Shown here: positions 1-64,000 of the stretch, piece by piece
Layout: each line of letters starts with the position of its first letter
Numbering within the stretch: the stretch's first letter is position 1
Source: Cohaesibacter gelatinilyticus
Lineage (GTDB): Bacteria > Pseudomonadota > Alphaproteobacteria > Rhizobiales > Cohaesibacteraceae
DNA length: 64,000 bases
Reading direction: 5' to 3'
NCBI RefSeq assembly: GCF_900215605.1
Contig: NZ_OBEL01000001.1
Span: 1,364,001-1,428,000, forward strand
The notes under the pieces: generated by a model
The model's input: the letters and a program-made list of their open reading frames with translations, nothing else
Databases searched by the model: none
What the model was told of the DNA's origin: nothing
Position numbers and translations under genes: made by a program

Positions 1-1
1 C

Positions 2-1375
2 GAAAAGCAAGGCATCACTGCGGCCGAATTGGCTGATCGTAACGCACCGGTTTTCGAGAAGATGGCCAAAGCGCTGAATTGCTCGAACAACGATTTCATC
101 CGTACCACCCAGGCTCGCCACTATGAGAGCTGCAAAGCCATATGGAAAAAGATGGAAGAGGCTGGTGATATATATCTCGACAGCTATGCTGGCTGGTATT
201 CCGTGCGTGATGAGGCATTCTATGCCGAGAGTGAAACCGAGGTCCGCGATGATGGTGTGCGCTATGGCCCTCAGGGAAGCCCGGTAGAATGGACCGAAGA
301 GGAAAGTTACTTTTTCCGCCTGTCAAAATATGAAGATAAATTACTTGAATTGTATGAAAGCAAGCCTGATTTCATTGGTCCGGCAGAGCGCCGCAACGAA
401 GTCGTTTCCTTCGTAAAAGGTGGTCTGCGCGATCTGTCGATTTCTCGTACCACATTCGATTGGGGTATTCCGGTTCCCGGCACCGACAATCACGTAATGT
501 ATGTATGGGTCGATGCGCTGACCAACTATATCACTGCTCTCGGCTATCCCAATGAAGATACGGACAATTTCAAGGCCTTCTGGCCGAATGCCATGCATAT
601 CATTGGCAAGGACATTACTCGCTTCCATACGGTCTATTGGCCAGCATTTCTGATGTCCGCGGGTCTGACATTGCCAAGTCGCGTTTTCGCCCATGGTTTC
701 CTGTTCAACCGTGGTGAGAAAATGTCGAAATCCGTTGGTAACGTGATCGATCCGTTCTCGCTTCTGGAAGAGTATGGCCTGGATCAGACACGCTTCTTCT
801 TCATGCGCGAAGTGCCTTTCGGCAACGATGGCAATTATAGCCACGATGCGATCGTCAATCGCACCAATGCTGATCTTGCAAACGATCTGGGCAATCTGGC
901 CAGCCGGTCACTCTCTATGATTGCCAAGAACTGCGACAAGCAGCTTCCAGCACCTGGTGATTTCAGCGATGAAGACAAGGCTATTCTAGCACAAGCCGAT
1001 GCGATGCTGGAAAAATGTCGTGAGGCTATGGATCGTCAGCGTCTGCATAAGGCGCTGGAGGCCATTTGGGATGTCGTTGGCGAAGCCAATAAATATTTCG
1101 CATCTCAGGAGCCTTGGGCACTGCGCAAGACTGATCCTGAACGCATGAATACAGTGCTCTATCTTACCGCAGAGCTTATCCGACAAGTGGGAATTCTGGC
1201 GCAGCCTTTCATTCCAGACTCCGCCGAGAAGCTTCTTGACCTTTTGGCCATTCCAGCGAACAAGCGCTCATTCTCCAACCTTGGTGAAGCCGGCCGCCTA
1301 TCCACTGGTACGCCAATCGAAAAACCAAGCCCGGTTTTCCCTCGCTACGTCGAGAAAACCGAAGAAGACGCTTGA
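2..1375 (+). CDS. metG: Methionyl-tRNA synthetase, 3' part (5' end outside window)
   Basis: Charges tRNA-Met with methionine in the cytoplasm. The frame is open to the left edge, so the true start and the HIGH signature lie upstream; about 457 residues are present. The class I signature KMSKS is encoded at 719-733, preceded by the conserved [14 protein letters not shown] context, and the anticodon-binding helical domain follows to the stop. There is no C-terminal tRNA-binding (Trbp111-like) extension, as is usual for the shorter alphaproteobacterial form. The tatD gene follows after 37 bases and is probably co-transcribed. The identity is secure; only the N-terminus is unknown. Confidence 0.96.
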
Positions 1376-1412
1376 TTTCGGTAACTTTGAGGGCATATAG
1401 GAGCCTGGAATC

Positions 1413-2195
1413 ATGCTGGTAGATAGCCATTGCCATCTGGATTTTCCAGAATTGAGCGAAGAACTGGATGAAGTCGTCCGCCGAGCAGAACTGGCAGGCG
1501 TCAGCCATATGGTGACCATCTCGACACATATCCGCAAGTTTGATCAGATCAAAGCTATTGCGGAGGGTTACGATAATATCTTCTGCTCGGTCGGCACCCA
1601 TCCGCACAATGCGGACAAAGAGTTGGATTTCAAAGCGGACGATATCGCCAAACTGGCAGAGCATCCTAAATGTGTTGCCATTGGTGAAGCGGGTCTGGAC
1701 TATTTCTACGACAACGCACCACGTGAAGCACAGGCTCAAGGCCTGCGCGCACACATCGATGCTGCACGCATGACACAGTTGCCATTGGTCATCCATTCTC
1801 GTGATGCAGATGATGATATGATTTCCATCCTGAAAGAAGGAATGGAGCAGGGGGCTTACCCTGCACTGTTGCATTGCTTTTCATCGGGTCGAAAGCTTGC
1901 AATGGAAGCTCTGGATATGGGTCATTATGTCTCCCTTTCCGGAATTCTCACTTTCAAGCGCAGTCAAGAAATTCGGGATATCGTCGCTGATGTGCCTCTG
2001 GATCGTCTGCTTGTCGAGACTGATGCCCCATATCTTGCACCAATGCCATATCGTGGAAAGCGCAATGAGCCAGCTTATGTTGCTCATACCGCAGAGATTC
2101 TGGCTGAGGTCAAAGGCGTTTCAAAAGAAGAAATCGCCCGCATCACAACAGACAATTTCTTCCGCCTCTTTTCCAAGGCAAAGCAAGAAATATAA
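1413..2195 (+). CDS. tatD: TatD-family metal-dependent hydrolase
   Basis: A 260-residue TIM-barrel hydrolase of the TatD family (known members are 3'-5' exonucleases and DNases). The metal-binding pattern is complete: SHCHLD at residues 4-9, the GEAGLDYF strand, a conserved His in HSRDADDD, and ETDAPYLAP near residue 204. The ATG at 1413 is preceded by an AGGAG-type ribosome site. The gene sits between metG and an MBL-fold hydrolase that begins 21 bases after its stop, an arrangement common in Hyphomicrobiales. The physiological substrate is not settled for most of the family. Confidence 0.93.
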   Translation: MLVDSHCHLDFPELSEELDEVVRRAELAGVSHMVTISTHIRKFDQIKAIAEGYDNIFCSVGTHPHNADKELDFKADDIAKLAEHPKCVAIGEAGLDYFYDNAPREAQAQGLRAHIDAARMTQLPLVIHSRDADDDMISILKEGMEQGAYPALLHCFSSGRKLAMEALDMGHYVSLSGILTFKRSQEIRDIVADVPLDRLLVETDAPYLAPMPYRGKRNEPAYVAHTAEILAEVKGVSKEEIARITTDNFFRLFSKAKQEI

Positions 2196-2216
2196 CCATT
2201 GGGGAAGGGAGCTGAT

Positions 2217-3035
2217 ATGCCAACTGAGTCCAGGTCCAATTATCGCCTGACTATTCTCGGCTGCGGCTCCTCGCCTGGCACTCCACGTGTTGGCGGAGAT
2301 TGGGGTCAATGCGACCCAAACAATCCGAAAAATCTGCGCCAGCGCTGCTCGGCCTTGTTCGAGCGTTTTGCCAATGATGAAGTCACTCGAGTACTGGTTG
2401 ATACCGGGCCGGATTTCCGCCATCAGATGTTACAAGCCAATGTCGATTGGGTTGATGGAGTAGTCTATACCCATCCACATGCTGACCATCTGCATGGCAT
2501 CGATGATTTACGTGCCTTTGTGATCAATCGTCGTGAGCGCGTCGATGTGTACGCGAACGAACTAACTGCGGAACGTATGCATGAAGCATTCGGGTATTGT
2601 TTCAAGACACCACCGGGAAGCTCATACCCACCAATTCTGAACGACCATCGTATCGATCACGCCCAGCCAGTCATTGTCGAAGGTCCGGCAGGCCATGTGG
2701 AACTGCTGCCATACCAACAAGTCCATGGCGATATCCATTCCCTTGGCTTTCGCTGCGGCAACATCGCTTACTCATCCGATGTCAGCGATCTGGAACCAGA
2801 AAGCATCGAGCTACTTTCAGATCTGGATGTATGGATTGTCGATGCTTTGCGCTACACGCCACATCCCAGCCATTTCAGTGTTGATGAAGTGCTGAGCTGG
2901 GTAGAACGTCTTGAGCCCAAACGCACAATCCTCACACATATGCACATCGATCTGGATTACGAAGCATTGCTCAAATATCTGCCAGACCATGTAGAGCCTG
3001 CTTATGATGGCATGACTATCAACTTCGATATCTGA
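2217..3035 (+). CDS. MBL-fold metallo-hydrolase (PhnP-like)
   Basis: A 272-residue metallo-beta-lactamase-fold phosphodiesterase-like protein. The metal motif reads HPHADHLHGIDDLR, with later metal ligands in YSSDVSDLEP and LTHMHIDLDYE. It resembles PhnP and related cyclic-phosphate or nucleotide phosphodiesterases. No phn genes are nearby, so a role in phosphonate use is not supported. I chose the ATG at 2217 because GGGGAAGGGAG lies just upstream; the frame is open a few codons further to a TTG. It follows tatD with a 21-base gap and is probably the last gene of the metG-tatD transcription unit. The substrate is unknown. Confidence 0.85.
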   Translation: MPTESRSNYRLTILGCGSSPGTPRVGGDWGQCDPNNPKNLRQRCSALFERFANDEVTRVLVDTGPDFRHQMLQANVDWVDGVVYTHPHADHLHGIDDLRAFVINRRERVDVYANELTAERMHEAFGYCFKTPPGSSYPPILNDHRIDHAQPVIVEGPAGHVELLPYQQVHGDIHSLGFRCGNIAYSSDVSDLEPESIELLSDLDVWIVDALRYTPHPSHFSVDEVLSWVERLEPKRTILTHMHIDLDYEALLKYLPDHVEPAYDGMTINFDI

Positions 3036-3500
3036 CGGTCGTCCAGTTAAGTTAGATATGCAGTATTCCGCCTATGGTTTCAAAGCGTCCACATGTGCGG
3101 CCATCAATGACTGACGAAAGCTAGGTTCACCTTAAATGGATGTCTGCGATGGATCATTCCCAATTTGCCGAACAGCGCAAAAAGATCGCTAAGTGAAACA
3201 AGTTCATCAAGCGATTAGTGATTTGAAAAAATCTCACACCAGTTGCATTTCCTTAACCATACGACGCTACAAAGTCACTTAGCATCAAACGTTCATCCAG
3301 AAAGTGTCCGTATAATTCTTGGTATGTGTTTGGACAAGGTAAGCAAAGTGCGTGCTCGATTATGCATTAAAAAATCTTATTATCTTGTTGTATTTGAAAT
3401 ATAATTCAATTCTCAGTTTACCAATATATCTATTGATATAGAGAATAAAAGTTCCATAATATAGATTATAGGACTTAATCTTGTAGCCGCAAAGCTAAAA
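3036..3500. other. Non-coding stretch, partly AT-rich
   Basis: About 460 bases between the MBL-fold gene and the transposase relic. I see no convincing gene. The part from about 3360 to 3480 is strongly AT-rich. The short frames here have no recognisable motif or ribosome site. It may be further decayed mobile-element sequence. Confidence 0.5.
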
Positions 3501-3850
3501 TGTCGCTCTCTTCTATGGCAGATGCAAATTAGGAGATATGGCACATGGGTTGGGTGGCAATAAGGCACGTGGTCGGCCTCCGAACAATCGGATTCATTCC
3601 TGCCATGCTGCGCGACTATATACTTGCCATCATCAAAGAAAGATATTCTGACTTTGGTTCGACGATGGCAAACGTCATTTGTAATAGCGTCCACACACGA
3701 TTGGTGAATATGTTTTCACTTTGAATCAATTGTCTATCTGTAACGTCTGCATGAATAAGGCATCTCTGCACGCAGCAAAGTGCTTCGCAACGCGCATTTC
3801 TCCGCGGAGCGGCAAAACTGAGAGAGCTTTGATTAGAAGAAGAACGCTTG
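3500..3850 (+). pseudogene. Decayed transposase fragment, ISNCY/IS1202-like
   Basis: Three short frame-shifted stretches read in order like the region after the helix-turn-helix of ISNCY-type transposases. From 3538 the frame gives AHGLGGNKARGRPPNNRI. From about 3602 a second frame gives LRDYILAIIKERYSDFGST. Near 3750 a third gives MNKASLHAAK. They correspond in order to the family's HGLRGRPSNNR, ALIRERYADFGPT and WMIEAGLW segments as I remember them. Frameshifts and stops separate the pieces and the DDE catalytic part is missing, so the element is dead. Its right end runs up to the 3' end of the convergent oxidoreductase gene. Identification is by memory of the family, not by alignment. Confidence 0.6.
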
Positions 3851-3856
3851 GTTCCA

Positions 3857-5035
3857 TCACGTCTCTGACAGATGATGAGAAAGCTCAAAGGTCGGTGGAA
3901 CCTCGAAACTATCAGGAAGCCCGCTCAGACGTTCCATAGCAATCTGTGCTATGTGATGTGCAATGCCGTAGGAGATCTTGAACCCACCAGTAGCAACGAA
4001 TACTCGTTTGGAACCCGGCAGGAAACCAATCATGGGATCGCGTTTAATGGCTTTCGGACGGACACCAGCCCATCGATTAACAACTTCGGCACCGCGCACC
4101 GCAGGACAAAGAGCTTGTGCCTTCTCCCACATTTCATCACATATCTCATCGGTCGAAGATGGGTCTTGCCATTCATTTTCCGACGAGCTGCCAATTGCAC
4201 AATAACCATGGTCATGGGGCACCACATAAAGCCCGCGATCATAGAGGATGGGTAGCCCAGGCCCCTGATCAGCTTTGACCAGCAAAGATTGACCTTTGAC
4301 GCCCTGACCGAGATTGGAGCGATCCAGCATCGCTTCCAGAATGGGAAAAGATTGATAGCCTGCCGACAAGACCATCTGACCAGCTGAAATATTGGACCCA
4401 TCAGCCAATGTGACCACTACGCCAGCCCCCTGCTCTTTTATTTCAATCACCTCACAATGTTCTCGAATGACGCCACCGCGTTTCACTACGCTTGCCTTCA
4501 CCGCCGCACAATAAAGTCGAGGACTTGCACGAGCGGATAGATTGTCGAAGGCATAGCCTTCGGGAGCGAAATCCGGATTGAGCCATCCATCATAGTCGAC
4601 CTTGCAGCGCAATTCATAAAAATATCCGGTCTCTGCCTTCTGCCAGACGCGTTCAGCCTCATCCGAACGGATCTGACTATGACCCTTCAGATTGGAATTG
4701 CTCAGCGGTACAATCCGTCCGCAGCGCTCATACCCGGTAGGAAGATCAACCTCTTCTTCAAGAGTTGCTTTAACTTTAGAAAGAGATTTCAATGCATTGA
4801 ATTGAAATTCTTTTTTGACATTCCATCTGGCCGGCATATGTGGCATTAACGCACCAAGAAGACCAAAGCTTGCCCCCTCACCGGCACCGGCTCGATCGAC
4901 GATCATGACTGAAAATCCCGCCCCTAAGAGAGCTCTTGCGATTGACAGGCCAAAGATTCCGCCACCAACAATCAGGCAATCGACAGCGTGTGAGGAAAGG
5001 CTGCTATTTGCACTTGGCATTTGGTCTTGTTCCAT
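3857..5035 (-). CDS. FAD-dependent oxidoreductase, MnmC-C/DAO family
   Basis: A 392-residue flavoprotein of the D-amino-acid-oxidase fold. The N-terminal dinucleotide-binding motif is VGGGIFGLSIARALL (residues about 22-36). A GLLGALMPHMP loop follows, and near the C-terminus RWAGVRPKAIKRDPMIGFLP and the FAD-binding VATGGFKISYGIAHH. It is divergent from mnmD, 57 bases apart. In E. coli MnmC the same two activities are fused: an FAD domain converts cmnm5U to nm5U and a methyltransferase makes mnm5U. The context therefore suggests this is the stand-alone oxidoreductase half. A glycine or sarcosine oxidase-like activity is the main alternative. The start chosen is the first ATG; a second lies five codons in. 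Confidence 0.8.
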   Translation of the reverse strand: MEQDQMPSANSSLSSHAVDCLIVGGGIFGLSIARALLGAGFSVMIVDRAGAGEGASFGLLGALMPHMPARWNVKKEFQFNALKSLSKVKATLEEEVDLPTGYERCGRIVPLSNSNLKGHSQIRSDEAERVWQKAETGYFYELRCKVDYDGWLNPDFAPEGYAFDNLSARASPRLYCAAVKASVVKRGGVIREHCEVIEIKEQGAGVVVTLADGSNISAGQMVLSAGYQSFPILEAMLDRSNLGQGVKGQSLLVKADQGPGLPILYDRGLYVVPHDHGYCAIGSSSENEWQDPSSTDEICDEMWEKAQALCPAVRGAEVVNRWAGVRPKAIKRDPMIGFLPGSKRVFVATGGFKISYGIAHHIAQIAMERLSGLPDSFEVPPTFELSHHLSET

Positions 5036-5092
5036 CTTAATTTAGCGTGAGATTGAGTGGCCGAACCCTAACTGATAGCAAAGGCATTTCCT

Positions 5093-5884
5093 ATGGCCGA
5101 ACAGGCAGAACTCTCCTGGCTGGACAATTTGACCCCCATATCCACACGCTTTGACGACAGCTACTATTCCCGCCAGAACGGTTTGGAAGAAACACGCTAT
5201 GTCTTCATTGAAGGGAATGGACTTCCTGAAAAATGGAAAAAACAGAAATACCCGATCATCGGTGAGCTTGGATTTGGTACCGGCTTGAATTTTCTTGCCA
5301 CATGGCAGGCATATATGCACCACCAGAACTCATCCACAAAGATCTCTTTAAATAAGTTACATGAGGATAACATAGCCGATTGCGCGCAAGAGGATGGCGC
5401 AGACGTGATATCAAGTGACCAATACCTGACATTTTGCTCCTTTGAAAAATACCCAATGAGCGCAGATGAGCTGACAAAAGCTCTCTCCCCTTGGAGCGAA
5501 CTTAAACCATTCTCTGAAGTTTTGATCAGTCAGTGGCAAAACCTCATGCAAGGCTGGAACTGTCTCGCATTTGAACAAGCTTACCTGTATCTCTTCATTG
5601 GCGATGCGCATGACGGCCTGCAATCGCTACCAAAAGAATTATCTGGCCAGATCGAAGCATGGTATCTGGACGGCTTCAATCCCAAGACCAATCCGGATCT
5701 CTGGGCCCTGCCCCTGCTCAAGACGCTGTTGGAATCCAGTCAGCAAGGAGCAACCTTTGCCACCTATACCGCTGCTGGCTGGGTTCGCCGTAATTTACAA
5801 GAAGTCGGATTTGTAGTTTCCAAACGTAAAGGCTTCGGTCATAAACGTGATATGTGTTTCGGCATCAAACCGCAGCACGACTAA
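5093..5884 (+). CDS. mnmD: tRNA 5-aminomethyl-2-thiouridine methyltransferase, MnmD (stand-alone MnmC1)
   Basis: A 263-residue SAM-dependent methyltransferase matching the N-terminal half of MnmC, which makes mnm5s2U at wobble position 34. The SAM loop is GELGFGTGLNF (residues 57-67). YLDGFNPKTNPDLW lies near 191-204, and YTAAGWVRRNLQEVGF followed by SKRKGFGHKRDM near the end; these match E. coli MnmC closely. An insertion of about 35 polar residues after the SAM loop (about 75-108) is unusual. The protein ends after the methyltransferase domain, so it lacks the fused oxidase; the divergent FAD gene may supply it. mazG follows closely downstream. Confidence 0.9.
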   Translation: MAEQAELSWLDNLTPISTRFDDSYYSRQNGLEETRYVFIEGNGLPEKWKKQKYPIIGELGFGTGLNFLATWQAYMHHQNSSTKISLNKLHEDNIADCAQEDGADVISSDQYLTFCSFEKYPMSADELTKALSPWSELKPFSEVLISQWQNLMQGWNCLAFEQAYLYLFIGDAHDGLQSLPKELSGQIEAWYLDGFNPKTNPDLWALPLLKTLLESSQQGATFATYTAAGWVRRNLQEVGFVVSKRKGFGHKRDMCFGIKPQHD

Positions 5885-5916
5885 CATCCAGCTCCCCTCG
5901 CCTGCGTAATTCCCAG

Positions 5917-6795
5917 ATGGATCTTTCTCCCATGATATCAGATATGAAAATTGAAGCCTCGAACGACATTTCTATGCTGTTGGAAATCATGGCCAGATTG
6001 CGGGATAAGGATACAGGGTGTCCTTGGGATGTAGAGCAGACCTTTGCTTCCATCATTCCCTATACGATTGAAGAAGCTTATGAGGTGCAGGACGCTATCG
6101 AGCGAAATGATCTGGATGATATGAGAGAAGAGCTCGGAGATCTCCTCTTGCAAGTTGTCTTCCATGCACAAATGGCCAAAGAACAACAGGCATTCGATTT
6201 CGGAGATGTCGTCCACGCCATCACAAAGAAAATGGTCAGGCGCCATCCTCATGTCTTTGGAGATGCAGGGCAACGCGGTAAAGATCTTGTCAAAGGTGCA
6301 TGGGAAGCCATCAAGAATGAAGAAAAGCAGGAACGCCAAGAACGCCGCACAGCACTAGGCCTTGTTGAAGGTGATGGACCAGGAGCATTCCTGGATGATG
6401 TACCACGTGGCCTTCCATCCATGAAAGCCGCTGTCAAACTTCAAAAACTAGCCAGCAAGGTTGGCTTTGACTGGAATGATCCACATCTCGTCCTGGACAA
6501 AATAGAAGAAGAAACGCAGGAATCCAGAACCGAGTTGGCTGAATTGCTAAAATCAGGCACTTCTCTTGATAGCGTAGAGATGAAATCGGAAATTGGCGAT
6601 CTTCTCTTTGCTGTGATCAATCTCGCACGCCATTGTCACATTGACCCAGATGAAGCCCTGGCAATGACCAATCAGAAATTCCGTGATCGCTTCGCGCACG
6701 TCGAGAGCAGCCTGGAGAACAAAAGTCGAAGCCTTCACGAAGCAAGTCTGGATGAAATGGAAGAACTCTGGCAAGCCGCCAAATCACGGACCTAA
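5917..6795 (+). CDS. mazG: Nucleoside triphosphate pyrophosphohydrolase MazG
   Basis: A protein of about 292 residues with the two-module MazG architecture. It hydrolyses NTPs and dNTPs to the monophosphate and pyrophosphate. The first module begins GCPWDVEQTFASI and has the metal-binding EEAYEV and EELGDLLLQVVFHAQ helices. The second has EEETQESRTEL and EIGDLLFAVINLARH. The frame is open into mnmD (to an ATG at 5854). I chose the ATG at 5917 because the family starts about here; in-frame ATGs at 5932 and 5944 are also possible and none has a strong ribosome site. The 3' end overlaps the convergent kptA remnant by 12 bases. Confidence 0.92.
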   Translation: MDLSPMISDMKIEASNDISMLLEIMARLRDKDTGCPWDVEQTFASIIPYTIEEAYEVQDAIERNDLDDMREELGDLLLQVVFHAQMAKEQQAFDFGDVVHAITKKMVRRHPHVFGDAGQRGKDLVKGAWEAIKNEEKQERQERRTALGLVEGDGPGAFLDDVPRGLPSMKAAVKLQKLASKVGFDWNDPHLVLDKIEEETQESRTELAELLKSGTSLDSVEMKSEIGDLLFAVINLARHCHIDPDEALAMTNQKFRDRFAHVESSLENKSRSLHEASLDEMEELWQAAKSRT

Positions 6796-7074
6796 ATAGT
6801 TGGGCACCACTCGATCGGTCAGCCAGACGCCATTGTCCGAGAGATAGAATGCTTGTCCGTCTTTTGCCATCTTTCCTGCAGCAACATTCAATATAACTGG
6901 CGAGCCATGATGACTTCCAACTGTATGAGCTGTGTCCCTGTCCTTGGATAGATGCACAAACTGTCGACTACCCGATTTCAATCCCTTCTTGAAAACAGAC
7001 GGGAGAAAACGACTGGCAGTTCCATGATAAAGGATGTCGGGTGGAGATTGCGGCTGCAAGTTCAGATTGACATT
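6784..7074 (-). pseudogene. kptA: 5'-truncated RNA 2'-phosphotransferase (kptA/tpt1 remnant)
   Basis: The reading encodes the C-terminal half of KptA/Tpt1, which removes a 2'-phosphate from RNA using NAD+. Visible features are ILYHGTASRFLPSVFKKGL, the VHLSKDRDTAHTVGSHHG segment and FYLSDNGVWLTDRVVPNYL. The open frame ends upstream at a TGA (about 7075-7077), in the linker before ILYHGTA. The N-terminal winged-helix domain with its catalytic Arg-His pair is therefore gone. A short TTG-initiated product of 91 residues (from 7059) is formally possible but would lack catalytic residues. The break lies next to the hflX terminator, so deletion or rearrangement there removed the front half. Confidence 0.75.
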
Positions 7075-7082
7075 TCATTGAC

Positions 7083-7104
7083 AAAAAGGGGCTTTGCGCC
7101 CCTT
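7083..7104 (-). terminator. Terminator of hflX
   Basis: A 7-bp stem (AAGGGGC/GCCCCTT, 5-base loop) is followed on the minus strand by a T-rich run. It lies 8 bases past the hflX stop and just before the truncated kptA. Confidence 0.85.
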
Positions 7105-7111
7105 CTATTTT

Positions 7112-8515
7112 CTATATGACTCTGAAACGATTTCGGATCTCATCTTGATACTTCATCTGAATGCGAAGAGACAATCTGATACCTTCTTCTTCATCCTCTC
7201 GTGTCAATACATCGCAATGCTGATAAAGCCAAGCAAGTCCCTGCCCATCGGCATAATCCAGACGAACAGAAAGTAGATTGTCCTTCTCGGCCAATTTATC
7301 TTCGACTGCTTCAAGTAACAGCTCTTCACCTTCACCGGTAATTGCAGACAGCGCAATCGCTTGCATTTGCTCTGTAGCAAGGGAGCGCTGCTGCTGCCCC
7401 GCCAAATCAACCAAAGACATACGTTCCTCGTCATCAAGAAGATCAATCTTGTTCCAGATCTCGATCACACGTGGATCTTCATCCATCTTGATTCCAAGAT
7501 GATCCAGTACGCTGGCAACATCTTCAGCCTGCGCAGCTGTATCTTCATGGGAGATATCGCGCACATGCAAAATGACATCTGCCTCAAGCACCTCCTCCAA
7601 AGTAGCACGAAAGGCCGCAACCAAATGTGTCGGAAGGTCGGAAATGAATCCCACCGTATCTGACAGAATGATCTGACGACCATGCGGAAGGCTCAAGGTC
7701 CGCAGGGTTGGATCCAGAGTCGCAAAAAGTAAGTCCTTGGCGAAAATATCCGCATCAGTCAAGCGATTGAAAAGCGTAGATTTTCCGGCATTTGTATAGC
7801 CAACCAGAGCGACGACCGGGTGTGGTACCTTCTGCCTGTTTGAACGATGTAGCCCGCGTGTTCGGCGCACTTGTTCCAGATCTCGCTCCAATCGACCGAT
7901 CTTATCCTGCAAGGCCCGGCGGTCTGCTTCAATCTGGGTTTCGCCTGGACCACCCATGAAGCCAATACCACCACGCTGTCGCTCCAGATGAGTCCAACTA
8001 CGAACCAGGCGGCCTTTTTGATAGTTCAGATGAGCAAGTTCGACCTGTAAGCGTCCTTCCCTGGTTTGCGCCCGACGGCCAAAAATTTCAAGAATGAGAC
8101 CAGTTCGATCAAGGACCTTGCACTTCCATTCTGTTTCAAGATTGCGTTGCTGGATAGGTGTCAACGGAGAATCCATGATAACAAGCTCTATCTTGTCATC
8201 ATGAATTCGATCGCCAATCTCCGCAAGCTTGCCTTTACCAATAAGGGTGGAAGGTCTAATGGTAGTCAGTGGGACCCGTAACACATCAACCACATTCAGA
8301 TTGATGGCAGCAGCAAGACCTTTCGCTTCTTCAAGACGTGCCTGATCGCTTCGGCGAATGGGCTTGCCATCCCCTTGAGCAATTTTCTTGCCTTGTAGAT
8401 GTTGCGAGAGAATGGGAACCAGAACCAATGCAGAAACCGCAACCTCCCCTCGGTCAATCAAAGGGCGATTGCGGCGCTTGGGCTTATCGCCCTCAAATTC
8501 TTCGTGGTCAGCCAA
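7112..8515 (-). CDS. hflX: GTPase HflX
   Basis: A 467-residue ribosome-associated GTPase that splits or rescues 70S ribosomes under stress. The N-terminal HflX domain contains the glycine-rich FMGGPGETQIE segment (residues 186-196) before a coiled linker. The G domain has Walker A GYTNAGKST (239-247), DTVGF as G3 and NKID as G4. A C-terminal domain follows. The gene begins directly after the hfq stop with no gap, so hfq-hflX form one unit, as in many proteobacteria. A strong hairpin terminator lies just downstream. Confidence 0.97.
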   Translation of the reverse strand: MADHEEFEGDKPKRRNRPLIDRGEVAVSALVLVPILSQHLQGKKIAQGDGKPIRRSDQARLEEAKGLAAAINLNVVDVLRVPLTTIRPSTLIGKGKLAEIGDRIHDDKIELVIMDSPLTPIQQRNLETEWKCKVLDRTGLILEIFGRRAQTREGRLQVELAHLNYQKGRLVRSWTHLERQRGGIGFMGGPGETQIEADRRALQDKIGRLERDLEQVRRTRGLHRSNRQKVPHPVVALVGYTNAGKSTLFNRLTDADIFAKDLLFATLDPTLRTLSLPHGRQIILSDTVGFISDLPTHLVAAFRATLEEVLEADVILHVRDISHEDTAAQAEDVASVLDHLGIKMDEDPRVIEIWNKIDLLDDEERMSLVDLAGQQQRSLATEQMQAIALSAITGEGEELLLEAVEDKLAEKDNLLSVRLDYADGQGLAWLYQHCDVLTREDEEEGIRLSLRIQMKYQDEIRNRFRVI

Positions 8516-8770
8516 TCAGCTATCGGCTTTCTCGGCGGTTTCTCCGCCTTCAAACAGCGATAAAGGGCCATTTGGCATGATGGTCGAAATCGCGTGCTTA
8601 TAGACCAGCTGGGAATGTCCGTCACGGCGCAGTAAGACGCAGAAGTTATCAAACCACGTGACAACGCCTTGCAACTTGACGCCATTCACGAGAAAAATGG
8701 TCAGCGGCGTTTTGGTTTTTCTAACATGGTTGAGAAAAGTATCTTGGAGGTTCTGGGCGCGTTCTGCCAT
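8516..8770 (-). CDS. hfq: RNA chaperone Hfq
   Basis: An 84-residue Sm-like RNA chaperone that pairs small RNAs with mRNAs as a hexamer. The Sm1 stretch ([23 protein letters not shown]) and the Sm2 YKHAISTI motif are intact. The tail after the Sm core is short and acidic, typical of alphaproteobacteria. AGGAAAA stands before the ATG. It is directly followed by hflX. Confidence 0.97.
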
Positions 8771-9094
8771 TTTTCCTGCCTTATTGTTTATCTGTTTGGT
8801 GTCAAGGTGAACCGATAATCATTATTGACCAGCAAATGCGGAAAGGCCAAGACGTGATTTCATAAATAGCCAATTAGGCTCGGATATCGCATTGATTGTC
8901 CACAAGTCAGCGTGAAATCGCGCGCCGCAAAGGTTAGGCATCAAAACCTACAAAATCAGATAGTCCCGACTAACCATTGGAATGTTCAATAATAAAAACT
9001 GATTCAGTACTCATCCCATACTAACTGAAATCTGATTGCTGCCAAGAGACCACATGCCTGTACCAACAAGAAAGCGGAGAGTTTTAGCCGCGAT
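8771..9094. other. Intergenic region upstream of hfq
   Basis: About 320 bases between the trkH stop and the hfq start. It must hold the hfq-hflX promoter region. I see no gene, no clear strong terminator for trkH, and no recognisable RNA element. Confidence 0.6.
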
Positions 9095-10555
9095 CTATCG
9101 GCGCCAGAAATTTATGTTGATCGCCCCAAGCAAAACTATGATTTCAAATCGGCCAAAAATCATCGTTATGATCAAGGCATACTTGGATATAAGCGATAAC
9201 TGATAATAATCCGGCCAGGCATTCGTTGCATTCCAGCCTGCCGAATATAACGGTCCAATATTGGAAAAGGCGGAAATTGCCGCAAATAGAGCTCCATCAA
9301 AATGACCGATATCGTGACTTAGCACGACTGCTACGACAATAACCAGCAGGATGGAAAGCAGAAACGACGCCCAGATGGATTTCATCAACTGAATGGTATA
9401 TTCCGTCTTGCCAAATCGTCCCCCTCGAATGGAGTGCGGGTAAATCAAACGACCGACTTCCCGCCCTGCCTGCATAAGCATAGCGCCAATCCGATAGAGT
9501 TTCAGTCCACCTGCCGTTGAAAAGGGTGTTGCACCTATCAGGGCAAGGCAAGCCACCAGCAAACCAGGAAGAACAGTCACATCAGCATGGCGAATTTCAA
9601 AGCCGGCAGTTGAAACAAGAGACACCGCTGTAAAGAAACCCTGACGCAGTGCTGACAATGGCGGCAATACGCTAGCACTACCAGCGAGGCGAAAAAGGGT
9701 GACGGAATAAAGAAGACCAAGACCTGCCATAAGGCCAAAGAGATAGTAGCTTTCCCGGTGTTCCGTCAGCATCTGCAATTTACCACGAACGGCCATGCGA
9801 TGCCAAAAGATGCTGGTCGCACCAGCTATCATTCCCAAAGCAATAAGAAACTCCGCCCAACGATTGTCATAACTCGCCAAGGTTCCATCAATCGGCATGA
9901 AACCACCGGTCGACAGTGTGGAAAAGGCAAGGCACATAGCCTCAAAGGGAGGAATGCCGCTCAAGATGAGCAACCAGGCAAGTATCAGCGTCAGGATCGC
10001 ATACGCTCCACCAACCTGACGCGCTACATAGAATGTTCGCCCGCTTTCTTCTCCAAAGGCCCGTTCCATCATGCCTATGTGACGATTGGGAAGCCCACCG
10101 ACCCCATTGGGCGCCAGAATCAGTAAAAAAGTCAGAAGTGTCAGGAAACCACCAAACCATTGAAGAATGGATCGCCAGAATATGATGGCGGTCGGAACTT
10201 CTTCCAATGTACGAAACATGCTTGCTCCGGTGGTCGTCAATCCGGAGACTGCCTCAAACAAGGCATTGATGCCAGACAATTGCCCCGAAATCACAAATGG
10301 AAACGCAGCGACAAACGGTAGGCCGATCCAAACAAGAATACAAAGAAGATAAGTCTGAGCATTGACCAGTTCTTTTTCCTGCCCTCGCAAGGCAAAGAAG
10401 ACGCCACCTGACAAAAAGCCGGTCAGTCCTGCGGTCAGCAGAAATTCCTCTGCAAGATCACTATGTCCGGCGCTGATTGCGATCAACGCTGTGGGCAACA
10501 TGAGACTGCCAAGAAAACCGAGAATGATCGACAGAAAATAGAAAATGGCCGTCAT
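9095..10555 (-). CDS. trkH: Trk potassium uptake protein TrkH
   Basis: A 486-residue polytopic membrane protein forming the ion-conducting subunit of Trk K+ uptake. It has the repeated membrane-loop-membrane pattern with selectivity-filter-like glycines: GLTTTGASMF, FSTLSTGGFMP, LVSTAGFEI and FSNIGPLYSAGW. It lies 42 bases downstream of trkA, its cytoplasmic regulatory partner, in the same direction. The pairing implies an assembled NAD(H)- or nucleotide-gated Trk system. Confidence 0.95.
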   Translation of the reverse strand: MTAIFYFLSIILGFLGSLMLPTALIAISAGHSDLAEEFLLTAGLTGFLSGGVFFALRGQEKELVNAQTYLLCILVWIGLPFVAAFPFVISGQLSGINALFEAVSGLTTTGASMFRTLEEVPTAIIFWRSILQWFGGFLTLLTFLLILAPNGVGGLPNRHIGMMERAFGEESGRTFYVARQVGGAYAILTLILAWLLILSGIPPFEAMCLAFSTLSTGGFMPIDGTLASYDNRWAEFLIALGMIAGATSIFWHRMAVRGKLQMLTEHRESYYLFGLMAGLGLLYSVTLFRLAGSASVLPPLSALRQGFFTAVSLVSTAGFEIRHADVTVLPGLLVACLALIGATPFSTAGGLKLYRIGAMLMQAGREVGRLIYPHSIRGGRFGKTEYTIQLMKSIWASFLLSILLVIVVAVVLSHDIGHFDGALFAAISAFSNIGPLYSAGWNATNAWPDYYQLSLISKYALIITMIFGRFEIIVLLGAININFWRR

Positions 10556-10597
10556 GTGGAACTATGCTCCGGTCCAGAACCGAATGGAATACCCAAA

Positions 10598-11974
10598 TCA
10601 GAAAAATTCAAAACTGACACGGAACAATGTTTCAACCTGTTTGACACGATCAGCCAACGCAAACAAGATTACACGATCCCCGGCCTGAATTTTGGTTTCT
10701 CCATCAGGCATGATGACATCACCAGATCGATAGATCGCCCCAACCCGAACCCCATCAGGAAATTCAACTGAACGTAACGGGCGTCCAACCAGTGGAGAGG
10801 TTTCCAATGCCTCGGCCTCAATACCTTCTGCTGCACCATCTTCCACCGCATGGACACCACGAATACGACCACGACGAACATGCTGTAGAATTTTGGAAAT
10901 TGTAACTGATCGTGGATTCACATAAGCATCAATCCCGAGATCCTGAGCCAATTCTGGGTAATGTGCGTCATTCAACAAAGCCATGGTACGGCTACATCCA
11001 AGACGCTTGGACATGGCACAGGACAAAATATTGACCTGATCATTATTGGTAAGAGCAATAAGAGTATCGGTATCACGAATGTCGGCTTCCTTGAGAATTT
11101 CAAGATCAAGCGCGCTACCCTGCAATACAATCGTGTTGTGCAGATCATTTGCGACCTTGATTGCCCGCTCACGGTCTACCTCGATAATTTTGGCTTTCGT
11201 GCGCGTCCGGCGTTCTTCCAATGTTTTTGCTACATAGCGACCAATGTTACCGCCACCGGCAATGACCACACGGGCAGCCTGCCCTTCATCATGGCCGAAA
11301 ATAGAGAGAGTACGGCGAACCTGCCCCTTGGCCACCACCAGATAAACAAGGTCACCTTCCAACATCTGATCATCAGTATGTGGAACAAACAGACGGGAGT
11401 TGCGACGTATACCGACCACGACGGCATGTAGATCAGGGAAAAGTTCAGACAATTGCCGCAACGGAGTATCAACAACGGGACACCCCTCATCACATTGAAT
11501 TCCAACCATGATGACCTGTCCGTCAGCAAAACGAACCGTGTCTTCAGCGCCCGGCAATGCCATGCGTGAAAGCACCATTTCACCAACTTCCACTTCAGGG
11601 GAAATGATCACATCAATTGGCATATGCTCGCGTGAAAACAGATTGGCCCAGTGCTTTTCCAGATAACTCTGAGCACGAACCCGCGCAACCTTGGTGGGCA
11701 CATTGAAGATGGAGTGCGCGACCTGACAAGCCACCATATTGACTTCGTCATACAGGGTCACTGCCACGATCATGTCGGCTTCATCTGCTCCGGCTCGAGC
11801 AAGAATATCGGGATGTGCTCCGTGACCGACATAACCCCGCACATCCAGCGTATCGCGAATAGCGGATACCAATGCCGGTGAGCTATCAATGACCGTGACA
11901 TCATTTTGTTCAGCAGACAAATGACGGGCAATACCGTAACCAACCTGTCCGGCCCCACAAATCAATACCTTCAT
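10598..11974 (-). CDS. trkA: Trk system regulatory protein TrkA
   Basis: A 458-residue cytoplasmic RCK protein with two tandem RCK_N/RCK_C modules. The first nucleotide-binding loop is CGAGQVGYGIARHL at the N-terminus and the second is AGGGNIGRYVAKTL near residue 237. It binds NAD(H) or ATP and gates TrkH, whose gene follows. Its position downstream of ntrX is conserved in Hyphomicrobiales. A gap of about 155 bases separates it from ntrX and could carry its own promoter. Confidence 0.96.
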   Translation of the reverse strand: MKVLICGAGQVGYGIARHLSAEQNDVTVIDSSPALVSAIRDTLDVRGYVGHGAHPDILARAGADEADMIVAVTLYDEVNMVACQVAHSIFNVPTKVARVRAQSYLEKHWANLFSREHMPIDVIISPEVEVGEMVLSRMALPGAEDTVRFADGQVIMVGIQCDEGCPVVDTPLRQLSELFPDLHAVVVGIRRNSRLFVPHTDDQMLEGDLVYLVVAKGQVRRTLSIFGHDEGQAARVVIAGGGNIGRYVAKTLEERRTRTKAKIIEVDRERAIKVANDLHNTIVLQGSALDLEILKEADIRDTDTLIALTNNDQVNILSCAMSKRLGCSRTMALLNDAHYPELAQDLGIDAYVNPRSVTISKILQHVRRGRIRGVHAVEDGAAEGIEAEALETSPLVGRPLRSVEFPDGVRVGAIYRSGDVIMPDGETKIQAGDRVILFALADRVKQVETLFRVSFEFF

Positions 11975-12130
11975 GAACTATCGCTCTTATTCTTGCAGTC
12001 GAACATTCGTCGACCCGATATCGGAGAAAGTCTGACTACTCTATCTCAAATGTAGCCGTACAATTGTGATTCATCTCAAACTAGCCACACTATCGCAAGC
12101 TATGGTCTTGAGCAAAAGAAAGAATGAAAT

Positions 12131-13501
12131 TCAAACCACACCCAGAGATTTCAACTTGCGATGAAGAGCACTGCGTTCCATACCCACAAATTCTGCAGTA
12201 CGAGATACATTCCCACCAAAGCGTGCTATCTGTGCTTTCAAATATTCTCGTTCAAACACTTCACGAGCTCTCTTTAACGGCAAAGACATGATTTGCTCAC
12301 TGGCTTCGCCGCCCCCAGGGATACTAGGCGCTGTCTCGCCCACTTCACTTGGAAGAAGATCCGCAGAAATGATGGCATCATCGTCACCTTTGGTCAGGAT
12401 CAGCAACCGTTCAACGTTATTCTTCAGCTGCCGTACATTACCGGGCCAATCATGAGCCTGAAGTATCGCCATTGCATCTTCGCCGATCTTGCGTGGAGGC
12501 AAGCCTGCAGTTGCAGCAAGTTGTTCCATGAAGTGCAGAACAAGCTCCGGGATATCCTTGCGACGGTCTGCCAAAGGCGGCACCGAAACGGGTACAACAT
12601 TAAGACGGTGGAACAGATCAGATCGGAAGGTTCCCGTTTCAATCTGATCTTCCATATTTTGAGAAGTGGACGAAATGATGCGAACATCGACATGCACCGG
12701 AGCACGTCCACCAATACGTAAGAAGCTTTGCTCTGTTAGCACTTTCATCAATTTGGCCTGCAAGTCGGCAGGAATGTCAGCTATTTCCTCAATATATAGT
12801 GTTCCACCATGCGCTTCTTCCAGAACCCCAACCTTGCGTAAGCTGGTACCATCCGCTTCAGTGCCGAACAGTTCAAACTCCAACCCTTCCTGATCCCCCT
12901 GCCCACAGGAAAAGGTGACAAACGGATTATCGGCTCTATGAGAGCTTTTATGAATGGAGCGCGCGACAAGCTCTTTGCCTGAACCAGATTGACCAGAAAT
13001 CAGAATGCGTGAGTTAGTTTGAGCTACTCTTTCAATCATCTGGCGCAGATGGTTCATAACAGAAGAAGAACCAATCAAACTGGTGGTATCCCCGGATCTG
13101 CTCTTGAGATCTTTTACTTCACGCTTCAGCGCGGAGGCTTCAAGCGCCCGCTCCGCGATCAGGATCAGACGATCGGCTTTGAAAGGTTTTTCAATAAAAT
13201 CATAAGCACCACGTTTAATCGCCGCCACGGCCGTTTCGACGCCTCCGTGACCGGAAATCATGACAACAGGTAGATCTGGGTGTTTATGCTTGATCACTCC
13301 AAGAAGAGCCAAACCGTCCAGACGAGATCCTTGCAACCAGATGTCAAGGAAAACCAGCGAAGGCCTTCGTTGTTCGATCAGCTCCAACGCTTCATCACTT
13401 CCCGCCGCCATACGGGTCATGTAACCCTCATCCTCCAGCAGCCCGGCAACCAGTTCGCGGATGTCAATTTCATCATCAACAACAAGAATATCAGCTGCCA
13501 T
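12131..13501 (-). CDS. ntrX: Response regulator NtrX
   Basis: A 456-residue NtrC-family regulator. The receiver domain has the phosphorylatable Asp53 in FLDIWLQ; an AAA+ domain has Walker A GQSGSGKE (170-177); a Fis-type helix-turn-helix ends the protein. The sigma54-contact loop GAFTGA is absent: the corresponding stretch near 214-222 reads TEADGTSLR, and the Walker B position reads LYIEEIAD. The protein is therefore probably not a classical sigma54 activator, as reported for other alphaproteobacterial NtrX. It starts 1 base after the ntrY stop and is its cognate regulator, with roles in nitrogen, redox and envelope control in relatives. Confidence 0.95.
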   Translation of the reverse strand: MAADILVVDDEIDIRELVAGLLEDEGYMTRMAAGSDEALELIEQRRPSLVFLDIWLQGSRLDGLALLGVIKHKHPDLPVVMISGHGGVETAVAAIKRGAYDFIEKPFKADRLILIAERALEASALKREVKDLKSRSGDTTSLIGSSSVMNHLRQMIERVAQTNSRILISGQSGSGKELVARSIHKSSHRADNPFVTFSCGQGDQEGLEFELFGTEADGTSLRKVGVLEEAHGGTLYIEEIADIPADLQAKLMKVLTEQSFLRIGGRAPVHVDVRIISSTSQNMEDQIETGTFRSDLFHRLNVVPVSVPPLADRRKDIPELVLHFMEQLAATAGLPPRKIGEDAMAILQAHDWPGNVRQLKNNVERLLILTKGDDDAIISADLLPSEVGETAPSIPGGGEASEQIMSLPLKRAREVFEREYLKAQIARFGGNVSRTAEFVGMERSALHRKLKSLGVV

Positions 13502-13502
13502 A

Positions 13503-15800
13503 CTAATTCACTCCATTCTGGGACTCGGCTAACGGGCGCTCAAGGCCTGAATTATGGTCTTCATCAACATTTTGATCATTGGAAACGTTCGGGTCTTTTG
13601 GAATACGCATCTCAATGCAAGCACCTGTCTCGTGATCTGATACTTCACGCGCGTCGCGCAAATGGATGGATCCGCCGTGTTCTTTCAAAATCTTACGAAC
13701 GATTGCCAATCCCAGCCCGGTTCCCTTGTCACGCGTCGTCATATACGGCTCCAGCAAGCGGGCACGATTGGCGATTGGCAAACCAATTCCATTATCGATC
13801 ACTTGCAAGCAATAGGCCTCACCATCTTCGGCGGCACGTATAATGACATGCCCTTGTTCATCCTGCCGATCTTCGCGTCCGGAAATAGCCTCCGTGGCAT
13901 TCTTGACAATATTTGTCACTGCTTGCGCCAAAAGGCGTTGATCGAACGATCCCGGCATTCTGTCCGGAATATTGGTTTCGAACAGAATTTCCTGATTGGC
14001 AACTTCGATCAAAAACACGGACTGCTTCACCAACTCCGACAAATCTGCTGGTTCGAATACCGGTTTCGGCATCCGAGCGAACGAGGAGAACTCATCGACC
14101 ATACGGCCTATGTCCCCAACCTGGCGCACAATTGTATTGACGCATTGATCAAACACACGCCGATCATCCTCCTCCACTTTCTTGCCATAGCGACGACGAA
14201 GACGCTCGGCAGATAACTGAATGGGGGTGAGTGGGTTCTTGATCTCATGAGCAATTCTGCGTGCAACATCAGCCCAGGCGGCAGATCTCTGAGCACTGAC
14301 CAGCTCTGTCACATCATCGAGTGTCACCACATAGGAATGGCTCTCCTGGTCAGAAATTTCGGACGTCACTCGAACGCGAAGCGTAAATTCGAGACCTTCA
14401 CGTATGATGGCAACCTGCTCTTCCCGTAATTGTCCGGTATCATGCTCGGCTCCCTCCACCAACGGGGCAATTTCAGGCAGAAAATCAGAAAGTTCCGATC
14501 CAAGGAGCTCATGTTCTTCTTTCGCAAGAATTTTCTGGATCGAAGGATTTGCCAATGTGACCTTATGGGTTGCATCCACACCTAGAACACCAGCGGTTAC
14601 TCCCTGTAACATCGCCTCTGTAAAGCGTCGCCGATCATCTATCTGATCTTTTGCAAGTAGCAACTCATCGCGTTGCGAGCGCAATTCGGTAGTCATGGTG
14701 TTGAATGTGGTATTAAGCGTCGAAAAATCAGCAGACGATTTATCAATAGGCAGGCGAACATATAGATCCCCTTGCCTTACTTTCTCGGCAGCAAAAATCA
14801 AACGTTTGATTGGAGCAACCAGACGATTGGCAAAACCGATACCAATCCAGATTGCAGCCAGCATGACTATCAAACCTGCTCCAGCATATAAAATTGCAAA
14901 TGCAAGCTGAATATTTGATCGACTGTTCAAGAACGCTTGATATTCCTGAACATTTTCGGTTGTCATGCGAAGAAAGTTGGAAACTGCAGGGTCAATAACC
15001 CGCAATACAAACAGATAGGCATCATTAAACTCATCAAGCTTCAGAATACCAGCAACAAGGTTGGAATCTCCCAACGATATCAGAACAGGTTGCCCTTGTG
15101 CACGCTTGATAAGCTCATCAGTAGGTAAATCAGGGAGTGGTTGCTCCAAACGATTGGGCGAATTCACCAGCTGTTCACCGCGCCCATTAACCAGATATAC
15201 ATAAGGAAGCCCGCGAATATTGGCCTGCTGAATCAGTATGTTCTTGAAACGGCTCTCATCAAGAATAAAATAGGGTTCCGATTGGTTCAGAACCTGCGCC
15301 ATACCCAAAAGCTCATTCCGCAATACCGTCGCATGTTCTCGGCGATAGGCCTGAGCAACAGTTTGCGATGTATTGATAATGGCCAGTGTTCGTGAGGAAA
15401 ACCAGCGATCCAACCCGCGATCCAGTGTTATGGATGCAAAAATAGCCACCAAGATCGTTGGAACAGCGGCGACAAGCGAAAACAACAATACAACGCGAAT
15501 ATGCAATCTGGCTGCAGCACGACCACGCTTTCGGGCAACCAGAATAATCCCGGCTTCCCAGAGAATGGAAAGCAATAGAGCAATCAGGAACACGCCATTG
15601 ACGATCAAGGCGTTGCGAATGACAATCTCATCTGGATCAATGGATGTCAGACCAAGCAGAATAACGAATGTCACAATCCCCGAAGCGACAGCCAGAATAA
15701 CAGTCACCAAGCCTATCAGGCGGGCACGCCGCCCTGGTTCGGCCATCGACATCGTTTCATGAGGCTCATTTAGGCTAGTCATTCTGGTCAACAGCTCCAA
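13503..15800 (-). CDS. ntrY: Sensor histidine kinase NtrY
   Basis: A 765-residue membrane sensor kinase. Three N-terminal hydrophobic segments precede a periplasmic sensor loop, and a fourth (FAILYAGAGLIVMLAAIW) leads into a HAMP domain. A PAS domain follows (VTLANPSIQKIL), then the H-box RRIAHEIKNPLTPIQLSAER and a HATPase domain with DNGIGLP and GTGLGLAIV. It pairs with ntrX downstream. The start chosen is the first ATG; later ATGs at residues 7, 17 and 19 are possible. Confidence 0.95.
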   Translation of the reverse strand: MELLTRMTSLNEPHETMSMAEPGRRARLIGLVTVILAVASGIVTFVILLGLTSIDPDEIVIRNALIVNGVFLIALLLSILWEAGIILVARKRGRAAARLHIRVVLLFSLVAAVPTILVAIFASITLDRGLDRWFSSRTLAIINTSQTVAQAYRREHATVLRNELLGMAQVLNQSEPYFILDESRFKNILIQQANIRGLPYVYLVNGRGEQLVNSPNRLEQPLPDLPTDELIKRAQGQPVLISLGDSNLVAGILKLDEFNDAYLFVLRVIDPAVSNFLRMTTENVQEYQAFLNSRSNIQLAFAILYAGAGLIVMLAAIWIGIGFANRLVAPIKRLIFAAEKVRQGDLYVRLPIDKSSADFSTLNTTFNTMTTELRSQRDELLLAKDQIDDRRRFTEAMLQGVTAGVLGVDATHKVTLANPSIQKILAKEEHELLGSELSDFLPEIAPLVEGAEHDTGQLREEQVAIIREGLEFTLRVRVTSEISDQESHSYVVTLDDVTELVSAQRSAAWADVARRIAHEIKNPLTPIQLSAERLRRRYGKKVEEDDRRVFDQCVNTIVRQVGDIGRMVDEFSSFARMPKPVFEPADLSELVKQSVFLIEVANQEILFETNIPDRMPGSFDQRLLAQAVTNIVKNATEAISGREDRQDEQGHVIIRAAEDGEAYCLQVIDNGIGLPIANRARLLEPYMTTRDKGTGLGLAIVRKILKEHGGSIHLRDAREVSDHETGACIEMRIPKDPNVSNDQNVDEDHNSGLERPLAESQNGVN

Positions 15801-15850
15801 TCTGGCAGACAGGCAAATTCGGCTTGATTCTCGTTACATCGCCTGCATCG

Positions 15851-15873
15851 ACGCAGCATCGCTCCTGCTGCGT
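15851..15873 (-). other. Hairpin between ntrC and ntrY
   Basis: An 8-bp perfect stem (ACGCAGCA/TGCTGCGT, 7-base loop) lies in the 204-base gap between ntrC and ntrY. No T-run follows on the minus strand, so it is more likely an RNA-processing or attenuation hairpin than a full terminator. Confidence 0.4.
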
Positions 15874-16004
15874 TTCTATTCAACCAAATTGTTGCTAAAA
15901 TGTGACAGCATGTCTGATTTTAGCCTGCTGACAGATCTCAGCCTGTGATTAAAATACAACATCGCTTGAAATGACAGCATTTTCAAGCCTGACATCATCA
16001 TGAA

Positions 16005-17444
16005 CTAGCCACCTCGAACCACTTGAATATCCAGGTCCTTAATTTTCTTGCGCAAGGTGTTACGGTTCAGACCCAGAATCTCAGCCGTTTTGATCTGATT
16101 GCCTTTGGTCGCAGCCAGGCATGCACAAATCATGGGATATTCAATCTCACGCAAAATCCGATGATATAGGCCCGGTGACGGTAAAACACTATCATTTTCT
16201 CCAAAGAGCGAGGCCATATGTGCCTCCATTGCAGACCCCAAATCTTGAACACTATTATTGCCACCTTGCTCATCAATGCCATTCAAGGTGACCTGACTGA
16301 GTTCAGTCTCCACTTGTGCTGCGGTAATTTGCTCCTGCGGATAAAGGGCAGCCAAACGGCGAACCAGATTCTCCAATTCCCTGACATTGCCGGGCCAACG
16401 GTAACGAACCAGAATATCCAAAGCTTCGGGCAACAACTGCTTGCCAGGAAGCCCTTCACGCTCACCCTGCGCAAAGAAATGTTGTACCAGATCCCGAATG
16501 TCCTCCAGACGCTCCCGCAACGGTGGCAAGCGCATCGGAACCACATTCAAACGGAAGAACAAATCTTCACGAAAAAGCCCCTGATGAATGAGTGTCTGTA
16601 AATTCTTGTTGGTTGCAGCCACAATTCGAACATTGGTCTTGATCGGCACGCGCCCCCCGACAGTGGTGTATTCTCCCTGTTGCAATACCCGCAAAAGACG
16701 CGTCTGGGCTTCCATCGGCATATCGCCAATTTCATCAAGAAATAATGTTCCTCCCTCCGCCTGTTCAAATTTGCCGGCAGAGCGACCCGTTGCACCCGTA
16801 AAAGCACCCTTTTCATGTCCAAACAGCTCTGACTCGATCAGGTCCTTGGGGATTGCGGCCATGTTAATTGCAACAAACGGTCCTTTTTGGCGTTTGCCAT
16901 AATCGTGCAAAGCGCGAGCAACCAATTCCTTGCCGGTACCGCTCTCACCTGTGATCATCACGGTCAGATCGTTCTGCATCAGGCGTGCAATAACACGATA
17001 GATATCCTGCATGGCAGCTGAGCGACCAATGAGAGGAATATCCAGACCTTCCTGTTGAACAGCATGCATTTGTTGCTTGGGTTCAGATAGTGCCCGTCCG
17101 ACGATATTGATCAATTCTTTCAGATCAAATGGTTTGGGAAGATACTCATATGCTCCTGCTTCTGACGCCTTAATAGCCGTCATAAAGGTGTTTTGAGCAC
17201 TCATGACCACGATGGGTAAATAGGGTCGTTGCTTTTTGATGCGTGGAAGAATGTCAAAGATATTTTCATCCGGCATCACAACATCTGTAATAACCAGATC
17301 CCCTTCCCCTTGTGCAATCCAGTTCCATAGCGTCGATGCGTTGGAAGTAAGCCTCACTTGATATCCTGCTCTGGATAGAGCTTGATTGAGAACGGTGCGG
17401 ATACCCGCATCATCGTCAGCCAGCAAAATCATCCCTTTGCTCAT
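16005..17444 (-). CDS. ntrC: Nitrogen regulation response regulator NtrC
   Basis: A 479-residue sigma54-dependent activator. Receiver domain with Asp54 (VITDVVMP), AAA+ domain with Walker A GESGTGKE (166-173), intact GAFTGA (213-218), Walker [14 protein letters not shown], and a C-terminal Fis-type helix-turn-helix ([17 protein letters not shown]). It activates nitrogen-scavenging genes when phosphorylated by NtrB, whose gene lies 23 bases upstream. Complete and typical, in contrast to ntrX in the same block. Confidence 0.97.
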
Positions 17445-17467
17445 AGCTAGTTTCCAATCTCCATTCT

Positions 17468-18601
17468 CTACGCTAGATCGGCTTCACTGGTCGGCAACAT
17501 CACCCGAAAGGTTGTGTGGCGACCGGAACCATCAAATTCAATCACACCGCTATGATCACCAATGATCTTGGCAACCAGTGCAAGTCCAAGGCCTGAGCCA
17601 TTGGTTTTAGAGGTAATGAATGGATCAAAAAGACAATCGGCCAGTTCCTGCGGAATACCTGTTCCATTGTCCTTGACACAAATCTCGAGTGGCAGGGAGG
17701 TTCGTTGTTGCGACCCCGCCACTTGCATGCGAATGCCTGGTCTAAAAGCCGTCGTCAGTACGATTTCCGGATCAACAATATCGTTCAAAGCTTCCGCTGC
17801 ATTTTTTACCAGATTCAAAAAGACCTGAACCAGCTGATCCTGATTGGCATAAACAGCAGGAAGTGACGGATCATATTCTTCAACTAGAAGAATGGAGTCA
17901 CCATACTCGGCTTTGGTCAACTGCTTCACACGATCCAACACGACATGTATATTGACAGCTTCACGTTCGATGGGTCTCTGATCAGAAAACACCTCCATCC
18001 GATCGATCAGGCGCACAATGCGGTCCGTCTCATCAGTAATCAAACTGGTCAGCGCACGATCTTCTTCCTCAACAGAGCTTTCCAGCAACTGAGCCGCACC
18101 ACGAATTCCGAATAACGGGTTCTTGACTTCATGCCCCAACATCTGGGCCAAACCAATCACGGCACGAGCTGCATCACGATGTACCAGTTGCCGATCCATC
18201 TTGTCAGCAATTGTTCTTTCCTGAAACATCACAGTCACACATCCGGGTCGATCTGGTACGGGCGCGGCATATACATCCACCAGCTTGTCGCTACCGATAC
18301 GCGGGTTGGAAATATCCACCTTATATTCATTCACTGGAGCAAGGCGTTCTCTTGCCTGTTCTATCAATGCCAGGACTGGACTACCGAAGGGCAATAGATC
18401 TGCCAATTGTTGTCGTCCCAGCATTGCTGCACTAGCCTGAAAGAAGATCTGAGCTGTATCATTGGCACCACATACCACCCCTTGTGGATCCACCATCACG
18501 ATGGAATGCGGCAAGGCATTCATCATGGAGCGAGCCGAGTTGACCTCGTCGCCTCTACTGGTCTCAATGTCCGACAGATCCTGAGGACGTTGCCTGTTCA
18601 T
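17468..18601 (-). CDS. ntrB: Nitrogen regulation sensor kinase NtrB
   Basis: A 377-residue soluble histidine kinase/phosphatase. An N-terminal PAS domain ([17 protein letters not shown]) is followed by the H-box [19 protein letters not shown] with His157, then a HATPase domain with [17 protein letters not shown] and GSGLGLALV. It responds to PII protein and controls NtrC. Its ATG overlaps the dusB stop by 4 bases, so dusB-ntrB-ntrC are translationally linked. Confidence 0.97.
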
Positions 18602-19629
18602 GCCGCCATTCCTTCCACTATCTGTGAGAAATAGGCCTTGATCAGTTCCTCAACTCGATTAGGGTCCATCTCAGTTAGAATAGATCGCCGTTGTTCTGGG
18701 GCCACACGATTGAAACGCTCTTCGATCCCATCCATGTACCAACCTAAATGCTTGCGGGCGCACCGCACACCAACCGGATGTGGGTAATAGTCGATCATAT
18801 GCTGATAATGATCCAGAATAAGATCGAGCAGCTCTTGGCCTTCCGGTTCAGTCAAAACTTCCCCGGTCTTCAGATAATGAGCAACATGCCCGGGCAACCA
18901 TGGGCGTCCATAAGCGCCTCGTCCCACCATGACGCCATCCGAATGAGATTGCTCCAACATGGCTGGCGCATCTTCAACTTTAATCAGATCCCCATTGGAA
19001 ATGAGAGGTATACCCAACCCCTCTTTGACCGGAGCAATCGCTCGCCAATCAGCGGATCCTTTGTAGAATTGGCAGCGAGTGCGACCATGAACAGTAATAA
19101 GTTGCGCACCCGATTGCTCAGCTCGTCTGGCAAGTTCTGATGCATTTTTGCTACCATCATCCCAACCGAGACGCATTTTAACTGTTACAGGGACAGTGAC
19201 GGCCATGACCACCGCATCAATCAAACGAACGGCATGATCCAAATCCTTCATCAATGCAGAACCGGAATACCCATTGATCACGCGCTTTGCCGGGCAGCCC
19301 ATGTTGATATCGATCAGACCAGCCCCTGCGCCCTCACATAGTTTGGCAGCTTCTGCCATCCAGTCGGATCGGTTTCCCGCCAACTGTACGGCATGTAGAT
19401 TCATGCCCTGCCCCTCGGCCCGCAAGCGCATTTCTTCCTTGCCAACGGCAAAAGCTTTGCTGGCGACCATTTCCGATACTACGAGCCCAGCGCCAAATTG
19501 CATGGCCAACTGACGGAATGGCAGGTCAGTAATCCCCGACATGGGAGCCAATAAAATACCATTTGGAATCTGCACAGATCCAATCATGAGAGGCTTTGAA
19601 GCTTTATGCGCAGAATCAGATATCGTCAT
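18598..19629 (-). CDS. dusB: tRNA-dihydrouridine synthase DusB
   Basis: A 343-residue FMN enzyme that reduces uridine in the tRNA D-loop using NADPH. The TIM barrel starts with [13 protein letters not shown]. The catalytic-loop signature is [21 protein letters not shown], followed by VKMRLGWDD and [13 protein letters not shown]. The frame is open far upstream, but the domain begins after the ATG at 19627-19629, which has an AAAGAG-type ribosome site and gives the usual length. It heads the dusB-ntrB-ntrC operon, an order also known in other proteobacteria (as nifR3). Confidence 0.94.
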
Positions 19630-19830
19630 CACCACACTCTTTGAACATGTCCAAGGAGAATATATATTTGCACAATAAATAATCAAAGAGAAGAACTGAT
19701 TAAAAAATGAGCAAATGCAAATTCTCCCGCATAAAAAACATGCGTAGACCTTGACCTGTTCGTCGAACTGACCAACAAGCGAAGCAAACGATAGCAACCA
19801 ACAAGATTTATTAGGCTGAAAGACCCCTGA

Positions 19831-21078
19831 ATGACTTCTTATGCAATCATAGTCGCAGCAGGCAAAGGCGCCCGCGCAAAGCGCGACAAAGATCAGGTGC
19901 CTAAGCAATATGTGAAAGTCGGCGGCAAAGCAGTCTTGAGTTGGACATTGGAAAGCTTTCTGACTTCCGATCACATTGATCATATCCAAGTCGTTATCTC
20001 TGCTTCCGATGACGATCTCTATCAGACAGTTTTGCATGCCACTCAAGACAATTGTCATCTGGCAAACTTGGCAAAAACCAAGCTCTTGCCACCATGCCAT
20101 GGTGGCAGCACGCGACAATTATCTGTTTTTGCCGGCCTCCAGGCTTTAAAAAATGCCAGGCCGAAAGATGAGCCAGCAGAGATTGATCACGTTCATATTC
20201 ATGATGGAGCACGCCCATTCGTCAACAACGATATCTTGCAACGCTGTGAAGAGAGCCTTATCCGGAACCGCGCTTGTCTGGTGGGTATGCCATTGAGCGA
20301 TACCATCAAGCGAACCAACAATTTGGAAGAGATCGAGGTCACACTGGATAGAACCAATCTCTGGTCCGCCCAAACGCCCCAGTCTTTTCAACTTCCCTTC
20401 ATCCTGACCGCTCATGAAAAAGCCCATGCTGAAGGCATCTCAGACTTCACCGATGATGCCGCAGTGGCTGAATGGGCAGGAGCAACGGTGCAAATGGTTG
20501 AAGGCAGTCGCAACAATATCAAGATCACAACCCAGGAAGATCTGACCATGGCAGAGCAAACCTTAGGCCAATTCTCATCTGCCCTTCTTACCGATATCCG
20601 CGTCGGGACAGGATACGATGTTCATGCATTTGATCCCGGCAATGTTTGCATTATCGGCGGCGTTGCCATCCCCCACGACAAGAAACTCAAAGGGCACTCT
20701 GATGCTGATGTAGGCCTTCATGCTATCACTGACGCTATCCTCGGAGCTATCGCTGATGGAGACATCGGAACCCATTTCCCGCCATCGGACCCACAATGGA
20801 AAGGTGCAAAATCCGATATTTTCCTCAAAGATGCCGTCAGACGGGTTAATGACCTTGGAGGTAAAATTTCCAATATCGACATGACCATCGTGTGTGAGGA
20901 ACCGAAAATAGGCCCCCACCGACCTGCCATCAGAGAGGCAATTGCTGATATCTGCAGCATTTCAATCAATCGGGTTTCTGTGAAAGCAACTACATCCGAA
21001 CGTCTCGGTTTTACTGGTCGCAAGGAAGGTGTCGCAGCTATTGCAACCGTTTGTATCAGACTGCCTGAGTATGATTGA
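19831..21078 (+). CDS. ispDF: Bifunctional IspD/IspF (MEP isoprenoid pathway)
   Basis: A 415-residue fusion catalysing two non-consecutive steps of the MEP pathway. Residues about 1-230 are IspD (MEP cytidylyltransferase: IIVAAGKGARAKRDKDQVPKQY and HDGARPF). Residues about 255-415 are IspF (MEcPP synthase: RVGTGYDVHAF, metal-site GHSDADVGLHAITDA, C-terminal TTSERLGFTGRKEGVAA). The fusion is characteristic of alphaproteobacteria and some epsilonproteobacteria. It is divergent from dusB across about 200 bases. Confidence 0.97.
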   Translation: MTSYAIIVAAGKGARAKRDKDQVPKQYVKVGGKAVLSWTLESFLTSDHIDHIQVVISASDDDLYQTVLHATQDNCHLANLAKTKLLPPCHGGSTRQLSVFAGLQALKNARPKDEPAEIDHVHIHDGARPFVNNDILQRCEESLIRNRACLVGMPLSDTIKRTNNLEEIEVTLDRTNLWSAQTPQSFQLPFILTAHEKAHAEGISDFTDDAAVAEWAGATVQMVEGSRNNIKITTQEDLTMAEQTLGQFSSALLTDIRVGTGYDVHAFDPGNVCIIGGVAIPHDKKLKGHSDADVGLHAITDAILGAIADGDIGTHFPPSDPQWKGAKSDIFLKDAVRRVNDLGGKISNIDMTIVCEEPKIGPHRPAIREAIADICSISINRVSVKATTSERLGFTGRKEGVAAIATVCIRLPEYD

Positions 21079-21164
21079 TCAAAACCTCTAGACACTCGAA
21101 TCTAAAGTTCGTCAACTTGATCAGCCATCACCAAACGACACTTGGATTAAAAAGGGTGAACGGA

Positions 21165-21275
21165 TTAAAGCGCGCTCCCGAAAAGTTGAAGCACTTTTCG
21201 GATAAGAACTCGCTTCAGAACAATGAGTTAAAGCCTTTCAGCTGATTCAGAAATCATGCAAAAGGCTTTAATGAT
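21165..21275. repeat. Palindromic interspersed repeat (REP/RIME-like)
   Basis: Two inverted repeats lie in tandem between ispDF and the pncC gene. The first has an 8-bp stem (CGAAAAGT/ACTTTTCG) at 21179-21200. The second has an 11-bp perfect stem (TTAAAGCCTTT/AAAGGCTTTAA) at 21228-21271. The layout, with a GGATAAGA segment between them, resembles the mosaic intergenic repeats found in many copies in Brucella and Rhizobium genomes. Only one copy is in this window, so its status as a dispersed repeat is inferred. Confidence 0.6.
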
Positions 21276-21317
21276 ACCTATTTCAATTCCACCACACTAG
21301 TGACCGGGGGACAAACC

Positions 21318-21815
21318 ATGCACCTGCTCGATAGCTCAATTTCCAAGGCGGAACAGATCATTTCTCTAGCCAGTCAACGTGGATGGATGATTGCAACAGC
21401 TGAATCCTGTACGGCTGGTCTGATTGCAGCTACCTTGACGGAAGTAGCAGGTTCATCAGCGGTCATTGATCGCGGATTTGTGACTTATTCCAATGAAGCA
21501 AAAATGGATATGCTCACAATACCTGAAGATATCCTTGTCGAACATGGAGCCGTTAGTGAACCAACAGCCAAGGCTATGGCCAGAGGCGCTCTTGCCAATT
21601 CACAAGCCAGCCTTAGTATTTCCGTTACGGGCATCGCTGGTCCTGGGGGTGGTAGTGAGGATAAACCGGTTGGTTTGGTGCATTTTGGTCTCGCAACAGA
21701 ACAAGATCTAATCAATGACATACAGATTTTCAAAAACCACAATCGAGCACAGGTTCGCGCGCTGACAGTTGATCATGCTCTTGCGATGATCATACAGAGG
21801 CTGCAGGAAATCTGA
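21318..21815 (+). CDS. pncC: CinA-family protein, nicotinamide-nucleotide amidase type
   Basis: A 165-residue stand-alone CinA C-terminal domain. Members deamidate nicotinamide mononucleotide to NaMN in pyridine nucleotide recycling. The motif TAESCTAGLIAATLTEVAGSS and the SVTGIAGPGGGSEDKPVGLVHFG stretch are intact. I chose the ATG at 21318, which has CGGGGGAC upstream, over a GTG at 21300. The location beside ispDF is common in Hyphomicrobiales. Confidence 0.92.
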   Translation: MHLLDSSISKAEQIISLASQRGWMIATAESCTAGLIAATLTEVAGSSAVIDRGFVTYSNEAKMDMLTIPEDILVEHGAVSEPTAKAMARGALANSQASLSISVTGIAGPGGGSEDKPVGLVHFGLATEQDLINDIQIFKNHNRAQVRALTVDHALAMIIQRLQEI

Positions 21816-21934
21816 TTTTTCACCACTTACCTGTCATAAAACAGCTCTGGATCCTCTGATATTCATATTGATTATGACACCCCCCATACCTACCATCCCG
21901 CAATATATATTGATTCTATTTTGGTGTATTTTGA

Positions 21935-22342
21935 ATGACCGCCCCTTATGGTTTTGTGAATTCCGCACCGTCCCCTGAAAGCTACCACTGGATTATCGAA
22001 CTATATGGCGCCGATAATCTGGAAAATTGTGAAGCCATAGCTCATGCTATGAAAACCGCTGCCAGCAAGGCCGGAGCGACTGTATTGGACTGCAAGCTCC
22101 ACCATTTTGGTGAAAATCAAGGAGTAACTGGCGTTGCTTTGTTGGCAGAATCCCACATATCCATTCATACATGGCCTGAGTTTCGCTACGCGGCAATCGA
22201 TGTGTTTATGTGTGGTTCGACCAATCCAAAAGCGAGCGCTGACCATCTGAAAGAATTCTTCAACGCAGAAGATGCTGTCATACAGATAATTCCCCGTGGC
22301 CGAAATCTGGACATGTCTGCTCCTGATGCGTTGGGATTATGA
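21935..22342 (+). CDS. speD: S-adenosylmethionine decarboxylase proenzyme
   Basis: A 135-residue prokaryotic AdoMet decarboxylase. It supplies decarboxylated AdoMet as aminopropyl donor for spermidine synthesis. The self-cleavage site is Glu72-Ser73 in LLAESHISIHTWPE; Ser73 would become the pyruvoyl group. His78 and Cys93 (DVFMCGS) match the processing His and active-site Cys of the family. There is no obvious Shine-Dalgarno before the ATG. It is the first gene of a same-strand cluster that ends with a membrane-anchored spermidine synthase, so the pathway partners are together. The rhomboid-GNAT gene begins at about its stop codon. Confidence 0.95.
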   Translation: MTAPYGFVNSAPSPESYHWIIELYGADNLENCEAIAHAMKTAASKAGATVLDCKLHHFGENQGVTGVALLAESHISIHTWPEFRYAAIDVFMCGSTNPKASADHLKEFFNAEDAVIQIIPRGRNLDMSAPDALGL

Positions 22343-22355
22343 TGTGCAGAATGCA

Positions 22356-23663
22356 ATGCGCGATATATTATTAAAGGCTCCTGTAACTGCCTCTCTCACT
22401 CTTGGTGCATTGACTGCTTATGCATATTATGGCGCTGGCGGTCTACCAACACAGGGTCTGCATGGGTTGGAGTTGATATCGACTATTGCACAGAACATCT
22501 TTCATCATGGAAACTTCATTCATCTGTCCGGCAATATCGCAATTATTGGCCTGTTTGGCTGGAACCTTGAGCCTCAACTTCCTTCAAAAATCTGGATGAT
22601 AATCATTGGGTCTCTTCTGACCATTCCAACCTTGTTCGAATATCTCTTTTTTGGTGCCAATTTTATCGGCTTGTCTGGCGTCGCTTATGGTTTGGCGACC
22701 TATGCTATCTTCAACCTGACCGATTTCTATCTCAGAATATTCGGTGCAATCTGGCTTTTTTTCAGCTTCGTTGCAGAGCCATTGCTCGCAGATAACGAAA
22801 TAGCCATGGCATCTCACGGAACTGCAATTCTATGTGGAGGATTTTTCTCAATGTTTGGCTCCCTATTTGGTTCGTCCAAGCCAACAGTAAAGCCGATGAA
22901 CGTGACACACCTGAATGAGGCTGTAGCCATCATTGCTCAGACGGATGACGATGATGCAGATGAAGCTTTTGAGGATCTCAAAAACAAACAATGCCAGAAC
23001 ATGTTCGTTCTACTCGAACGTGGCAAGGTTCTTGGAGTAACAGGCTTTACACCGGTTGATGGCTCCAATGACAGCGCGTGGCTTTCGTGGACATATCTCG
23101 ATGAAGTTCAACAGGGAAAAGGTCTCGGCAGATTTTTATTGGACGGTCTTTTGGAGCATTTATCCAATATTGGCGTCCGTAAGCTTTTCATTTCCTCTTC
23201 CGACTACAAGGAAGATGGTGAATGCATTTATGCCGCTGCCCATAAAATGTATGAGAGCCTTGGAGCGCAAAAGGAATTGATCGTCGAGGATTATCACGAC
23301 GAAGGTGAGGCCAAGATCATATACAGCCTGATAAACACGTCTCAGGAAGCCGCACCACCAAGCACTCTCGATCCAATCAAGGGAATTGAGTTTTCCAATC
23401 CTATCCGTGCCGAAGAATCCAAAAACGGTTTTGCTCTTCATTGGGCCGTAAAAGGCGAAGGAATCTCGGGATTGGATACAGCAATCGCAGAGGCGGATAA
23501 ACAGTATTTCTCACCCGTTTATGTGGTTCTACCAGCGGACGTTTCGAAGTTTACAGCTACTGATCTAAAAGACCAAGGTTTTGAAAAAGTGGGATCTTTG
23601 ACGGATTTCTATGAAGTTGGTCTTGATCAAATCTGGTGGGAACGAAAGAGAAGCAACCACTGA
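22356..23663 (+). CDS. Rhomboid intramembrane protease fused to GNAT acetyltransferase
   Basis: A predicted 435-residue fusion. Residues about 5-172 form a rhomboid domain: FHHGNFIHLSGN (with His56 and Asn60), GLSG with candidate nucleophile Ser107, and SHGTAILCGGFF with His154, all on hydrophobic helices. Residues about 182-328 form a GNAT domain with acetyl-CoA loop QQGKGLGRFLLDGLL (from 253) and an ALSWTYLDE-like strand before it. Residues about 340-435 look like a second, degenerate GNAT-like half ending GFEKVGSLTDFYEVG. It sits directly after speD and upstream of a membrane spermidine synthase. Polyamine or protein acetylation at the membrane is a guess; the proteolytic target is unknown. 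The start could also be the ATG at 22326, inside speD. Confidence 0.8.
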   Translation: MRDILLKAPVTASLTLGALTAYAYYGAGGLPTQGLHGLELISTIAQNIFHHGNFIHLSGNIAIIGLFGWNLEPQLPSKIWMIIIGSLLTIPTLFEYLFFGANFIGLSGVAYGLATYAIFNLTDFYLRIFGAIWLFFSFVAEPLLADNEIAMASHGTAILCGGFFSMFGSLFGSSKPTVKPMNVTHLNEAVAIIAQTDDDDADEAFEDLKNKQCQNMFVLLERGKVLGVTGFTPVDGSNDSAWLSWTYLDEVQQGKGLGRFLLDGLLEHLSNIGVRKLFISSSDYKEDGECIYAAAHKMYESLGAQKELIVEDYHDEGEAKIIYSLINTSQEAAPPSTLDPIKGIEFSNPIRAEESKNGFALHWAVKGEGISGLDTAIAEADKQYFSPVYVVLPADVSKFTATDLKDQGFEKVGSLTDFYEVGLDQIWWERKRSNH

Positions 23664-23745
23664 TCCGGAAAACCATAAGATTTAAAATGTCGGTTTGACA
23701 AATTGTCGACCAATAGAACAAGACAAGTGAATATTGGAGAATTCT

Positions 23746-24342
23746 ATGTCATCTCTTAAAAATTTAGCCATCGTTGCCGTGCTCGGCTTCCTGGCCTATA
23801 CATTTTTCTTTAGCCCAAAGAGCGAGCAAACTGCTGATCTCGGTCAGGTTCTTGATCGCACCATGTTCGCAATTGAGAAATATGAGAACCACGCGCAAAA
23901 GCTCAATGCAACAAAGCTTACCGATGACAATATGGCTGAGTTCGGTAACTTTCTGGCACAGGTCATGAACTCAAACCCACGTTTCTATGACGAAGAACTG
24001 GGCATCAAGTTACGCAAAGACGCAGCATTTCAGGGTTTTGCAGACAAGAATAAGAATGGCACTCAGGAAGAGGGTGAAGGTGACGTATTCACTGTGGAGA
24101 TTGACAGCGAGAACAAGCGTATTATCGCCTCTGACGGAAACGGGGCTTCTTCCGATACACGTTTCTCCGGCTCAGGTCTTCTGACCGGTTTGCTGATTGG
24201 CCATCTATTGAGCCGCCAACGCTCTGCTGGCGTGAAACCTGGCTCATTCAACAATCGCCAGACAACTCCACGCAGTTCTTATCGCGCACCATCCAGTGCG
24301 CGCTCCGGTGCACGTTCTGGTGGCCTCGGTTCCGGCAAATAG
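23746..24342 (+). CDS. Small membrane protein with EF-hand-like loop
   Basis: A 198-residue protein of no family I recognise. An N-terminal membrane anchor (residues 7-22) is followed by a soluble, mostly helical region. An EF-hand-like loop lies at 100-111 (DKNKNGTQEEGE, with acidic or Asn side chains at positions 1, 3, 5, 9 and 12 and Gly at 6). A second hydrophobic stretch (about 143-155, LLTGLLIGHLL) precedes a Ser/Arg/Gly-rich basic tail. The ATG at 23746 follows GGAG. It lies between the rhomboid-GNAT gene and speE on the same strand, so a structural or regulatory role in that system is possible. A hairpin follows its stop. Confidence 0.75.
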   Translation: MSSLKNLAIVAVLGFLAYTFFFSPKSEQTADLGQVLDRTMFAIEKYENHAQKLNATKLTDDNMAEFGNFLAQVMNSNPRFYDEELGIKLRKDAAFQGFADKNKNGTQEEGEGDVFTVEIDSENKRIIASDGNGASSDTRFSGSGLLTGLLIGHLLSRQRSAGVKPGSFNNRQTTPRSSYRAPSSARSGARSGGLGSGK

Positions 24343-24361
24343 ACAAAACAAGATAACGCAT

Positions 24362-24384
24362 GAAGGGGCCTCAAAGGCCCCTTC
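24362..24384 (+). terminator. Hairpin inside the polyamine cluster
   Basis: A 9-bp perfect stem (GAAGGGGCC/GGCCCCTTC, 5-base loop) lies between the small membrane protein gene and speE, followed only by a short T-rich stretch (CACTTTC). It may attenuate or partly terminate transcription before speE. Confidence 0.65.
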
Positions 24385-24420
24385 TCACTTTCAAGCAGTC
24401 CGACACATTCGAGTTTCAAA

Positions 24421-26034
24421 ATGCTGGATCAACAAGAACCGACCAAAGCTCCAACAAGCTACGATACCCTCCCACCAGCCAAGGCGAGAATTCTACTTGT
24501 CTCCATTCTGGTCGTGGCTCTATGCGGTATCGTTTATGAACTGATTATCGGGACTGTATCCAGCTATCTGCTCGGTAATTCCGTCTATCAGTTTTCGCTG
24601 ACAGTCGGCTTCTTCATGTTCGCAATGGGCATCGGTTCTTATCTCTCACGATTTTTCAATAGCTGGCTCATTCAGGCATTCATCTATGTTGAACTGATAC
24701 TCGCCATTGTCGGGGGCATCTGCTCGATCAGCCTGTTCATGACATTCCCCTATGCACCCTGGATCTACCAGACCGCAATGCTTACCTTCATTCTGGTCAT
24801 TGGCATACTGGTGGGGTTGGAAATTCCATTGCTGACGAGAGTTCTGGCAGATGTGAAGGGAACCAGAGATTCCATTTCCGATGTCATGTCGCTTGACTAT
24901 ATCGGCGCACTGATAGGCTCAGTTGCTTTTCCTCTATTCCTGCTTCCAACCCTTGGCCTTATCACCTCTTCCTTCGCTATTGGCCTGATCAACTGCCTTG
25001 TCGCTCTGATCAATGTTTTCTGGCTAAGGGATTATCTGAGATACCCTAAACGCCTTGCAGGTTTGGTCATGCTGACATTGGCCCTATTGATCGGTTTGAC
25101 AGTCTATGCCGGACGGATCACCGCATTTGCTCAGCAGCATCTTTATTTCGACCGCATAGTCTGGGAGAAACAAACAAAATATCAAAGCCTTGTCATCACA
25201 TCTGACTGGGTCAAGCATGATATGCGCCTCTTCATTGATGGACATTTGCAATTCTCCGAAACAGATGAACACCGATATCACGAGGCCCTGATTCATCCGA
25301 CAATGTCATGGCAGGGAAAGCGCGAGAATATACTCATCCTTGGTGGCGGAGATGGCTTGGCGGTTCGTGAGATTCTGAAATATGACGATGTCAAAACCAT
25401 TGATCTTGTAGACATTGACCCGGACATGACCAAGCTTGGTAAAGGCTACGAACCCTTTCGCCGCCTGAACGAGGAAAGCTTGTCCAATCCAAAGGTCACA
25501 ATCTTCAATCAAGATGCCTTTGTCTTCATTCAGCATGCAAAGAAAACTTATGACAGGGTAATCATCGACTTTCCGGATCCGCACAACGAAGCAATCGCGA
25601 AGCTTTATTCAGTCGAGTTCTATCAAATGGTCCGCACCCGCCTGAACTCCGGCGCTGTCGTGGTCAGTCAAAGCTCCTCTCCTTTCCTCACCAAAAACAC
25701 TTTTTGGTCCATTGCCAGAACCATGGAAGAGATCTTCGGTCCGACCACAAACTACAATATCGCCATTCCTTCCTTCGGTGTCTGGGGGTTCAACATGGCC
25801 TTTGTTCCGGACGGAACAAAAAGAAGCACCATCACAAAGATGCCTGACAGTTTGAAATTCATGTCCAATTCCGTGTTTCAGGCTTCAAAGATCTTCCCGG
25901 TCGATATAGAACGGCCGGAAAAGCTGGCTGTCAATTCCATTTTCGAACCTGATCTTTACAAGGTCTATCTGAATGATTTGAAGGAAGGCCCCCTGGGCGA
26001 TCCCAGAACAGGCTTTCTCGGTCTCAAACCCTGA
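24421..26034 (+). CDS. speE: Membrane-anchored polyamine aminopropyltransferase (spermidine synthase)
   Basis: A 537-residue protein. Residues about 23-225 form some seven hydrophobic helices; residues about 235-500 are a spermidine-synthase-type Rossmann domain. The AdoMet-binding loop is LILGGGDGLAVREIL (GGGDG 308-312), then VDIDPDM. The catalytic loop DFPDPHNEAIAKLYS keeps both Asp positions of the aminopropyltransferase gate. It should transfer the aminopropyl group from dcAdoMet, made by SpeD at the start of this cluster, to putrescine or a related amine. Spermidine synthases with an N-terminal membrane domain are known, but their in-cell role is unclear. A convergent terminator follows the stop. 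Confidence 0.88.
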   Translation: MLDQQEPTKAPTSYDTLPPAKARILLVSILVVALCGIVYELIIGTVSSYLLGNSVYQFSLTVGFFMFAMGIGSYLSRFFNSWLIQAFIYVELILAIVGGICSISLFMTFPYAPWIYQTAMLTFILVIGILVGLEIPLLTRVLADVKGTRDSISDVMSLDYIGALIGSVAFPLFLLPTLGLITSSFAIGLINCLVALINVFWLRDYLRYPKRLAGLVMLTLALLIGLTVYAGRITAFAQQHLYFDRIVWEKQTKYQSLVITSDWVKHDMRLFIDGHLQFSETDEHRYHEALIHPTMSWQGKRENILILGGGDGLAVREILKYDDVKTIDLVDIDPDMTKLGKGYEPFRRLNEESLSNPKVTIFNQDAFVFIQHAKKTYDRVIIDFPDPHNEAIAKLYSVEFYQMVRTRLNSGAVVVSQSSSPFLTKNTFWSIARTMEEIFGPTTNYNIAIPSFGVWGFNMAFVPDGTKRSTITKMPDSLKFMSNSVFQASKIFPVDIERPEKLAVNSIFEPDLYKVYLNDLKEGPLGDPRTGFLGLKP

Positions 26035-26038
26035 AACG

Positions 26039-26069
26039 AAAAAGGCCCCCATTTGGGAGCCTTTTTGTA
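26039..26069. terminator. Bidirectional terminator between speE and the LysM/M23 gene
   Basis: An 8-bp outer stem (AAAAAGGC/GCCTTTTT) plus a 3-bp inner stem, with A- and T-runs that serve both strands, lies between the convergent genes. Confidence 0.85.
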
Positions 26070-26088
26070 TTTGATATGTGGAAGCCAA

Positions 26089-28236
26089 TCAAGAAGCAAC
26101 CAGATAGGGAACAGGATCGACCGGGTCGCCCTTGATGCGCAGTTCGAAATGCACCTGCGGGCTATCGACATTGCCGGACTTGCCAGCTTGAGCAATGATC
26201 TGCCCACGTCGAACCATTTGACCTTTGCTAACCAACAGCTTTTCGTTGTGAGCATATGCTGTAACCCAGCCATTTTCATGCTGCACCAGAACCAAATTGC
26301 CATATCCCTTCAGTTTGCTACCGGAATAGATGACCTTGCCTCCTTCAGCGACTCGAACAGACGTTCCCGCTGGTACGGCCAGATTGATTCCATCGTTACG
26401 GCCGCCATCACGTTTACGGCCAAAATTTGAAATAATCCGCCCCCGAACCGGCCAACGGAACTTCGGTGCACCAGCAGAAACGCTAGGAGCTGCAACAAGT
26501 CCGTTATTGTTGGCTGGTAAACGGTTAGCAACTTGTTGTGGTTGTGCATCCGACATGACCGGTTTGGTTTGGGCAGGAATTCCTCTAGGTTGGACTGCAG
26601 CGACACGCATCTTGCGCTTTGGCAATGCGCGAATTGGACCAGTTGGTTCAACACGAACCACAGGAAGACTTGCCTTAACCAATTGGCGCGGCTTCGCTGA
26701 AGGCAAACGCGTCAAAGAAGCGATGCCACTATTGACATGATACGGGTTGGATCCAATCGATGCAGTAGAGGTGTAATCGACACCTGTATTCCGTATTGCA
26801 GGAATATGCAATTGCTGACCCATTCGAACAGGCGACGATGTAGACAGCTTGTTAGCTGCTGCCAAATCCGCGAGTGGAACACTATAGCGGCGAGCAATAC
26901 CGGTCAAAGTGTCACCAGGCATCACCATATGACGCTGCGAAGCGTTTGCTTGCTGCTGCATACGGATCATCCGTTGCCCGTATGGTGTCCGGCTTTGCAA
27001 ACGCAACGGGTTGGCTTTTGGAGTGCGAATAACAGATGGTACATTTATAGCCTGGCTCAAAGACGCAACTCTCTGAGCCCCTCCATTGGACCCAGCCCCA
27101 TAATTGGGAACTTGCTGGTAAACCGGGATGAGAACCTGTTGACCAGAAGCAATGAAGCTACGATCTGGCAGGCCATTGACCTCAGCGATTGCCTTGGATG
27201 GCACACCATAGCGGCGAGACAATGCATTCAGATCTTCACCGGGGCGAACCTGCACCATGGTGCCACCAACACTGCTCCAGCGACCTGACATCCGTGGTTG
27301 CACCTGATTTTTATTCAATGAAACCGGAGCGACGGAAGCCACCCGATTGCCTTGACCATATGATGCAGGGCGTGTTGGTAGGCCGGCATTTGGAGAATAG
27401 ACAGTCTTGTTGATCGCAGCTGTTGAACCATAGTCAACGCCACGTTTGGTACGAGGCGCGGCTTTGGGAAGCGAGAAGAAATTTGAAATCACGGTCGCAA
27501 AGTTTCGCTTCGGCTGCACTTGAGCAGTTTGCTGATAGCCACCTTGCCCGTAGTTTGGCTGAGTATAAACCGGCTGAGACGGACGATTGGCTATCGGCCG
27601 AGCTGGCATTGGCTGATTGATTGCTGGTCTGGTAGCGGCGGTAGCAGCGTAGTCCACACCGGCGCGACGCCGCGGCGCTGCTTTTGGCAATGCATGAAAA
27701 CTGGAAATCACAACAGGCTTGGGATCAAGCTTTACCTTGGCAATGGAACCTGTTGCCAGATAATCAGCATTTGGACGCATCGCTTGCACGGGCGGTTGAT
27801 AAACCGGCACACGCTGCGCTGGAGCATTATAGACCGGAGCGGCATAAACAGGTGCGGCAGCCTGAGCAGGAGCTGCGTAAACTGGAACAGGTGCTGCATT
27901 ATAGACGGGCTGACGGGCAATTGAACCCGTTGTCAGGGGAGCCTGGACTGTCGGAACCTGAGCGCGCGGCGCGTTATAAACCGGGGCCTGATAAACTGGA
28001 GCTCTATAAGTAGCCTGCGGACGAACAGGAACCGCTGCGGGCATTGGCTGATTGTAAACGGGCTGCCCTGCCGGGCGACCCGTTGAAGCCGTGAAAATCT
28101 CTTTTTGATTGGAAGTAAACCCACCAAATGCAGGAGAACCAAATCGTTCAACCTCTCCACTGCAAGCAGAAATAGTTGATGCAACAGCAAACAATGCCGT
28201 CGTCGACAGAAACTTACGCAATACAGAATAGCTCAT
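26089..28236 (-). CDS. NlpD-like lipoprotein with two LysM and a degenerate M23 domain
   Basis: A 715-residue envelope protein. The signal peptide ends in a lipobox (ISAC, Cys25). A long low-complexity Pro/Ala/Tyr-rich region (about 50-300) holds many PVY-AP units and two LPKAAPR--RGVDY-type repeats; a third GVDY element is at 485. LysM domains lie at about 326-373 and 436-481, and an M23 (LytM) fold at about 592-715. The usual first metal ligands HxxxD are replaced (NDGIN), while the AYAHNE and VHFELR segments remain, so it is probably a non-catalytic activator of amidases, like NlpD/EnvC. It lies downstream of surE. Confidence 0.88.
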   Translation of the reverse strand: MSYSVLRKFLSTTALFAVASTISACSGEVERFGSPAFGGFTSNQKEIFTASTGRPAGQPVYNQPMPAAVPVRPQATYRAPVYQAPVYNAPRAQVPTVQAPLTTGSIARQPVYNAAPVPVYAAPAQAAAPVYAAPVYNAPAQRVPVYQPPVQAMRPNADYLATGSIAKVKLDPKPVVISSFHALPKAAPRRRAGVDYAATAATRPAINQPMPARPIANRPSQPVYTQPNYGQGGYQQTAQVQPKRNFATVISNFFSLPKAAPRTKRGVDYGSTAAINKTVYSPNAGLPTRPASYGQGNRVASVAPVSLNKNQVQPRMSGRWSSVGGTMVQVRPGEDLNALSRRYGVPSKAIAEVNGLPDRSFIASGQQVLIPVYQQVPNYGAGSNGGAQRVASLSQAINVPSVIRTPKANPLRLQSRTPYGQRMIRMQQQANASQRHMVMPGDTLTGIARRYSVPLADLAAANKLSTSSPVRMGQQLHIPAIRNTGVDYTSTASIGSNPYHVNSGIASLTRLPSAKPRQLVKASLPVVRVEPTGPIRALPKRKMRVAAVQPRGIPAQTKPVMSDAQPQQVANRLPANNNGLVAAPSVSAGAPKFRWPVRGRIISNFGRKRDGGRNDGINLAVPAGTSVRVAEGGKVIYSGSKLKGYGNLVLVQHENGWVTAYAHNEKLLVSKGQMVRRGQIIAQAGKSGNVDSPQVHFELRIKGDPVDPVPYLVAS

Positions 28237-28359
28237 ACCAACACCGGTCTTTACGCACTTTACCCAAAATTACCTAAGTGTGATTAGAACTCAGTAACCT
28301 TTCCAAAGGTTTAAAATGGCAAGAACCAGACAGATTTTTCCCTTATGTCCCCAGACTGA

Positions 28360-29121
28360 TCAGTGCGAGAAGTCCTCCCGCAAACGGGACAGAAATGATC
28401 GATCCGTAAGATCAATTTTAAGAGGGGTAACAGAAACCTGCATATGGGCGACAGCATGAAGATCAGTTCCATCTTGAGGGTCCGAGCGCCTCCCTTCAAA
28501 TCCCAGCCAGTAATAGGGGTGACCACGCCCATCATGGCGTTCGTTCACACTCAATTGCGCTTGATCTCGCCGCCCTTGAGAGGTAACCGTGATGCCGGCC
28601 AACTCATCAGGCGCACAATCCGGGAAATTGATATTCAAAAGCGTCTGATCTGGCAGATCATGTTTCAAGAGTTTGCGCACAACATCAGCCCCATGCGCCT
28701 CAACACAGCTCCAGTCGACTCGATCCTTGGAATTCCAACCATACGATTGGCTAAGCGCAAAACTGCGGATGCCCAAAAGGGCTCCTTCCATGGCTCCTGC
28801 AACGGTACCGGAATAAGTGACGTCTTCTGCTATATTCTGCCCACGGTTCACGCCAGACAAGATCAGATCGGGTTTGTGGTCCAATACATGTCCTACCCCC
28901 ATAATCACACAATCCGTAGGCGTCCCTTTACACGCATATCGCTTCTCACCCATTTGTCGGAGACGCAGAGGATCATGAAGTGTTAGAGAATGCGACATGC
29001 CACTTTGTTCTGTTTCAGGGGCAACAACCCAAACATCGTCAGAAATTTCACGCGCGATAGCCTCTAGCACCTCAAGGCCAGGAGCATGGATGCCATCATC
29101 ATTGGTCAGCAAAATTCGCAC
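28360..29121 (-). CDS. surE: 5'-nucleotidase SurE
   Basis: A 253-residue metal-dependent phosphatase acting on 5'- and 3'-nucleoside monophosphates and short polyphosphate. The N-terminal ILLTNDDGIHAPG holds the paired metal-binding Asp residues. LSGVNRGQNIAEDVTYSGTVAGAMEG is the family core. It follows serS and precedes the NlpD-like gene. In many relatives a pcm (isoaspartyl methyltransferase) gene lies between surE and the LysM protein; here only about 120 bases separate them. Confidence 0.96.
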   Translation of the reverse strand: MRILLTNDDGIHAPGLEVLEAIAREISDDVWVVAPETEQSGMSHSLTLHDPLRLRQMGEKRYACKGTPTDCVIMGVGHVLDHKPDLILSGVNRGQNIAEDVTYSGTVAGAMEGALLGIRSFALSQSYGWNSKDRVDWSCVEAHGADVVRKLLKHDLPDQTLLNINFPDCAPDELAGITVTSQGRRDQAQLSVNERHDGRGHPYYWLGFEGRRSDPQDGTDLHAVAHMQVSVTPLKIDLTDRSFLSRLREDFSH

Positions 29122-29167
29122 GTTTATTCCCCTTTAAATACTTTGAAACAAATTGAAACCCGGCAAA

Positions 29168-29193
29168 GAAAAAGGCAGATCAAAGCCTGCCTC
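29168..29193 (-). terminator. Terminator of serS
   Basis: A 6-bp stem (AGGCAG/CTGCCT) followed on the minus strand by TTTTTCTTT, just past the serS stop and before surE. Confidence 0.75.
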
Positions 29194-29203
29194 TCTCTGA
29201 ACA

Positions 29204-30484
29204 TCATTTGGTTGAAATGACTTCCAGCCCGCCCATGTATGGACGCAAAACCTCTGGTATGACAATGGAGCCATCTTCAGTCTGGTAATTCTCCATTACT
29301 GCAATCAGACAGCGACCAACTGCAACACCAGAGCCATTCAGAGTGTGAACATATTTCACCGCTTTCTCACCCGTCACACGATAGCGTGCATTCATGCGGC
29401 GAGCCTGAAAATCACCACAAGTAGAGACAGATGAAATTTCGCGATAGGCATGCTGCCCCGGCAGCCATGCTTCAATATCGAAGGTACGGCGCGCACCAAA
29501 GCCCATATCACCAGTACAGAGGGTCATGACACGGTAAGGGATCTTCAACAGCTGCAAAACCTTCTCGGCACATCCAAGCATACGTTCCTGTTCAGCTACG
29601 GAGTTATCCTCATCAGTGACGGAAACCATCTCTACTTTAGAGAACTGATGCTGACGCAACATACCGCGGGTATCACGACCAGCAGAACCAGCTTCGGAGC
29701 GAAAACATTGGCTCAAAGCTGAAAAGCGTAGTGGCAAAACATCAGCGTCCAGAATGCTTTCGCGCACTAGATTGGTAAGAGGAACCTCGGAAGTTGGAAT
29801 CAACCAACGGTCATCATCCGTATGAAAAGAGTCTTCAGCAAATTTCGGCAACTGAGCTGTACCAAACATTGCTTCCGAGCGCACCAATGTTGGAACACAT
29901 ACTTCCTCATAGCCATGCTCATTGACATGCAGATCCAGCATGAATTGACCAATTGCTCGTTCAAGGCGTGCCAGTTTGCTTCTTAGCACAACAAATCGGG
30001 AACCAGAAAGTTTTGCAGCAGTCTCAAAATCCATTCCACCCAGCGCTTCGCCAAGATCATAATGCTCCTTTGGCTCGAAGTCGAAGCTTGGAACATCACC
30101 CCAGCTATGCAGCAAGATATTGTCTTCTTCATCCTCACCAACGGGTACACCCTCAAGAGGAATGTTTGGCAGGGCAGCCAAAGCCTCATTCAGAGCTTCC
30201 TGAAGTTCCTTGCCTTTGGCCTCACCGGTTTGAACAAAGCTTTTCAACTCTGCCACTTCAGCCATCAGCGCTTGTGCTTTCTCTTCATCCCCTGCCCCCT
30301 TGGCCTTGCCGATTTCCTTGGATGCTGAGTTGCGACGCTGCTGGGCTTCCTGAAGCTTTTGAACATGAGCAATACGCTCATCGTCCAAAGCAATCAGGCG
30401 CTCGGAGGAAGCTTCTGCTCCACGCGTGACAAGGGCTTTGTCGAATGCCTCGGCATTCTCGCGAATCCATTTGATATCGAACAT
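29204..30484 (-). CDS. serS: Seryl-tRNA synthetase
   Basis: A 426-residue class II synthetase. An N-terminal coiled-coil arm (about residues 30-110) binds the long variable arm of tRNA-Ser. The catalytic core has motif 2 ([26 protein letters not shown]) and motif 3 ([18 protein letters not shown]). It lies between tatC and surE as in other Hyphomicrobiales. The standard length and motifs make this secure. Confidence 0.98.
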
Positions 30485-30700
30485 GTTTCTTTATCCGGGT
30501 CAGGCCCGCCTTTCACTTTCGACGGGCAGCAGGATGGATGGATGATTGACTACCGCGGCAAAATAGCGGAAGCGGCAAGTGATATGCAACCCAATAGACT
30601 TGGCTTATCACGCCCTTTTGCGGTCAATTTTCATCTCAGTGCCATTTTCGGGACAGTTTATCAAAACCCAAGAAGAGATGAGCCTCGTATCAAACAGAAA

Positions 30701-30719
30701 CAGGGCCTCAAAGGCCCTG
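30701..30719 (-). terminator. Terminator of the tatABC unit
   Basis: A 7-bp stem (CAGGGCC/GGCCCTG, loop TCAAA) followed on the minus strand by a T-rich stretch, 42 bases past the tatC stop. Confidence 0.75.
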
Positions 30720-30760
30720 AATTCCATTCTCTACATTAGACAAAGAACGAGAATCATGCA

Positions 30761-31564
30761 CTAGGCATCAAACTCCTCACCTTCCAACTCTTTTTCCAAT
30801 CTTTTTTTCTCAACCATCTTCACGGACAGGATGGAGAGCTCATAAAGGAGTAGCGTTGGAACAGCCAAGCCAAGCTGGGAAATAGGATCCGGAGGTGTCA
30901 AGACTGCCGCCATCACAAAAGTAGCAACAACTGCATATTTACGTTTTGCTCCCAATCCTTCGGCGGTTGCCAAACCCGCACGGGCCAGAAGCGTCAAAAC
31001 AACCGGCAACTGAAAGACCAGACCAAATGCAAAGATCAGTGTCATCACAAGGCTGAGATATTCGCTCACCTTGGGCAAATGAGTAATCTGTGCCACCCCT
31101 GCCCCGGTCTGTTCCATGGACAGGAAAAACTGCAAAGCCAACGGCATGATGACAAAGAAGACCAGGCTTGCACCGATGATAAACAAAATGGGTGTAGCAA
31201 TCAGATATGGCAAAAATGCTTCGCGCTCATGTTTGTAGAGTCCAGGTGCCGCAAACATATAGATCTGACTTGCAATAACCGGAAATGCAAAGAACAACGC
31301 ACCAAACAAGGCCAGCTTCAATTGCGTGAAGAAATATTCCTGGGGAGCTGTGAAAATCATCTCTACCTGACGATTATCTCCCACGGCTTGCTCGTAAGGA
31401 AGAATAAGAATATTGAAAATGTCTTCGGCAAAGAAAAAGCAGATTAAAAACGCAATTGCCACAGCAATCACTGTTTTGAGTAGCCGCTTGCGCAACTCAA
31501 TCAAATGTTCAATCAAAGGTGCTTTGCTGCCTTCAATATGATCCTGTTCATCCTGAACCATCAA
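30761..31564 (-). CDS. tatC: Sec-independent protein translocase TatC
   Basis: A 267-residue inner-membrane protein with six predicted helices. It recognises the twin-arginine signal of folded exported proteins. The N-terminal HLIELRKRLLKTVIAVAIAF is the conserved cytoplasmic/TM1 segment; QFFLSMEQTGAGVAQITHLPKVSEYL and FGLVFQLPVVL are family signatures. The start overlaps the tatB stop by 4 bases. The C-terminal tail is acidic. Confidence 0.97.
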   Translation of the reverse strand: MMVQDEQDHIEGSKAPLIEHLIELRKRLLKTVIAVAIAFLICFFFAEDIFNILILPYEQAVGDNRQVEMIFTAPQEYFFTQLKLALFGALFFAFPVIASQIYMFAAPGLYKHEREAFLPYLIATPILFIIGASLVFFVIMPLALQFFLSMEQTGAGVAQITHLPKVSEYLSLVMTLIFAFGLVFQLPVVLTLLARAGLATAEGLGAKRKYAVVATFVMAAVLTPPDPISQLGLAVPTLLLYELSILSVKMVEKKRLEKELEGEEFDA

Positions 31565-32076
31565 TCAGCTTTCTTCGTCTCTGCCTGCTCGGGCTGGGGT
31601 TGGTCATCATTATTCCCCTGCACTGCCTCGGCTGTGTCTGACTGTGCCAGTTCAGGCGGCATCTTTGCATGATGGTCTTCAACCAACTTGCCTATCCTCG
31701 GCTCATCTTTGGAAGTCTCGGCATCATCCCCCGCATTGGAAGACAATGCCTCGTTTATATCTTGGGTGCTGGATGCCATTTGACTGGAAAGATCCTCGGA
31801 TAAATCGTCCACCGAAGACAATTGCTTCTTCACCGCATCCTTGACTGCAGTCGTTGGATCCAGCTTGCGCACATCACTGATTGTTTTCTGCACCTCATCC
31901 AACTCAGCCTCTTTCAAGGCATCATTGAATTGATGCTGAAAATCTCCTGCCATACGGCGCAAGTTACCCACTGTCTTACCGATAGTACGCAACAAGCCAG
32001 GCAATTCCTTGGGGCCGACCACCAGTATGGTGACGATCACGACCACAAGGAGTTCACTCCAACCGATATCAAACAT
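31561..32076 (-). CDS. tatB: Sec-independent protein translocase TatB
   Basis: A 171-residue Tat receptor subunit. One N-terminal membrane helix (FDIGWSELLVVVIVTILVVGP) with the Glu typical of TatB, an amphipathic helix (ELPGLLRTIGKTVGNLRRM), then a long acidic, Gln-rich disordered tail. It forms the signal-recognition complex with TatC, whose gene overlaps it. Confidence 0.95.
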   Translation of the reverse strand: MFDIGWSELLVVVIVTILVVGPKELPGLLRTIGKTVGNLRRMAGDFQHQFNDALKEAELDEVQKTISDVRKLDPTTAVKDAVKKQLSSVDDLSEDLSSQMASSTQDINEALSSNAGDDAETSKDEPRIGKLVEDHHAKMPPELAQSDTAEAVQGNNDDQPQPEQAETKKAD

Positions 32077-32128
32077 TGATGTGCTTCCAGCTCTGCTTCA
32101 GGAAAAATGTCAATCAAGCGTGAAGGGC

Positions 32129-32353
32129 TTAACCAACCTTGTCCTTGCTTTCACTGTTTACAGCAACATTTTCAGAAGACTTATCTTCAATGCTGTCTGC
32201 CTTTTCGGCCTGCTCTTCATCTTTCAAGCCTTTTTTGAAGCTATTGATGCCTTTGGCAACATCACCCATCAACTCGGAGATCTTGCCACGACCAAACAGC
32301 AAGACCACAACAACGGCGATGATAACTATCTGCCAAATACCAATTTGTCCCAT
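32129..32353 (-). CDS. tatA: Sec-independent protein translocase TatA
   Basis: A 74-residue pore-forming Tat subunit. Short N-terminal helix ([17 protein letters not shown]), the [23 protein letters not shown] amphipathic helix, and a charged tail. First of the tatABC unit, 52 bases before tatB. Confidence 0.95.
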
Positions 32354-32454
32354 TTACTCAAACCTCTAATGTGCGGCAAAACTCACCGCAATGCTGTTCC
32401 CTGAGTCTTTGTACAAGACCCCAAAATCTGTTTCTAGCCCAAGACTTAAGCATT

Positions 32455-33585
32455 TTATCCGTCTTTAGCAAATATCAGCGTATGTTTTTTGCGAAAAGAT
32501 ACACCGATATTGTCTCCATGAGCGAAAATTTTGCCCCCGCCAATCCGCGCAAAGAAAGGATAATCGATGCCTTTTAACGCTATTTCATAAAGTTCGACTT
32601 CTCCAAGGAACATGCGCCGCAAAATGCGACCTGGATGTCCGGCAACGTAATCTTCCGAGATTTCATGATGCATTTTCAGGCCATGATGACGCACGCAAAC
32701 CCGCACATCCTGTTCCTCATCAAACTGCTCAGTGGTAAAGGTACCTATTGGTGTTTGCGCCTTTCCGCCCTGGATGACCCCATCCACCTCATTGAGTTCC
32801 GAGAAGAACCGAGCTGCCCAATAGTCCACTGGATTATAATAGAGATCATCCGGCCCACCATTCTGAACGATCTGTCCATCACGCAGCAGCACGATACGAT
32901 CACTCATACGTAACGCTTCTTCTGGATCATGGGTCACAATGATGCAAGTCGCTCCGATTTCCCGAATAACAGCCAATGTTTCGTCGCGTACACGGTCTCG
33001 CAAACGGTTATCCAGGCCGGAAAAAGGCTCGTCCATCAGAAGGACGCTCGGACGCGGTGCGATGGCACGAGCCAACGCTACACGCTGCTGCTGCCCACCT
33101 GACAGCATATGAGGAAACTTCTCGACATAATCTTCGAGGCCAACACGTTGCAGTGCGACCTTGGCTTCACACTCGGCATCCTGTTTGGAAAGATCATTAA
33201 GGCCAAACATTACATTTTGCAAAATGCTCAAATGCGGAAAGAGCGCATAATCCTGAAACATCAAACCAACAGAGCGTTTTTCCGGGGGCGTAAATGTGTG
33301 TGTATCACTTGCAACAATATCGTTAATCAGCAAACGTCCTTGTGTTGGACGTTCAATTCCCGCAGCAATACGCAACAAGGTCGTTTTACCTGAACCAGAT
33401 TGACCGAGCAAAGAGACAACCTCGCCCGGTTCGATATACAGATCCACGCCATCCAAAGCGACTTTGTCACCAAAGGTCATTCCGATATTTTCAAAAGTGA
33501 GTCCAGCTGCGATGGTTGCACCAGCGGTACCACGACTTCCCCAGTGACCATTTTCGATCGCATTTTTCATAAATCGTGGCTCCAC
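32455..33585 (-). CDS. ABC transporter ATP-binding protein, FbpC/PotA-like
   Basis: A 376-residue ATPase of the iron(III)/polyamine/sulfate importer class. Walker A GQSGSGKTT, signature LSGGQQQRVALARA, Walker B VLLMDEPFSGLD and switch His in VTHDPEEAL are intact. A C-terminal TOBE-like regulatory domain of about 110 residues follows. No permease or binding-protein gene is beside it; it stands alone between scpB and tatA. It may serve a permease encoded elsewhere. The substrate cannot be told from sequence. An in-frame ATG lies five codons after the start used. Confidence 0.87.
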   Translation of the reverse strand: MEPRFMKNAIENGHWGSRGTAGATIAAGLTFENIGMTFGDKVALDGVDLYIEPGEVVSLLGQSGSGKTTLLRIAAGIERPTQGRLLINDIVASDTHTFTPPEKRSVGLMFQDYALFPHLSILQNVMFGLNDLSKQDAECEAKVALQRVGLEDYVEKFPHMLSGGQQQRVALARAIAPRPSVLLMDEPFSGLDNRLRDRVRDETLAVIREIGATCIIVTHDPEEALRMSDRIVLLRDGQIVQNGGPDDLYYNPVDYWAARFFSELNEVDGVIQGGKAQTPIGTFTTEQFDEEQDVRVCVRHHGLKMHHEISEDYVAGHPGRILRRMFLGEVELYEIALKGIDYPFFARIGGGKIFAHGDNIGVSFRKKHTLIFAKDG

Positions 33586-33704
33586 TCACATTACTGATCG
33601 ATCCCGAAGCGCCAACAGGACCAAGCAGGATCTTTCCCGACAACAGGCAACTCTATTAGCCTAACTTGGAAGGACAACTCAACAATCTTTTCGAAATAGA
33701 TAAA

Positions 33705-34466
33705 TCAGCCAGTCGGTCCTGCGCTTTGATCAGAATCAGACTGAGCCAGTTCCTCACCATCTTCTTCCAGTGCCAGAGCAACCAGATCACCTTCATCCAG
33801 AGGATCTTCGTCCGGGGCAAGATCTTCATCATCATTCGGAATAGGCATGGAAAAGGCTGGCGGCAGCGCCGAGTCCAGCATACCGGCACCTCGCAACTCT
33901 TCCAATCCGGGTAGATCCTGTATGCTCTCCAAACCAAAATGAACCAGAAAATGCTCGGTAGTGCCATATGTCACCGGTCTACCTGGCGTACGACGACGGC
34001 CACGCAATCTCACCCACTCGGTTTGCAACAGAACATCGAGCGTGCCTTTGGATGTTCCGACACCGCGGATAGACTCAATTTCAGCACGAGTGACCGGTTG
34101 ATGATAGGCAATGATGGCAAGCGTTTCCAAAGCAGCGCGAGACAGTTTGCGCGGCTCCTCACTTTCGCCCTGTAATAGGAAGGACAAATCGGGAGCCGTA
34201 CGAAACAGATATTTACCCTCAACTTGAACAAGATTGACACCACGATTGGCATAATCTTTCTGCAGGTCCGCGATCATGCCTTTGACATCTGCTGAATCAG
34301 GAACCCGCTGGCGAATTTCCTCAATGCCAATCGGTCGCGCGCTGGCAAACAGCAAAGCTTCGATCATACGACGAATCTGCATATTCGCTTCAGCTTTGAG
34401 CGCAGCAATTTCATCCATTTCGCCAGAGATGTCAGCCATCTGTGAACCCGGCTCTTGCTCTATCAT
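33705..34466 (-). CDS. scpB: Segregation and condensation protein ScpB
   Basis: A 253-residue kleisin-interacting protein with two winged-helix domains. It works with ScpA and SMC in chromosome condensation. Conserved parts are RRMIEALLFASARPIGIEEI, LSRAALETLAIIAYHQPVTRAEIESIRG and GRPVTYGTTEHFLVHFGL. An acidic tail of about 50 residues follows. The frame is open into scpA; I prefer the ATG at 34464-34466, which gives a short overlap-free start just after the scpA stop. Confidence 0.93.
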   Translation of the reverse strand: MIEQEPGSQMADISGEMDEIAALKAEANMQIRRMIEALLFASARPIGIEEIRQRVPDSADVKGMIADLQKDYANRGVNLVQVEGKYLFRTAPDLSFLLQGESEEPRKLSRAALETLAIIAYHQPVTRAEIESIRGVGTSKGTLDVLLQTEWVRLRGRRRTPGRPVTYGTTEHFLVHFGLESIQDLPGLEELRGAGMLDSALPPAFSMPIPNDDEDLAPDEDPLDEGDLVALALEEDGEELAQSDSDQSAGPTG

Positions 34467-34500
34467 TCGACCACTCTCACTTTTAAAAGCTCGGATTGAC

Positions 34501-35409
34501 CTATTTCTTTGCAGATCTGACCATGATCTGTCCAAAAGCTTCTGTCTGCCTTACTTCCAAATGACCTTCACGTACCAGCTCAAGCGAGGCTGCAAAGGAA
34601 CTGGCCAAAGCCGTTGCACGAATGTCATCCAAACGCAAATAACTGGAAAGCAAAACATCAACCGGTGTCCAATCGGCAACAGAACCAATCAGTCTTTGCA
34701 AGATCTCTCGCGCCTCCTGCAAGGACCACACTTCCCGTTTGCGTACATGCACCAGAGAAACCGCCTGCCGTTGACGTTGAGCTGCATAAGATGTCAATAG
34801 ATCATATAGATTGGCTGAGAAGCGGACTTTCTTGCGCAAGGACATATCTTCCGGTGCACCGCGAACAAAGAAATCCTGCCCCAACTGAGAACGCTCCATC
34901 AGACTGGTTGACACTTCGCGCATGGCTTCCAGCCGCTTCAAACGAAAGGCTAGCATCGCGGCCAGTTCTTCGCCACTTGGCTCATCTTCATCTTCGGGAT
35001 CAGGAAGCAACAGTCGAGATTTCAGATAGGCAAGCCAGGCGGCCATGACAAGATAGTCCGCAGCAAGCTCCAGCCGAAGCTTTCTCGCCTCTTCGATGAA
35101 ATCCAGATATTGCTCGGCCAGTGCCAGAATGGAAATCCTGGTTAGATCCAGCTTTTGTTGTCGTGCGAGCATCAGAAGAAAATCCAGAGGACCTTCAAAT
35201 CCATCGACATCGACAATCAGATTGGGTTCCCCTTCAGAGCGCGGCCCGTTCGTCAGACGATATTGTTCCATCTGCTCCCAGTGAATGTCTTTGTTATCTC
35301 CGTCAGATGAAGAGGCTGACTTTGCACCTTCATTCGTAACAGAACCATCCGCTTCTGCCGGTGCAGCTATTTCTGGATCGCGATCATCCAATTTCGGGTC
35401 TTGGTTCAT
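34501..35409 (-). CDS. scpA: Segregation and condensation protein ScpA
   Basis: A 302-residue kleisin of the SMC condensin. The N-terminal tail of about 60 polar residues is longer than in many homologues. The conserved core begins FEGPLDFLLMLARQQKLDLTRISILALAEQYLDFI and continues AADYLVMAAWLAYLKSRLLLP. It precedes scpB. In relatives nagZ normally separates it from the SPOR gene upstream; here there are only about 190 bases. Confidence 0.94.
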   Translation of the reverse strand: MNQDPKLDDRDPEIAAPAEADGSVTNEGAKSASSSDGDNKDIHWEQMEQYRLTNGPRSEGEPNLIVDVDGFEGPLDFLLMLARQQKLDLTRISILALAEQYLDFIEEARKLRLELAADYLVMAAWLAYLKSRLLLPDPEDEDEPSGEELAAMLAFRLKRLEAMREVSTSLMERSQLGQDFFVRGAPEDMSLRKKVRFSANLYDLLTSYAAQRQRQAVSLVHVRKREVWSLQEAREILQRLIGSVADWTPVDVLLSSYLRLDDIRATALASSFAASLELVREGHLEVRQTEAFGQIMVRSAKK

Positions 35410-35538
35410 AAGAGCGGAATCCTGACCAACAGGAACGAAAGGTTACGAGATTCAAGTGCTTTTCATGAGCCTAGCGAATATTTCTCTTGTCGACTAGGGT
35501 TGATATTCCGGCTTTTTCCAGATCACATTGAAAAGAAC

Positions 35539-35569
35539 AAAGGCCCCACTCAGTCGAGCGAGGCCTTTT
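35539..35569 (-). terminator. Terminator of the SPOR-domain gene
   Basis: A 7-bp stem (AAAGGCC/GGCCTTT) with a 16-base loop, followed on the minus strand by GTTCTTTT, 32 bases past the stop. Confidence 0.7.
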
Positions 35570-35600
35570 AATGGTCGATACATACACAAAACAGGCAGGG

Positions 35601-38186
35601 CTATTTCCTTGCCACCAGGCAATCTCCGCCGGCAGCCTTGATTGACTGACAGAAATTAATCGCTCCTGATCGGTCTGAGAAAGAGCCAACCCGGACACGA
35701 TAATACACGCCTTTGCTACCAAGATCCGCACGTTTGATATCCGGTTGATAATTGCCCAGAACACCTGCCAGACGAGATTGTATGTTCGAATAGCTTGCGC
35801 GCGCCTGCTCTGGTGTCCTCTGCGAAGTTACCTGAACAGTATACCCGCCCACACCACCACTATTGCTAGCTGTTGGAGCCGGTGCTGTTGGTTGACTTAC
35901 AGCTGGCACACCACTCGCTGGCGGCAACAACGACAAAGGTTGATTGGTTGTGTTACGAACTGCAGGAGCAACAACAGCAGGCTGAACCGGAGTTGTCGCA
36001 ACAGGTTGAGCTGTCGGTGCAAGTGATGCCTGCTGACTTGTCAGGCCATTCGGCTTGCGCTTCGGCAAAGTAGAGGTAGTAACTCCATCACCAGCAAGCT
36101 GGCTACTGCCATTTGCTCCCTGCAAGCCGCCACCTGGTGTAGAATTCAGGCTCTGGCTCATTGCCTGCTCAGATGGTGTTGAAGCCATCATCTGCTGATC
36201 AACCGAACCTAGCTGATTGTTGGAATCAGAGTTACCCTGACTACTTTTAACAATAGTACCATCGGGGCGTACGATTACAGTCCGAACTTCTTTGGGGCGT
36301 GCGATGCTGCGATCGGTGTTTGGGGTGATTGCGGTATTTCCTTCAGATGCCTGAGGGACTGATGTCTCACCACCGGATAAGGAGATCACACGAGGACTTC
36401 TGCCATCAGAGGTCATCGCTAGTGGCTTCTCGGTTGCTGGCATCAGGTTCCCGGGACCTTCGTCGGACTGGGTGCCATCAATACGATCATAAACTTCCTT
36501 GTTCTGATGCGGAATGACCTTGCCGCCGGGATCTTCAGGTGCCTCTTTGACAGGATCGGTATTCGCAACAAGAACAGGAGACTCACCATTATTCGAGCTT
36601 GAACCGGTCAAACCCCAAACAGCTGCGCCACCAACAACGGCAATGCCAAGTGCAACACTAGCTGCCAACAGACCTTTTTTGCCCTTGGACATTCCGGATC
36701 TTGGCTCATCAGCATCAGTTCCCATTCCTTGCTGATAGCCCATTCCACCTTCATCAGCCAGATAAGGCATACTTTCGGCAGCAGCCTGAGACACTGCTGG
36801 ATCCGCATAGGTGCCGTGCGGACCGCTAGCCATCGGTGCGGATGTACCACCATAAACCGGACTTTCACCATATCCAGCCGGTTGATTGGTAGCAGTTGGT
36901 TCATAGCCTGTGTTGTAGACGTCAGCATAAGCAGTTGCTTCATCTTGACCAGTCACATTCACTGATGGTGCTCCCGCCGCGGGATCAGCATGATAATATC
37001 CATCATCAGCTTGTGGAGCAGGTGCCGGATTGTACCCGGCGGCCATGGGATCAACCAAGGGCGCACCACCCAAAGCTGGCGCATTCATCGGATCAGCTGT
37101 TGGTTGTGACGTTACTGGTTGATTAAAAGCTGCATACGGATCCTCTACTGACTGCCCTTCAGGTGTCAGGCTGGATGGCACATAGCTATCGACAGGTGCA
37201 GAAGGCGCCGGTGTCGAGGGAACTGGAATATGTGAAGATGCAGGGGTTTGTCGTGATGTCGGAACCTCTGCTGTTTCATAATTTGCTGAAGGCTGCGGAG
37301 TTGGCCTGGAAAAGCGATTAGCATCAAATGCCTGCGAAGAGGCAGAATTCTCTACTTGTGTCTGCTCCGAGACAGCTTGGGCTAACGCATCACTCAAATC
37401 AACTTGAGGCTCCGTCGCGGGAACTGCGTTTTGAGGCCAAGACAGGGATGGCTCAGTGGTTTGTACTGGCGCAGCGGGTTCGGCACCTGTTGATGTCGCC
37501 GCAACACGATCCTTCAATTGACCATAAGATCCGGTTCTGGGTTCATTTGATTGATAGCTGGAAACCGGAGGAGAAACGGCAGGCACCTCTTCGTGGGTCG
37601 ACATTTCTGGAGCAGCAGGTTGAGCAGAAAAATCCGCCCATTGATCAGCAGAAGGAGGGGGCGGAGCTTGAGAAGGAGCCACAGCAGATGGACTTGCAAA
37701 CCCGTCATCTTGACCCAACCCGAAATTCAGATCAGGCCCGGCAGGAGCAGAAGGCGTGGATGCCGCAGGTGCATCGGTCACACCCGCACCTGAACCAAAA
37801 CGCAGAGGGGGCAAATCCTCAATCATTGGTTCCTGTGGAGCCAATGATGAATTATCACTCGTTGGCATTGGAGTATGGACAAATGGCTCTTCACGAGCTG
37901 CAGAAGATGTGGGTGCCGGTTGCGCAGGTTGAACCAGAGGCGGTTGTTCACCACGCAATTCTTTCAACAGCTCTTCTTCCAAAGCCCGCAAATCGTCACT
38001 ATTTCCCTGTTGACCAAGAAAATTATCTTCACGTTCAGCAGGTTGCCCTTCACTTACGATTCGCTCCAGAGCAGCCAGCGGATCCTCGGCCACATGTCCA
38101 AAAGCCTGTCCCTGCTGTGGGGTAGCAGCGGGAGTTTGCCAATCAGAGAGATTTGGGCCTGGCTTCTTGTCATTGGTATCAGACAT
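35601..38186 (-). CDS. SPOR-domain protein with long disordered N-terminus
   Basis: An 861-residue bitopic protein. The first 500 residues are low-complexity and rich in Pro, Ala, Gln and Ser. One membrane helix (GLLAASVALGIAVVGGAAVWG) follows at about residue 507. The rest is periplasmic and ends in a SPOR domain of about 80 residues (GGYTVQVTSQRTPEQARASYS through CQSIKAAGGDCLVARK), which binds denuded peptidoglycan glycans at the septum. It probably acts in division or septal wall processing. It is downstream of argS, as in other Hyphomicrobiales. The long cytoplasmic disordered part is variable across relatives. Confidence 0.87.
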   Translation of the reverse strand: MSDTNDKKPGPNLSDWQTPAATPQQGQAFGHVAEDPLAALERIVSEGQPAEREDNFLGQQGNSDDLRALEEELLKELRGEQPPLVQPAQPAPTSSAAREEPFVHTPMPTSDNSSLAPQEPMIEDLPPLRFGSGAGVTDAPAASTPSAPAGPDLNFGLGQDDGFASPSAVAPSQAPPPPSADQWADFSAQPAAPEMSTHEEVPAVSPPVSSYQSNEPRTGSYGQLKDRVAATSTGAEPAAPVQTTEPSLSWPQNAVPATEPQVDLSDALAQAVSEQTQVENSASSQAFDANRFSRPTPQPSANYETAEVPTSRQTPASSHIPVPSTPAPSAPVDSYVPSSLTPEGQSVEDPYAAFNQPVTSQPTADPMNAPALGGAPLVDPMAAGYNPAPAPQADDGYYHADPAAGAPSVNVTGQDEATAYADVYNTGYEPTATNQPAGYGESPVYGGTSAPMASGPHGTYADPAVSQAAAESMPYLADEGGMGYQQGMGTDADEPRSGMSKGKKGLLAASVALGIAVVGGAAVWGLTGSSSNNGESPVLVANTDPVKEAPEDPGGKVIPHQNKEVYDRIDGTQSDEGPGNLMPATEKPLAMTSDGRSPRVISLSGGETSVPQASEGNTAITPNTDRSIARPKEVRTVIVRPDGTIVKSSQGNSDSNNQLGSVDQQMMASTPSEQAMSQSLNSTPGGGLQGANGSSQLAGDGVTTSTLPKRKPNGLTSQQASLAPTAQPVATTPVQPAVVAPAVRNTTNQPLSLLPPASGVPAVSQPTAPAPTASNSGGVGGYTVQVTSQRTPEQARASYSNIQSRLAGVLGNYQPDIKRADLGSKGVYYRVRVGSFSDRSGAINFCQSIKAAGGDCLVARK

Positions 38187-38257
38187 GACGATTTGCCTTT
38201 TTTATCAAACACATAGTTACTAGCTTGGCATAGATGGCGGCAAAACTGCTTTCTGTC

Positions 38258-40021
38258 CTATCGCATTTCCTCTGGAGCATTCACACCCAAAAGCCCAAGA
38301 CCAGAAGCAAGAACATCAGCAACAGCTTGCACAAGAGCCAAGCGCGCTAGAGTTAATTTCTCATCTTTAGCGTTAATAAACCGTAATTGCGGCATTTCCT
38401 TGCCTTTATTCCACACGCTATGGAAGTATCCGGCAAGGTCATAAAGGTAGAATGCAACCCGATGTGGCTCTTGGGTTTCTGCCGCCCCAGCAACAATACG
38501 CGGGTACTCTGAAAGTTTGCGGATCAACGCCAGTTCAACTTCATCCTGCAAACCTTCCAGACTGGCAGCACGCAAGTTTTCACGACCCAAAGAGAGGTTA
38601 GGAACTTCAACCGTTGCCTGGCGGAAGATGGATGCGGTCCGGGCATGAGCGTATTGAACGTAGAATACCGGATTGTCCTTGCTCTGCTCAGTTACTTTGG
38701 CAAAGTCAAAATCGATGGTGGCTTCGGACTTGCGATACATCATCATGAAGCGAACCGCATCTACACCCACTTCTTCAACCACATCGCGCAAGGTCACGAA
38801 GGTCCCTGCCCGCTTTGACATCTTCAACTGCTCGCCATCTCGCATCAGATTGACCAACTGGCAGATTTTGACTTCCAGACCACCCTTGCTTTCGGTGATC
38901 GCTTTCACCGCAGCTTTCAGACGTTTGACATAGCCACCATGGTCAGCACCAAGGATATCGACTTGATGCGCAAAACCACGCTTATATTTGTCGAAATGAT
39001 AAGCAATGTCATTGGCGAAATAGGTATTGGAGCCATCAGATTTCTTCAGCGCCCGATCGACGTCATCACCAAAATCTGTTGAGCGGAAGAGGGTTTGATC
39101 ACGATCTTCCCAGTCATCTGGCAGCTTGCCCTTCGGAGGAGGCAACTTGCCAACATAGACCTGACCGCGATCTTCAAGCCATTTGATCGCTTCTTCAACC
39201 CGATCAGTCTCGCCTTCGATCAGGGAGCGCTCAGAAAAGAATAGATCATGACGAACATTGAGCGCACCTAGGTCAGACCGGATCAGATCCATCATCGCAT
39301 CAATGGTAAAGGCGCGAACATCAGCGAGCCATTCAGCTTCATCCTTGCCTTTCAAGGCATCGCCATGATTATCAGCGAGAGCCTGACCAATTGGCTTCAG
39401 ATAGTCACCGGGATAAAGACCTTCCGGAATTGTGATTTCTTCGCCAAGCGCTTCGCAATAACGCAGATATGCGGAGCGTGCCAACACATCCACCTGTGTT
39501 CCGGCATCATTGATATAATATTCACGCGTTACATCATAACCGGCAAAATCCAGAAGATTGGCGATACAATCTCCCAAGACGGCGCCACGGGTATGACCCA
39601 CATGCATTGGCCCAGTCGGATTGGCCGAAACATATTCGACATTCATCTTGGCGCCTTTGCCCAGATCGCAACGGCCGAAATCTTTGCCAGATGCCAGAAT
39701 GTCGAGAACAACGCCACGCCAGAAGGAATCAGACAAAGTCATATTGATGAAACCGGGACCGGCGACATCCACTTTGCCGATATCACTGTCCTGTTCGAGA
39801 ACTGCCGCGATCATGCTTGCTACATCACGCGGTTTCATACCAACCTGCTTGACCAGAACCATGGCGGCATTTGTCGCCAGATCACCATGGGAAGCATCGC
39901 GTGGAGGCTCGACGCCGACGCGACTCAAATCCAGCTCAGCGCCATCTTTGCCTGTCAGATCAGTCTGCTTAATTGCCTCCACAACGCGGGCGGTAAATTC
40001 CGTAAAGACGTTCATCGTCAT
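38258..40021 (-). CDS. argS: Arginyl-tRNA synthetase
   Basis: A 587-residue class I synthetase. The N-terminal additional domain recognises the tRNA D-loop. The HIGH-type motif is [20 protein letters not shown], and the KMSKS-type motif is [10 protein letters not shown]. The C-terminal helical domain reads the anticodon. The start used is the first ATG; another lies two codons on. It follows dgt and precedes the SPOR gene. Confidence 0.97.
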
Positions 40022-40041
40022 ACCTGTCTCTTACACACGCC

Positions 40042-40073
40042 AAAAGGGCGGCACTCAATCCCATGAGGCCGCC
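40042..40073 (-). terminator. Possible terminator of dgt
   Basis: A 6-bp GC-rich stem (GGCGGC/GCCGCC, 15-base loop) with CCTTTT after it on the minus strand, in the dgt-argS gap. Confidence 0.45.
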
Positions 40074-40103
40074 GGGCGGTTTTCTCTAAATTTGATAGTG
40101 GGA

Positions 40104-41321
40104 CTAGCGCAATTCTGGTGTTACGTCAAACAATCGTCGATGTTCCAACAGGGCAAAACGGTCAGTCATCCCCGCAACATAGTCCGCAACCCGTCTTGCG
40201 CGCACTGGCAGCAACCCCTCATCATCACCAAACTGCCACTCATCCGGCATTTCCGATGGACGCTCAAAGTAATAACCAAACAGATCGGAAAGAACCTGTT
40301 CTGCCTCATTCATGATCCGCGTTACTTTGGCTTCACGATAGACATTTTCAAACAGAAAGCGCTTGATAGCTGCCTCGATTTTAGCCATCTCCTCAGAGAA
40401 ACAGACCAGCGTTTCACCGCATTCGCGTACATCATGAACACTTTCTGGTTTGACGCGTTCGATATTCCCGGCAGAGGTCCGGATCACATCCTCCACCATC
40501 TGTGTGATCAAGCGACGTACGATTTCATGCACAATTCTAAACTCTTCGAGATCAGGATACAGGCTTCGCACCTGACGTAGCGCGTTACCTGCCAACGGCA
40601 CATCTTCCAGCTGCTCCAACTTGATCAAACCCGCGCGTAATCCGTCATCAATATCATGCGCGTTATAGGCAATATCATCAGCAATCGCAGCCGCTTGGGC
40701 TTCCAGGCTTGCATGACTCCCCAACATCAGATCCTGATAGGGTTGATAGGCGCGAATACCAAAAGGAAGCCCCGCCTCCGCATATGCCCCAACCGGGTTG
40801 CCGTCATAATCTTCCAACGGGCCATTATGCTTGACGATGCCTTCCAGAGTTTCCCACGCAAGATTCAATCCGTCATAGCGCGCATAACGGCGTTCGAGCG
40901 AGGTCACCACCCGTAGGCACTGGGCATTGTGATCAAAACCACCATAAGGTTCCATCAGATCATGCAAGGCGCGCTCACCTGCATGGCCAAAGGGCGTGTG
41001 ACCCAAGTCATGTGCCAACGCTACCGCCTCTGCCAGATCTTCATCAACCGTCATGGAGCGGGCAAGCGAACGGGCAATCTGCGATACTTCGATGGTGTGG
41101 GTCAGCCGGGTGCGATAGAGATCGCCCTCATGATAAATGAAAACCTGAGTCTTGTGCTTCAACCGGCGGAAGGCCGAGGAATGAATGATCCGGTCACGAT
41201 CACGTTGAAAAGGTGTGCGGGTCGGACTGTCATCTTCCGAAAAAAGACGCCCTCTGCTCTTGAAAGGATCTACCGCATAGGCGGCCCGTGGCTGAGCACC
41301 AAATCCAAGTGTCGCAATCAT
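40104..41321 (-). CDS. dgt: Deoxyguanosine triphosphate triphosphohydrolase-like protein
   Basis: A 405-residue HD-domain dNTP triphosphohydrolase, releasing deoxynucleoside and tripolyphosphate. [35 protein letters not shown] and the HD metal site [14 protein letters not shown] are typical; [13 protein letters not shown] supplies the third metal Asp. It is the short bacterial type (dGTPase type 2). It is divergent from erpA. Confidence 0.95.
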
Positions 41322-41541
41322 CCCTACCCCCTAATTCCGAACCACATTAATTTGCTTTTGGCTTTTTCGGAGACCCAAGCATATTGACATCGGATCATTG
41401 CACCTTAACTATCCGGATAAAGACATATATAATGTGCATGGAAGTCAGTCTGGCAGCATTTAAGTGATATTATGCTGTAGCATGGCGTACATACCCACAA
41501 CAGAACTGCCTTATCTTGCAATTTCCACGGACACAAGACCG

Positions 41542-41883
41542 ATGACAAACGCTATGACACCTGAAATATCTGTCACTGAAAGCGCTATGAAGCGAATCGC
41601 AACGATCCTGTCCAAAGAAGACCAAGGCACAATGTTGCGCATCTCTGTCTCTGGTGGTGGCTGTTCAGGTTTCCAATATAATTACGACCTGACCAAAGAC
41701 AGTGAGAATGATGATATGGTTATCGAGAGAGATGGCGCAGTGGTGCTGATTGATCCGATGACCCAAGCCTATATGGAAGGCTCGCAGGTCGACTTTGTCG
41801 ACGATGTCATGGGACAGTCTTTTCAGATCACCAATCCGCAAGCAACTGCCTCTTGTGGTTGCGGCACTTCCTTTGCTATCTGA
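41542..41883 (+). CDS. erpA: Iron-sulfur cluster insertion protein ErpA/IscA family
   Basis: A protein of about 113 residues of the A-type carrier family, handing [4Fe-4S] or [2Fe-2S] clusters to target proteins. The three ligand cysteines are present: LRISVSGGGCSGFQY and the C-terminal SCGCGTSF. The frame is open upstream to a GTG at 41464; I chose the ATG at 41542 because homologues start just before the conserved ISVTESAMKRI segment. The ATG at 41551 is also possible. Which of ErpA, IscA or SufA it is cannot be told with certainty; position next to dgt favours ErpA. Confidence 0.88.
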   Translation: MTNAMTPEISVTESAMKRIATILSKEDQGTMLRISVSGGGCSGFQYNYDLTKDSENDDMVIERDGAVVLIDPMTQAYMEGSQVDFVDDVMGQSFQITNPQATASCGCGTSFAI

Positions 41884-41945
41884 TCTTATTCCTGAAAAGC
41901 TTATCTGCTTTTCGATTTGACCCAGCCTGACAGCAGGAAAAGACA

Positions 41946-42731
41946 ATGCGCATTGCCACCTGGAATATCAACGGCATCAAAGCCCGTCACGACAATTTGC
42001 TGCGTTGGCTGGAACAGGAAAGCCCCGATGTCGCCTGCTTGCAGGAAATCAAGTCGGTTGACGAGAATTTTCCGCGCAAGGCAATCGAAGATCTGGGCTA
42101 CCACCTGGAAACCCATGGCCAGAAGAGCTTCAATGGCGTGGCGCTTCTCTCCAAAAAGCCTTTTGAAGAAATTAATCGTCGCCTGCCCGGTGATGATAGT
42201 GATGAGCAAGCCCGTTTCATCGAGGGGATTCTGTCGACCGATAAAGGCCCCCTGCGGGTGGTCAGTCTTTATCTGCCAAATGGCAACCCGGTGGGAACCG
42301 AAAAATACCCGTACAAGCTGGGATGGATGCGGCGCCTGATTGAGTGGTCCAAACAACGTCTTGAACTTGAAGAGGCCTTTGTTTTGGCTGGTGACTATAA
42401 TGTCATCCCAACCGCGCATGATACTCACGATCATGATGCTTGGTGGGGCGATGCACTCTATCGCGAAGAAACTCTGGATCTCTTCCGGGAACTCTTGGCA
42501 ACAGGTCTGACCGAAGCCTTCCGCGCCTGCAATGATACCCCTCACCTCTATTCCTTCTGGGATTATCAAGCAGGTGCTTGGCCGCGCAATATGGGCATCC
42601 GTATCGACCATCATCTGCTCTCCCCGGAAGCAGCAGATCTGCTCAAAGGCTGTGAGATCCTGAAAGATGTACGTGATTGGGAAAAGCCGTCAGATCATGT
42701 GCCAGTCATGCTGACGCTGGATTGCGAATAA
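41946..42731 (+). CDS. xthA: Exodeoxyribonuclease III
   Basis: A 261-residue AP endonuclease/3'-5' exonuclease for base excision repair. MRIATWNINGIKARHD (catalytic Asn), CLQEIKSVD (metal-binding Glu), GDYNVIPT, RIDHHLLS and SDHVPVMLTLD (catalytic His) are all in order. The ribosome site GCAGGAAAAG precedes the ATG. It lies 62 bases after erpA. Confidence 0.96.
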   Translation: MRIATWNINGIKARHDNLLRWLEQESPDVACLQEIKSVDENFPRKAIEDLGYHLETHGQKSFNGVALLSKKPFEEINRRLPGDDSDEQARFIEGILSTDKGPLRVVSLYLPNGNPVGTEKYPYKLGWMRRLIEWSKQRLELEEAFVLAGDYNVIPTAHDTHDHDAWWGDALYREETLDLFRELLATGLTEAFRACNDTPHLYSFWDYQAGAWPRNMGIRIDHHLLSPEAADLLKGCEILKDVRDWEKPSDHVPVMLTLDCE

Positions 42732-42751
42732 GACATCACTTCAAGGACAGA

Positions 42752-42785
42752 TAAAAACGGGATCCTTTCCCGGCCTTTGTTTTTC
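42752..42785. terminator. Terminator between xthA and MFS gene
   Basis: A 5-bp GC-rich stem (CGGGA/TCCCG) flanked by an A-run on one side and GCCTTTGTTTTT on the other, between convergent genes. Best for xthA. Confidence 0.65.
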
Positions 42786-42811
42786 AAACCTTGCGAAGCC
42801 TTCTCAGACAA

Positions 42812-44176
42812 TCACGCTGGCTCTGCACTCGGTTGGGCATCTTGCGAATCTTCTTGCACCGGTTCTTTACCTTCCTGCCCGGCCTCTTCTGGCTCTTCAT
42901 CTTCACTTGCTTCCCACTCATCGGGAACAACAACGTATTTGTCTTCCTCACTTAGCAACTCAGGCGTAACAACCGCACCTATAGCTGCTGTCGTAGAAGC
43001 AAATTCGAAGTCATCCTTGTCGTCCAGCTCTATGGCTTCCTGAGTAAGGATACGTTTGGTGAGGAAAAGACATAATGTGGCCAGCGCAACGGATGGAAGA
43101 AGGAATAGCGCCTCCGGCCCCCATGCACTCATGGCCAGCGAGGTAACTGTCGGACCGATGGAGGATCCAATACCAAACGCCACCAGCAGGCCCGCAGCCA
43201 TGCGCACATAGCCGCTATCGCTTGCGTGGTCATAACCATGTGCTGCTGCCAATGAATAAGCCGGCTGGATCATGGCACCTATGAAGAAGCCAGCCAACAA
43301 CAGCGAGGCAAAACTAGCCTCCTCGACCAAGGTAATGGCAAAGGAGCCCGCAATTCCGAACAAGCTGATGACAATCAGCACCAGGCGACGATCAAATCGA
43401 TCTGAAATACGACCAATTGGCCATTGTCCAGCAATTCCACCAATCCCAAGGATGGCAGCAAAGATCGGAGCTTGTGACAGCGAATCATATCCTTTATCGA
43501 CGGCATAAATGGCAGCAAAGGAAACATGAGATCCCTGCACCAGCCCCACAACCGTGGCTGAGACAATCGCTGCAGGCGAAATCCGGAACACCTTTCGCAA
43601 TTCGAGCTTCACCACAGCAATCGGAGCCGGTTGAGCAGCCTTGGTCATGGCAACAGGAACAACGGCGACGGAAATGATGATGGACGCAATGGCAAAAAGA
43701 AAGAACTTTTCAGGCTCTGCCACGGTCGCAAGCAATTGTCCAAAGGTGTAAGCGGCATAGTTGACGATAATATAAGCCGACATCACCAAGCCGCGATTGG
43801 TATTATCTGCAAATTCATTCAACCAGCTTTCAATAATCAGATACAATCCGGCCATGGAAAATCCGGTGATTAGCCGGAAAAAGATCCATGCATATTGATC
43901 ACTGACTAATGGATGCAGCAGCGCGGCGGCCGACATGCTTGATACCATTACAGCAAAACCGCGGATATGTCCGGCCCTCACCACCACATGCGGAGTTATG
44001 ATACCTCCCAGCACAAAGCCGGCAAAATAGGCCGACGCTGCAAGACCAATAGAAAAATCAGCAAAGGCCATACCCTTTGAGGCCAGCGGAACAATTGTCG
44101 ACTGCAGTCCATGCCCTGCCATCAGCAGGGCAACGGAAAAAAGCAATGACGCAATCGGAGCGAATGTCTGGATCAT
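42812..44176 (-). CDS. MFS transporter with acidic C-terminal tail
   Basis: A 454-residue permease with 12 predicted helices of the major facilitator superfamily, resembling the YcaD-like drug/sugar group (GQWPIGRISDRFDRR between the halves is the MFS loop motif). The last 60 residues are cytoplasmic and very acidic (many Glu/Asp, EASEDEEPEEAGQEGKE). The substrate is unknown. It lies between xthA and exoR, with both neighbours conserved in relatives. Confidence 0.85.
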   Translation of the reverse strand: MIQTFAPIASLLFSVALLMAGHGLQSTIVPLASKGMAFADFSIGLAASAYFAGFVLGGIITPHVVVRAGHIRGFAVMVSSMSAAALLHPLVSDQYAWIFFRLITGFSMAGLYLIIESWLNEFADNTNRGLVMSAYIIVNYAAYTFGQLLATVAEPEKFFLFAIASIIISVAVVPVAMTKAAQPAPIAVVKLELRKVFRISPAAIVSATVVGLVQGSHVSFAAIYAVDKGYDSLSQAPIFAAILGIGGIAGQWPIGRISDRFDRRLVLIVISLFGIAGSFAITLVEEASFASLLLAGFFIGAMIQPAYSLAAAHGYDHASDSGYVRMAAGLLVAFGIGSSIGPTVTSLAMSAWGPEALFLLPSVALATLCLFLTKRILTQEAIELDDKDDFEFASTTAAIGAVVTPELLSEEDKYVVVPDEWEASEDEEPEEAGQEGKEPVQEDSQDAQPSAEPA

Positions 44177-44341
44177 GGGAGGTTCAACCTGCTAGACCAA
44201 AGGCCAAAACAACACGGTCAGAAAGCTTGACTGCATTTTTAGCCTAATGTCGAGCAGATTTTTTGCATAACGAGAATTTTGCTCAATCGGCAATACAATT
44301 TTTCAGAAAATTACAGATAGTCAGAGATGGCGCCGAGCAGC

Positions 44342-45136
44342 TTAACGCCCTTTGCCGTTCACCCAGTCTTCAGCCAAGGAGACAGCAATGCGACGGGTTT
44401 CACCATCGGCCAGAGCAAAGGCGGCTTCCTGGCGATCACGAACATCGACATTCTCTCCATCCAGCATACGGGCAATGGTCAGCCATTTCAGACCATTGAC
44501 GGGCTGACGTGGAATTTTCTCACCGGCCAACAACAAATCACCCAATTGCAATTGCGCCATGATATGACCCTTGCGTGCGGCCTTATTCAGCCAGCGAGCA
44601 GCCTGTTTTGGATCTTCAGAGGCGCCACTGCGGCCAAGATAGTCCAGCCCCAGATGATATTGCGCATCAGGATCACGGAAATAGGAAGCAGCATAATACA
44701 GGAACTCTCGTGCCTTGCCTTGATCCCGTTGAACCTTCTTATCGATTCCAATGGTCAGAAATTCGCTTAGCTTGACGAAGGCATTGGACACATAGCGCGC
44801 TTCAACAGAACCTGGACGCGCATCACCAAACCTTACAACGATTTTTTGAAAAATATCGAATGCCCGGCCATTGTCCCGCTCGACCCCGTCGCCATCTGCA
44901 TACATCCGGCCCAGTTTCCACTGCGAGGCCATATGTCCATTGGAAGCTGCATAAGTCAGTGCTTCAAAAGCAGTGCTTTTGTCACCATTCTGATAGGCTT
45001 GTGTACCAAAACGAAAGGCATCAACTGTCGCGGTTTCTCCACTCGTCATAGAAGATGGATCAAACGCATGTGCAACATTCACTGTCGCCAAGGCAAGCAG
45101 ACCTGCACAAGCTATGTTTCGAAAAGTACACATCAT
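44342..45136 (-). CDS. exoR: Periplasmic Sel1-repeat regulator ExoR
   Basis: A 264-residue secreted protein. A signal peptide (cut after VNVAHA) is followed by several Sel1-like (TPR-type) repeats: ALTYAASNGHMASQWKLGRMYADGDGV, YYAASYFRDPDAQYHLGLDYL and LNKAARKGHIMAQLQLGDLLL. This layout matches rhizobial ExoR, the periplasmic inhibitor of the ChvG (ExoS)/ChvI two-component system controlling exopolysaccharide, motility and acid response. Its position near xthA, erpA, dgt and argS matches what I recall for Sinorhizobium. chvG and chvI are not in this window. Confidence 0.85.
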   Translation of the reverse strand: MMCTFRNIACAGLLALATVNVAHAFDPSSMTSGETATVDAFRFGTQAYQNGDKSTAFEALTYAASNGHMASQWKLGRMYADGDGVERDNGRAFDIFQKIVVRFGDARPGSVEARYVSNAFVKLSEFLTIGIDKKVQRDQGKAREFLYYAASYFRDPDAQYHLGLDYLGRSGASEDPKQAARWLNKAARKGHIMAQLQLGDLLLAGEKIPRQPVNGLKWLTIARMLDGENVDVRDRQEAAFALADGETRRIAVSLAEDWVNGKGR

Positions 45137-45574
45137 AACTTTTTTCGTCCATCTTCCGGCAATGCGCTGTCTAAGCTGGCAACGCTACACCACCGCTCTA
45201 TCTCTTGTCTAACCCATGGCTATGGCTCAATTGCGGCAAGTCTGTCACAAAAATGTTAAGACAGACCCAACCCAAACCATGATGCCACACCCAACGAGTG
45301 CCCAAAGCGCAACAAGCATCAGAGAAAGATGCCATCCTGTGTCTCGGGCGAATGGAGATATGGCCGCATAATGTGTTCGAAGGCAGGCAAATCCAAGCCT
45401 CATTACATGTCTTGAGACTTTTTTAACCAGTCGTGACTTTTCTGCAACTTTCACAGTGTATGAATTCGTAAAACCACAGTGACAATTGATACATGTCATA
45501 GCCAATATAAGGAAAAATGCAGATAAATCTCATAGACATTTTAACCAGTTCTTTTTAGTCAAGTGGGAGAGAGA
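45137..45574. other. Intergenic region between exoR and ppk2
   Basis: About 440 bases between divergent genes, so it holds both promoters. An 11-base direct repeat (TTTTAACCAGT) occurs at 45421-45431 and 45539-45549. A possible small membrane protein lies on the minus strand (separate entry). Confidence 0.55.
45245..45505 (-). CDS. Possible small membrane protein, uncertain
   Basis: An 86-codon frame of unrecognised family. The last 30 residues are strongly hydrophobic (WHLSLMLVALWALVGCGIMVW), consistent with one membrane helix. No good ribosome site precedes the first ATG, and an internal ATG would give about 52 residues. It lies in the promoter gap between exoR and ppk2 and may be chance. 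Confidence 0.3.
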   Translation of the reverse strand: MAMTCINCHCGFTNSYTVKVAEKSRLVKKVSRHVMRLGFACLRTHYAAISPFARDTGWHLSLMLVALWALVGCGIMVWVGSVLTFL

Positions 45575-46603
45575 ATGCAGGAAACACCATCCACAAAACC
45601 AACCGCCACAGCCACCTCGGTCAAGCCAACTTCCACTGTATCGGCTTCTGAGAGCAATAAGGCCTCATCTGCGACTTCCAAGTCGATGGAAACCAAACCT
45701 GCATCTATTGCTGCAGAGGCCAGATCGCAAGAGGCTGAGATTCCAAACCCTGCCGGTGAACCAGGTGATGCACGCCGCGTTTTTGAGCAGGGCGTTTATC
45801 CTTACAAAACCAAAATGAAGCGCCCTGCTTATGAAAAGCAAAAGGCTCTCCTTCAGGTGGAGTTGTTAAAGGTACAGCGCTGGGTCGAAGAAACTGGTCA
45901 GAAAATCGTCGTTATTTTTGAGGGACGAGACGCGGCTGGCAAGGGCGGCACCATCAAACGTTTCATGGAACACATGAATCCGCGTACGTCTCGTGTGGTT
46001 GCCTTGAACAAGCCGTCTGAGCGTGAAAAGACCCAATGGTATTATCAACGCTATATCGAGCATCTGCCAAGCGCAGGCGAAATGGTGCTGTTTGACCGCT
46101 CCTGGTATAACCGAGCAGGTGTGGAACGGGTCATGGGCTTCTGTACACCTTCTGAATATCTGGAATTCATGCGTCAGACACCTGATTTTGAACGTATGAT
46201 CTGTCGCTCCGGTGTCCGATTGTTCAAATATTGGTATTCTGTTACTCAGGAAGAGCAACGTCGTCGTTTTGCATCTCGTGAACTGGATCCATTGAAGCAA
46301 TGGAAGCTCTCACCAATTGACAAGGCATCACTCGATAAGTGGGATGACTATACCGAGGCCAAAGAGGCCATGTTCTTCTATACCGATACGGCGGACGCTC
46401 CCTGGACGGTGATCAAATCAAATGACAAGAAACGTGCTCGCCTGAACACCATGCAGCACTTTCTGTCCTCCTTGCCATATCCAAACAAGGATCCACGCAT
46501 CGTAAATGGACCAGATCCGTTGATTGTGGGACACTCCAGTCATGTGATTGGTGAGGATGCGCATATACTTGGGAAAAGCCTGCATCCGAACTTGAAACGC
46601 TAG
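45575..46603 (+). CDS. ppk2: Polyphosphate kinase 2
   Basis: A 342-residue PPK2-family kinase that phosphorylates nucleotides with polyphosphate. Walker A is VIFEGRDAAGKGGTIKRF; the lid and Walker B parts are NKPSEREKTQWYYQRYIEHLP and MVLFDRSWYNRAGVERVMGF. The first 65 residues are low-complexity Ser/Thr/Pro/Ala and probably disordered. The ATG at 45575 follows GGGAGAGAG; a GTG lies four codons earlier. A strong terminator follows. Confidence 0.94.
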   Translation: MQETPSTKPTATATSVKPTSTVSASESNKASSATSKSMETKPASIAAEARSQEAEIPNPAGEPGDARRVFEQGVYPYKTKMKRPAYEKQKALLQVELLKVQRWVEETGQKIVVIFEGRDAAGKGGTIKRFMEHMNPRTSRVVALNKPSEREKTQWYYQRYIEHLPSAGEMVLFDRSWYNRAGVERVMGFCTPSEYLEFMRQTPDFERMICRSGVRLFKYWYSVTQEEQRRRFASRELDPLKQWKLSPIDKASLDKWDDYTEAKEAMFFYTDTADAPWTVIKSNDKKRARLNTMQHFLSSLPYPNKDPRIVNGPDPLIVGHSSHVIGEDAHILGKSLHPNLKR

Positions 46604-46621
46604 AAAACAGATACAACAGAT

Positions 46622-46655
46622 AAAAAGCCGCGCTCATAATGAACGCGGCTTTTTT
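46622..46655. terminator. Bidirectional terminator of ppk2 and ratA
   Basis: A near-perfect palindrome: 11-bp stem (AAAAAGCCGCG/CGCGGCTTTTT) extended by TCAT/ATGA, with A- and T-runs on either side, between convergent genes. Confidence 0.92.
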
Positions 46656-46670
46656 GTCCAATCATCTGGC

Positions 46671-47129
46671 TCAGGCGGAACCATAAACGGCATCAGCTCT
46701 CTGTTCGAAGGCAACAGAAAACTTATTGAAGGCCTTATCAAAAACAGCCCCCATCAGTCCAGCCAGCACACGATTGCGAAACTCATAATCGATATAGAAC
46801 CTGACCCGACAAGCATTTCCCTCTTCCTCGACAGGAGTGAATGTCCAGCGGTTCTCCAGATGCTTGAATGGACCGTCAAGATATTCAACCAAAATCTCCC
46901 GTGTGCTTGGGCGCATGGTAACTTTGGAAGTAAAGCTTTCACGGATCATCTTGTAAGCAACTGTCATGTCGGCAACAATGATTTCATCATCACCAACACA
47001 TTTGCGACCCCGTATATGCAGTGCCTGACAAAGCGGAACGAATTCCGGATATCTCTCGATATCAGCCACAAGTGCATACATACGATCTGCTGAATGCTTT
47101 ACCTTGTGGCTGGTGTCAAATTTAGGCAT
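46671..47129 (-). CDS. ratA: RatA/COQ10-family START-domain protein
   Basis: A 152-residue START/polyketide-cyclase-fold protein. SADRMYALVADIERYPEFVPLC is the family signature and FYIDYEFRNRVLAGLMGAVFDKAFNKFSVAFEQRA the C-terminal helix. The bacterial family is named after the RatA toxin, but eukaryotic COQ10 members bind ubiquinone, and the alphaproteobacterial ones are likely of that sort. No antitoxin gene is adjacent. It starts 24 bases after lipA. Confidence 0.88.
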   Translation of the reverse strand: MPKFDTSHKVKHSADRMYALVADIERYPEFVPLCQALHIRGRKCVGDDEIIVADMTVAYKMIRESFTSKVTMRPSTREILVEYLDGPFKHLENRWTFTPVEEEGNACRVRFYIDYEFRNRVLAGLMGAVFDKAFNKFSVAFEQRADAVYGSA

Positions 47130-47153
47130 GGATTTCGAACTTTCACATTGCCC

Positions 47154-48134
47154 TTAGTGACCGAGTTTTGTCTGACGCGCTGCTTTGAGTTTGGCGAAAT
47201 CTTCGCCAGCATGATGCGAGGAGCGGGTCAACGGGCTAGCTGAAACCAACAAGAAACCTTTGGTATAGGCGATGGTCTCATAACCCTTGAACTCTTCTGG
47301 TGTCACAAAACTCTTTACCGGATGATGCTTCTTCGTTGGCTGCAGATATTGCCCGATAGTCAGGAAATCCACATCAGCAACGCGCAGGTCATCCATCAAC
47401 TGCAGAACTTCATTACGTTCCTCGCCAAGACCTACCATGATACCAGATTTGGTAAACATGGTCGGATCCAGTTCTTTTACCCGCTGCAGCAGGCGAATGG
47501 AATGGAAGTAACGAGCACCCGGGCGTACTTTCAAATAATTGGATGGCACCGTCTCCAGATTGTGATTGAACACATCTGGCTTGGCTTCCACCACGGTTTC
47601 CAAAGCCCCCGGCTTACGCAGGAAATCAGGTGTCAGAACTTCAATGGTCGTCTCTGGAGATGCTTCACGAATAGCATGGATTACTTTGGCGAAATGCTCT
47701 GCACCACCATCAGTCAGATCATCACGATCAACAGAAGTGATGACGACATGCTTCAAGCCCATCTGCGCAACGGCCCTGCCAGTATTCTCTGGTTCCTTCT
47801 CGTCCAGTTTGCCCGGGATACCAGTCGAGACATTGCAAAAGGCACAAGCACGGGTGCAGATCTCACCCATGATCATGAAACTCGCATGGCGCTGAGACCA
47901 GCATTCACCCATATTTGGACAACCAGCCTCTTCACACACAGTGGTGAGGTTGTTCTCCTTCACGATACCGCGCGTCTCTTTATAGACCGGAGAGCCTGGT
48001 GCCTTCACGCGAATCCAGCTTGGTTTACGCAATACGGGATTGTCCGGCTTATGGGCCTTCTCTGGATGACGCACACGATCAACAGCAGGCTCGACGCCTG
48101 ATTTGTTTGAAACGGTATCGATAAGTGTAACCAT
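47154..48134 (-). CDS. lipA: Lipoyl synthase
   Basis: A 326-residue radical-SAM enzyme that inserts two sulfurs into octanoyl groups on lipoyl domains. It has the auxiliary-cluster cysteines ([13 protein letters not shown]) and the radical-SAM [10 protein letters not shown] motif. It serves the PdhB and AceF lipoyl domains encoded a few kb away. The order lpd-lipA-ratA matches the Hyphomicrobiales layout. Confidence 0.97.
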
Positions 48135-48250
48135 GCATATATTTCCTGACCCGATAAGGGTTCACATGACCGGGTGATGCCAATTGGTCCGAATTGGCAT
48201 CAATAGTCCCGATCTGGTCCAAGTCTGACGGTCTTCAAGGAAGGATCCGT

Positions 48251-48490
48251 TTAACTTCTGATCTTCTGATAGATAAACAGCACCAGGATTGCACCGACAG
48301 TAGCCACGATCATGGTATCGATAATTCCACCCGCCAAGCGCAGTTGCAACAAATCAGCTAGATAGCCGCCAACAAAAGCACCAACAAGGCCAACACCCAA
48401 ATTCATGAACAAGCCATGATTTGACTTGGTGACCTTCTCAGCAATAAAGCCAGCAATGATTCCGATAACAATCCAGCCTAGAAAACCCAT
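48251..48490 (-). CDS. GlsB/YeaQ/YmgE-family small membrane protein
   Basis: A 79-residue protein with three hydrophobic helices and GFLGWIVIGIIAGFIAEKV at the start; GLVGAFVGGYLADLL is typical of the family (often labelled transglycosylase-associated). It is thought to be envelope-stress related. It lies between lpd and lipA on the same strand. Confidence 0.88.
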   Translation of the reverse strand: MGFLGWIVIGIIAGFIAEKVTKSNHGLFMNLGVGLVGAFVGGYLADLLQLRLAGGIIDTMIVATVGAILVLFIYQKIRS

Positions 48491-48561
48491 GACCGCAATT
48501 CCTTATATCTGATGTAAAGACGTACCCTACCCAATTAGCTCTTACATAGCATCTTTTGACC

Positions 48562-48615
48562 AAGGTTCAAGCGAACCTTACCGCGCCTCACAAACATCCA
48601 TTGCATGTGAGGCGC
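48562..48615 (-). terminator. Pair of hairpins downstream of lpd
   Basis: Two perfect stems: AAGGTTC/GAACCTT (48562-48579, 4-base loop) and GCGCCTCACA/TGTGAGGCGC (48583-48615, 13-base loop), past the lpd stop and before the GlsB-like gene. No long T-run follows, so processing or mRNA protection is as likely as termination. Confidence 0.55.
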
Positions 48616-48664
48616 TGCCGATCAGAATGTATGCAATCAGAAGCATGACATCATGGAGCGCAAA

Positions 48665-50062
48665 TTAAGTATGGATCACACGATCATAAGCGTCCATCAC
48701 ACTTTCATGGATCATTTCAGAGAGTGTTGGATGCGGGAAGATCGTATGGATCAATTCTTCCTCTGTTGTTTCCAGATTCATGGCAATAGCAAAGCCCTGA
48801 ACAAGCTCTGTTACCTCAGCGCCGATGAGATGAGCACCCAACAACTGGCCGGTCTTGTTGTCAAAGATCGTTTTGATCAAACCATCTGGCTCGCCAAGTG
48901 CAATCGCCTTTCCATTCCCAATGAACGGGAAGCGACCCACACGAATTTCATGACCAGCTGCTTTTGCCTGATCCTCTGTCAGACCGACAGATGCAATCTG
49001 AGGGTGACAATAGGTACAGCCAGGAATCTTGTTCTTATCCATGGCATGAACATTTGGAAGACCCTTGATCTTTTCAACGCATATCACGCCTTCATGCTCT
49101 GCCTTATGAGCCAGCATCGGAGGACCCGCGACATCACCAATAGCGTAAATACCCGGAATATTGGTACGACCATAACCATCAACGACAACACAGCCACGAT
49201 CAGTTTTTACACCCAACTTCTCAAGACCCAGATTTTCGACATTACCGACAACACCAACGGCGGAAATGATACGATCCGCCTTCATCGTTTCAGTCTTGCC
49301 ACCTTTTTTCTCAATCGTAGCAACCACATTGCCTGAACCTTTGGCTACACCGGTTACCTTGGCTTCGGTAAGAATTTTGATGCCTTGCTTCTCAAGACGC
49401 TTTCGAGCAAGCGCTGCAATTTCTTTATCCTCGGCAGGCAATATCTGAGGTACCAGCTCAACAACGGTCACATCCGCGCCCATGGTTTTGTAGAAGCTGG
49501 CAAATTCGATGCCGATGGCACCTGATCCAACCACCAAAAGAGATTTTGGCATCTTATCCGGATTGAGCGCTTCAAAGTAGGTCCAGATATGTTTGCCATC
49601 AGGCTCCAGACCCGGCAATACGCGAGGGCGCGCACCGGTTGCCAGAATGATATGCTTGGCTTGATATGCACCAGCATCATCACCCTTCACAGTCAGGCTT
49701 CCCTTGCCTGCCAGTTCTGCAGTACCTTTGATTACGGTGACCTTGTTCTTCTTGAGCAGGAAGCCAACTCCGGTATTCAGCTGCTTGGAAACACCACGGG
49801 AACGGGCAACAACGGCCTTGAGATCGAAGCTTGGGTCTTTGACAGAGAGGCCATAGTCAGAAGCGTGGTTCATATAGTGAAAGATCTCCGCTGAGCGCAG
49901 CAGGGCCTTGGTCGGGATACAACCCCAATTCAGACAAATGCCGCCTAGATCACCTTTTTCGACAATCGCGGTCTTGAAACCCAATTGTGAAGCGCGGATC
50001 GCAGTCACATAGCCCCCAGGGCCAGAGCCCACAACGATCACATCAAATTCACTTTGTGCCAT
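48665..50062 (-). CDS. lpdA: Dihydrolipoyl dehydrogenase (E3)
   Basis: A 465-residue FAD disulfide reductase that reoxidises dihydrolipoyl groups of the pyruvate dehydrogenase complex. The FAD loop VVGSGPGGYVTAIRASQLG, redox-active disulfide GGICLNWGCIPTKALL, NAD loop VVGSGAIGIEFASFY and C-terminal His-Glu dyad region (HTIFPHPTLSEMIHE) are intact. It lies downstream of pdhA-pdhB-aceF, with an opposite-strand MFS gene between. Confidence 0.97.
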   Translation of the reverse strand: MAQSEFDVIVVGSGPGGYVTAIRASQLGFKTAIVEKGDLGGICLNWGCIPTKALLRSAEIFHYMNHASDYGLSVKDPSFDLKAVVARSRGVSKQLNTGVGFLLKKNKVTVIKGTAELAGKGSLTVKGDDAGAYQAKHIILATGARPRVLPGLEPDGKHIWTYFEALNPDKMPKSLLVVGSGAIGIEFASFYKTMGADVTVVELVPQILPAEDKEIAALARKRLEKQGIKILTEAKVTGVAKGSGNVVATIEKKGGKTETMKADRIISAVGVVGNVENLGLEKLGVKTDRGCVVVDGYGRTNIPGIYAIGDVAGPPMLAHKAEHEGVICVEKIKGLPNVHAMDKNKIPGCTYCHPQIASVGLTEDQAKAAGHEIRVGRFPFIGNGKAIALGEPDGLIKTIFDNKTGQLLGAHLIGAEVTELVQGFAIAMNLETTEEELIHTIFPHPTLSEMIHESVMDAYDRVIHT

Positions 50063-50231
50063 ATCCCAGATCCCTTTATATTGCCTGTCAATTCCGTTAG
50101 GGCCGTTTCAACCCAAGTTCTCTTGTTTCTTTCCAAAAAGCCGGTACAAGAAGCCAACTTGCCCCTGCCCGTCTTCAATTTCTTGGTTGCAATCTCACTT
50201 CGAGATTCATAACTTTCAGGTAAACCAGCCA

Positions 50232-51452
50232 ATGTCGTTCGCATCGATCACATCAATCAAGCCCCGATCCCTGATCCTGCTTTGCCTTAGTCAGGTGGCT
50301 GTCCTTTCTCTTTGGTTCTCAGCTTCCGCCGTTGCTCCAAGCCTTGCTCAAGAATTCAATCTCTCCGGCAGCGACATCGCGTTGCTTTCGTCCATGGTTC
50401 AAGCTGGTTTTGTCGTCGGCTGCCTGATCAGCGCCGCACTTGGCCTGGCTGATCGAACCGACCCGCGCCTGCTTTACGCCATTTGCGCGCTGACCGGTGC
50501 CGCCGCAAACTACGCATTCATTTATGTAGAACCAGGCACCAGCCTGTCCGTTTTCTTGCGTTTGCTTACCGGCGCAGTCATAGCTGGGGTCTATCCCGTT
50601 GGGATGAAAATCGCCATGAGCTGGGCGGGCAAAGATGCAGGTCTTCTGGTTGGAGCACTTGTTGGCTCGCTGATGATCGGCTCTGCGGCCCCCCATCTCC
50701 TCGCCTTTTGGGGAAATGTAGACTGGCGCGCGGTGCTCTCTGCAACCAGCTGGATTTCTGGCCTCGGCGGCCTTACTGTTCTTTTGGTTGCCATCGGCCC
50801 GAACTATGCCAAATCGCCAAAATTCCAAATGGGTCTGGCTTTTCAGGCTTGGACGAACAAGCCCATTCGCCTCGCTAATTTTGGCTATTTCGGCCATATG
50901 TGGGAGGTCTATGCCATGTGGGCCTGGATTGGCATCTTCCTTGGTGCCAGCTTTGAAGCTGCCGGTCTGGAAAATGCCCAAAGCTGGGCGTCCCTGATGG
51001 CCTTCTTCTCCATTGCGGCCGGCATGCCCGGCTCCGTTCTTGGTGGAATGATCGCAGACCGCGTTGGCCGTACGGTTATGACCAGTGCCGTGCTTGCCAT
51101 GTCGGGATTCTGCTGCTTGATCATAGGTCCAGCCTTCGGCGGATCGATTGTTCTTGTCAGCCTGATCGCTCTGTTCTGGGGTGCAACTGTCTCCCCCGAT
51201 AGCGCTCAATTCTCGACATCCGTTGGTGAATTGTCCAAACCAGAGCACAGAGGCACGATGCTGACCATGCAAACAGCCATCGGCTTCACCCTCGCTCTTG
51301 TCTCTGTACAACTCATGCCACATTGGATCGACCTTGTTGGCTGGCAATGGGCCTTCACCCCGCTGGTTGCAGGCCCGGTTTTCGGAATCGCCTCCATGCT
51401 AAAACTGAGACAACTCCCCCAATCCCAGCAGCTGGCAAATGGTCGCCGCTAA
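50232..51452 (+). CDS. MFS transporter inserted in the pdh cluster
   Basis: A 406-residue permease of the major facilitator superfamily with 12 predicted helices (RSLILLCLSQVAVLSLWFSASAVAPSLAQEF at the start; MIADRVGRTVM is the loop motif). I chose the ATG at 50232 over an upstream TTG. The gene runs opposite to the pyruvate dehydrogenase genes on both sides, and looks more GC-rich than its neighbours. The substrate is unknown. Confidence 0.86.
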   Translation: MSFASITSIKPRSLILLCLSQVAVLSLWFSASAVAPSLAQEFNLSGSDIALLSSMVQAGFVVGCLISAALGLADRTDPRLLYAICALTGAAANYAFIYVEPGTSLSVFLRLLTGAVIAGVYPVGMKIAMSWAGKDAGLLVGALVGSLMIGSAAPHLLAFWGNVDWRAVLSATSWISGLGGLTVLLVAIGPNYAKSPKFQMGLAFQAWTNKPIRLANFGYFGHMWEVYAMWAWIGIFLGASFEAAGLENAQSWASLMAFFSIAAGMPGSVLGGMIADRVGRTVMTSAVLAMSGFCCLIIGPAFGGSIVLVSLIALFWGATVSPDSAQFSTSVGELSKPEHRGTMLTMQTAIGFTLALVSVQLMPHWIDLVGWQWAFTPLVAGPVFGIASMLKLRQLPQSQQLANGRR

Positions 51453-51464
51453 GATAATATTGCC

Positions 51465-51504
51465 CTCCAAGGGCTGGTCGCCCTTGGAGATTTGCCTTTT
51501 TTGC
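51465..51504. terminator. Terminator between MFS gene and aceF
   Basis: A 9-bp perfect stem (CTCCAAGGG/CCCTTGGAG, 7-base loop) followed by ATTTGCCTTTTTTG on the plus strand. Best for the MFS gene, and may also stop aceF transcription. Confidence 0.85.
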
Positions 51505-51510
51505 TGAAAC

Positions 51511-52863
51511 TTAAACCAGCATGCCCATTGGGCTTTCCAGATAGCCCTTGAAGGCAGCCAGAAGCTCAGCACCCAATGCACCATCAACCACACGGTGATC
51601 GCAGGACAAGGTCACTGACATCACGGTCGCTACTTTCAGCTCATCACCATCAACAACCGGACGCTTTTCACCCGCACCGACAGCCAGAATGGTGCCATGT
51701 GGTGGGTTGATCACAGCCGAGAAGTTCTTGATGCCGAACATACCGAGGTTGGAAACCGCAGTTGTACCACCCTGATATTCTTCCGGAGCCAGTTTTTTGT
51801 CACGAGCACGACCAGCCATGTCTTTCATCTCGCCGGAGATGGCAGACAGAGACTTCTGCTCGGCCTTGCGGATAACTGGAGTGAACAGGCCATCAGGAAT
51901 GGCAACCGCCACACCAACGTCGGAATGCTTATGAATCAGGCGAGAGCCTTCAGTCCATGTTGCATTGGCCATCGGCACTTTCTGAAGCGCGAGAGCCATG
52001 CCCTTGATGATGAAGTCGTTGACGGACAACTTGTAGGTTGGCTTGCCATTTTCATCAGCCGGGGCTTGACCATTGACCTGCGAGCGCAGAGCCAACAGAG
52101 CATCCAGTTTCACATCCACACTCAGATAGAAATGAGGAACAGTCTGCTTGGATTCCTGCAAACGCTTGGCGATAACCTTGCGCATACCGGAATGAGCCAT
52201 TTCCTCATAGGTGCCATCTTCATAAAGCGCCTTGATGGCATCATCAGACGGAGCAGATGGTGCAGTTGCAGCAGCAGGCGCAGATGGTGCAGTTGCAGAA
52301 GCAGAAGCTGCGGCCTGAGCCGCTGGTGCACTTGCAGAAGCGGTACCGGAAGAAATTGCAGCATCCACATCGCGCTTCACAATGCGGCCTTTTGGACCGG
52401 TGCCAGTGATCTTGGAGAGATCCAGATCATTCAGCTTCGCAAGGCGACGAGCCAGCGGTGAAGAGAAGATGCGATCACCGGCAGCAGAGGTTGCTACAGG
52501 ACCAGCAGAGACATCTGCACCATTTGCAGCAGGAGCAGCATCAGCCTTTGGAGCTTCTTCCGCCTTGGCTACAGGAGCCGGTGCCGCCGCCGGAGCAGCG
52601 TCAGCGGCAGATGCGTCTTCGCCTTCTTCCAGAAGAATGGCAATCACTTCATTGACCGGCACCGCTTCTGTACCTTCAGCAATCAGGATCTTGCCAATGG
52701 TGCCTTCATCAACAGCTTCCACTTCCATGGTCGCCTTGTCGGTCTCAATCTCAGCGATCACATCGCCGGCGGTAACCTCGTCACCTTCTTTCACCAGCCA
52801 TTTGGCCAGATTGCCACTTTCCATGGTCGGAGAAAGGGCAGGCATCGTAATAGAGATGGGCAT
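51511..52863 (-). CDS. aceF: Dihydrolipoamide acetyltransferase, pyruvate dehydrogenase E2
   Basis: A 450-residue E2 core protein. One N-terminal lipoyl domain carries the lipoylated Lys in [12 protein letters not shown]. An Ala/Pro-rich linker follows, then the E1/E3-binding domain ([27 protein letters not shown]). The catalytic domain ends with the His motif [16 protein letters not shown]. It is 11 bases downstream of pdhB. Confidence 0.96.
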
Positions 52864-52874
52864 TTTCTTTCTCC

Positions 52875-54263
52875 TTAGGCGCTATAGGTAACCGCTTTGG
52901 CCGCAGCAATCACTTCGCCAACATTTGGCAGAGCCAGCTTTTCGAGATTTGCAGCATACGGCATCGGCACATCTTTGCCGGTCACACGAGCTACTGGTGC
53001 GTCCAGATAATCAAACGCATGTTCCATGATGCGGAAACCAAGCTCGGAAGAAATGGAGCATTGTGGCCACCCTTCTTCCACGGTCACACAGCGACCGGTC
53101 TTGATGACAGAGCGCAGAACGGTATCCATGTCCAAAGGACGCAAGGTACGCAAATCGATGACCTCGGCATTGATGCCTTCCTTGGCCAGCTCTTCAGCAG
53201 CCTGCAAGGCATAAGTCATGCCGATACCGAAGGAAATGATGGTCACATCATCACCCTTGCGCGCAATGCGGGCCTTACCAATCGGCACGATATGATCATC
53301 GATATCCGGAACATCGAAGCTTTGGCCATAGAGAATTTCGTTCTCAAGGAAGACAACTGGATTGTCAGACCGGATCGCTGCTTTCAGCATGCCTTTGGCA
53401 TCCGCTGCACTATATGGCTGCATAACGATCAGACCTGGCACCTGACTGTACCAAGCAGAATAGTCCTGACTGTGCTGAGCTGCCACACGAGCCGCTGCAC
53501 CATTGGCGCCACGGAACACGATCGGGTTGGTGATCTGGCCGCCAGACATATAAAGTGTCTTGGCAGAAGAGTTGATGATGTGGTCAATCGCCTGCATGGC
53601 AAAGTTGAATGTCATGAACTCGACAATCGGGCGAAGGCCAGCCATCGCAGCACCAGCAGCAAGACCAGTAAAGCCATGTTCGGTAATCGGAGTATCGATC
53701 ACGCGCTTGGCACCAAACTCGTCCAGCATGCCCTGGGTGATTTTATAAGCACCCTGATATTGAGCAACTTCCTCACCCATCACAAAGACGCGGTCGTCCT
53801 TGCGCATTTCTTCTGCCATCGCATCACGAAGTGCTTCTCGAACGGTGGTACTCTTCATTGGAGTGCCTTCTGGAATTTCAGGCTCTTCCTGAACATCTTC
53901 CAAAGTCACAGGTGCAGCTGGAACCGGAGCTGCAGCTGGTGCTTCTACCGCAGGTGCGCTATCAGCGGCTGTTGCTGCAGGAGCTGCAGTCGCAGCATCG
54001 TCCAAAGCAGAAGCGTCTTCGCCTTCTTCCAGGATCAACGCAATCAGGCTGTTGACCTTTACGCCTTCGGTGCCTTCGGCGATCAGAATCTTGCCGAGAG
54101 TACCTTCCTCGACAGATTCCACTTCCATTGTGGCTTTATCGGTTTCAATCTCCGCGATTACGTCACCAATCGCGACCTCATCACCTTCTTGCTTGACCCA
54201 TTTGGCCAGATTGCCCTCTTCCATGGTTGGCGAAAGAGCTGGCATCAAAACTTGAATTGGCAT
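52875..54263 (-). CDS. pdhB: Pyruvate dehydrogenase E1 beta subunit with lipoyl domain
   Basis: A 462-residue E1-beta. Residues about 1-80 are a lipoyl domain (lipoylated Lys in [12 protein letters not shown]), then an Ala/Pro linker, then the transketolase-type E1-beta core ([38 protein letters not shown]). A lipoyl domain on E1-beta is a recognised alphaproteobacterial feature. It lies 25 bases after pdhA. Confidence 0.96.
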
Positions 54264-54288
54264 GTCTTATGTCCTTCTCAATTTCGCC

Positions 54289-55341
54289 TTAGAGATCTTC
54301 TTCAATGGTAATGTCGGTCCAAAGTTCAGATTCTTCTGGCTCCGGATCGGTTTGCGCGAACTCAGCAGCCTCGGAAACGATGGCGCGGATCTCTTTGTCG
54401 ATGGATTTCAAATCGGCCTCGGACGCCATACCAGCGTCAACAAGACGCTGACGAACCTGTTCGATGGGATCGTGATCATTGCGCATCTTCTGCACTTCAT
54501 CCTTGGAACGATATTTCGCAGGGTCAGACATGGAGTGACCACGATAGCGATAAGTCAGCATTTCAAGGATGTAAGGGCCCTTGCCTTCACGAGCCCATTG
54601 AATGGCACGCTCGGCAGCAGCCATCACAGCGCGAACATCCATACCATCGACTTGCTCACCTGGAATGCCGAAGGAAGCGCCGCGTTCGGAAAGATCGGTA
54701 TTGGATGATGAACGCTCAATCGAGGTTCCCATACCATACTTGTTATTTTCGATGATATAGATTGCTGGCAGGTGCCAGAGCTTGGCCATATTGAAGCTCT
54801 CGTAAACCTGTCCCTGATTGGACGCACCATCGCCGAAATAAATCATGGAGACATTGTCATTACCGCGATAGTGGTTGGCGAAAGCAAGACCGGTACCGAT
54901 GGAAACCTGAGCACCTACAATACCATGGCCACCGAAGAAGTTTTTCTCGCGGCTGAACATGTGCATGGAGCCGCCTTTACCCTTCGAATAACCGCCACGA
55001 CGACCGGTCAATTCGGCCATCACACCCTTTGGCTCCATTCCGCATACCAGCATATGCCCATGGTCACGATAGGAGGTAACAACCTGATCCCCTTCTTTGG
55101 AGGCCATCTGCATACCAACGACAACAGCCTCCTGACCAATATAAAGGTGACAGAAACCGCCAATCAGGCCCATGCCATACATCTGGCCGGCCTTTTCCTC
55201 GAAACGGCGAATGAGCAACATTTCACGATAAGCGTGAAGTTCCTGATCCTTATCGAATTCTACAATTGTGCGATTGATTGCGGAGCGAGCGCCCCCTTTA
55301 TCGGCGCTTTTCTTTGCGCCTCCAGATGCGGATGCTGGCAT
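54289..55341 (-). CDS. pdhA: Pyruvate dehydrogenase E1 alpha subunit
   Basis: A 350-residue thiamine-diphosphate-dependent E1-alpha. The ThDP/Mg motif is YFGDGASNQGQVYESFNMA, with HMFSREKNFFGGHGIVGAQV before it and the phosphorylation-loop-like YRYRGHSMSDPAKYRSKDEV after. It heads the pdhA-pdhB-aceF unit. The 170 bases upstream are very AT-rich and probably contain its promoter. Confidence 0.97.
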   Translation of the reverse strand: MPASASGGAKKSADKGGARSAINRTIVEFDKDQELHAYREMLLIRRFEEKAGQMYGMGLIGGFCHLYIGQEAVVVGMQMASKEGDQVVTSYRDHGHMLVCGMEPKGVMAELTGRRGGYSKGKGGSMHMFSREKNFFGGHGIVGAQVSIGTGLAFANHYRGNDNVSMIYFGDGASNQGQVYESFNMAKLWHLPAIYIIENNKYGMGTSIERSSSNTDLSERGASFGIPGEQVDGMDVRAVMAAAERAIQWAREGKGPYILEMLTYRYRGHSMSDPAKYRSKDEVQKMRNDHDPIEQVRQRLVDAGMASEADLKSIDKEIRAIVSEAAEFAQTDPEPEESELWTDITIEEDL

Positions 55342-55509
55342 ATATATGTGCCCCCTTCAAGCGTTTCCCGTGGGTGAGAGAATAAAGCAGATTCCCAAAC
55401 CCTGCAAACATTGAAAATGGCAGCAATACTTACCTAAATTATGGAAAAATTACAGGAAATTCATATTAACTGAAATTAAGTTCATTATAAAAAATAAACT
55501 TATTTCAAG

Positions 55510-55821
55510 TTAATTATTAAATATAACCATCTCATCAGGATGAGCCATATTCACATAAAGACGCGCCCGCTCATCCATCATATCAGGATCAAGTGTCTCC
55601 CGACGGAAAAGAGCAATGCGATGCTCTTGCACTTCTCGCTCCTGACGCAGAGCCAGCAAATCAGCTTCCAGCACATCAACCTTCAATTTCATGTCCGCAA
55701 GCGCATAGGCGCCATAGCCGCCATTCAGCGAATGAAAGACGAAATAGCCAATCAGCAGAAGAAAGAGAAATGGTAGCACCATCTGGCGCAATGCAGAATT
55801 TTTTCTTTGGCGAGTTGCCAT
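55510..55821 (-). CDS. ftsB: FtsB/DivIC-family cell division protein
   Basis: A 103-residue bitopic protein: a short cytoplasmic start, one helix (LPFLFLLLIGYFVFHSL), then a periplasmic coiled coil (ADMKLKVDVLEADLLALRQEREVQEHRIALFR). It forms the FtsQ-FtsL-FtsB divisome subcomplex. I chose the ATG at 55819-55821; the frame is open three codons upstream. In relatives it lies between eno and pdhA; here eno is 7 kb away. Confidence 0.87.
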   Translation of the reverse strand: MATRQRKNSALRQMVLPFLFLLLIGYFVFHSLNGGYGAYALADMKLKVDVLEADLLALRQEREVQEHRIALFRRETLDPDMMDERARLYVNMAHPDEMVIFNN

Positions 55822-56248
55822 GCCGTACACCCTACACTTTCGGCTACCAGGGTGGTACGCAAAACCAAATCCGCCCCGGTTCAGGACCTATTTAGCCCTC
55901 ACAGCGTTAACAAAGGCTTTCCGAATATAAAAAAGGGTGATTTTTTTGGTATATGAATTATTAACAAAAACAACAAGTTAATGATTGATTGACAAAAAAA
56001 TAGCAGGTGTAAATTCCAAATACTCGCGGTCAATCACGCATATTCCGCATATTTGAAACCGGTATATAATTGGATGCCAATCCCCATCTCAATATCTGAC
56101 AACACCCTCCATCTGTTTGATCCAATCATTTTCGTCGATCTGCATCCCGGGTAATTTACTGTGCTGGATCTGAACACCACTCTTGACCTATGCTTCCCCC
56201 TAACTCAAAACTGGCAAGCACAGATATTCAATATATTGGTTCTGCGAT
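55822..56248. other. Intergenic region between ftsB and the DUF2339 gene
   Basis: About 430 bases between divergent genes, holding both promoters. The part around 55915-56030 is very AT-rich. I see no gene, no tRNA and no clear operator. Confidence 0.55.
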
Positions 56249-59044
56249 ATGGATTCAGGTTTGGTTCTCATTGGGCTAATCGCCCTCGGTGTTGTTTTCG
56301 GTCCTATCGTGATCTCGATCATTGCCTGGCGAAAGGTTGACTACCTTTCCACGCAGCTTGATTCACTGCAAAAGGAAACTCAGCTACACAAAGAGAAGAT
56401 TAAATCATTGGTTTCCGCTCAGCATCAAAAAACAACTGATGAGCAACCCATTCCCTCTAACCAGGAGGCGACTGTTCCTCAGAGACAAGGTCAGTCCGAC
56501 CAAAAAGAGCAAGTAGCAACAAGTCACCAACCAGCTCATAGCCATGAAGACAACCAGATTTTGGCAGCACAAACCTCGCAAAGCATCATCCAATCCTCTC
56601 ATGAAGCGACAACAGCAATCGATACGGAGCCAACAAACCAAGATGAACTGGTACTCTCACCCTCCACTCCTTCAATAGAAGAAAAGATCGGTACACGCTG
56701 GGCCGTGTGGGTTGGTGGAGTGGCACTCGCGCTTGGTGGTGTTTTCCTTATTCGGTATTCATTGGAAGCAGGTTTCTTTGGCCCAACGGTAAGACTAACC
56801 TTGGCTGCTATTTTGGGCTTTATCCTCATGGGTGCAGGAGAATTTTTCCGACGCAAGGAGCTAGCCTCGCCAATCTCTGGTCTTGAGGCAGCATCCATAC
56901 CGCCCATTCTTACATCCGCCGGCATTGTGGCCCTTTACGGTGTAGCCTATGCAGCATTTGCTCTATATGGTTTTATTGGCGCAGGTACGGCCTTCGCTGT
57001 CATGGCAGCAATCTCTGCATTATCCCTCATCACATCTTTACTACATGGCCCGTTTCTCGCAGGTGCTGGCTTTCTCGGTGCGTATGCAACCCCAATACTA
57101 GCTTCCACCGGCAGTGGCGATATTCCCTCACTCTATTTTTATCTGATAGCCATCTCCATTCCCGTCATCATCCTGGCTCGCATTCGCCTCTGGTTATGGC
57201 TCATGAGAAGCGTGATCATCGCAACACTCGGTTGGGCGCTGCTCACTCTGCTCGGCGAATATGGCCATGAAACTGTCAGTCATGCGCTTTACCTGATAGC
57301 GTTGGGCTTGATATTCTCGGCAGCCCTTTTTTGGTCTCTCCACCCAACATTGAACGAAAATAAAAACGATCAAGGCCAGGATTGGATGGCATTTGCTACT
57401 TTTGCAGCGCTATCTGCATTAGCTTTTGCGCATTACGCCAGTGCTCCGAATGATCTGGCGCTGCAAGCAATGATAACCACATTGGTCTTGTTACAGCTTG
57501 GTCTGGTTTGGCAATGGTCCGCCGCAAACAGTTTGTTGGGATCGGCAGGTTTGCTTGGTTTTCTCGCGATCCTCGCAGGCCCGGATATAATTGAACAAGC
57601 AAGTAATCTGGAACGGATAGCGGATGTATTCATTCTGCAGATCTATTCCGAACAGCGCATGGCACTGATCCTCAAGGCAATCAGCGTTGCAGCTCTTTTT
57701 GGAGGGGTTGCAAAAATTGCCATTCCCAGGCTCTTACCATATGCAACCAGAACAGCAACGGGTTGGGCTCTGGCAGGGACAATTCTGCCAGTAGTTACTC
57801 TGATTGCCGTTTATCTGATCCTGACCCGTTTCGAAACCTCAATGCCTTTTGCCATCGTAGCTATCGGACTGGGCCTAATCTTTTCATGGATATCGCGTGA
57901 ATTGCTACAAGGAGCAGCCGGGCGCAGATTGATCACCGCGATATATATCATCGCCGCACTAAGCAGTGGCGCACTTGGTCTGACAATCGCAATGGAGAAG
58001 GGCTGGCTTACTGTTGCCCTGGCTTTCACCACACTTGGAGCAGCTTTCACTGCCCATCGTCTCAAAATCTGGCAAATTGGCCCATTTGCAGCCCTATTGG
58101 CACTCATAGTCGGCATCAGACTTTTCCTCGATCCATTGATCGTTGGTACCGACGTTGGCAGGACACCCATTTTCAACTGGCTTCTTTGGGGGTATGGCAC
58201 TCCAGCTCTTTGTTTCTATGTCAGTGCATCCTATTTGCGCATGAAAAATGCTCCATCATGGCCCACTCAAGTCCTTGATGCATTATCTATGGTTGCCGTT
58301 GCTGCATTGGTCGGTTTTCAGGTCCGACACACAATGAATGACGGCGCTATTTTCATCACCACGACAGGTCTTGCCGAAGTCGCCATACAAAGCATGATGG
58401 CACTCAGCCTCTCGATTGGTTATGGTCGAATATCTTCTCGTATGTCCAACTTGATTATGAGACAAGGGAGCCTTTGCCTGGCCATCATTGGCCTCGTCAT
58501 GATGGTTATCCTACTTGCAATCAGATACAATCCCGCCTTATCGTCGCAATCCGTTGGCGAGGGTCATATCTTTAACCTCGTCAATTTAGGCTATTTGCTA
58601 CCTGGCCTGTTAACGGCTTGGTTGGCAAGAGAATCTCAAACTCTGAACAGGCCGATCCATTTCACGATCATCACAAAAAGCGTTGCTGGGTTATTTTTGT
58701 TTTTATGGCTCAATTTGACGGTTCGTCATGCTTGGCAAGGCGATAATCTACTCCTGACAGACGGCATTCCCGACGGTGAATTCTATTCTTACTCGGCAGC
58801 ATGGTTGTTCAGTGGTATACTGTTACTCGTTGTTGGAATTTTCCGTCAAAATTTCCTCTATCGAAAAATCTCTGCAGCACTGATAATTCTTGCGGTATTA
58901 AAGATCTTTGTTCTCGATACGGCTCAACTGGAAGGCGTACTGCGTGCATTGTCCTTTATCGGTCTTGGCGTGGTTCTGATTGGGATCGGCTTACTCTATC
59001 AACGTCTATTGTTTGGTCAGAAAAGCCAGAAAAAGCCAGCCTAG
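56249..59044 (+). CDS. DUF2339 polytopic membrane protein
   Basis: A 931-residue inner-membrane protein. One N-terminal helix, a short coiled coil, and a Gln/Ser/Thr-rich linker precede EEKIGTRWAVWVGGVALALGGVFLIRYSLE, the DUF2339 signature. Some 20 or more further helices follow to the end. The function is unknown; the family is widespread in proteobacteria. There is no strong ribosome site before the ATG. It stands apart from ubiD by 200 bases. Confidence 0.85.
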   Translation: MDSGLVLIGLIALGVVFGPIVISIIAWRKVDYLSTQLDSLQKETQLHKEKIKSLVSAQHQKTTDEQPIPSNQEATVPQRQGQSDQKEQVATSHQPAHSHEDNQILAAQTSQSIIQSSHEATTAIDTEPTNQDELVLSPSTPSIEEKIGTRWAVWVGGVALALGGVFLIRYSLEAGFFGPTVRLTLAAILGFILMGAGEFFRRKELASPISGLEAASIPPILTSAGIVALYGVAYAAFALYGFIGAGTAFAVMAAISALSLITSLLHGPFLAGAGFLGAYATPILASTGSGDIPSLYFYLIAISIPVIILARIRLWLWLMRSVIIATLGWALLTLLGEYGHETVSHALYLIALGLIFSAALFWSLHPTLNENKNDQGQDWMAFATFAALSALAFAHYASAPNDLALQAMITTLVLLQLGLVWQWSAANSLLGSAGLLGFLAILAGPDIIEQASNLERIADVFILQIYSEQRMALILKAISVAALFGGVAKIAIPRLLPYATRTATGWALAGTILPVVTLIAVYLILTRFETSMPFAIVAIGLGLIFSWISRELLQGAAGRRLITAIYIIAALSSGALGLTIAMEKGWLTVALAFTTLGAAFTAHRLKIWQIGPFAALLALIVGIRLFLDPLIVGTDVGRTPIFNWLLWGYGTPALCFYVSASYLRMKNAPSWPTQVLDALSMVAVAALVGFQVRHTMNDGAIFITTTGLAEVAIQSMMALSLSIGYGRISSRMSNLIMRQGSLCLAIIGLVMMVILLAIRYNPALSSQSVGEGHIFNLVNLGYLLPGLLTAWLARESQTLNRPIHFTIITKSVAGLFLFLWLNLTVRHAWQGDNLLLTDGIPDGEFYSYSAAWLFSGILLLVVGIFRQNFLYRKISAALIILAVLKIFVLDTAQLEGVLRALSFIGLGVVLIGIGLLYQRLLFGQKSQKKPA

Positions 59045-59244
59045 CAAGCGACCAACAGGATTTTAACATACTGAAAAAACTTATACTTTGCACTTGATCC
59101 CAGTCAAAGACGAAAACTCGCCGCAGTGAGAAACTTGCCCAAATTAGGGCAACCTTCTTCGAAGCCTTCCTATCATGAAGTTCTTCTTCATCACGGATAC
59201 ATTGGAAGAGCCAGGTTGCATCACCCGTAAAACCGAGGGCGAAT

Positions 59245-60807
59245 ATGTATTCGCGCACCAAACCAGTTTTTACCTGCTTGCGAGAGTTTTTGGACTATTG
59301 CCAAAAGCGCAATGCCCTGAAGGTCATTGAGGAACCCGTCTCGATGCATCTGGAAGCAACCGAATTGCAGAGACGGTTTCTGGAGCAAAAGGGCCCCGCT
59401 CTCTTGCTAACCAATCCAATTCTGGCCAATGGCAAGCCAAGCAAGGTTCCAGTCCTGCTCAATCTGTTTGGAACCGTCGAACGTGTAGCATGGGGCCTCG
59501 GTTGTGAACCTTCCGAACTGGAAGACTTCGGAGAATTCCTCGCCTTTCTTCGCCAACCTTCTCCACCAGCACGGTCTGAGCTCGTTCAAAGCGCTACATC
59601 CTTGCTGAAGGCTGCAAGCTCTCTTCGTGGCAAAGTTAGCCGCAAGGCATCCTGTCAGGAGGTTGTTCTGACTGGGGACAATCTCGATCTTGAACAATGG
59701 CCCATACAAGGCTGCTGGCCGGGAGAACCTGCCCCACTGATCACTTGGCCTATCGTCATTACCCGCCCGCCAAATGCACTCGAAAAAGAAGGTGGCAGCA
59801 GCGAAGCAGGCTGCAGTAAACAGGCCATAAAATCCTATAATTGGGGCATCTACCGCATTCAAACTGTGGGCAAAGACAAAGCCATCATGCGTTGGCTGGC
59901 CCATCGAGGCGGCGCGGCGCATCATAGACAATGGCAAAAGCTGAACGGTGGCAAAGGGTGTGCCATGCCTATTGCCATCGCGATTGGCTCTGATCCTGCA
60001 ACCATTCTGAGCGCAGTGACACCGGTCCCGGAAACGCTTTCGGAATCTCAGTTCGCGGGTCTCTATCGCGGCAAACCCACTGAGCTCACCAAGGCTGTTA
60101 GCCAGGACATTTTGGTCCCGGCCAATGCCGAGATGATTATCGAAGGAACTGTGAGTGCGCAAGACACTCTGCCCGAAGGTCCCTATGGCGATCACACAGG
60201 CTACTATAATAGTGTAGAGCCCTTTCCCGTTCTCACCATTACAGCCATTACGCACCGCAAGAACCCGATCTATCTCTCCACTTTTACCGGCCGAGCGCCA
60301 GATGAACCTGCGGTGTTGTCTGAAGCCTTGAATGATGTCTTCCTGCCTCTGGTGAAACAAACCTTCCCGGAAGTCGTCGATTGCTGGCTTCCACCAGAAG
60401 CATCAAGCTATCGCATCGCTGTCATTTCCATCGACAAGCGCTATCCCGGACAGGCACGGCGCATCATGATGGGGCTTTGGTCGATGCTGCCGCAATTCAA
60501 CTATACCAAGCTGATCATCGTGGTCGATAAGCACATCCACGCCAGAAACTGGCAAGACATCATGTGGGCCGTGGCAACCAAGTCAGATCCTTCACGCGAC
60601 CTCGTCACCATTCACGACACTCCCATAGATTATCTCGACTTCGCCTCACCCAAAGAAGGTCTGGGTGGCAAACTGGGCATTGATGCGACTGACAAGATTG
60701 GCAGCGAGACAGATCGGGAATGGGGTGAAGAATTGGCGATGGACGAACGGACTGTTAATAAGATTGATCAACTCATGGCAGAGCTCAATCAGGAGACAAA
60801 GCAATGA
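59245..60807 (+). CDS. ubiD: UbiD-family decarboxylase
   Basis: A 520-residue prenylated-FMN-dependent decarboxylase of the UbiD family; in ubiquinone synthesis it removes the carboxyl of 3-polyprenyl-4-hydroxybenzoate. The family motifs VLTGDNLDLEQWPIQGCWPGE, NWGIYRIQ, AMPIAIAIG and EGPYGDHTGYYN (catalytic Glu region) are intact. ubiX overlaps its end by 4 bases and supplies the cofactor. A ubiquinone role is favoured by the pairing, but UbiD enzymes have several aromatic substrates. Confidence 0.93.
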   Translation: MYSRTKPVFTCLREFLDYCQKRNALKVIEEPVSMHLEATELQRRFLEQKGPALLLTNPILANGKPSKVPVLLNLFGTVERVAWGLGCEPSELEDFGEFLAFLRQPSPPARSELVQSATSLLKAASSLRGKVSRKASCQEVVLTGDNLDLEQWPIQGCWPGEPAPLITWPIVITRPPNALEKEGGSSEAGCSKQAIKSYNWGIYRIQTVGKDKAIMRWLAHRGGAAHHRQWQKLNGGKGCAMPIAIAIGSDPATILSAVTPVPETLSESQFAGLYRGKPTELTKAVSQDILVPANAEMIIEGTVSAQDTLPEGPYGDHTGYYNSVEPFPVLTITAITHRKNPIYLSTFTGRAPDEPAVLSEALNDVFLPLVKQTFPEVVDCWLPPEASSYRIAVISIDKRYPGQARRIMMGLWSMLPQFNYTKLIIVVDKHIHARNWQDIMWAVATKSDPSRDLVTIHDTPIDYLDFASPKEGLGGKLGIDATDKIGSETDREWGEELAMDERTVNKIDQLMAELNQETKQ

Positions 60808-61379
60808 CGCAAATAAGAAAAATCGGCATTGTCATCTCCGGCGCCTCCGGATCAATTCTTGCTTTGTCTGCCTTGCGCATTTTGGCAGATTTACCGAACA
60901 CTGAAAGCCACCTGATCGTTACTGAAGGCGGACAACGCACCTTGGAATTGGAACTCGAACCGGAAGAAGTCTCCGAAATCCCATATCTTTCAGAGAAGGT
61001 CAATGAGGAACAGGATCTTGCAGCATCCATCGCCAGTGGCTCAAATGCCCTGGATGCCATGATCATTTTGCCCTGCTCCATCAGAACACTATCCGCAATT
61101 GCCTATGGACAAACCGACAGGCTCTCAATCCGCGCTGCTGATGTGATGCTGAAAGAACGCCGGCCGCTCGTTCTGGCAGTGCGAGAGAGCCCACTTCATT
61201 CCGGTCATCTTCAATCCATGCAGCAGGTAACCCAAATGGGCGGCATCATTGCACCACCGGTCCCGGCTTATTACCTGAAACCGCAGACAATTGAAGAAAT
61301 TGCCTTGCAGAATGCAGCGCGCGTGCTCAACCTGGCGGGATGCAACGTGCAACAGCAATTGGTTCGCTGGGAACGCTAA
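60804..61379 (+). CDS. ubiX: UbiX flavin prenyltransferase
   Basis: A 191-residue flavoprotein that makes prenylated FMN from FMN and dimethylallyl phosphate. GIVISGASGSILALSALRIL is the FMN loop; ILPCSIRTLSAIAYGQTDRLSIRAADVMLKERRPLVLAVRESPL is the family core. Its ATG overlaps the ubiD stop (ATGA). The two form a compact operon. Confidence 0.94.
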   Translation: MTQIRKIGIVISGASGSILALSALRILADLPNTESHLIVTEGGQRTLELELEPEEVSEIPYLSEKVNEEQDLAASIASGSNALDAMIILPCSIRTLSAIAYGQTDRLSIRAADVMLKERRPLVLAVRESPLHSGHLQSMQQVTQMGGIIAPPVPAYYLKPQTIEEIALQNAARVLNLAGCNVQQQLVRWER

Positions 61380-62015
61380 CCCAGCCAAAGGCGCGATGGG
61401 CACAATAATCCAGGCTAGCTCCCATTAGATCACAAAACTCTGAAGACCAAGATCTTACGGCGATCGAGCATATATTTGCCCTCGCAGATATCGTTGCCTG
61501 AGGCAACCTTCGTCTTGTTGCATCGATCAAAACAACATCACTCAGGCTTCGCAGATCAGCCCTCTTGGCCACAGCATCAATCATATATGGGAAAGACCAA
61601 ATCTATTTACGTCGTGTTAAACACAACGCGGTTAGACATCTGCATCTCCTCAAAACTCGCTCCGACACTTGATGTTAAATTTCATATAAAATGAAATGAT
61701 ATATTTTCATTGCATACGAAACAAAAAATGTCCTTCGTTTGCAGTTGAAGCAAGACTCAGAGTTCTTTTGAAATTTTCATGAGAAATCGATACAGCAACT
61801 CCACTCACCTTAATGAGCGGATAGCAGTCTTTATCGTTCAATCGGTTCATTAAACGACATAATCTGAGCAACCAAAAATTTGGTTGGCCAAACAAGCGCC
61901 ATAACTCGGAGAAACGACCAACTCACCACCAAGAATGAGCCGATGTAATAAGTTCCAAATAATCTGAAAAACTTACGTCATACCTGAACAAGAGCAATTT
62001 TAGGACGCGAACTCA
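61380..62015. other. Non-coding region between ubiX and the membrane protein gene
   Basis: About 635 bases with no gene I can support. Frames of 60-85 codons occur on both strands (for example 61707-61895 minus) but match nothing I recognise and lack ribosome sites. The stretch 61660-61740 is AT-rich. It may be decayed sequence. Confidence 0.5.
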
Positions 62016-62972
62016 TCAGGCTTCGAGCATCCGATTGCGGCGGAATGGATTCTTGTCAAACCACAACATCAGCAATCGGATAACAAGGAACGTCAAAACC
62101 AGGCGGCCGAATAGAAGCATCCAGACATCTCCACCCACAGCGACCATGATTGCAGTATCTTCAATCAAACTATGACAAAGCGATAACCAGCAAAGCGAGT
62201 AGAATCTGGCTTCCTTGGAAATGGATCCATCATTGGCGCGGGCAATGATCAGTCCGCCCCCATAGGAAAGCCCCAGCAGAATCCCGGTTGTCGTGATTGG
62301 CGTAACAGATGGATCAAGCCCGGAAATCTTCAGCAATGGAGCCAGCAACTTGTTGATCCATTTGGTGACATTCAACCAATCAAGAAGATCCAATCCAACC
62401 AAAAGTGCGACAAGAATAATAAAGAGAAAGCCCAATCCCTGCAAACTGGTCATTGCCCATTCCAGATGTCCAACATCAGGCTGGCCAAGATATTTGAAAT
62501 GCTCAATTGATTGAGGCTCATTCAAATAGCCGGTTGTTTTTGCGATCAGATCAATCAGCCAGCACGCCAAAATTCCAACGGCAAGACGCAAGATGACAGT
62601 GCCCCAAAAACTAGCTCCTGCCTTACGAACAATGGCCTGTTCAATTGGCAGGGCATGCGTAATCAGAATGAACATACAGATTGATGTAATTTGAGCGGCG
62701 GTTACTTCGTGACCAATCAAAACCGGAAAGGCAGCAATCGCGCCATATACCCCCATCAAAGCCGATGTAATGAAAATCAACGCCGCCTCAGCAGGTAAAT
62801 TTACATACGACATTGCTGGTTCAAACCATGGAACAAGTAAATCAATCCAGCCCATACTTTCAGCAACACGAAGCATAATCATGATGGGAAGCATGATCTT
62901 GATAAGTTCCCAAAATGTAGAAAGGCTCAGCCGCGTCAGTTTGACGAGATAGGATGTCATCACATCGCTCAT
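62016..62972 (-). CDS. Nucleoside recognition (Gate) domain membrane protein
   Basis: A 318-residue polytopic membrane protein with two Gate-type halves (WELIKIMLPIMIMLRVAESMGWIDLLVPW and TTTGILLGLSYGGGLIIA), related to the FeoB/SpoIIIM nucleoside-recognition family. The function is unknown; the family is often annotated as a nucleoside transport-like or spore maturation protein. I chose the ATG at 62970-62972 because upstream codons are not conserved-looking; four codons later is another ATG. It precedes the eno gene's far end on the same strand. Confidence 0.8.
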   Translation of the reverse strand: MSDVMTSYLVKLTRLSLSTFWELIKIMLPIMIMLRVAESMGWIDLLVPWFEPAMSYVNLPAEAALIFITSALMGVYGAIAAFPVLIGHEVTAAQITSICMFILITHALPIEQAIVRKAGASFWGTVILRLAVGILACWLIDLIAKTTGYLNEPQSIEHFKYLGQPDVGHLEWAMTSLQGLGFLFIILVALLVGLDLLDWLNVTKWINKLLAPLLKISGLDPSVTPITTTGILLGLSYGGGLIIARANDGSISKEARFYSLCWLSLCHSLIEDTAIMVAVGGDVWMLLFGRLVLTFLVIRLLMLWFDKNPFRRNRMLEA

Positions 62973-63091
62973 GAAAATGAGAAATAAGGGCAATCGAAAT
63001 TGCAGGTGGGACTTGTCATGTCGCATGCATCGCAGCGCTAAGCAAGTGGAAATATCTCTCGATCGGCCCCTCTCAAAAGAGATTCGTCGGG

Positions 63092-63125
63092 CAAAAAAAT
63101 CCGGCACTCGAACGAAGTGCCGGAT
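63092..63125 (-). terminator. Terminator of eno
   Basis: A 10-bp perfect stem (ATCCGGCACT/AGTGCCGGAT) followed on the minus strand by a run of seven T, 47 bases past the eno stop. Confidence 0.9.
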
Positions 63126-63171
63126 CTTTAGTTTATCAGATCACTCAAATACCAAGGGTATGAATGAAAGG

Positions 63172-64000
<829 letters not shown>

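Follow-up and report, generated by a model that had tools for sequence, protein, structure and literature searches.

Organization of the locus

The window, i.e., the whole 64,000-nucleotide stretch of Cohaesibacter gelatinilyticus DNA analysed here, contains a block of four intact, single-copy ORFs, all on the plus strand between 21935 and 26034, which encode SpeD, a rhomboid-GNAT fusion, a small protein and a membrane-fused aminopropyltransferase, mSpeE (Table 1). A first-pass annotation had described a four-gene unit on one strand that ends at a terminator, and both statements hold, since all four ORFs are real and a hairpin follows mSpeE; this hairpin was missed by a simple hairpin scan because one of its stem pairs is mismatched. 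A second strong hairpin, absent from that annotation and without a clean T run downstream, lies in the gap between the third and fourth genes, so transcription across this gap is not certain; it is possibly an attenuator or an RNA processing site. The start of the rhomboid-GNAT gene may be GTG 22296, ATG 22326, GTG 22344 or ATG 22356, and that of the small protein ATG 23746 or TTG 23734. The block is flanked by cinA (identified by Pfam) and an nlpD-like ORF named by eye. mSpeE is missing from 17/17 congeners, in 11 of which the cinA and nlpD DNA matches are adjacent, and the four neighbouring genes appear to be a transferable unit.

Table 1. Features of the four-gene block and its surroundings (window coordinates).
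Feature	Position	Strand	Description	Evidence
speD	21935-22342	+	class 1b S-adenosylmethionine decarboxylase, 135 aa	PF02675 and TIGR03330 above cut-off
Rhomboid-tandem GNAT fusion	22344-23663	+	about 439 aa	Pfam, alignment of 35 relatives, AlphaFold2, Foldseek
Small protein	23746-24342	+	198 aa; proposed acceptor	alignment; GK end of the intact family members
Terminal Gly-Lys codons	24334-24339	+	abut stop codon 24340-24342; Lys is the proposed aminopropylation site	
Hairpin, gene 3/gene 4 gap	24362-24384	+		-19.4 kcal/mol, z -3.75
mSpeE	24421-26034	+	membrane aminopropyltransferase, 537 aa	NF002956; AlphaFold2
Seven-TM domain of mSpeE	24475-25140	+		model helices; hydropathy and charge, 100 homologues
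Aminopropyltransferase domain of mSpeE	25150-26010	+	PF01564; predicted extracytoplasmic	HMMER and Foldseek matches to spermidine synthases
Terminator hairpin	26036-26068	+	between mSpeE and convergent nlpD	-15.6 kcal/mol, z -4.45
Segment without counterpart in congeners	21816-26088		between cinA (21300-21815) and nlpD (26089-28236, minus)	

SpeD and the membrane-fused aminopropyltransferase

SpeD exceeds the cut-offs of both PF02675 (120.6 bits, cut-off 25) and TIGR03330 (114.8 bits, cut-off 75.65) and is the sole PF02675 match in the genome, which holds one SpeD and one SpeE-like protein. The host also encodes a carboxyspermidine-type dehydrogenase/decarboxylase pair, with matches below the curated cut-offs, which probably constitutes a separate route to spermidine. 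Fusions of the speD/membrane-SpeE type, according to what Li and colleagues are said to have found in 2019, do not replace spermidine synthase. On these two grounds, the earlier suggestion that the middle genes act on the same polyamine as the enzymes at the ends becomes less likely.

mSpeE matches NF002956 (PRK03612) over nearly its full length (residues 13-521; 601.4 bits, cut-off 472), and its AlphaFold2 model (pLDDT 87.8) displays seven TM helices. Hydropathy and charge in 100 homologues show the loops that follow helices 2, 4 and 6 to be K/R-rich; the seven helices and these loops together place the catalytic domain outside the cytoplasm, on the same side as the lipoprotein tails, a prediction based on helix count and charge in a model with a pTM of 0.63. 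The TM helices contain buried acidic residues, of which E134 and D159 are present in 100/100 homologues, and E40 and E91 in 96/100, with Gln in the remaining four. In the catalytic domain, Q277, D282, E283, Y286, H287, D383, P385, D386 and P387 are invariant in 100/100 homologues, and the donor and catalytic residues of an aminopropyltransferase are thus intact, provided that Q277, D282, E283, Y286, H287, D383 and D386 have the roles that we assume for them from spermidine synthases. Residues 383-387 read DFPDP, giving a DxPDP motif where Bacillus SpeE has D-S-T-E-P.

The intact donor and catalytic residues and the name of NF002956, polyamine aminopropyltransferase, are what would be expected of an ordinary polyamine operon, in which SpeD and mSpeE would convert putrescine into spermidine or a relative of it, the GNAT would acetylate this product and the rest would be accessory. 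We consider this quite unlikely, since the source genome has the probable separate route, mSpeE carries DxPDP in place of the Bacillus sequence, the findings attributed to Li are reportedly contrary, and the constant lysine tails described below are left unexplained; putrescine or a free polyamine as the acceptor is implied by the family name alone.

NF002956 is over its cut-off in 22 of 200 sampled Pseudomonadota genomes (source genome included), in 19/119 genomes of the Sulfidibacter phylum and 15/119 of the phylum of the Pirellulaceae MAG (with the genomes at the centre of these samples counted), and also in Corynebacterium glutamicum. On viral contigs, 23 loci match only within residues 243-483 of the query, the soluble part, and were set aside.

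The small protein and its Gly-Lys end

The small protein comprises an N-terminal anchor, an Asp/Asn-rich loop and an R/S/G-rich tail that ends in RSGGLGSGK, and searches of Pfam and NCBIfam gave no match to it at E values up to 1. It had been called EF-hand-like, a label that reflects a conserved D-x-N-x-N stretch; no EF-hand model matched in the same searches. Gly-Lys is the exact C-terminus in 40/40 intact family members, the window protein included, and a lipobox is recognized by regular expression in 13/41 rows, the tails of which should therefore be exported. When 385 genomes of the class were searched with a four-row alignment of the small protein, matches were found in the source genome only; given this patchiness, the genome collection and the mSpeE family were used for the survey instead.

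Lysine tails across the mSpeE family

The sample comprised 57 mSpeE loci from three phyla, and at 53 of them a neighbouring protein ends in Lys (48 GK, 4 HK and 1 IK); 45 of these were caught by one rule and eight were added by hand. Removal of the last 25 residues leaves these 53 partners in 24 BLAST clusters. The 57 loci are not independent, as seven closely related acidobacterial loci fall in one cluster, L051 recurs as L169, and the genomes that supplied L169, L171 and L172 were picked for a GNAT relative; without these last three, the Lys-ended partner is found at 50/54 loci. The tail is absent at four of the 57 (L085, L093, L096 and L180). Nevertheless, mSpeE and a protein with a terminal lysine are the most constant pair across the loci.

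The preference for Lys was also counted mechanically, by rules set after examples had been seen, in ORFs with a hydrophobic segment on the same strand and a stop within 3 kb. Ends of the form G+X are Lys at 39/57 loci, Ser at 4, Asp and Gly at 2 each, Ile, Asn and Thr at 1 each, and Arg at 0, while the control counts for Lys are 1 on the opposite strand and 1 on the same strand beyond 3 kb. A looser rule, which allows any penultimate residue in a Gly/Ser-rich end, gives Lys 31, Asp 4, Glu 2 and Arg 2. Lys itself, more than charge, is favoured at the end of the tail. At soluble SpeE controls (L074-L081, flanks of about 1.5 kb), a hydrophobic GK-ended ORF occurs in 1/8 (L077), with no R/S/G tail.

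This preference bears on two alternatives to modification of the tail. First, the Lys tail may be a ligand that blocks mSpeE, at its active site or its channel, for sensing or regulation, while the enzyme makes free polyamine outside the cytoplasm. A Lys at the very end is similar to putrescine, the gene for the tail lies next to that for mSpeE, and the DUF350, PspA and DUF4178 neighbours suggest a sensing role; however, a plug would probably tolerate Arg, which is missing from the same-strand G+X ends, and such fusions reportedly yielded no spermidine in the work of Li, so that we hold this to be unlikely. Second, mSpeE may aminopropylate a lipid or other envelope component, in which case the K-tailed protein would serve as a scaffold or as a sensor of the membrane, with its terminal Lys bound to anionic lipids. 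This would suit the membrane setting, the R/S/G-rich nature of many tails and the membrane dynamics proposed for PspA-linked operons in Ravi 2024 (PMC11237479); since lipid binding would require neither Lys as the exact last residue nor the avoidance of Arg, it is the most improbable of the explanations considered.

The tail appears to behave as a portable module, judging from its occurrence both in mini-proteins of as few as 49 aa and at the C-terminal end of DUF4178 proteins. At the 37 loci with DUF4178, it is found in a separate mini-gene in 27, in a larger separate protein in four and fused to the DUF4178 protein in five (L082, L083, L086, L165 and L167), with L096 assigned none. A flavin amine oxidase is encoded at 25/57 mSpeE loci (by PF01593 in L183), and 22 of the 25 have a Tat-like N-terminus by regular expression, which suggests that an amine is handled outside. 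SpeD lies within the fetched flanks at just 22/57 loci. In the 59-aa acidobacterial mini-proteins, several Arg residues follow the TM segment, and the positive-inside rule would accordingly place these tails in the cytoplasm.

Outside the 57 loci, same-strand Lys ends are found at L104 (GK), L105 (HK), L106 (GK), L107 (VK) and L109 (GK), and the partner in L170 ends in VK. L108, a plasmid locus likewise outside the 57, has a single K-tailed candidate, which ends in HK and lies on the other strand. Of the plasmid loci, L110 was left uncounted as archaeal (24% identity) and L111 as short.

The rhomboid-GNAT protein and its co-occurrence with mSpeE

The GNAT domain of the fusion protein scores 35.9 bits against PF00583 (cut-off 20.7), whereas the rhomboid domain is only just over the PF01694 cut-off (26.6 against 22.6 bits). 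In the AlphaFold2 model (pLDDT 92.5), the rhomboid part contains six TM helices, and Ser111 and His158, as well as His55, His60 and Asn64, are kept in 21/21 fused rows of an alignment of 35 relatives; a six-TM core with its Ser/His pair is thus predicted to be present, and proteolysis of a TM substrate would be its function. Foldseek returned GNAT matches, the best being 2r7h (E 1.1e-10). The first GNAT keeps QGKGLG, which we take to be the acetyl-CoA loop motif, within a GNAT fold, and the second GNAT-like part is degenerate. A rhombosortase is defined by a sorting signal of GlyGly plus a TM segment; this identity, raised by a TIGR03902 match of 21.6 bits (cut-off 84), was rejected, as the tail of the small protein has no such signal. 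Two same-genus matches, L007 and L008 (E about 2e-4 and 4e-4), proved to be unrelated MarR-GNAT proteins by eye.

Within the fetched flanks of 42 loci with a GNAT relative, the small protein is found at 39, mSpeE at 37 and SpeD at 27 (on the opposite strand in L035), so the association of the two middle genes with membrane SpeE is conserved far above chance. The small protein was unseen at L036 and L044, and mSpeE at L036, L044 and L045, all at contig ends; in L019, the sequence downstream is masked (N) and no mSpeE is visible. At L040, the GNAT stands without small protein, mSpeE or SpeD beside it. Tandem GNAT, small protein and mSpeE occur together in Alpha- and Gammaproteobacteria and one planctomycete; the association that had been anticipated therefore extends beyond close relatives.

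The rhomboid-GNAT is not the core of the unit, since the rhomboid is fused to the tandem GNAT in 23/41 loci and the GNAT is unfused in 18; these counts also rule out the idea, drawn from unfused relatives, that the fusion is unique to the source genome. Furthermore, the enzymes of the GNAT/small type form an exact clade (38 of 100 leaves of the mSpeE tree, FastTree support 1.0), so enzyme and tail family appear to travel together, and by this tree the GNAT-type loci are one clade within a larger mSpeE family.

An addition compatible with any of the readings is that the rhomboid cuts the N-terminal TM anchor of the small protein and releases the modified protein. A TM anchor is present in 22/25 rows with a fused rhomboid vs 6/16 without (Fisher p 0.0014), and the rhomboid residues are kept in the aligned fused rows as described above. 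However, the Fisher test ignores phylogeny, many fused loci are from Rhodobacteraceae, lipoprotein anchors occur in three fused rows and "TM" was scored as absence of a lipobox match; we regard this cleavage as somewhat doubtful.

Proposed mechanism

We propose that the four genes encode an envelope protein-modification unit, in which SpeD and mSpeE aminopropylate the C-terminal Lys of the anchored small protein, and we assign this reading a probability of roughly 55%; mSpeE would thus probably modify the last Lys of its partner instead of making free spermidine. SpeD would make decarboxylated AdoMet in the cytoplasm, as expected from its family, and the seven-TM part of mSpeE, with its four conserved buried acidic residues, may pass it across the membrane. 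The last Lys, which its constancy singles out, would then receive the aminopropyl group on its side-chain amine from the domain predicted to be extracytoplasmic, so that the anchored protein carries a small polyamine, either N6-(3-aminopropyl)lysine or a longer one. In the GNAT-type branch, the cytoplasmic tandem GNAT might conceivably acetylate the donor or a related amine, and the rhomboid, where present, might cut the TM anchor.

The proposal is based on the constancy of the terminal Lys in the small family and across mSpeE loci, the preference for Lys over Arg, the modularity of the tail and its position on the same predicted side as the catalytic domain, the invariant donor and catalytic residues, the Tat-like oxidase, the probable separate host route to spermidine and the exact clade formed by the GNAT/small-type enzymes. 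Counted against it are the tail-less loci, the limited presence of SpeD, the non-independence of the loci, L108 and L040, the post hoc rules and hand-added loci, the Arg-rich acidobacterial mini-proteins and the pTM of the model. In addition, we know of no precedent for the export of decarboxylated AdoMet, which also counts against it.

Membrane-fused spermidine synthases are not rare, and the constant terminal Lys names a concrete candidate for their acceptor. If true, the proposal would imply a new protein modification and an aminopropyltransferase that is active outside the cytoplasm; it would also account for a group of DUF-rich envelope operons.

Relation to known systems

Li and colleagues reportedly described in 2019 a speD gene beside an MFS-spermidine-synthase fusion with a role outside spermidine synthesis, for which an acceptor other than putrescine was proposed and left open. 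The window likewise has speD adjoining a membrane-fused SpeE, and differs from those clusters, as they are reported, in the GNAT, rhomboid, small protein and Lys tail of its type of locus.

YgiB/YgiC and YjfM/YjfC of E. coli, the peptide-spermidine ligase systems of Pederick 2023, which we take to have a ligase of the ATP-grasp type, resemble the window in that a lipoprotein-like protein with an R/S/G-rich tail adjoins a polyamine-attaching enzyme. The yjf operon additionally carries DUF350 and PspA. However, YgiB and YjfM end in Gly-Gly, where a spermidine amide with the carboxylate is possible, whereas the small protein ends in GK and the enzyme is an aminopropyltransferase; among the neighbours of the small protein (rhomboid-GNAT and SpeE, with cinA and the nlpD-like ORF as flanks) there is no ATP-grasp ligase. 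By analogy, YgiB/YgiC may be seen as a parallel with other chemistry. More broadly, and with chances that we put slightly short of even, membrane SpeE relatives might carry out a widespread unrecognised modification, aminopropylating the C-terminal Lys of exported anchored proteins with their own seven-TM part passing the donor, such that polyamine tails on envelope proteins, together with the YgiB/YgiC type, would be a general theme.

Ravi 2024 (PMC11237479) describes PspA operons that also encode a 7TM-spermidine-synthase, DUF350, DUF4178 and a lipoprotein, and mentions the aminopropylation of other substrates. The 7TM plus SpdSyn enzyme and a lipoprotein partner are common to these operons, as presented there, and the window, whereas DUF350, DUF4178 and the oxidase are found in 0/43 GNAT-type loci (fetched flanks, window included). 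DUF350 occurs in 49/57 loci of the mSpeE sample vs none of these 43, and the window has the speD beside mSpeE of the speD/membrane-SpeE/DUF350 class without its DUF350. The words "lysine", "GNAT" and "rhomboid" are absent from the main text of PMC11237479, and the literature searched, outside the full texts of Li 2019 and Pederick 2023, yielded no description of the lysine tail. Thus, the earlier claim of an undescribed system applies, within that literature, to the GNAT/rhomboid variant and the Lys tail, and not to speD/membrane-SpeE operons as such, which appear in PMC11237479 and, reportedly, in Li 2019. As a whole, the first-pass interpretation is retained in its unit and co-occurrence and altered as to rhomboid-GNAT centrality, shared polyamine and novelty.

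A precedent for aminopropyl units on the lysine side chains of proteins is provided by diatom silaffins (PMC3820600); these are eukaryotic, carry many lysines per protein and serve silica formation, unlike the single bacterial terminal Lys.

Conservation and genomic context of the cluster

The four-gene cluster is real and conserved. The first-pass annotation had placed speD, a rhomboid-GNAT fusion, a small EF-hand-like membrane protein and a membrane SpeE (mSpeE) on one strand ahead of a terminator; ORFs at those positions, on the plus strand, confirm the placement, and a hairpin fold lies at the cluster end (Table). The small protein has 198 aa and ends in Gly-Lys (GK). In the family profile search, SpeD, the GNAT part and mSpeE score over the curated cut-offs, the rhomboid part passes its cut-off just barely, and the small protein has zero family matches. 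The cluster is present in one copy in its own genome. The strong GC hairpin within it might limit or process the transcript.

Table. Locations of the features discussed (window coordinates unless a locus or contig is named)
Feature	Location	Position or context	Basis
Four-gene cluster	21935-26034	plus strand	ORFs
Terminator hairpin	26036-26068	cluster end	fold
Second hairpin, strong, GC	24362-24384	between small protein and mSpeE	fold
Segment between cinA and nlpD, probably gained or lost as a block	21816-26088		
Two small proteins with one mSpeE	L029 1740-3063	tandem	
Flavin amine oxidase	L183 8515-10131	mSpeE locus	PF01593 match
Probable spermidine-route genes	L214 149-3516; G000:C6 near 257278	own genome, adjacent	
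YgiB	L217 1745-2416	E. coli	sequence record
YjfM	L218 6388-7026	E. coli	sequence record

A search of the genome collection with five GNAT sequences returned 42 loci from Alphaproteobacteria, Gammaproteobacteria, Sulfidibacter (Acidobacteriota) and a Pirellulaceae MAG (Planctomycetota). The co-occurrence of the middle genes with speD and membrane SpeE, on which the first-pass annotation had made its reading depend, is borne out in these distant bacteria, the small protein being found in 39/42 loci, mSpeE in 37/42 and SpeD in 27/42; identity falls to about 30% for the small protein and GNAT. The rhomboid is fused to GNAT in 23 of 41 loci, L044 being too short to judge. The mSpeE proteins of these loci form an exact clade of 38 of 100 sequences (FastTree support 1.0), which also takes in those of L169 (the L051 locus again) and L171. 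DUF350, DUF4178 and oxidase genes occur in 0/43 GNAT-type loci, including the window, within the fetched flanks, many of which are short. L046 and L048 differ in layout: GNAT and SpeD run divergently to the pair of small protein and mSpeE, with a more distant rhomboid part.

DNA matching cinA and nlpD is adjacent in 11/17 congeners, with 121 to 436 bases between the matched pieces; cinA has no DNA match in G008, G012, G013, G015 and G016, and its match in G005 lies on a different contig. Since cinA and nlpD are adjacent in those 11 and mSpeE is matched in 0/17 congeners (one genome being just 64% complete), the segment was probably gained as a block or lost from the other congeners. Weak rhomboid-GNAT matches in 2/17 were judged unrelated.

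The terminal lysine as companion of mSpeE

All 40 intact small-family proteins, including that of the window, end in GK (that of L045 is truncated at the contig edge). To ask whether this end belongs to the enzyme or to the small family, mSpeE was sampled with the NF002956 model, which passed its cut-off in 22/200 Pseudomonadota genomes, 19/119 from the phylum of G634 (Sulfidibacter) and 15/119 from that of G635 (Pirellulaceae). The sample comprises 57 loci (21 + 20 + 16); it includes loci L171, L172 and L169 of the centre genomes (G634, G635), which were picked through a GNAT relative, excludes the window and the hand-chosen L170, and counts no locus of its own for the second copy in G715.

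A mechanical rule took same-strand ORFs that have a hydrophobic segment, stop no further than 3 kb away and end in Gly plus any residue; by it, Lys is last in 39/57 loci, Ser in 4, Asp and Gly in 2 each, Ile, Asn and Thr in a single locus each, and Arg in 0. Lys 1 and Arg 2 were the counts both for the opposite strand within 3 kb and for same-strand ORFs farther off than 3 kb. Relaxing the rule to a Gly/Ser-rich end with any penultimate residue gave Lys 31, Asp 4, Glu 2 and Arg 2. By inspection, a K-ended partner was assigned in 53/57 loci (48 GK, 4 HK, 1 IK) among the matches listed, or in 50/54 among them without L169, L171 and L172; L085, L093, L096 and L180 have none. A second rule with hydropathy and overlap conditions is satisfied by 45 of the 53, and eight that failed either condition were added by hand (L086, L087, L088, L102, L156, L157, L159, L172); L096, a 46th locus passing it, was dropped. 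After removal of the last 25 residues the partners fall into 24 BLAST clusters, a number in which very short proteins may hide homology. Mini-proteins adjacent to mSpeE in L089, L107 and L170, alphaproteobacterial or related, end in IK or VK; thus, Gly ahead of Lys is not strict.

K-ended ORFs measure 46 aa (L187, cut by the contig start), 49 aa and up to 640 aa. Companions found by phmmer in the 57 loci are DUF350 (at least 49), DUF4178 (at least 37), the oxidase (at least 25), SpeD (at least 22), PspA (at least 7) and GNAT (at least 1). The K-tail, a protein end with Lys last, acts like a module: where a DUF4178 gene is present (37 loci), the tail is assigned to a separate ORF of 46-146 aa in 27 and to a separate 334-367 aa protein in four (L092, L098-L100), while in five (L082, L083, L086, L165, L167) it is fused to the DUF4178 protein as its C-terminus, with none assigned in L096. 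The K-tail is the most constant companion of mSpeE, though partly hand-assigned. In L029, one mSpeE stands beside two tandem small proteins, each ending in GK.

Lysine as the putative acceptor

Relatives of spermidine synthase aminopropylate a primary amine inside a deep pocket. A terminal Lys would offer mSpeE such an amine as acceptor, whereas Arg would offer none, and Arg never replaces Lys among the same-strand Gly-plus-any ends near mSpeE. The catalytic motif is DxPDP in 100/100 homologues; it departs from the D-S-T-E-P seen in Bacillus SpeE and comes closer to D-L-A/T-D-P, the form in thermospermine synthase and 7xif. This is consistent with a different acceptor, though not proof of one. 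We put the odds that mSpeE aminopropylates the terminal Lys at about even. SpeD and the SpeE-like protein are each single in the own genome, which, judged from its gene content, probably makes spermidine by a separate dehydrogenase/NspC-like route: a saccharopine-dehydrogenase-type (carboxyspermidine dehydrogenase-like) gene scores 438 bits with the carboxynorspermidine synthase model (cut-off 800) and an NspC-like gene 394 bits (cut-off 409), both lying next to a gene of the arginase family.

Side of the membrane

The AlphaFold2 model of mSpeE has seven helices ahead of the catalytic domain, and the loops are K/R-rich after helices 2, 4 and 6 and K/R-poor after 1, 3 and 5 (mean of 100 homologues); an N-in orientation with the catalytic domain outside is therefore predicted. 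A lipobox was found by regex in 13/41 small-family rows, and the tails of these proteins should thus be outside too. A flavin amine oxidase accompanies mSpeE in 25/57 loci, that of L084 matching FAD/NAD-binding models only, and 22/25 have a Tat-like N-terminus by regex; by eye, L184 is unconvincing, whereas the N-termini of L082 and L160 look Tat-like although the regex did not catch them. This mostly Tat-like oxidase suggests oxidation of the product amine outside the cytoplasm. Against an outside reaction, the acidobacterial 59-aa mini-proteins carry several Arg after the TM segment, which would favour a cytoplasmic tail. Intramembrane E134 and D159 of mSpeE are present in 100/100 homologues, and E40 and E91 in 96, with Gln taking their place in the other 4; a cation path through these acidic residues may be inferred.

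Rhomboid and tandem GNAT

The rhomboid has six TM helices, and His55, His60, Asn64, Ser111 and His158 are retained in 21/21 aligned fused rows. Small proteins lacking a lipobox, counted as TM-anchored, make up 22/25 rows with a fused rhomboid and 6/16 without (p 0.0014, uncorrected for relatedness of rows). One may reasonably guess that the rhomboid cuts the TM anchor of the small protein. A cytoplasmic position is expected for the tandem GNAT, given that its cofactor acetyl-CoA is on that side and that six helices precede it in the rhomboid; that it acetylates a related amine, or the donor decarboxylated AdoMet, is a weak suggestion.

Relation to known systems

Operons that combine a 7TM spermidine synthase with DUF350, DUF4178 and a lipoprotein are described in Ravi 2024 (PMC11237479), which also raises aminopropylation of other substrates; the word "lysine" is absent from its main text. 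The operon class is partly known, and for it the first-pass idea of a candidate undescribed system falls; within the literature searched, what is new is the branch with GNAT and rhomboid, for which that idea stands, together with the rule of a terminal lysine. Silaffins show that aminopropyl units can be carried on lysine side chains (PMC3820600). The tails of E. coli YgiB and YjfM are R/S/G-rich like the K-tails, yet end in Gly-Gly, and their genes adjoin genes annotated as peptide--spermidine ligase, a possible parallel chemistry by analogy.
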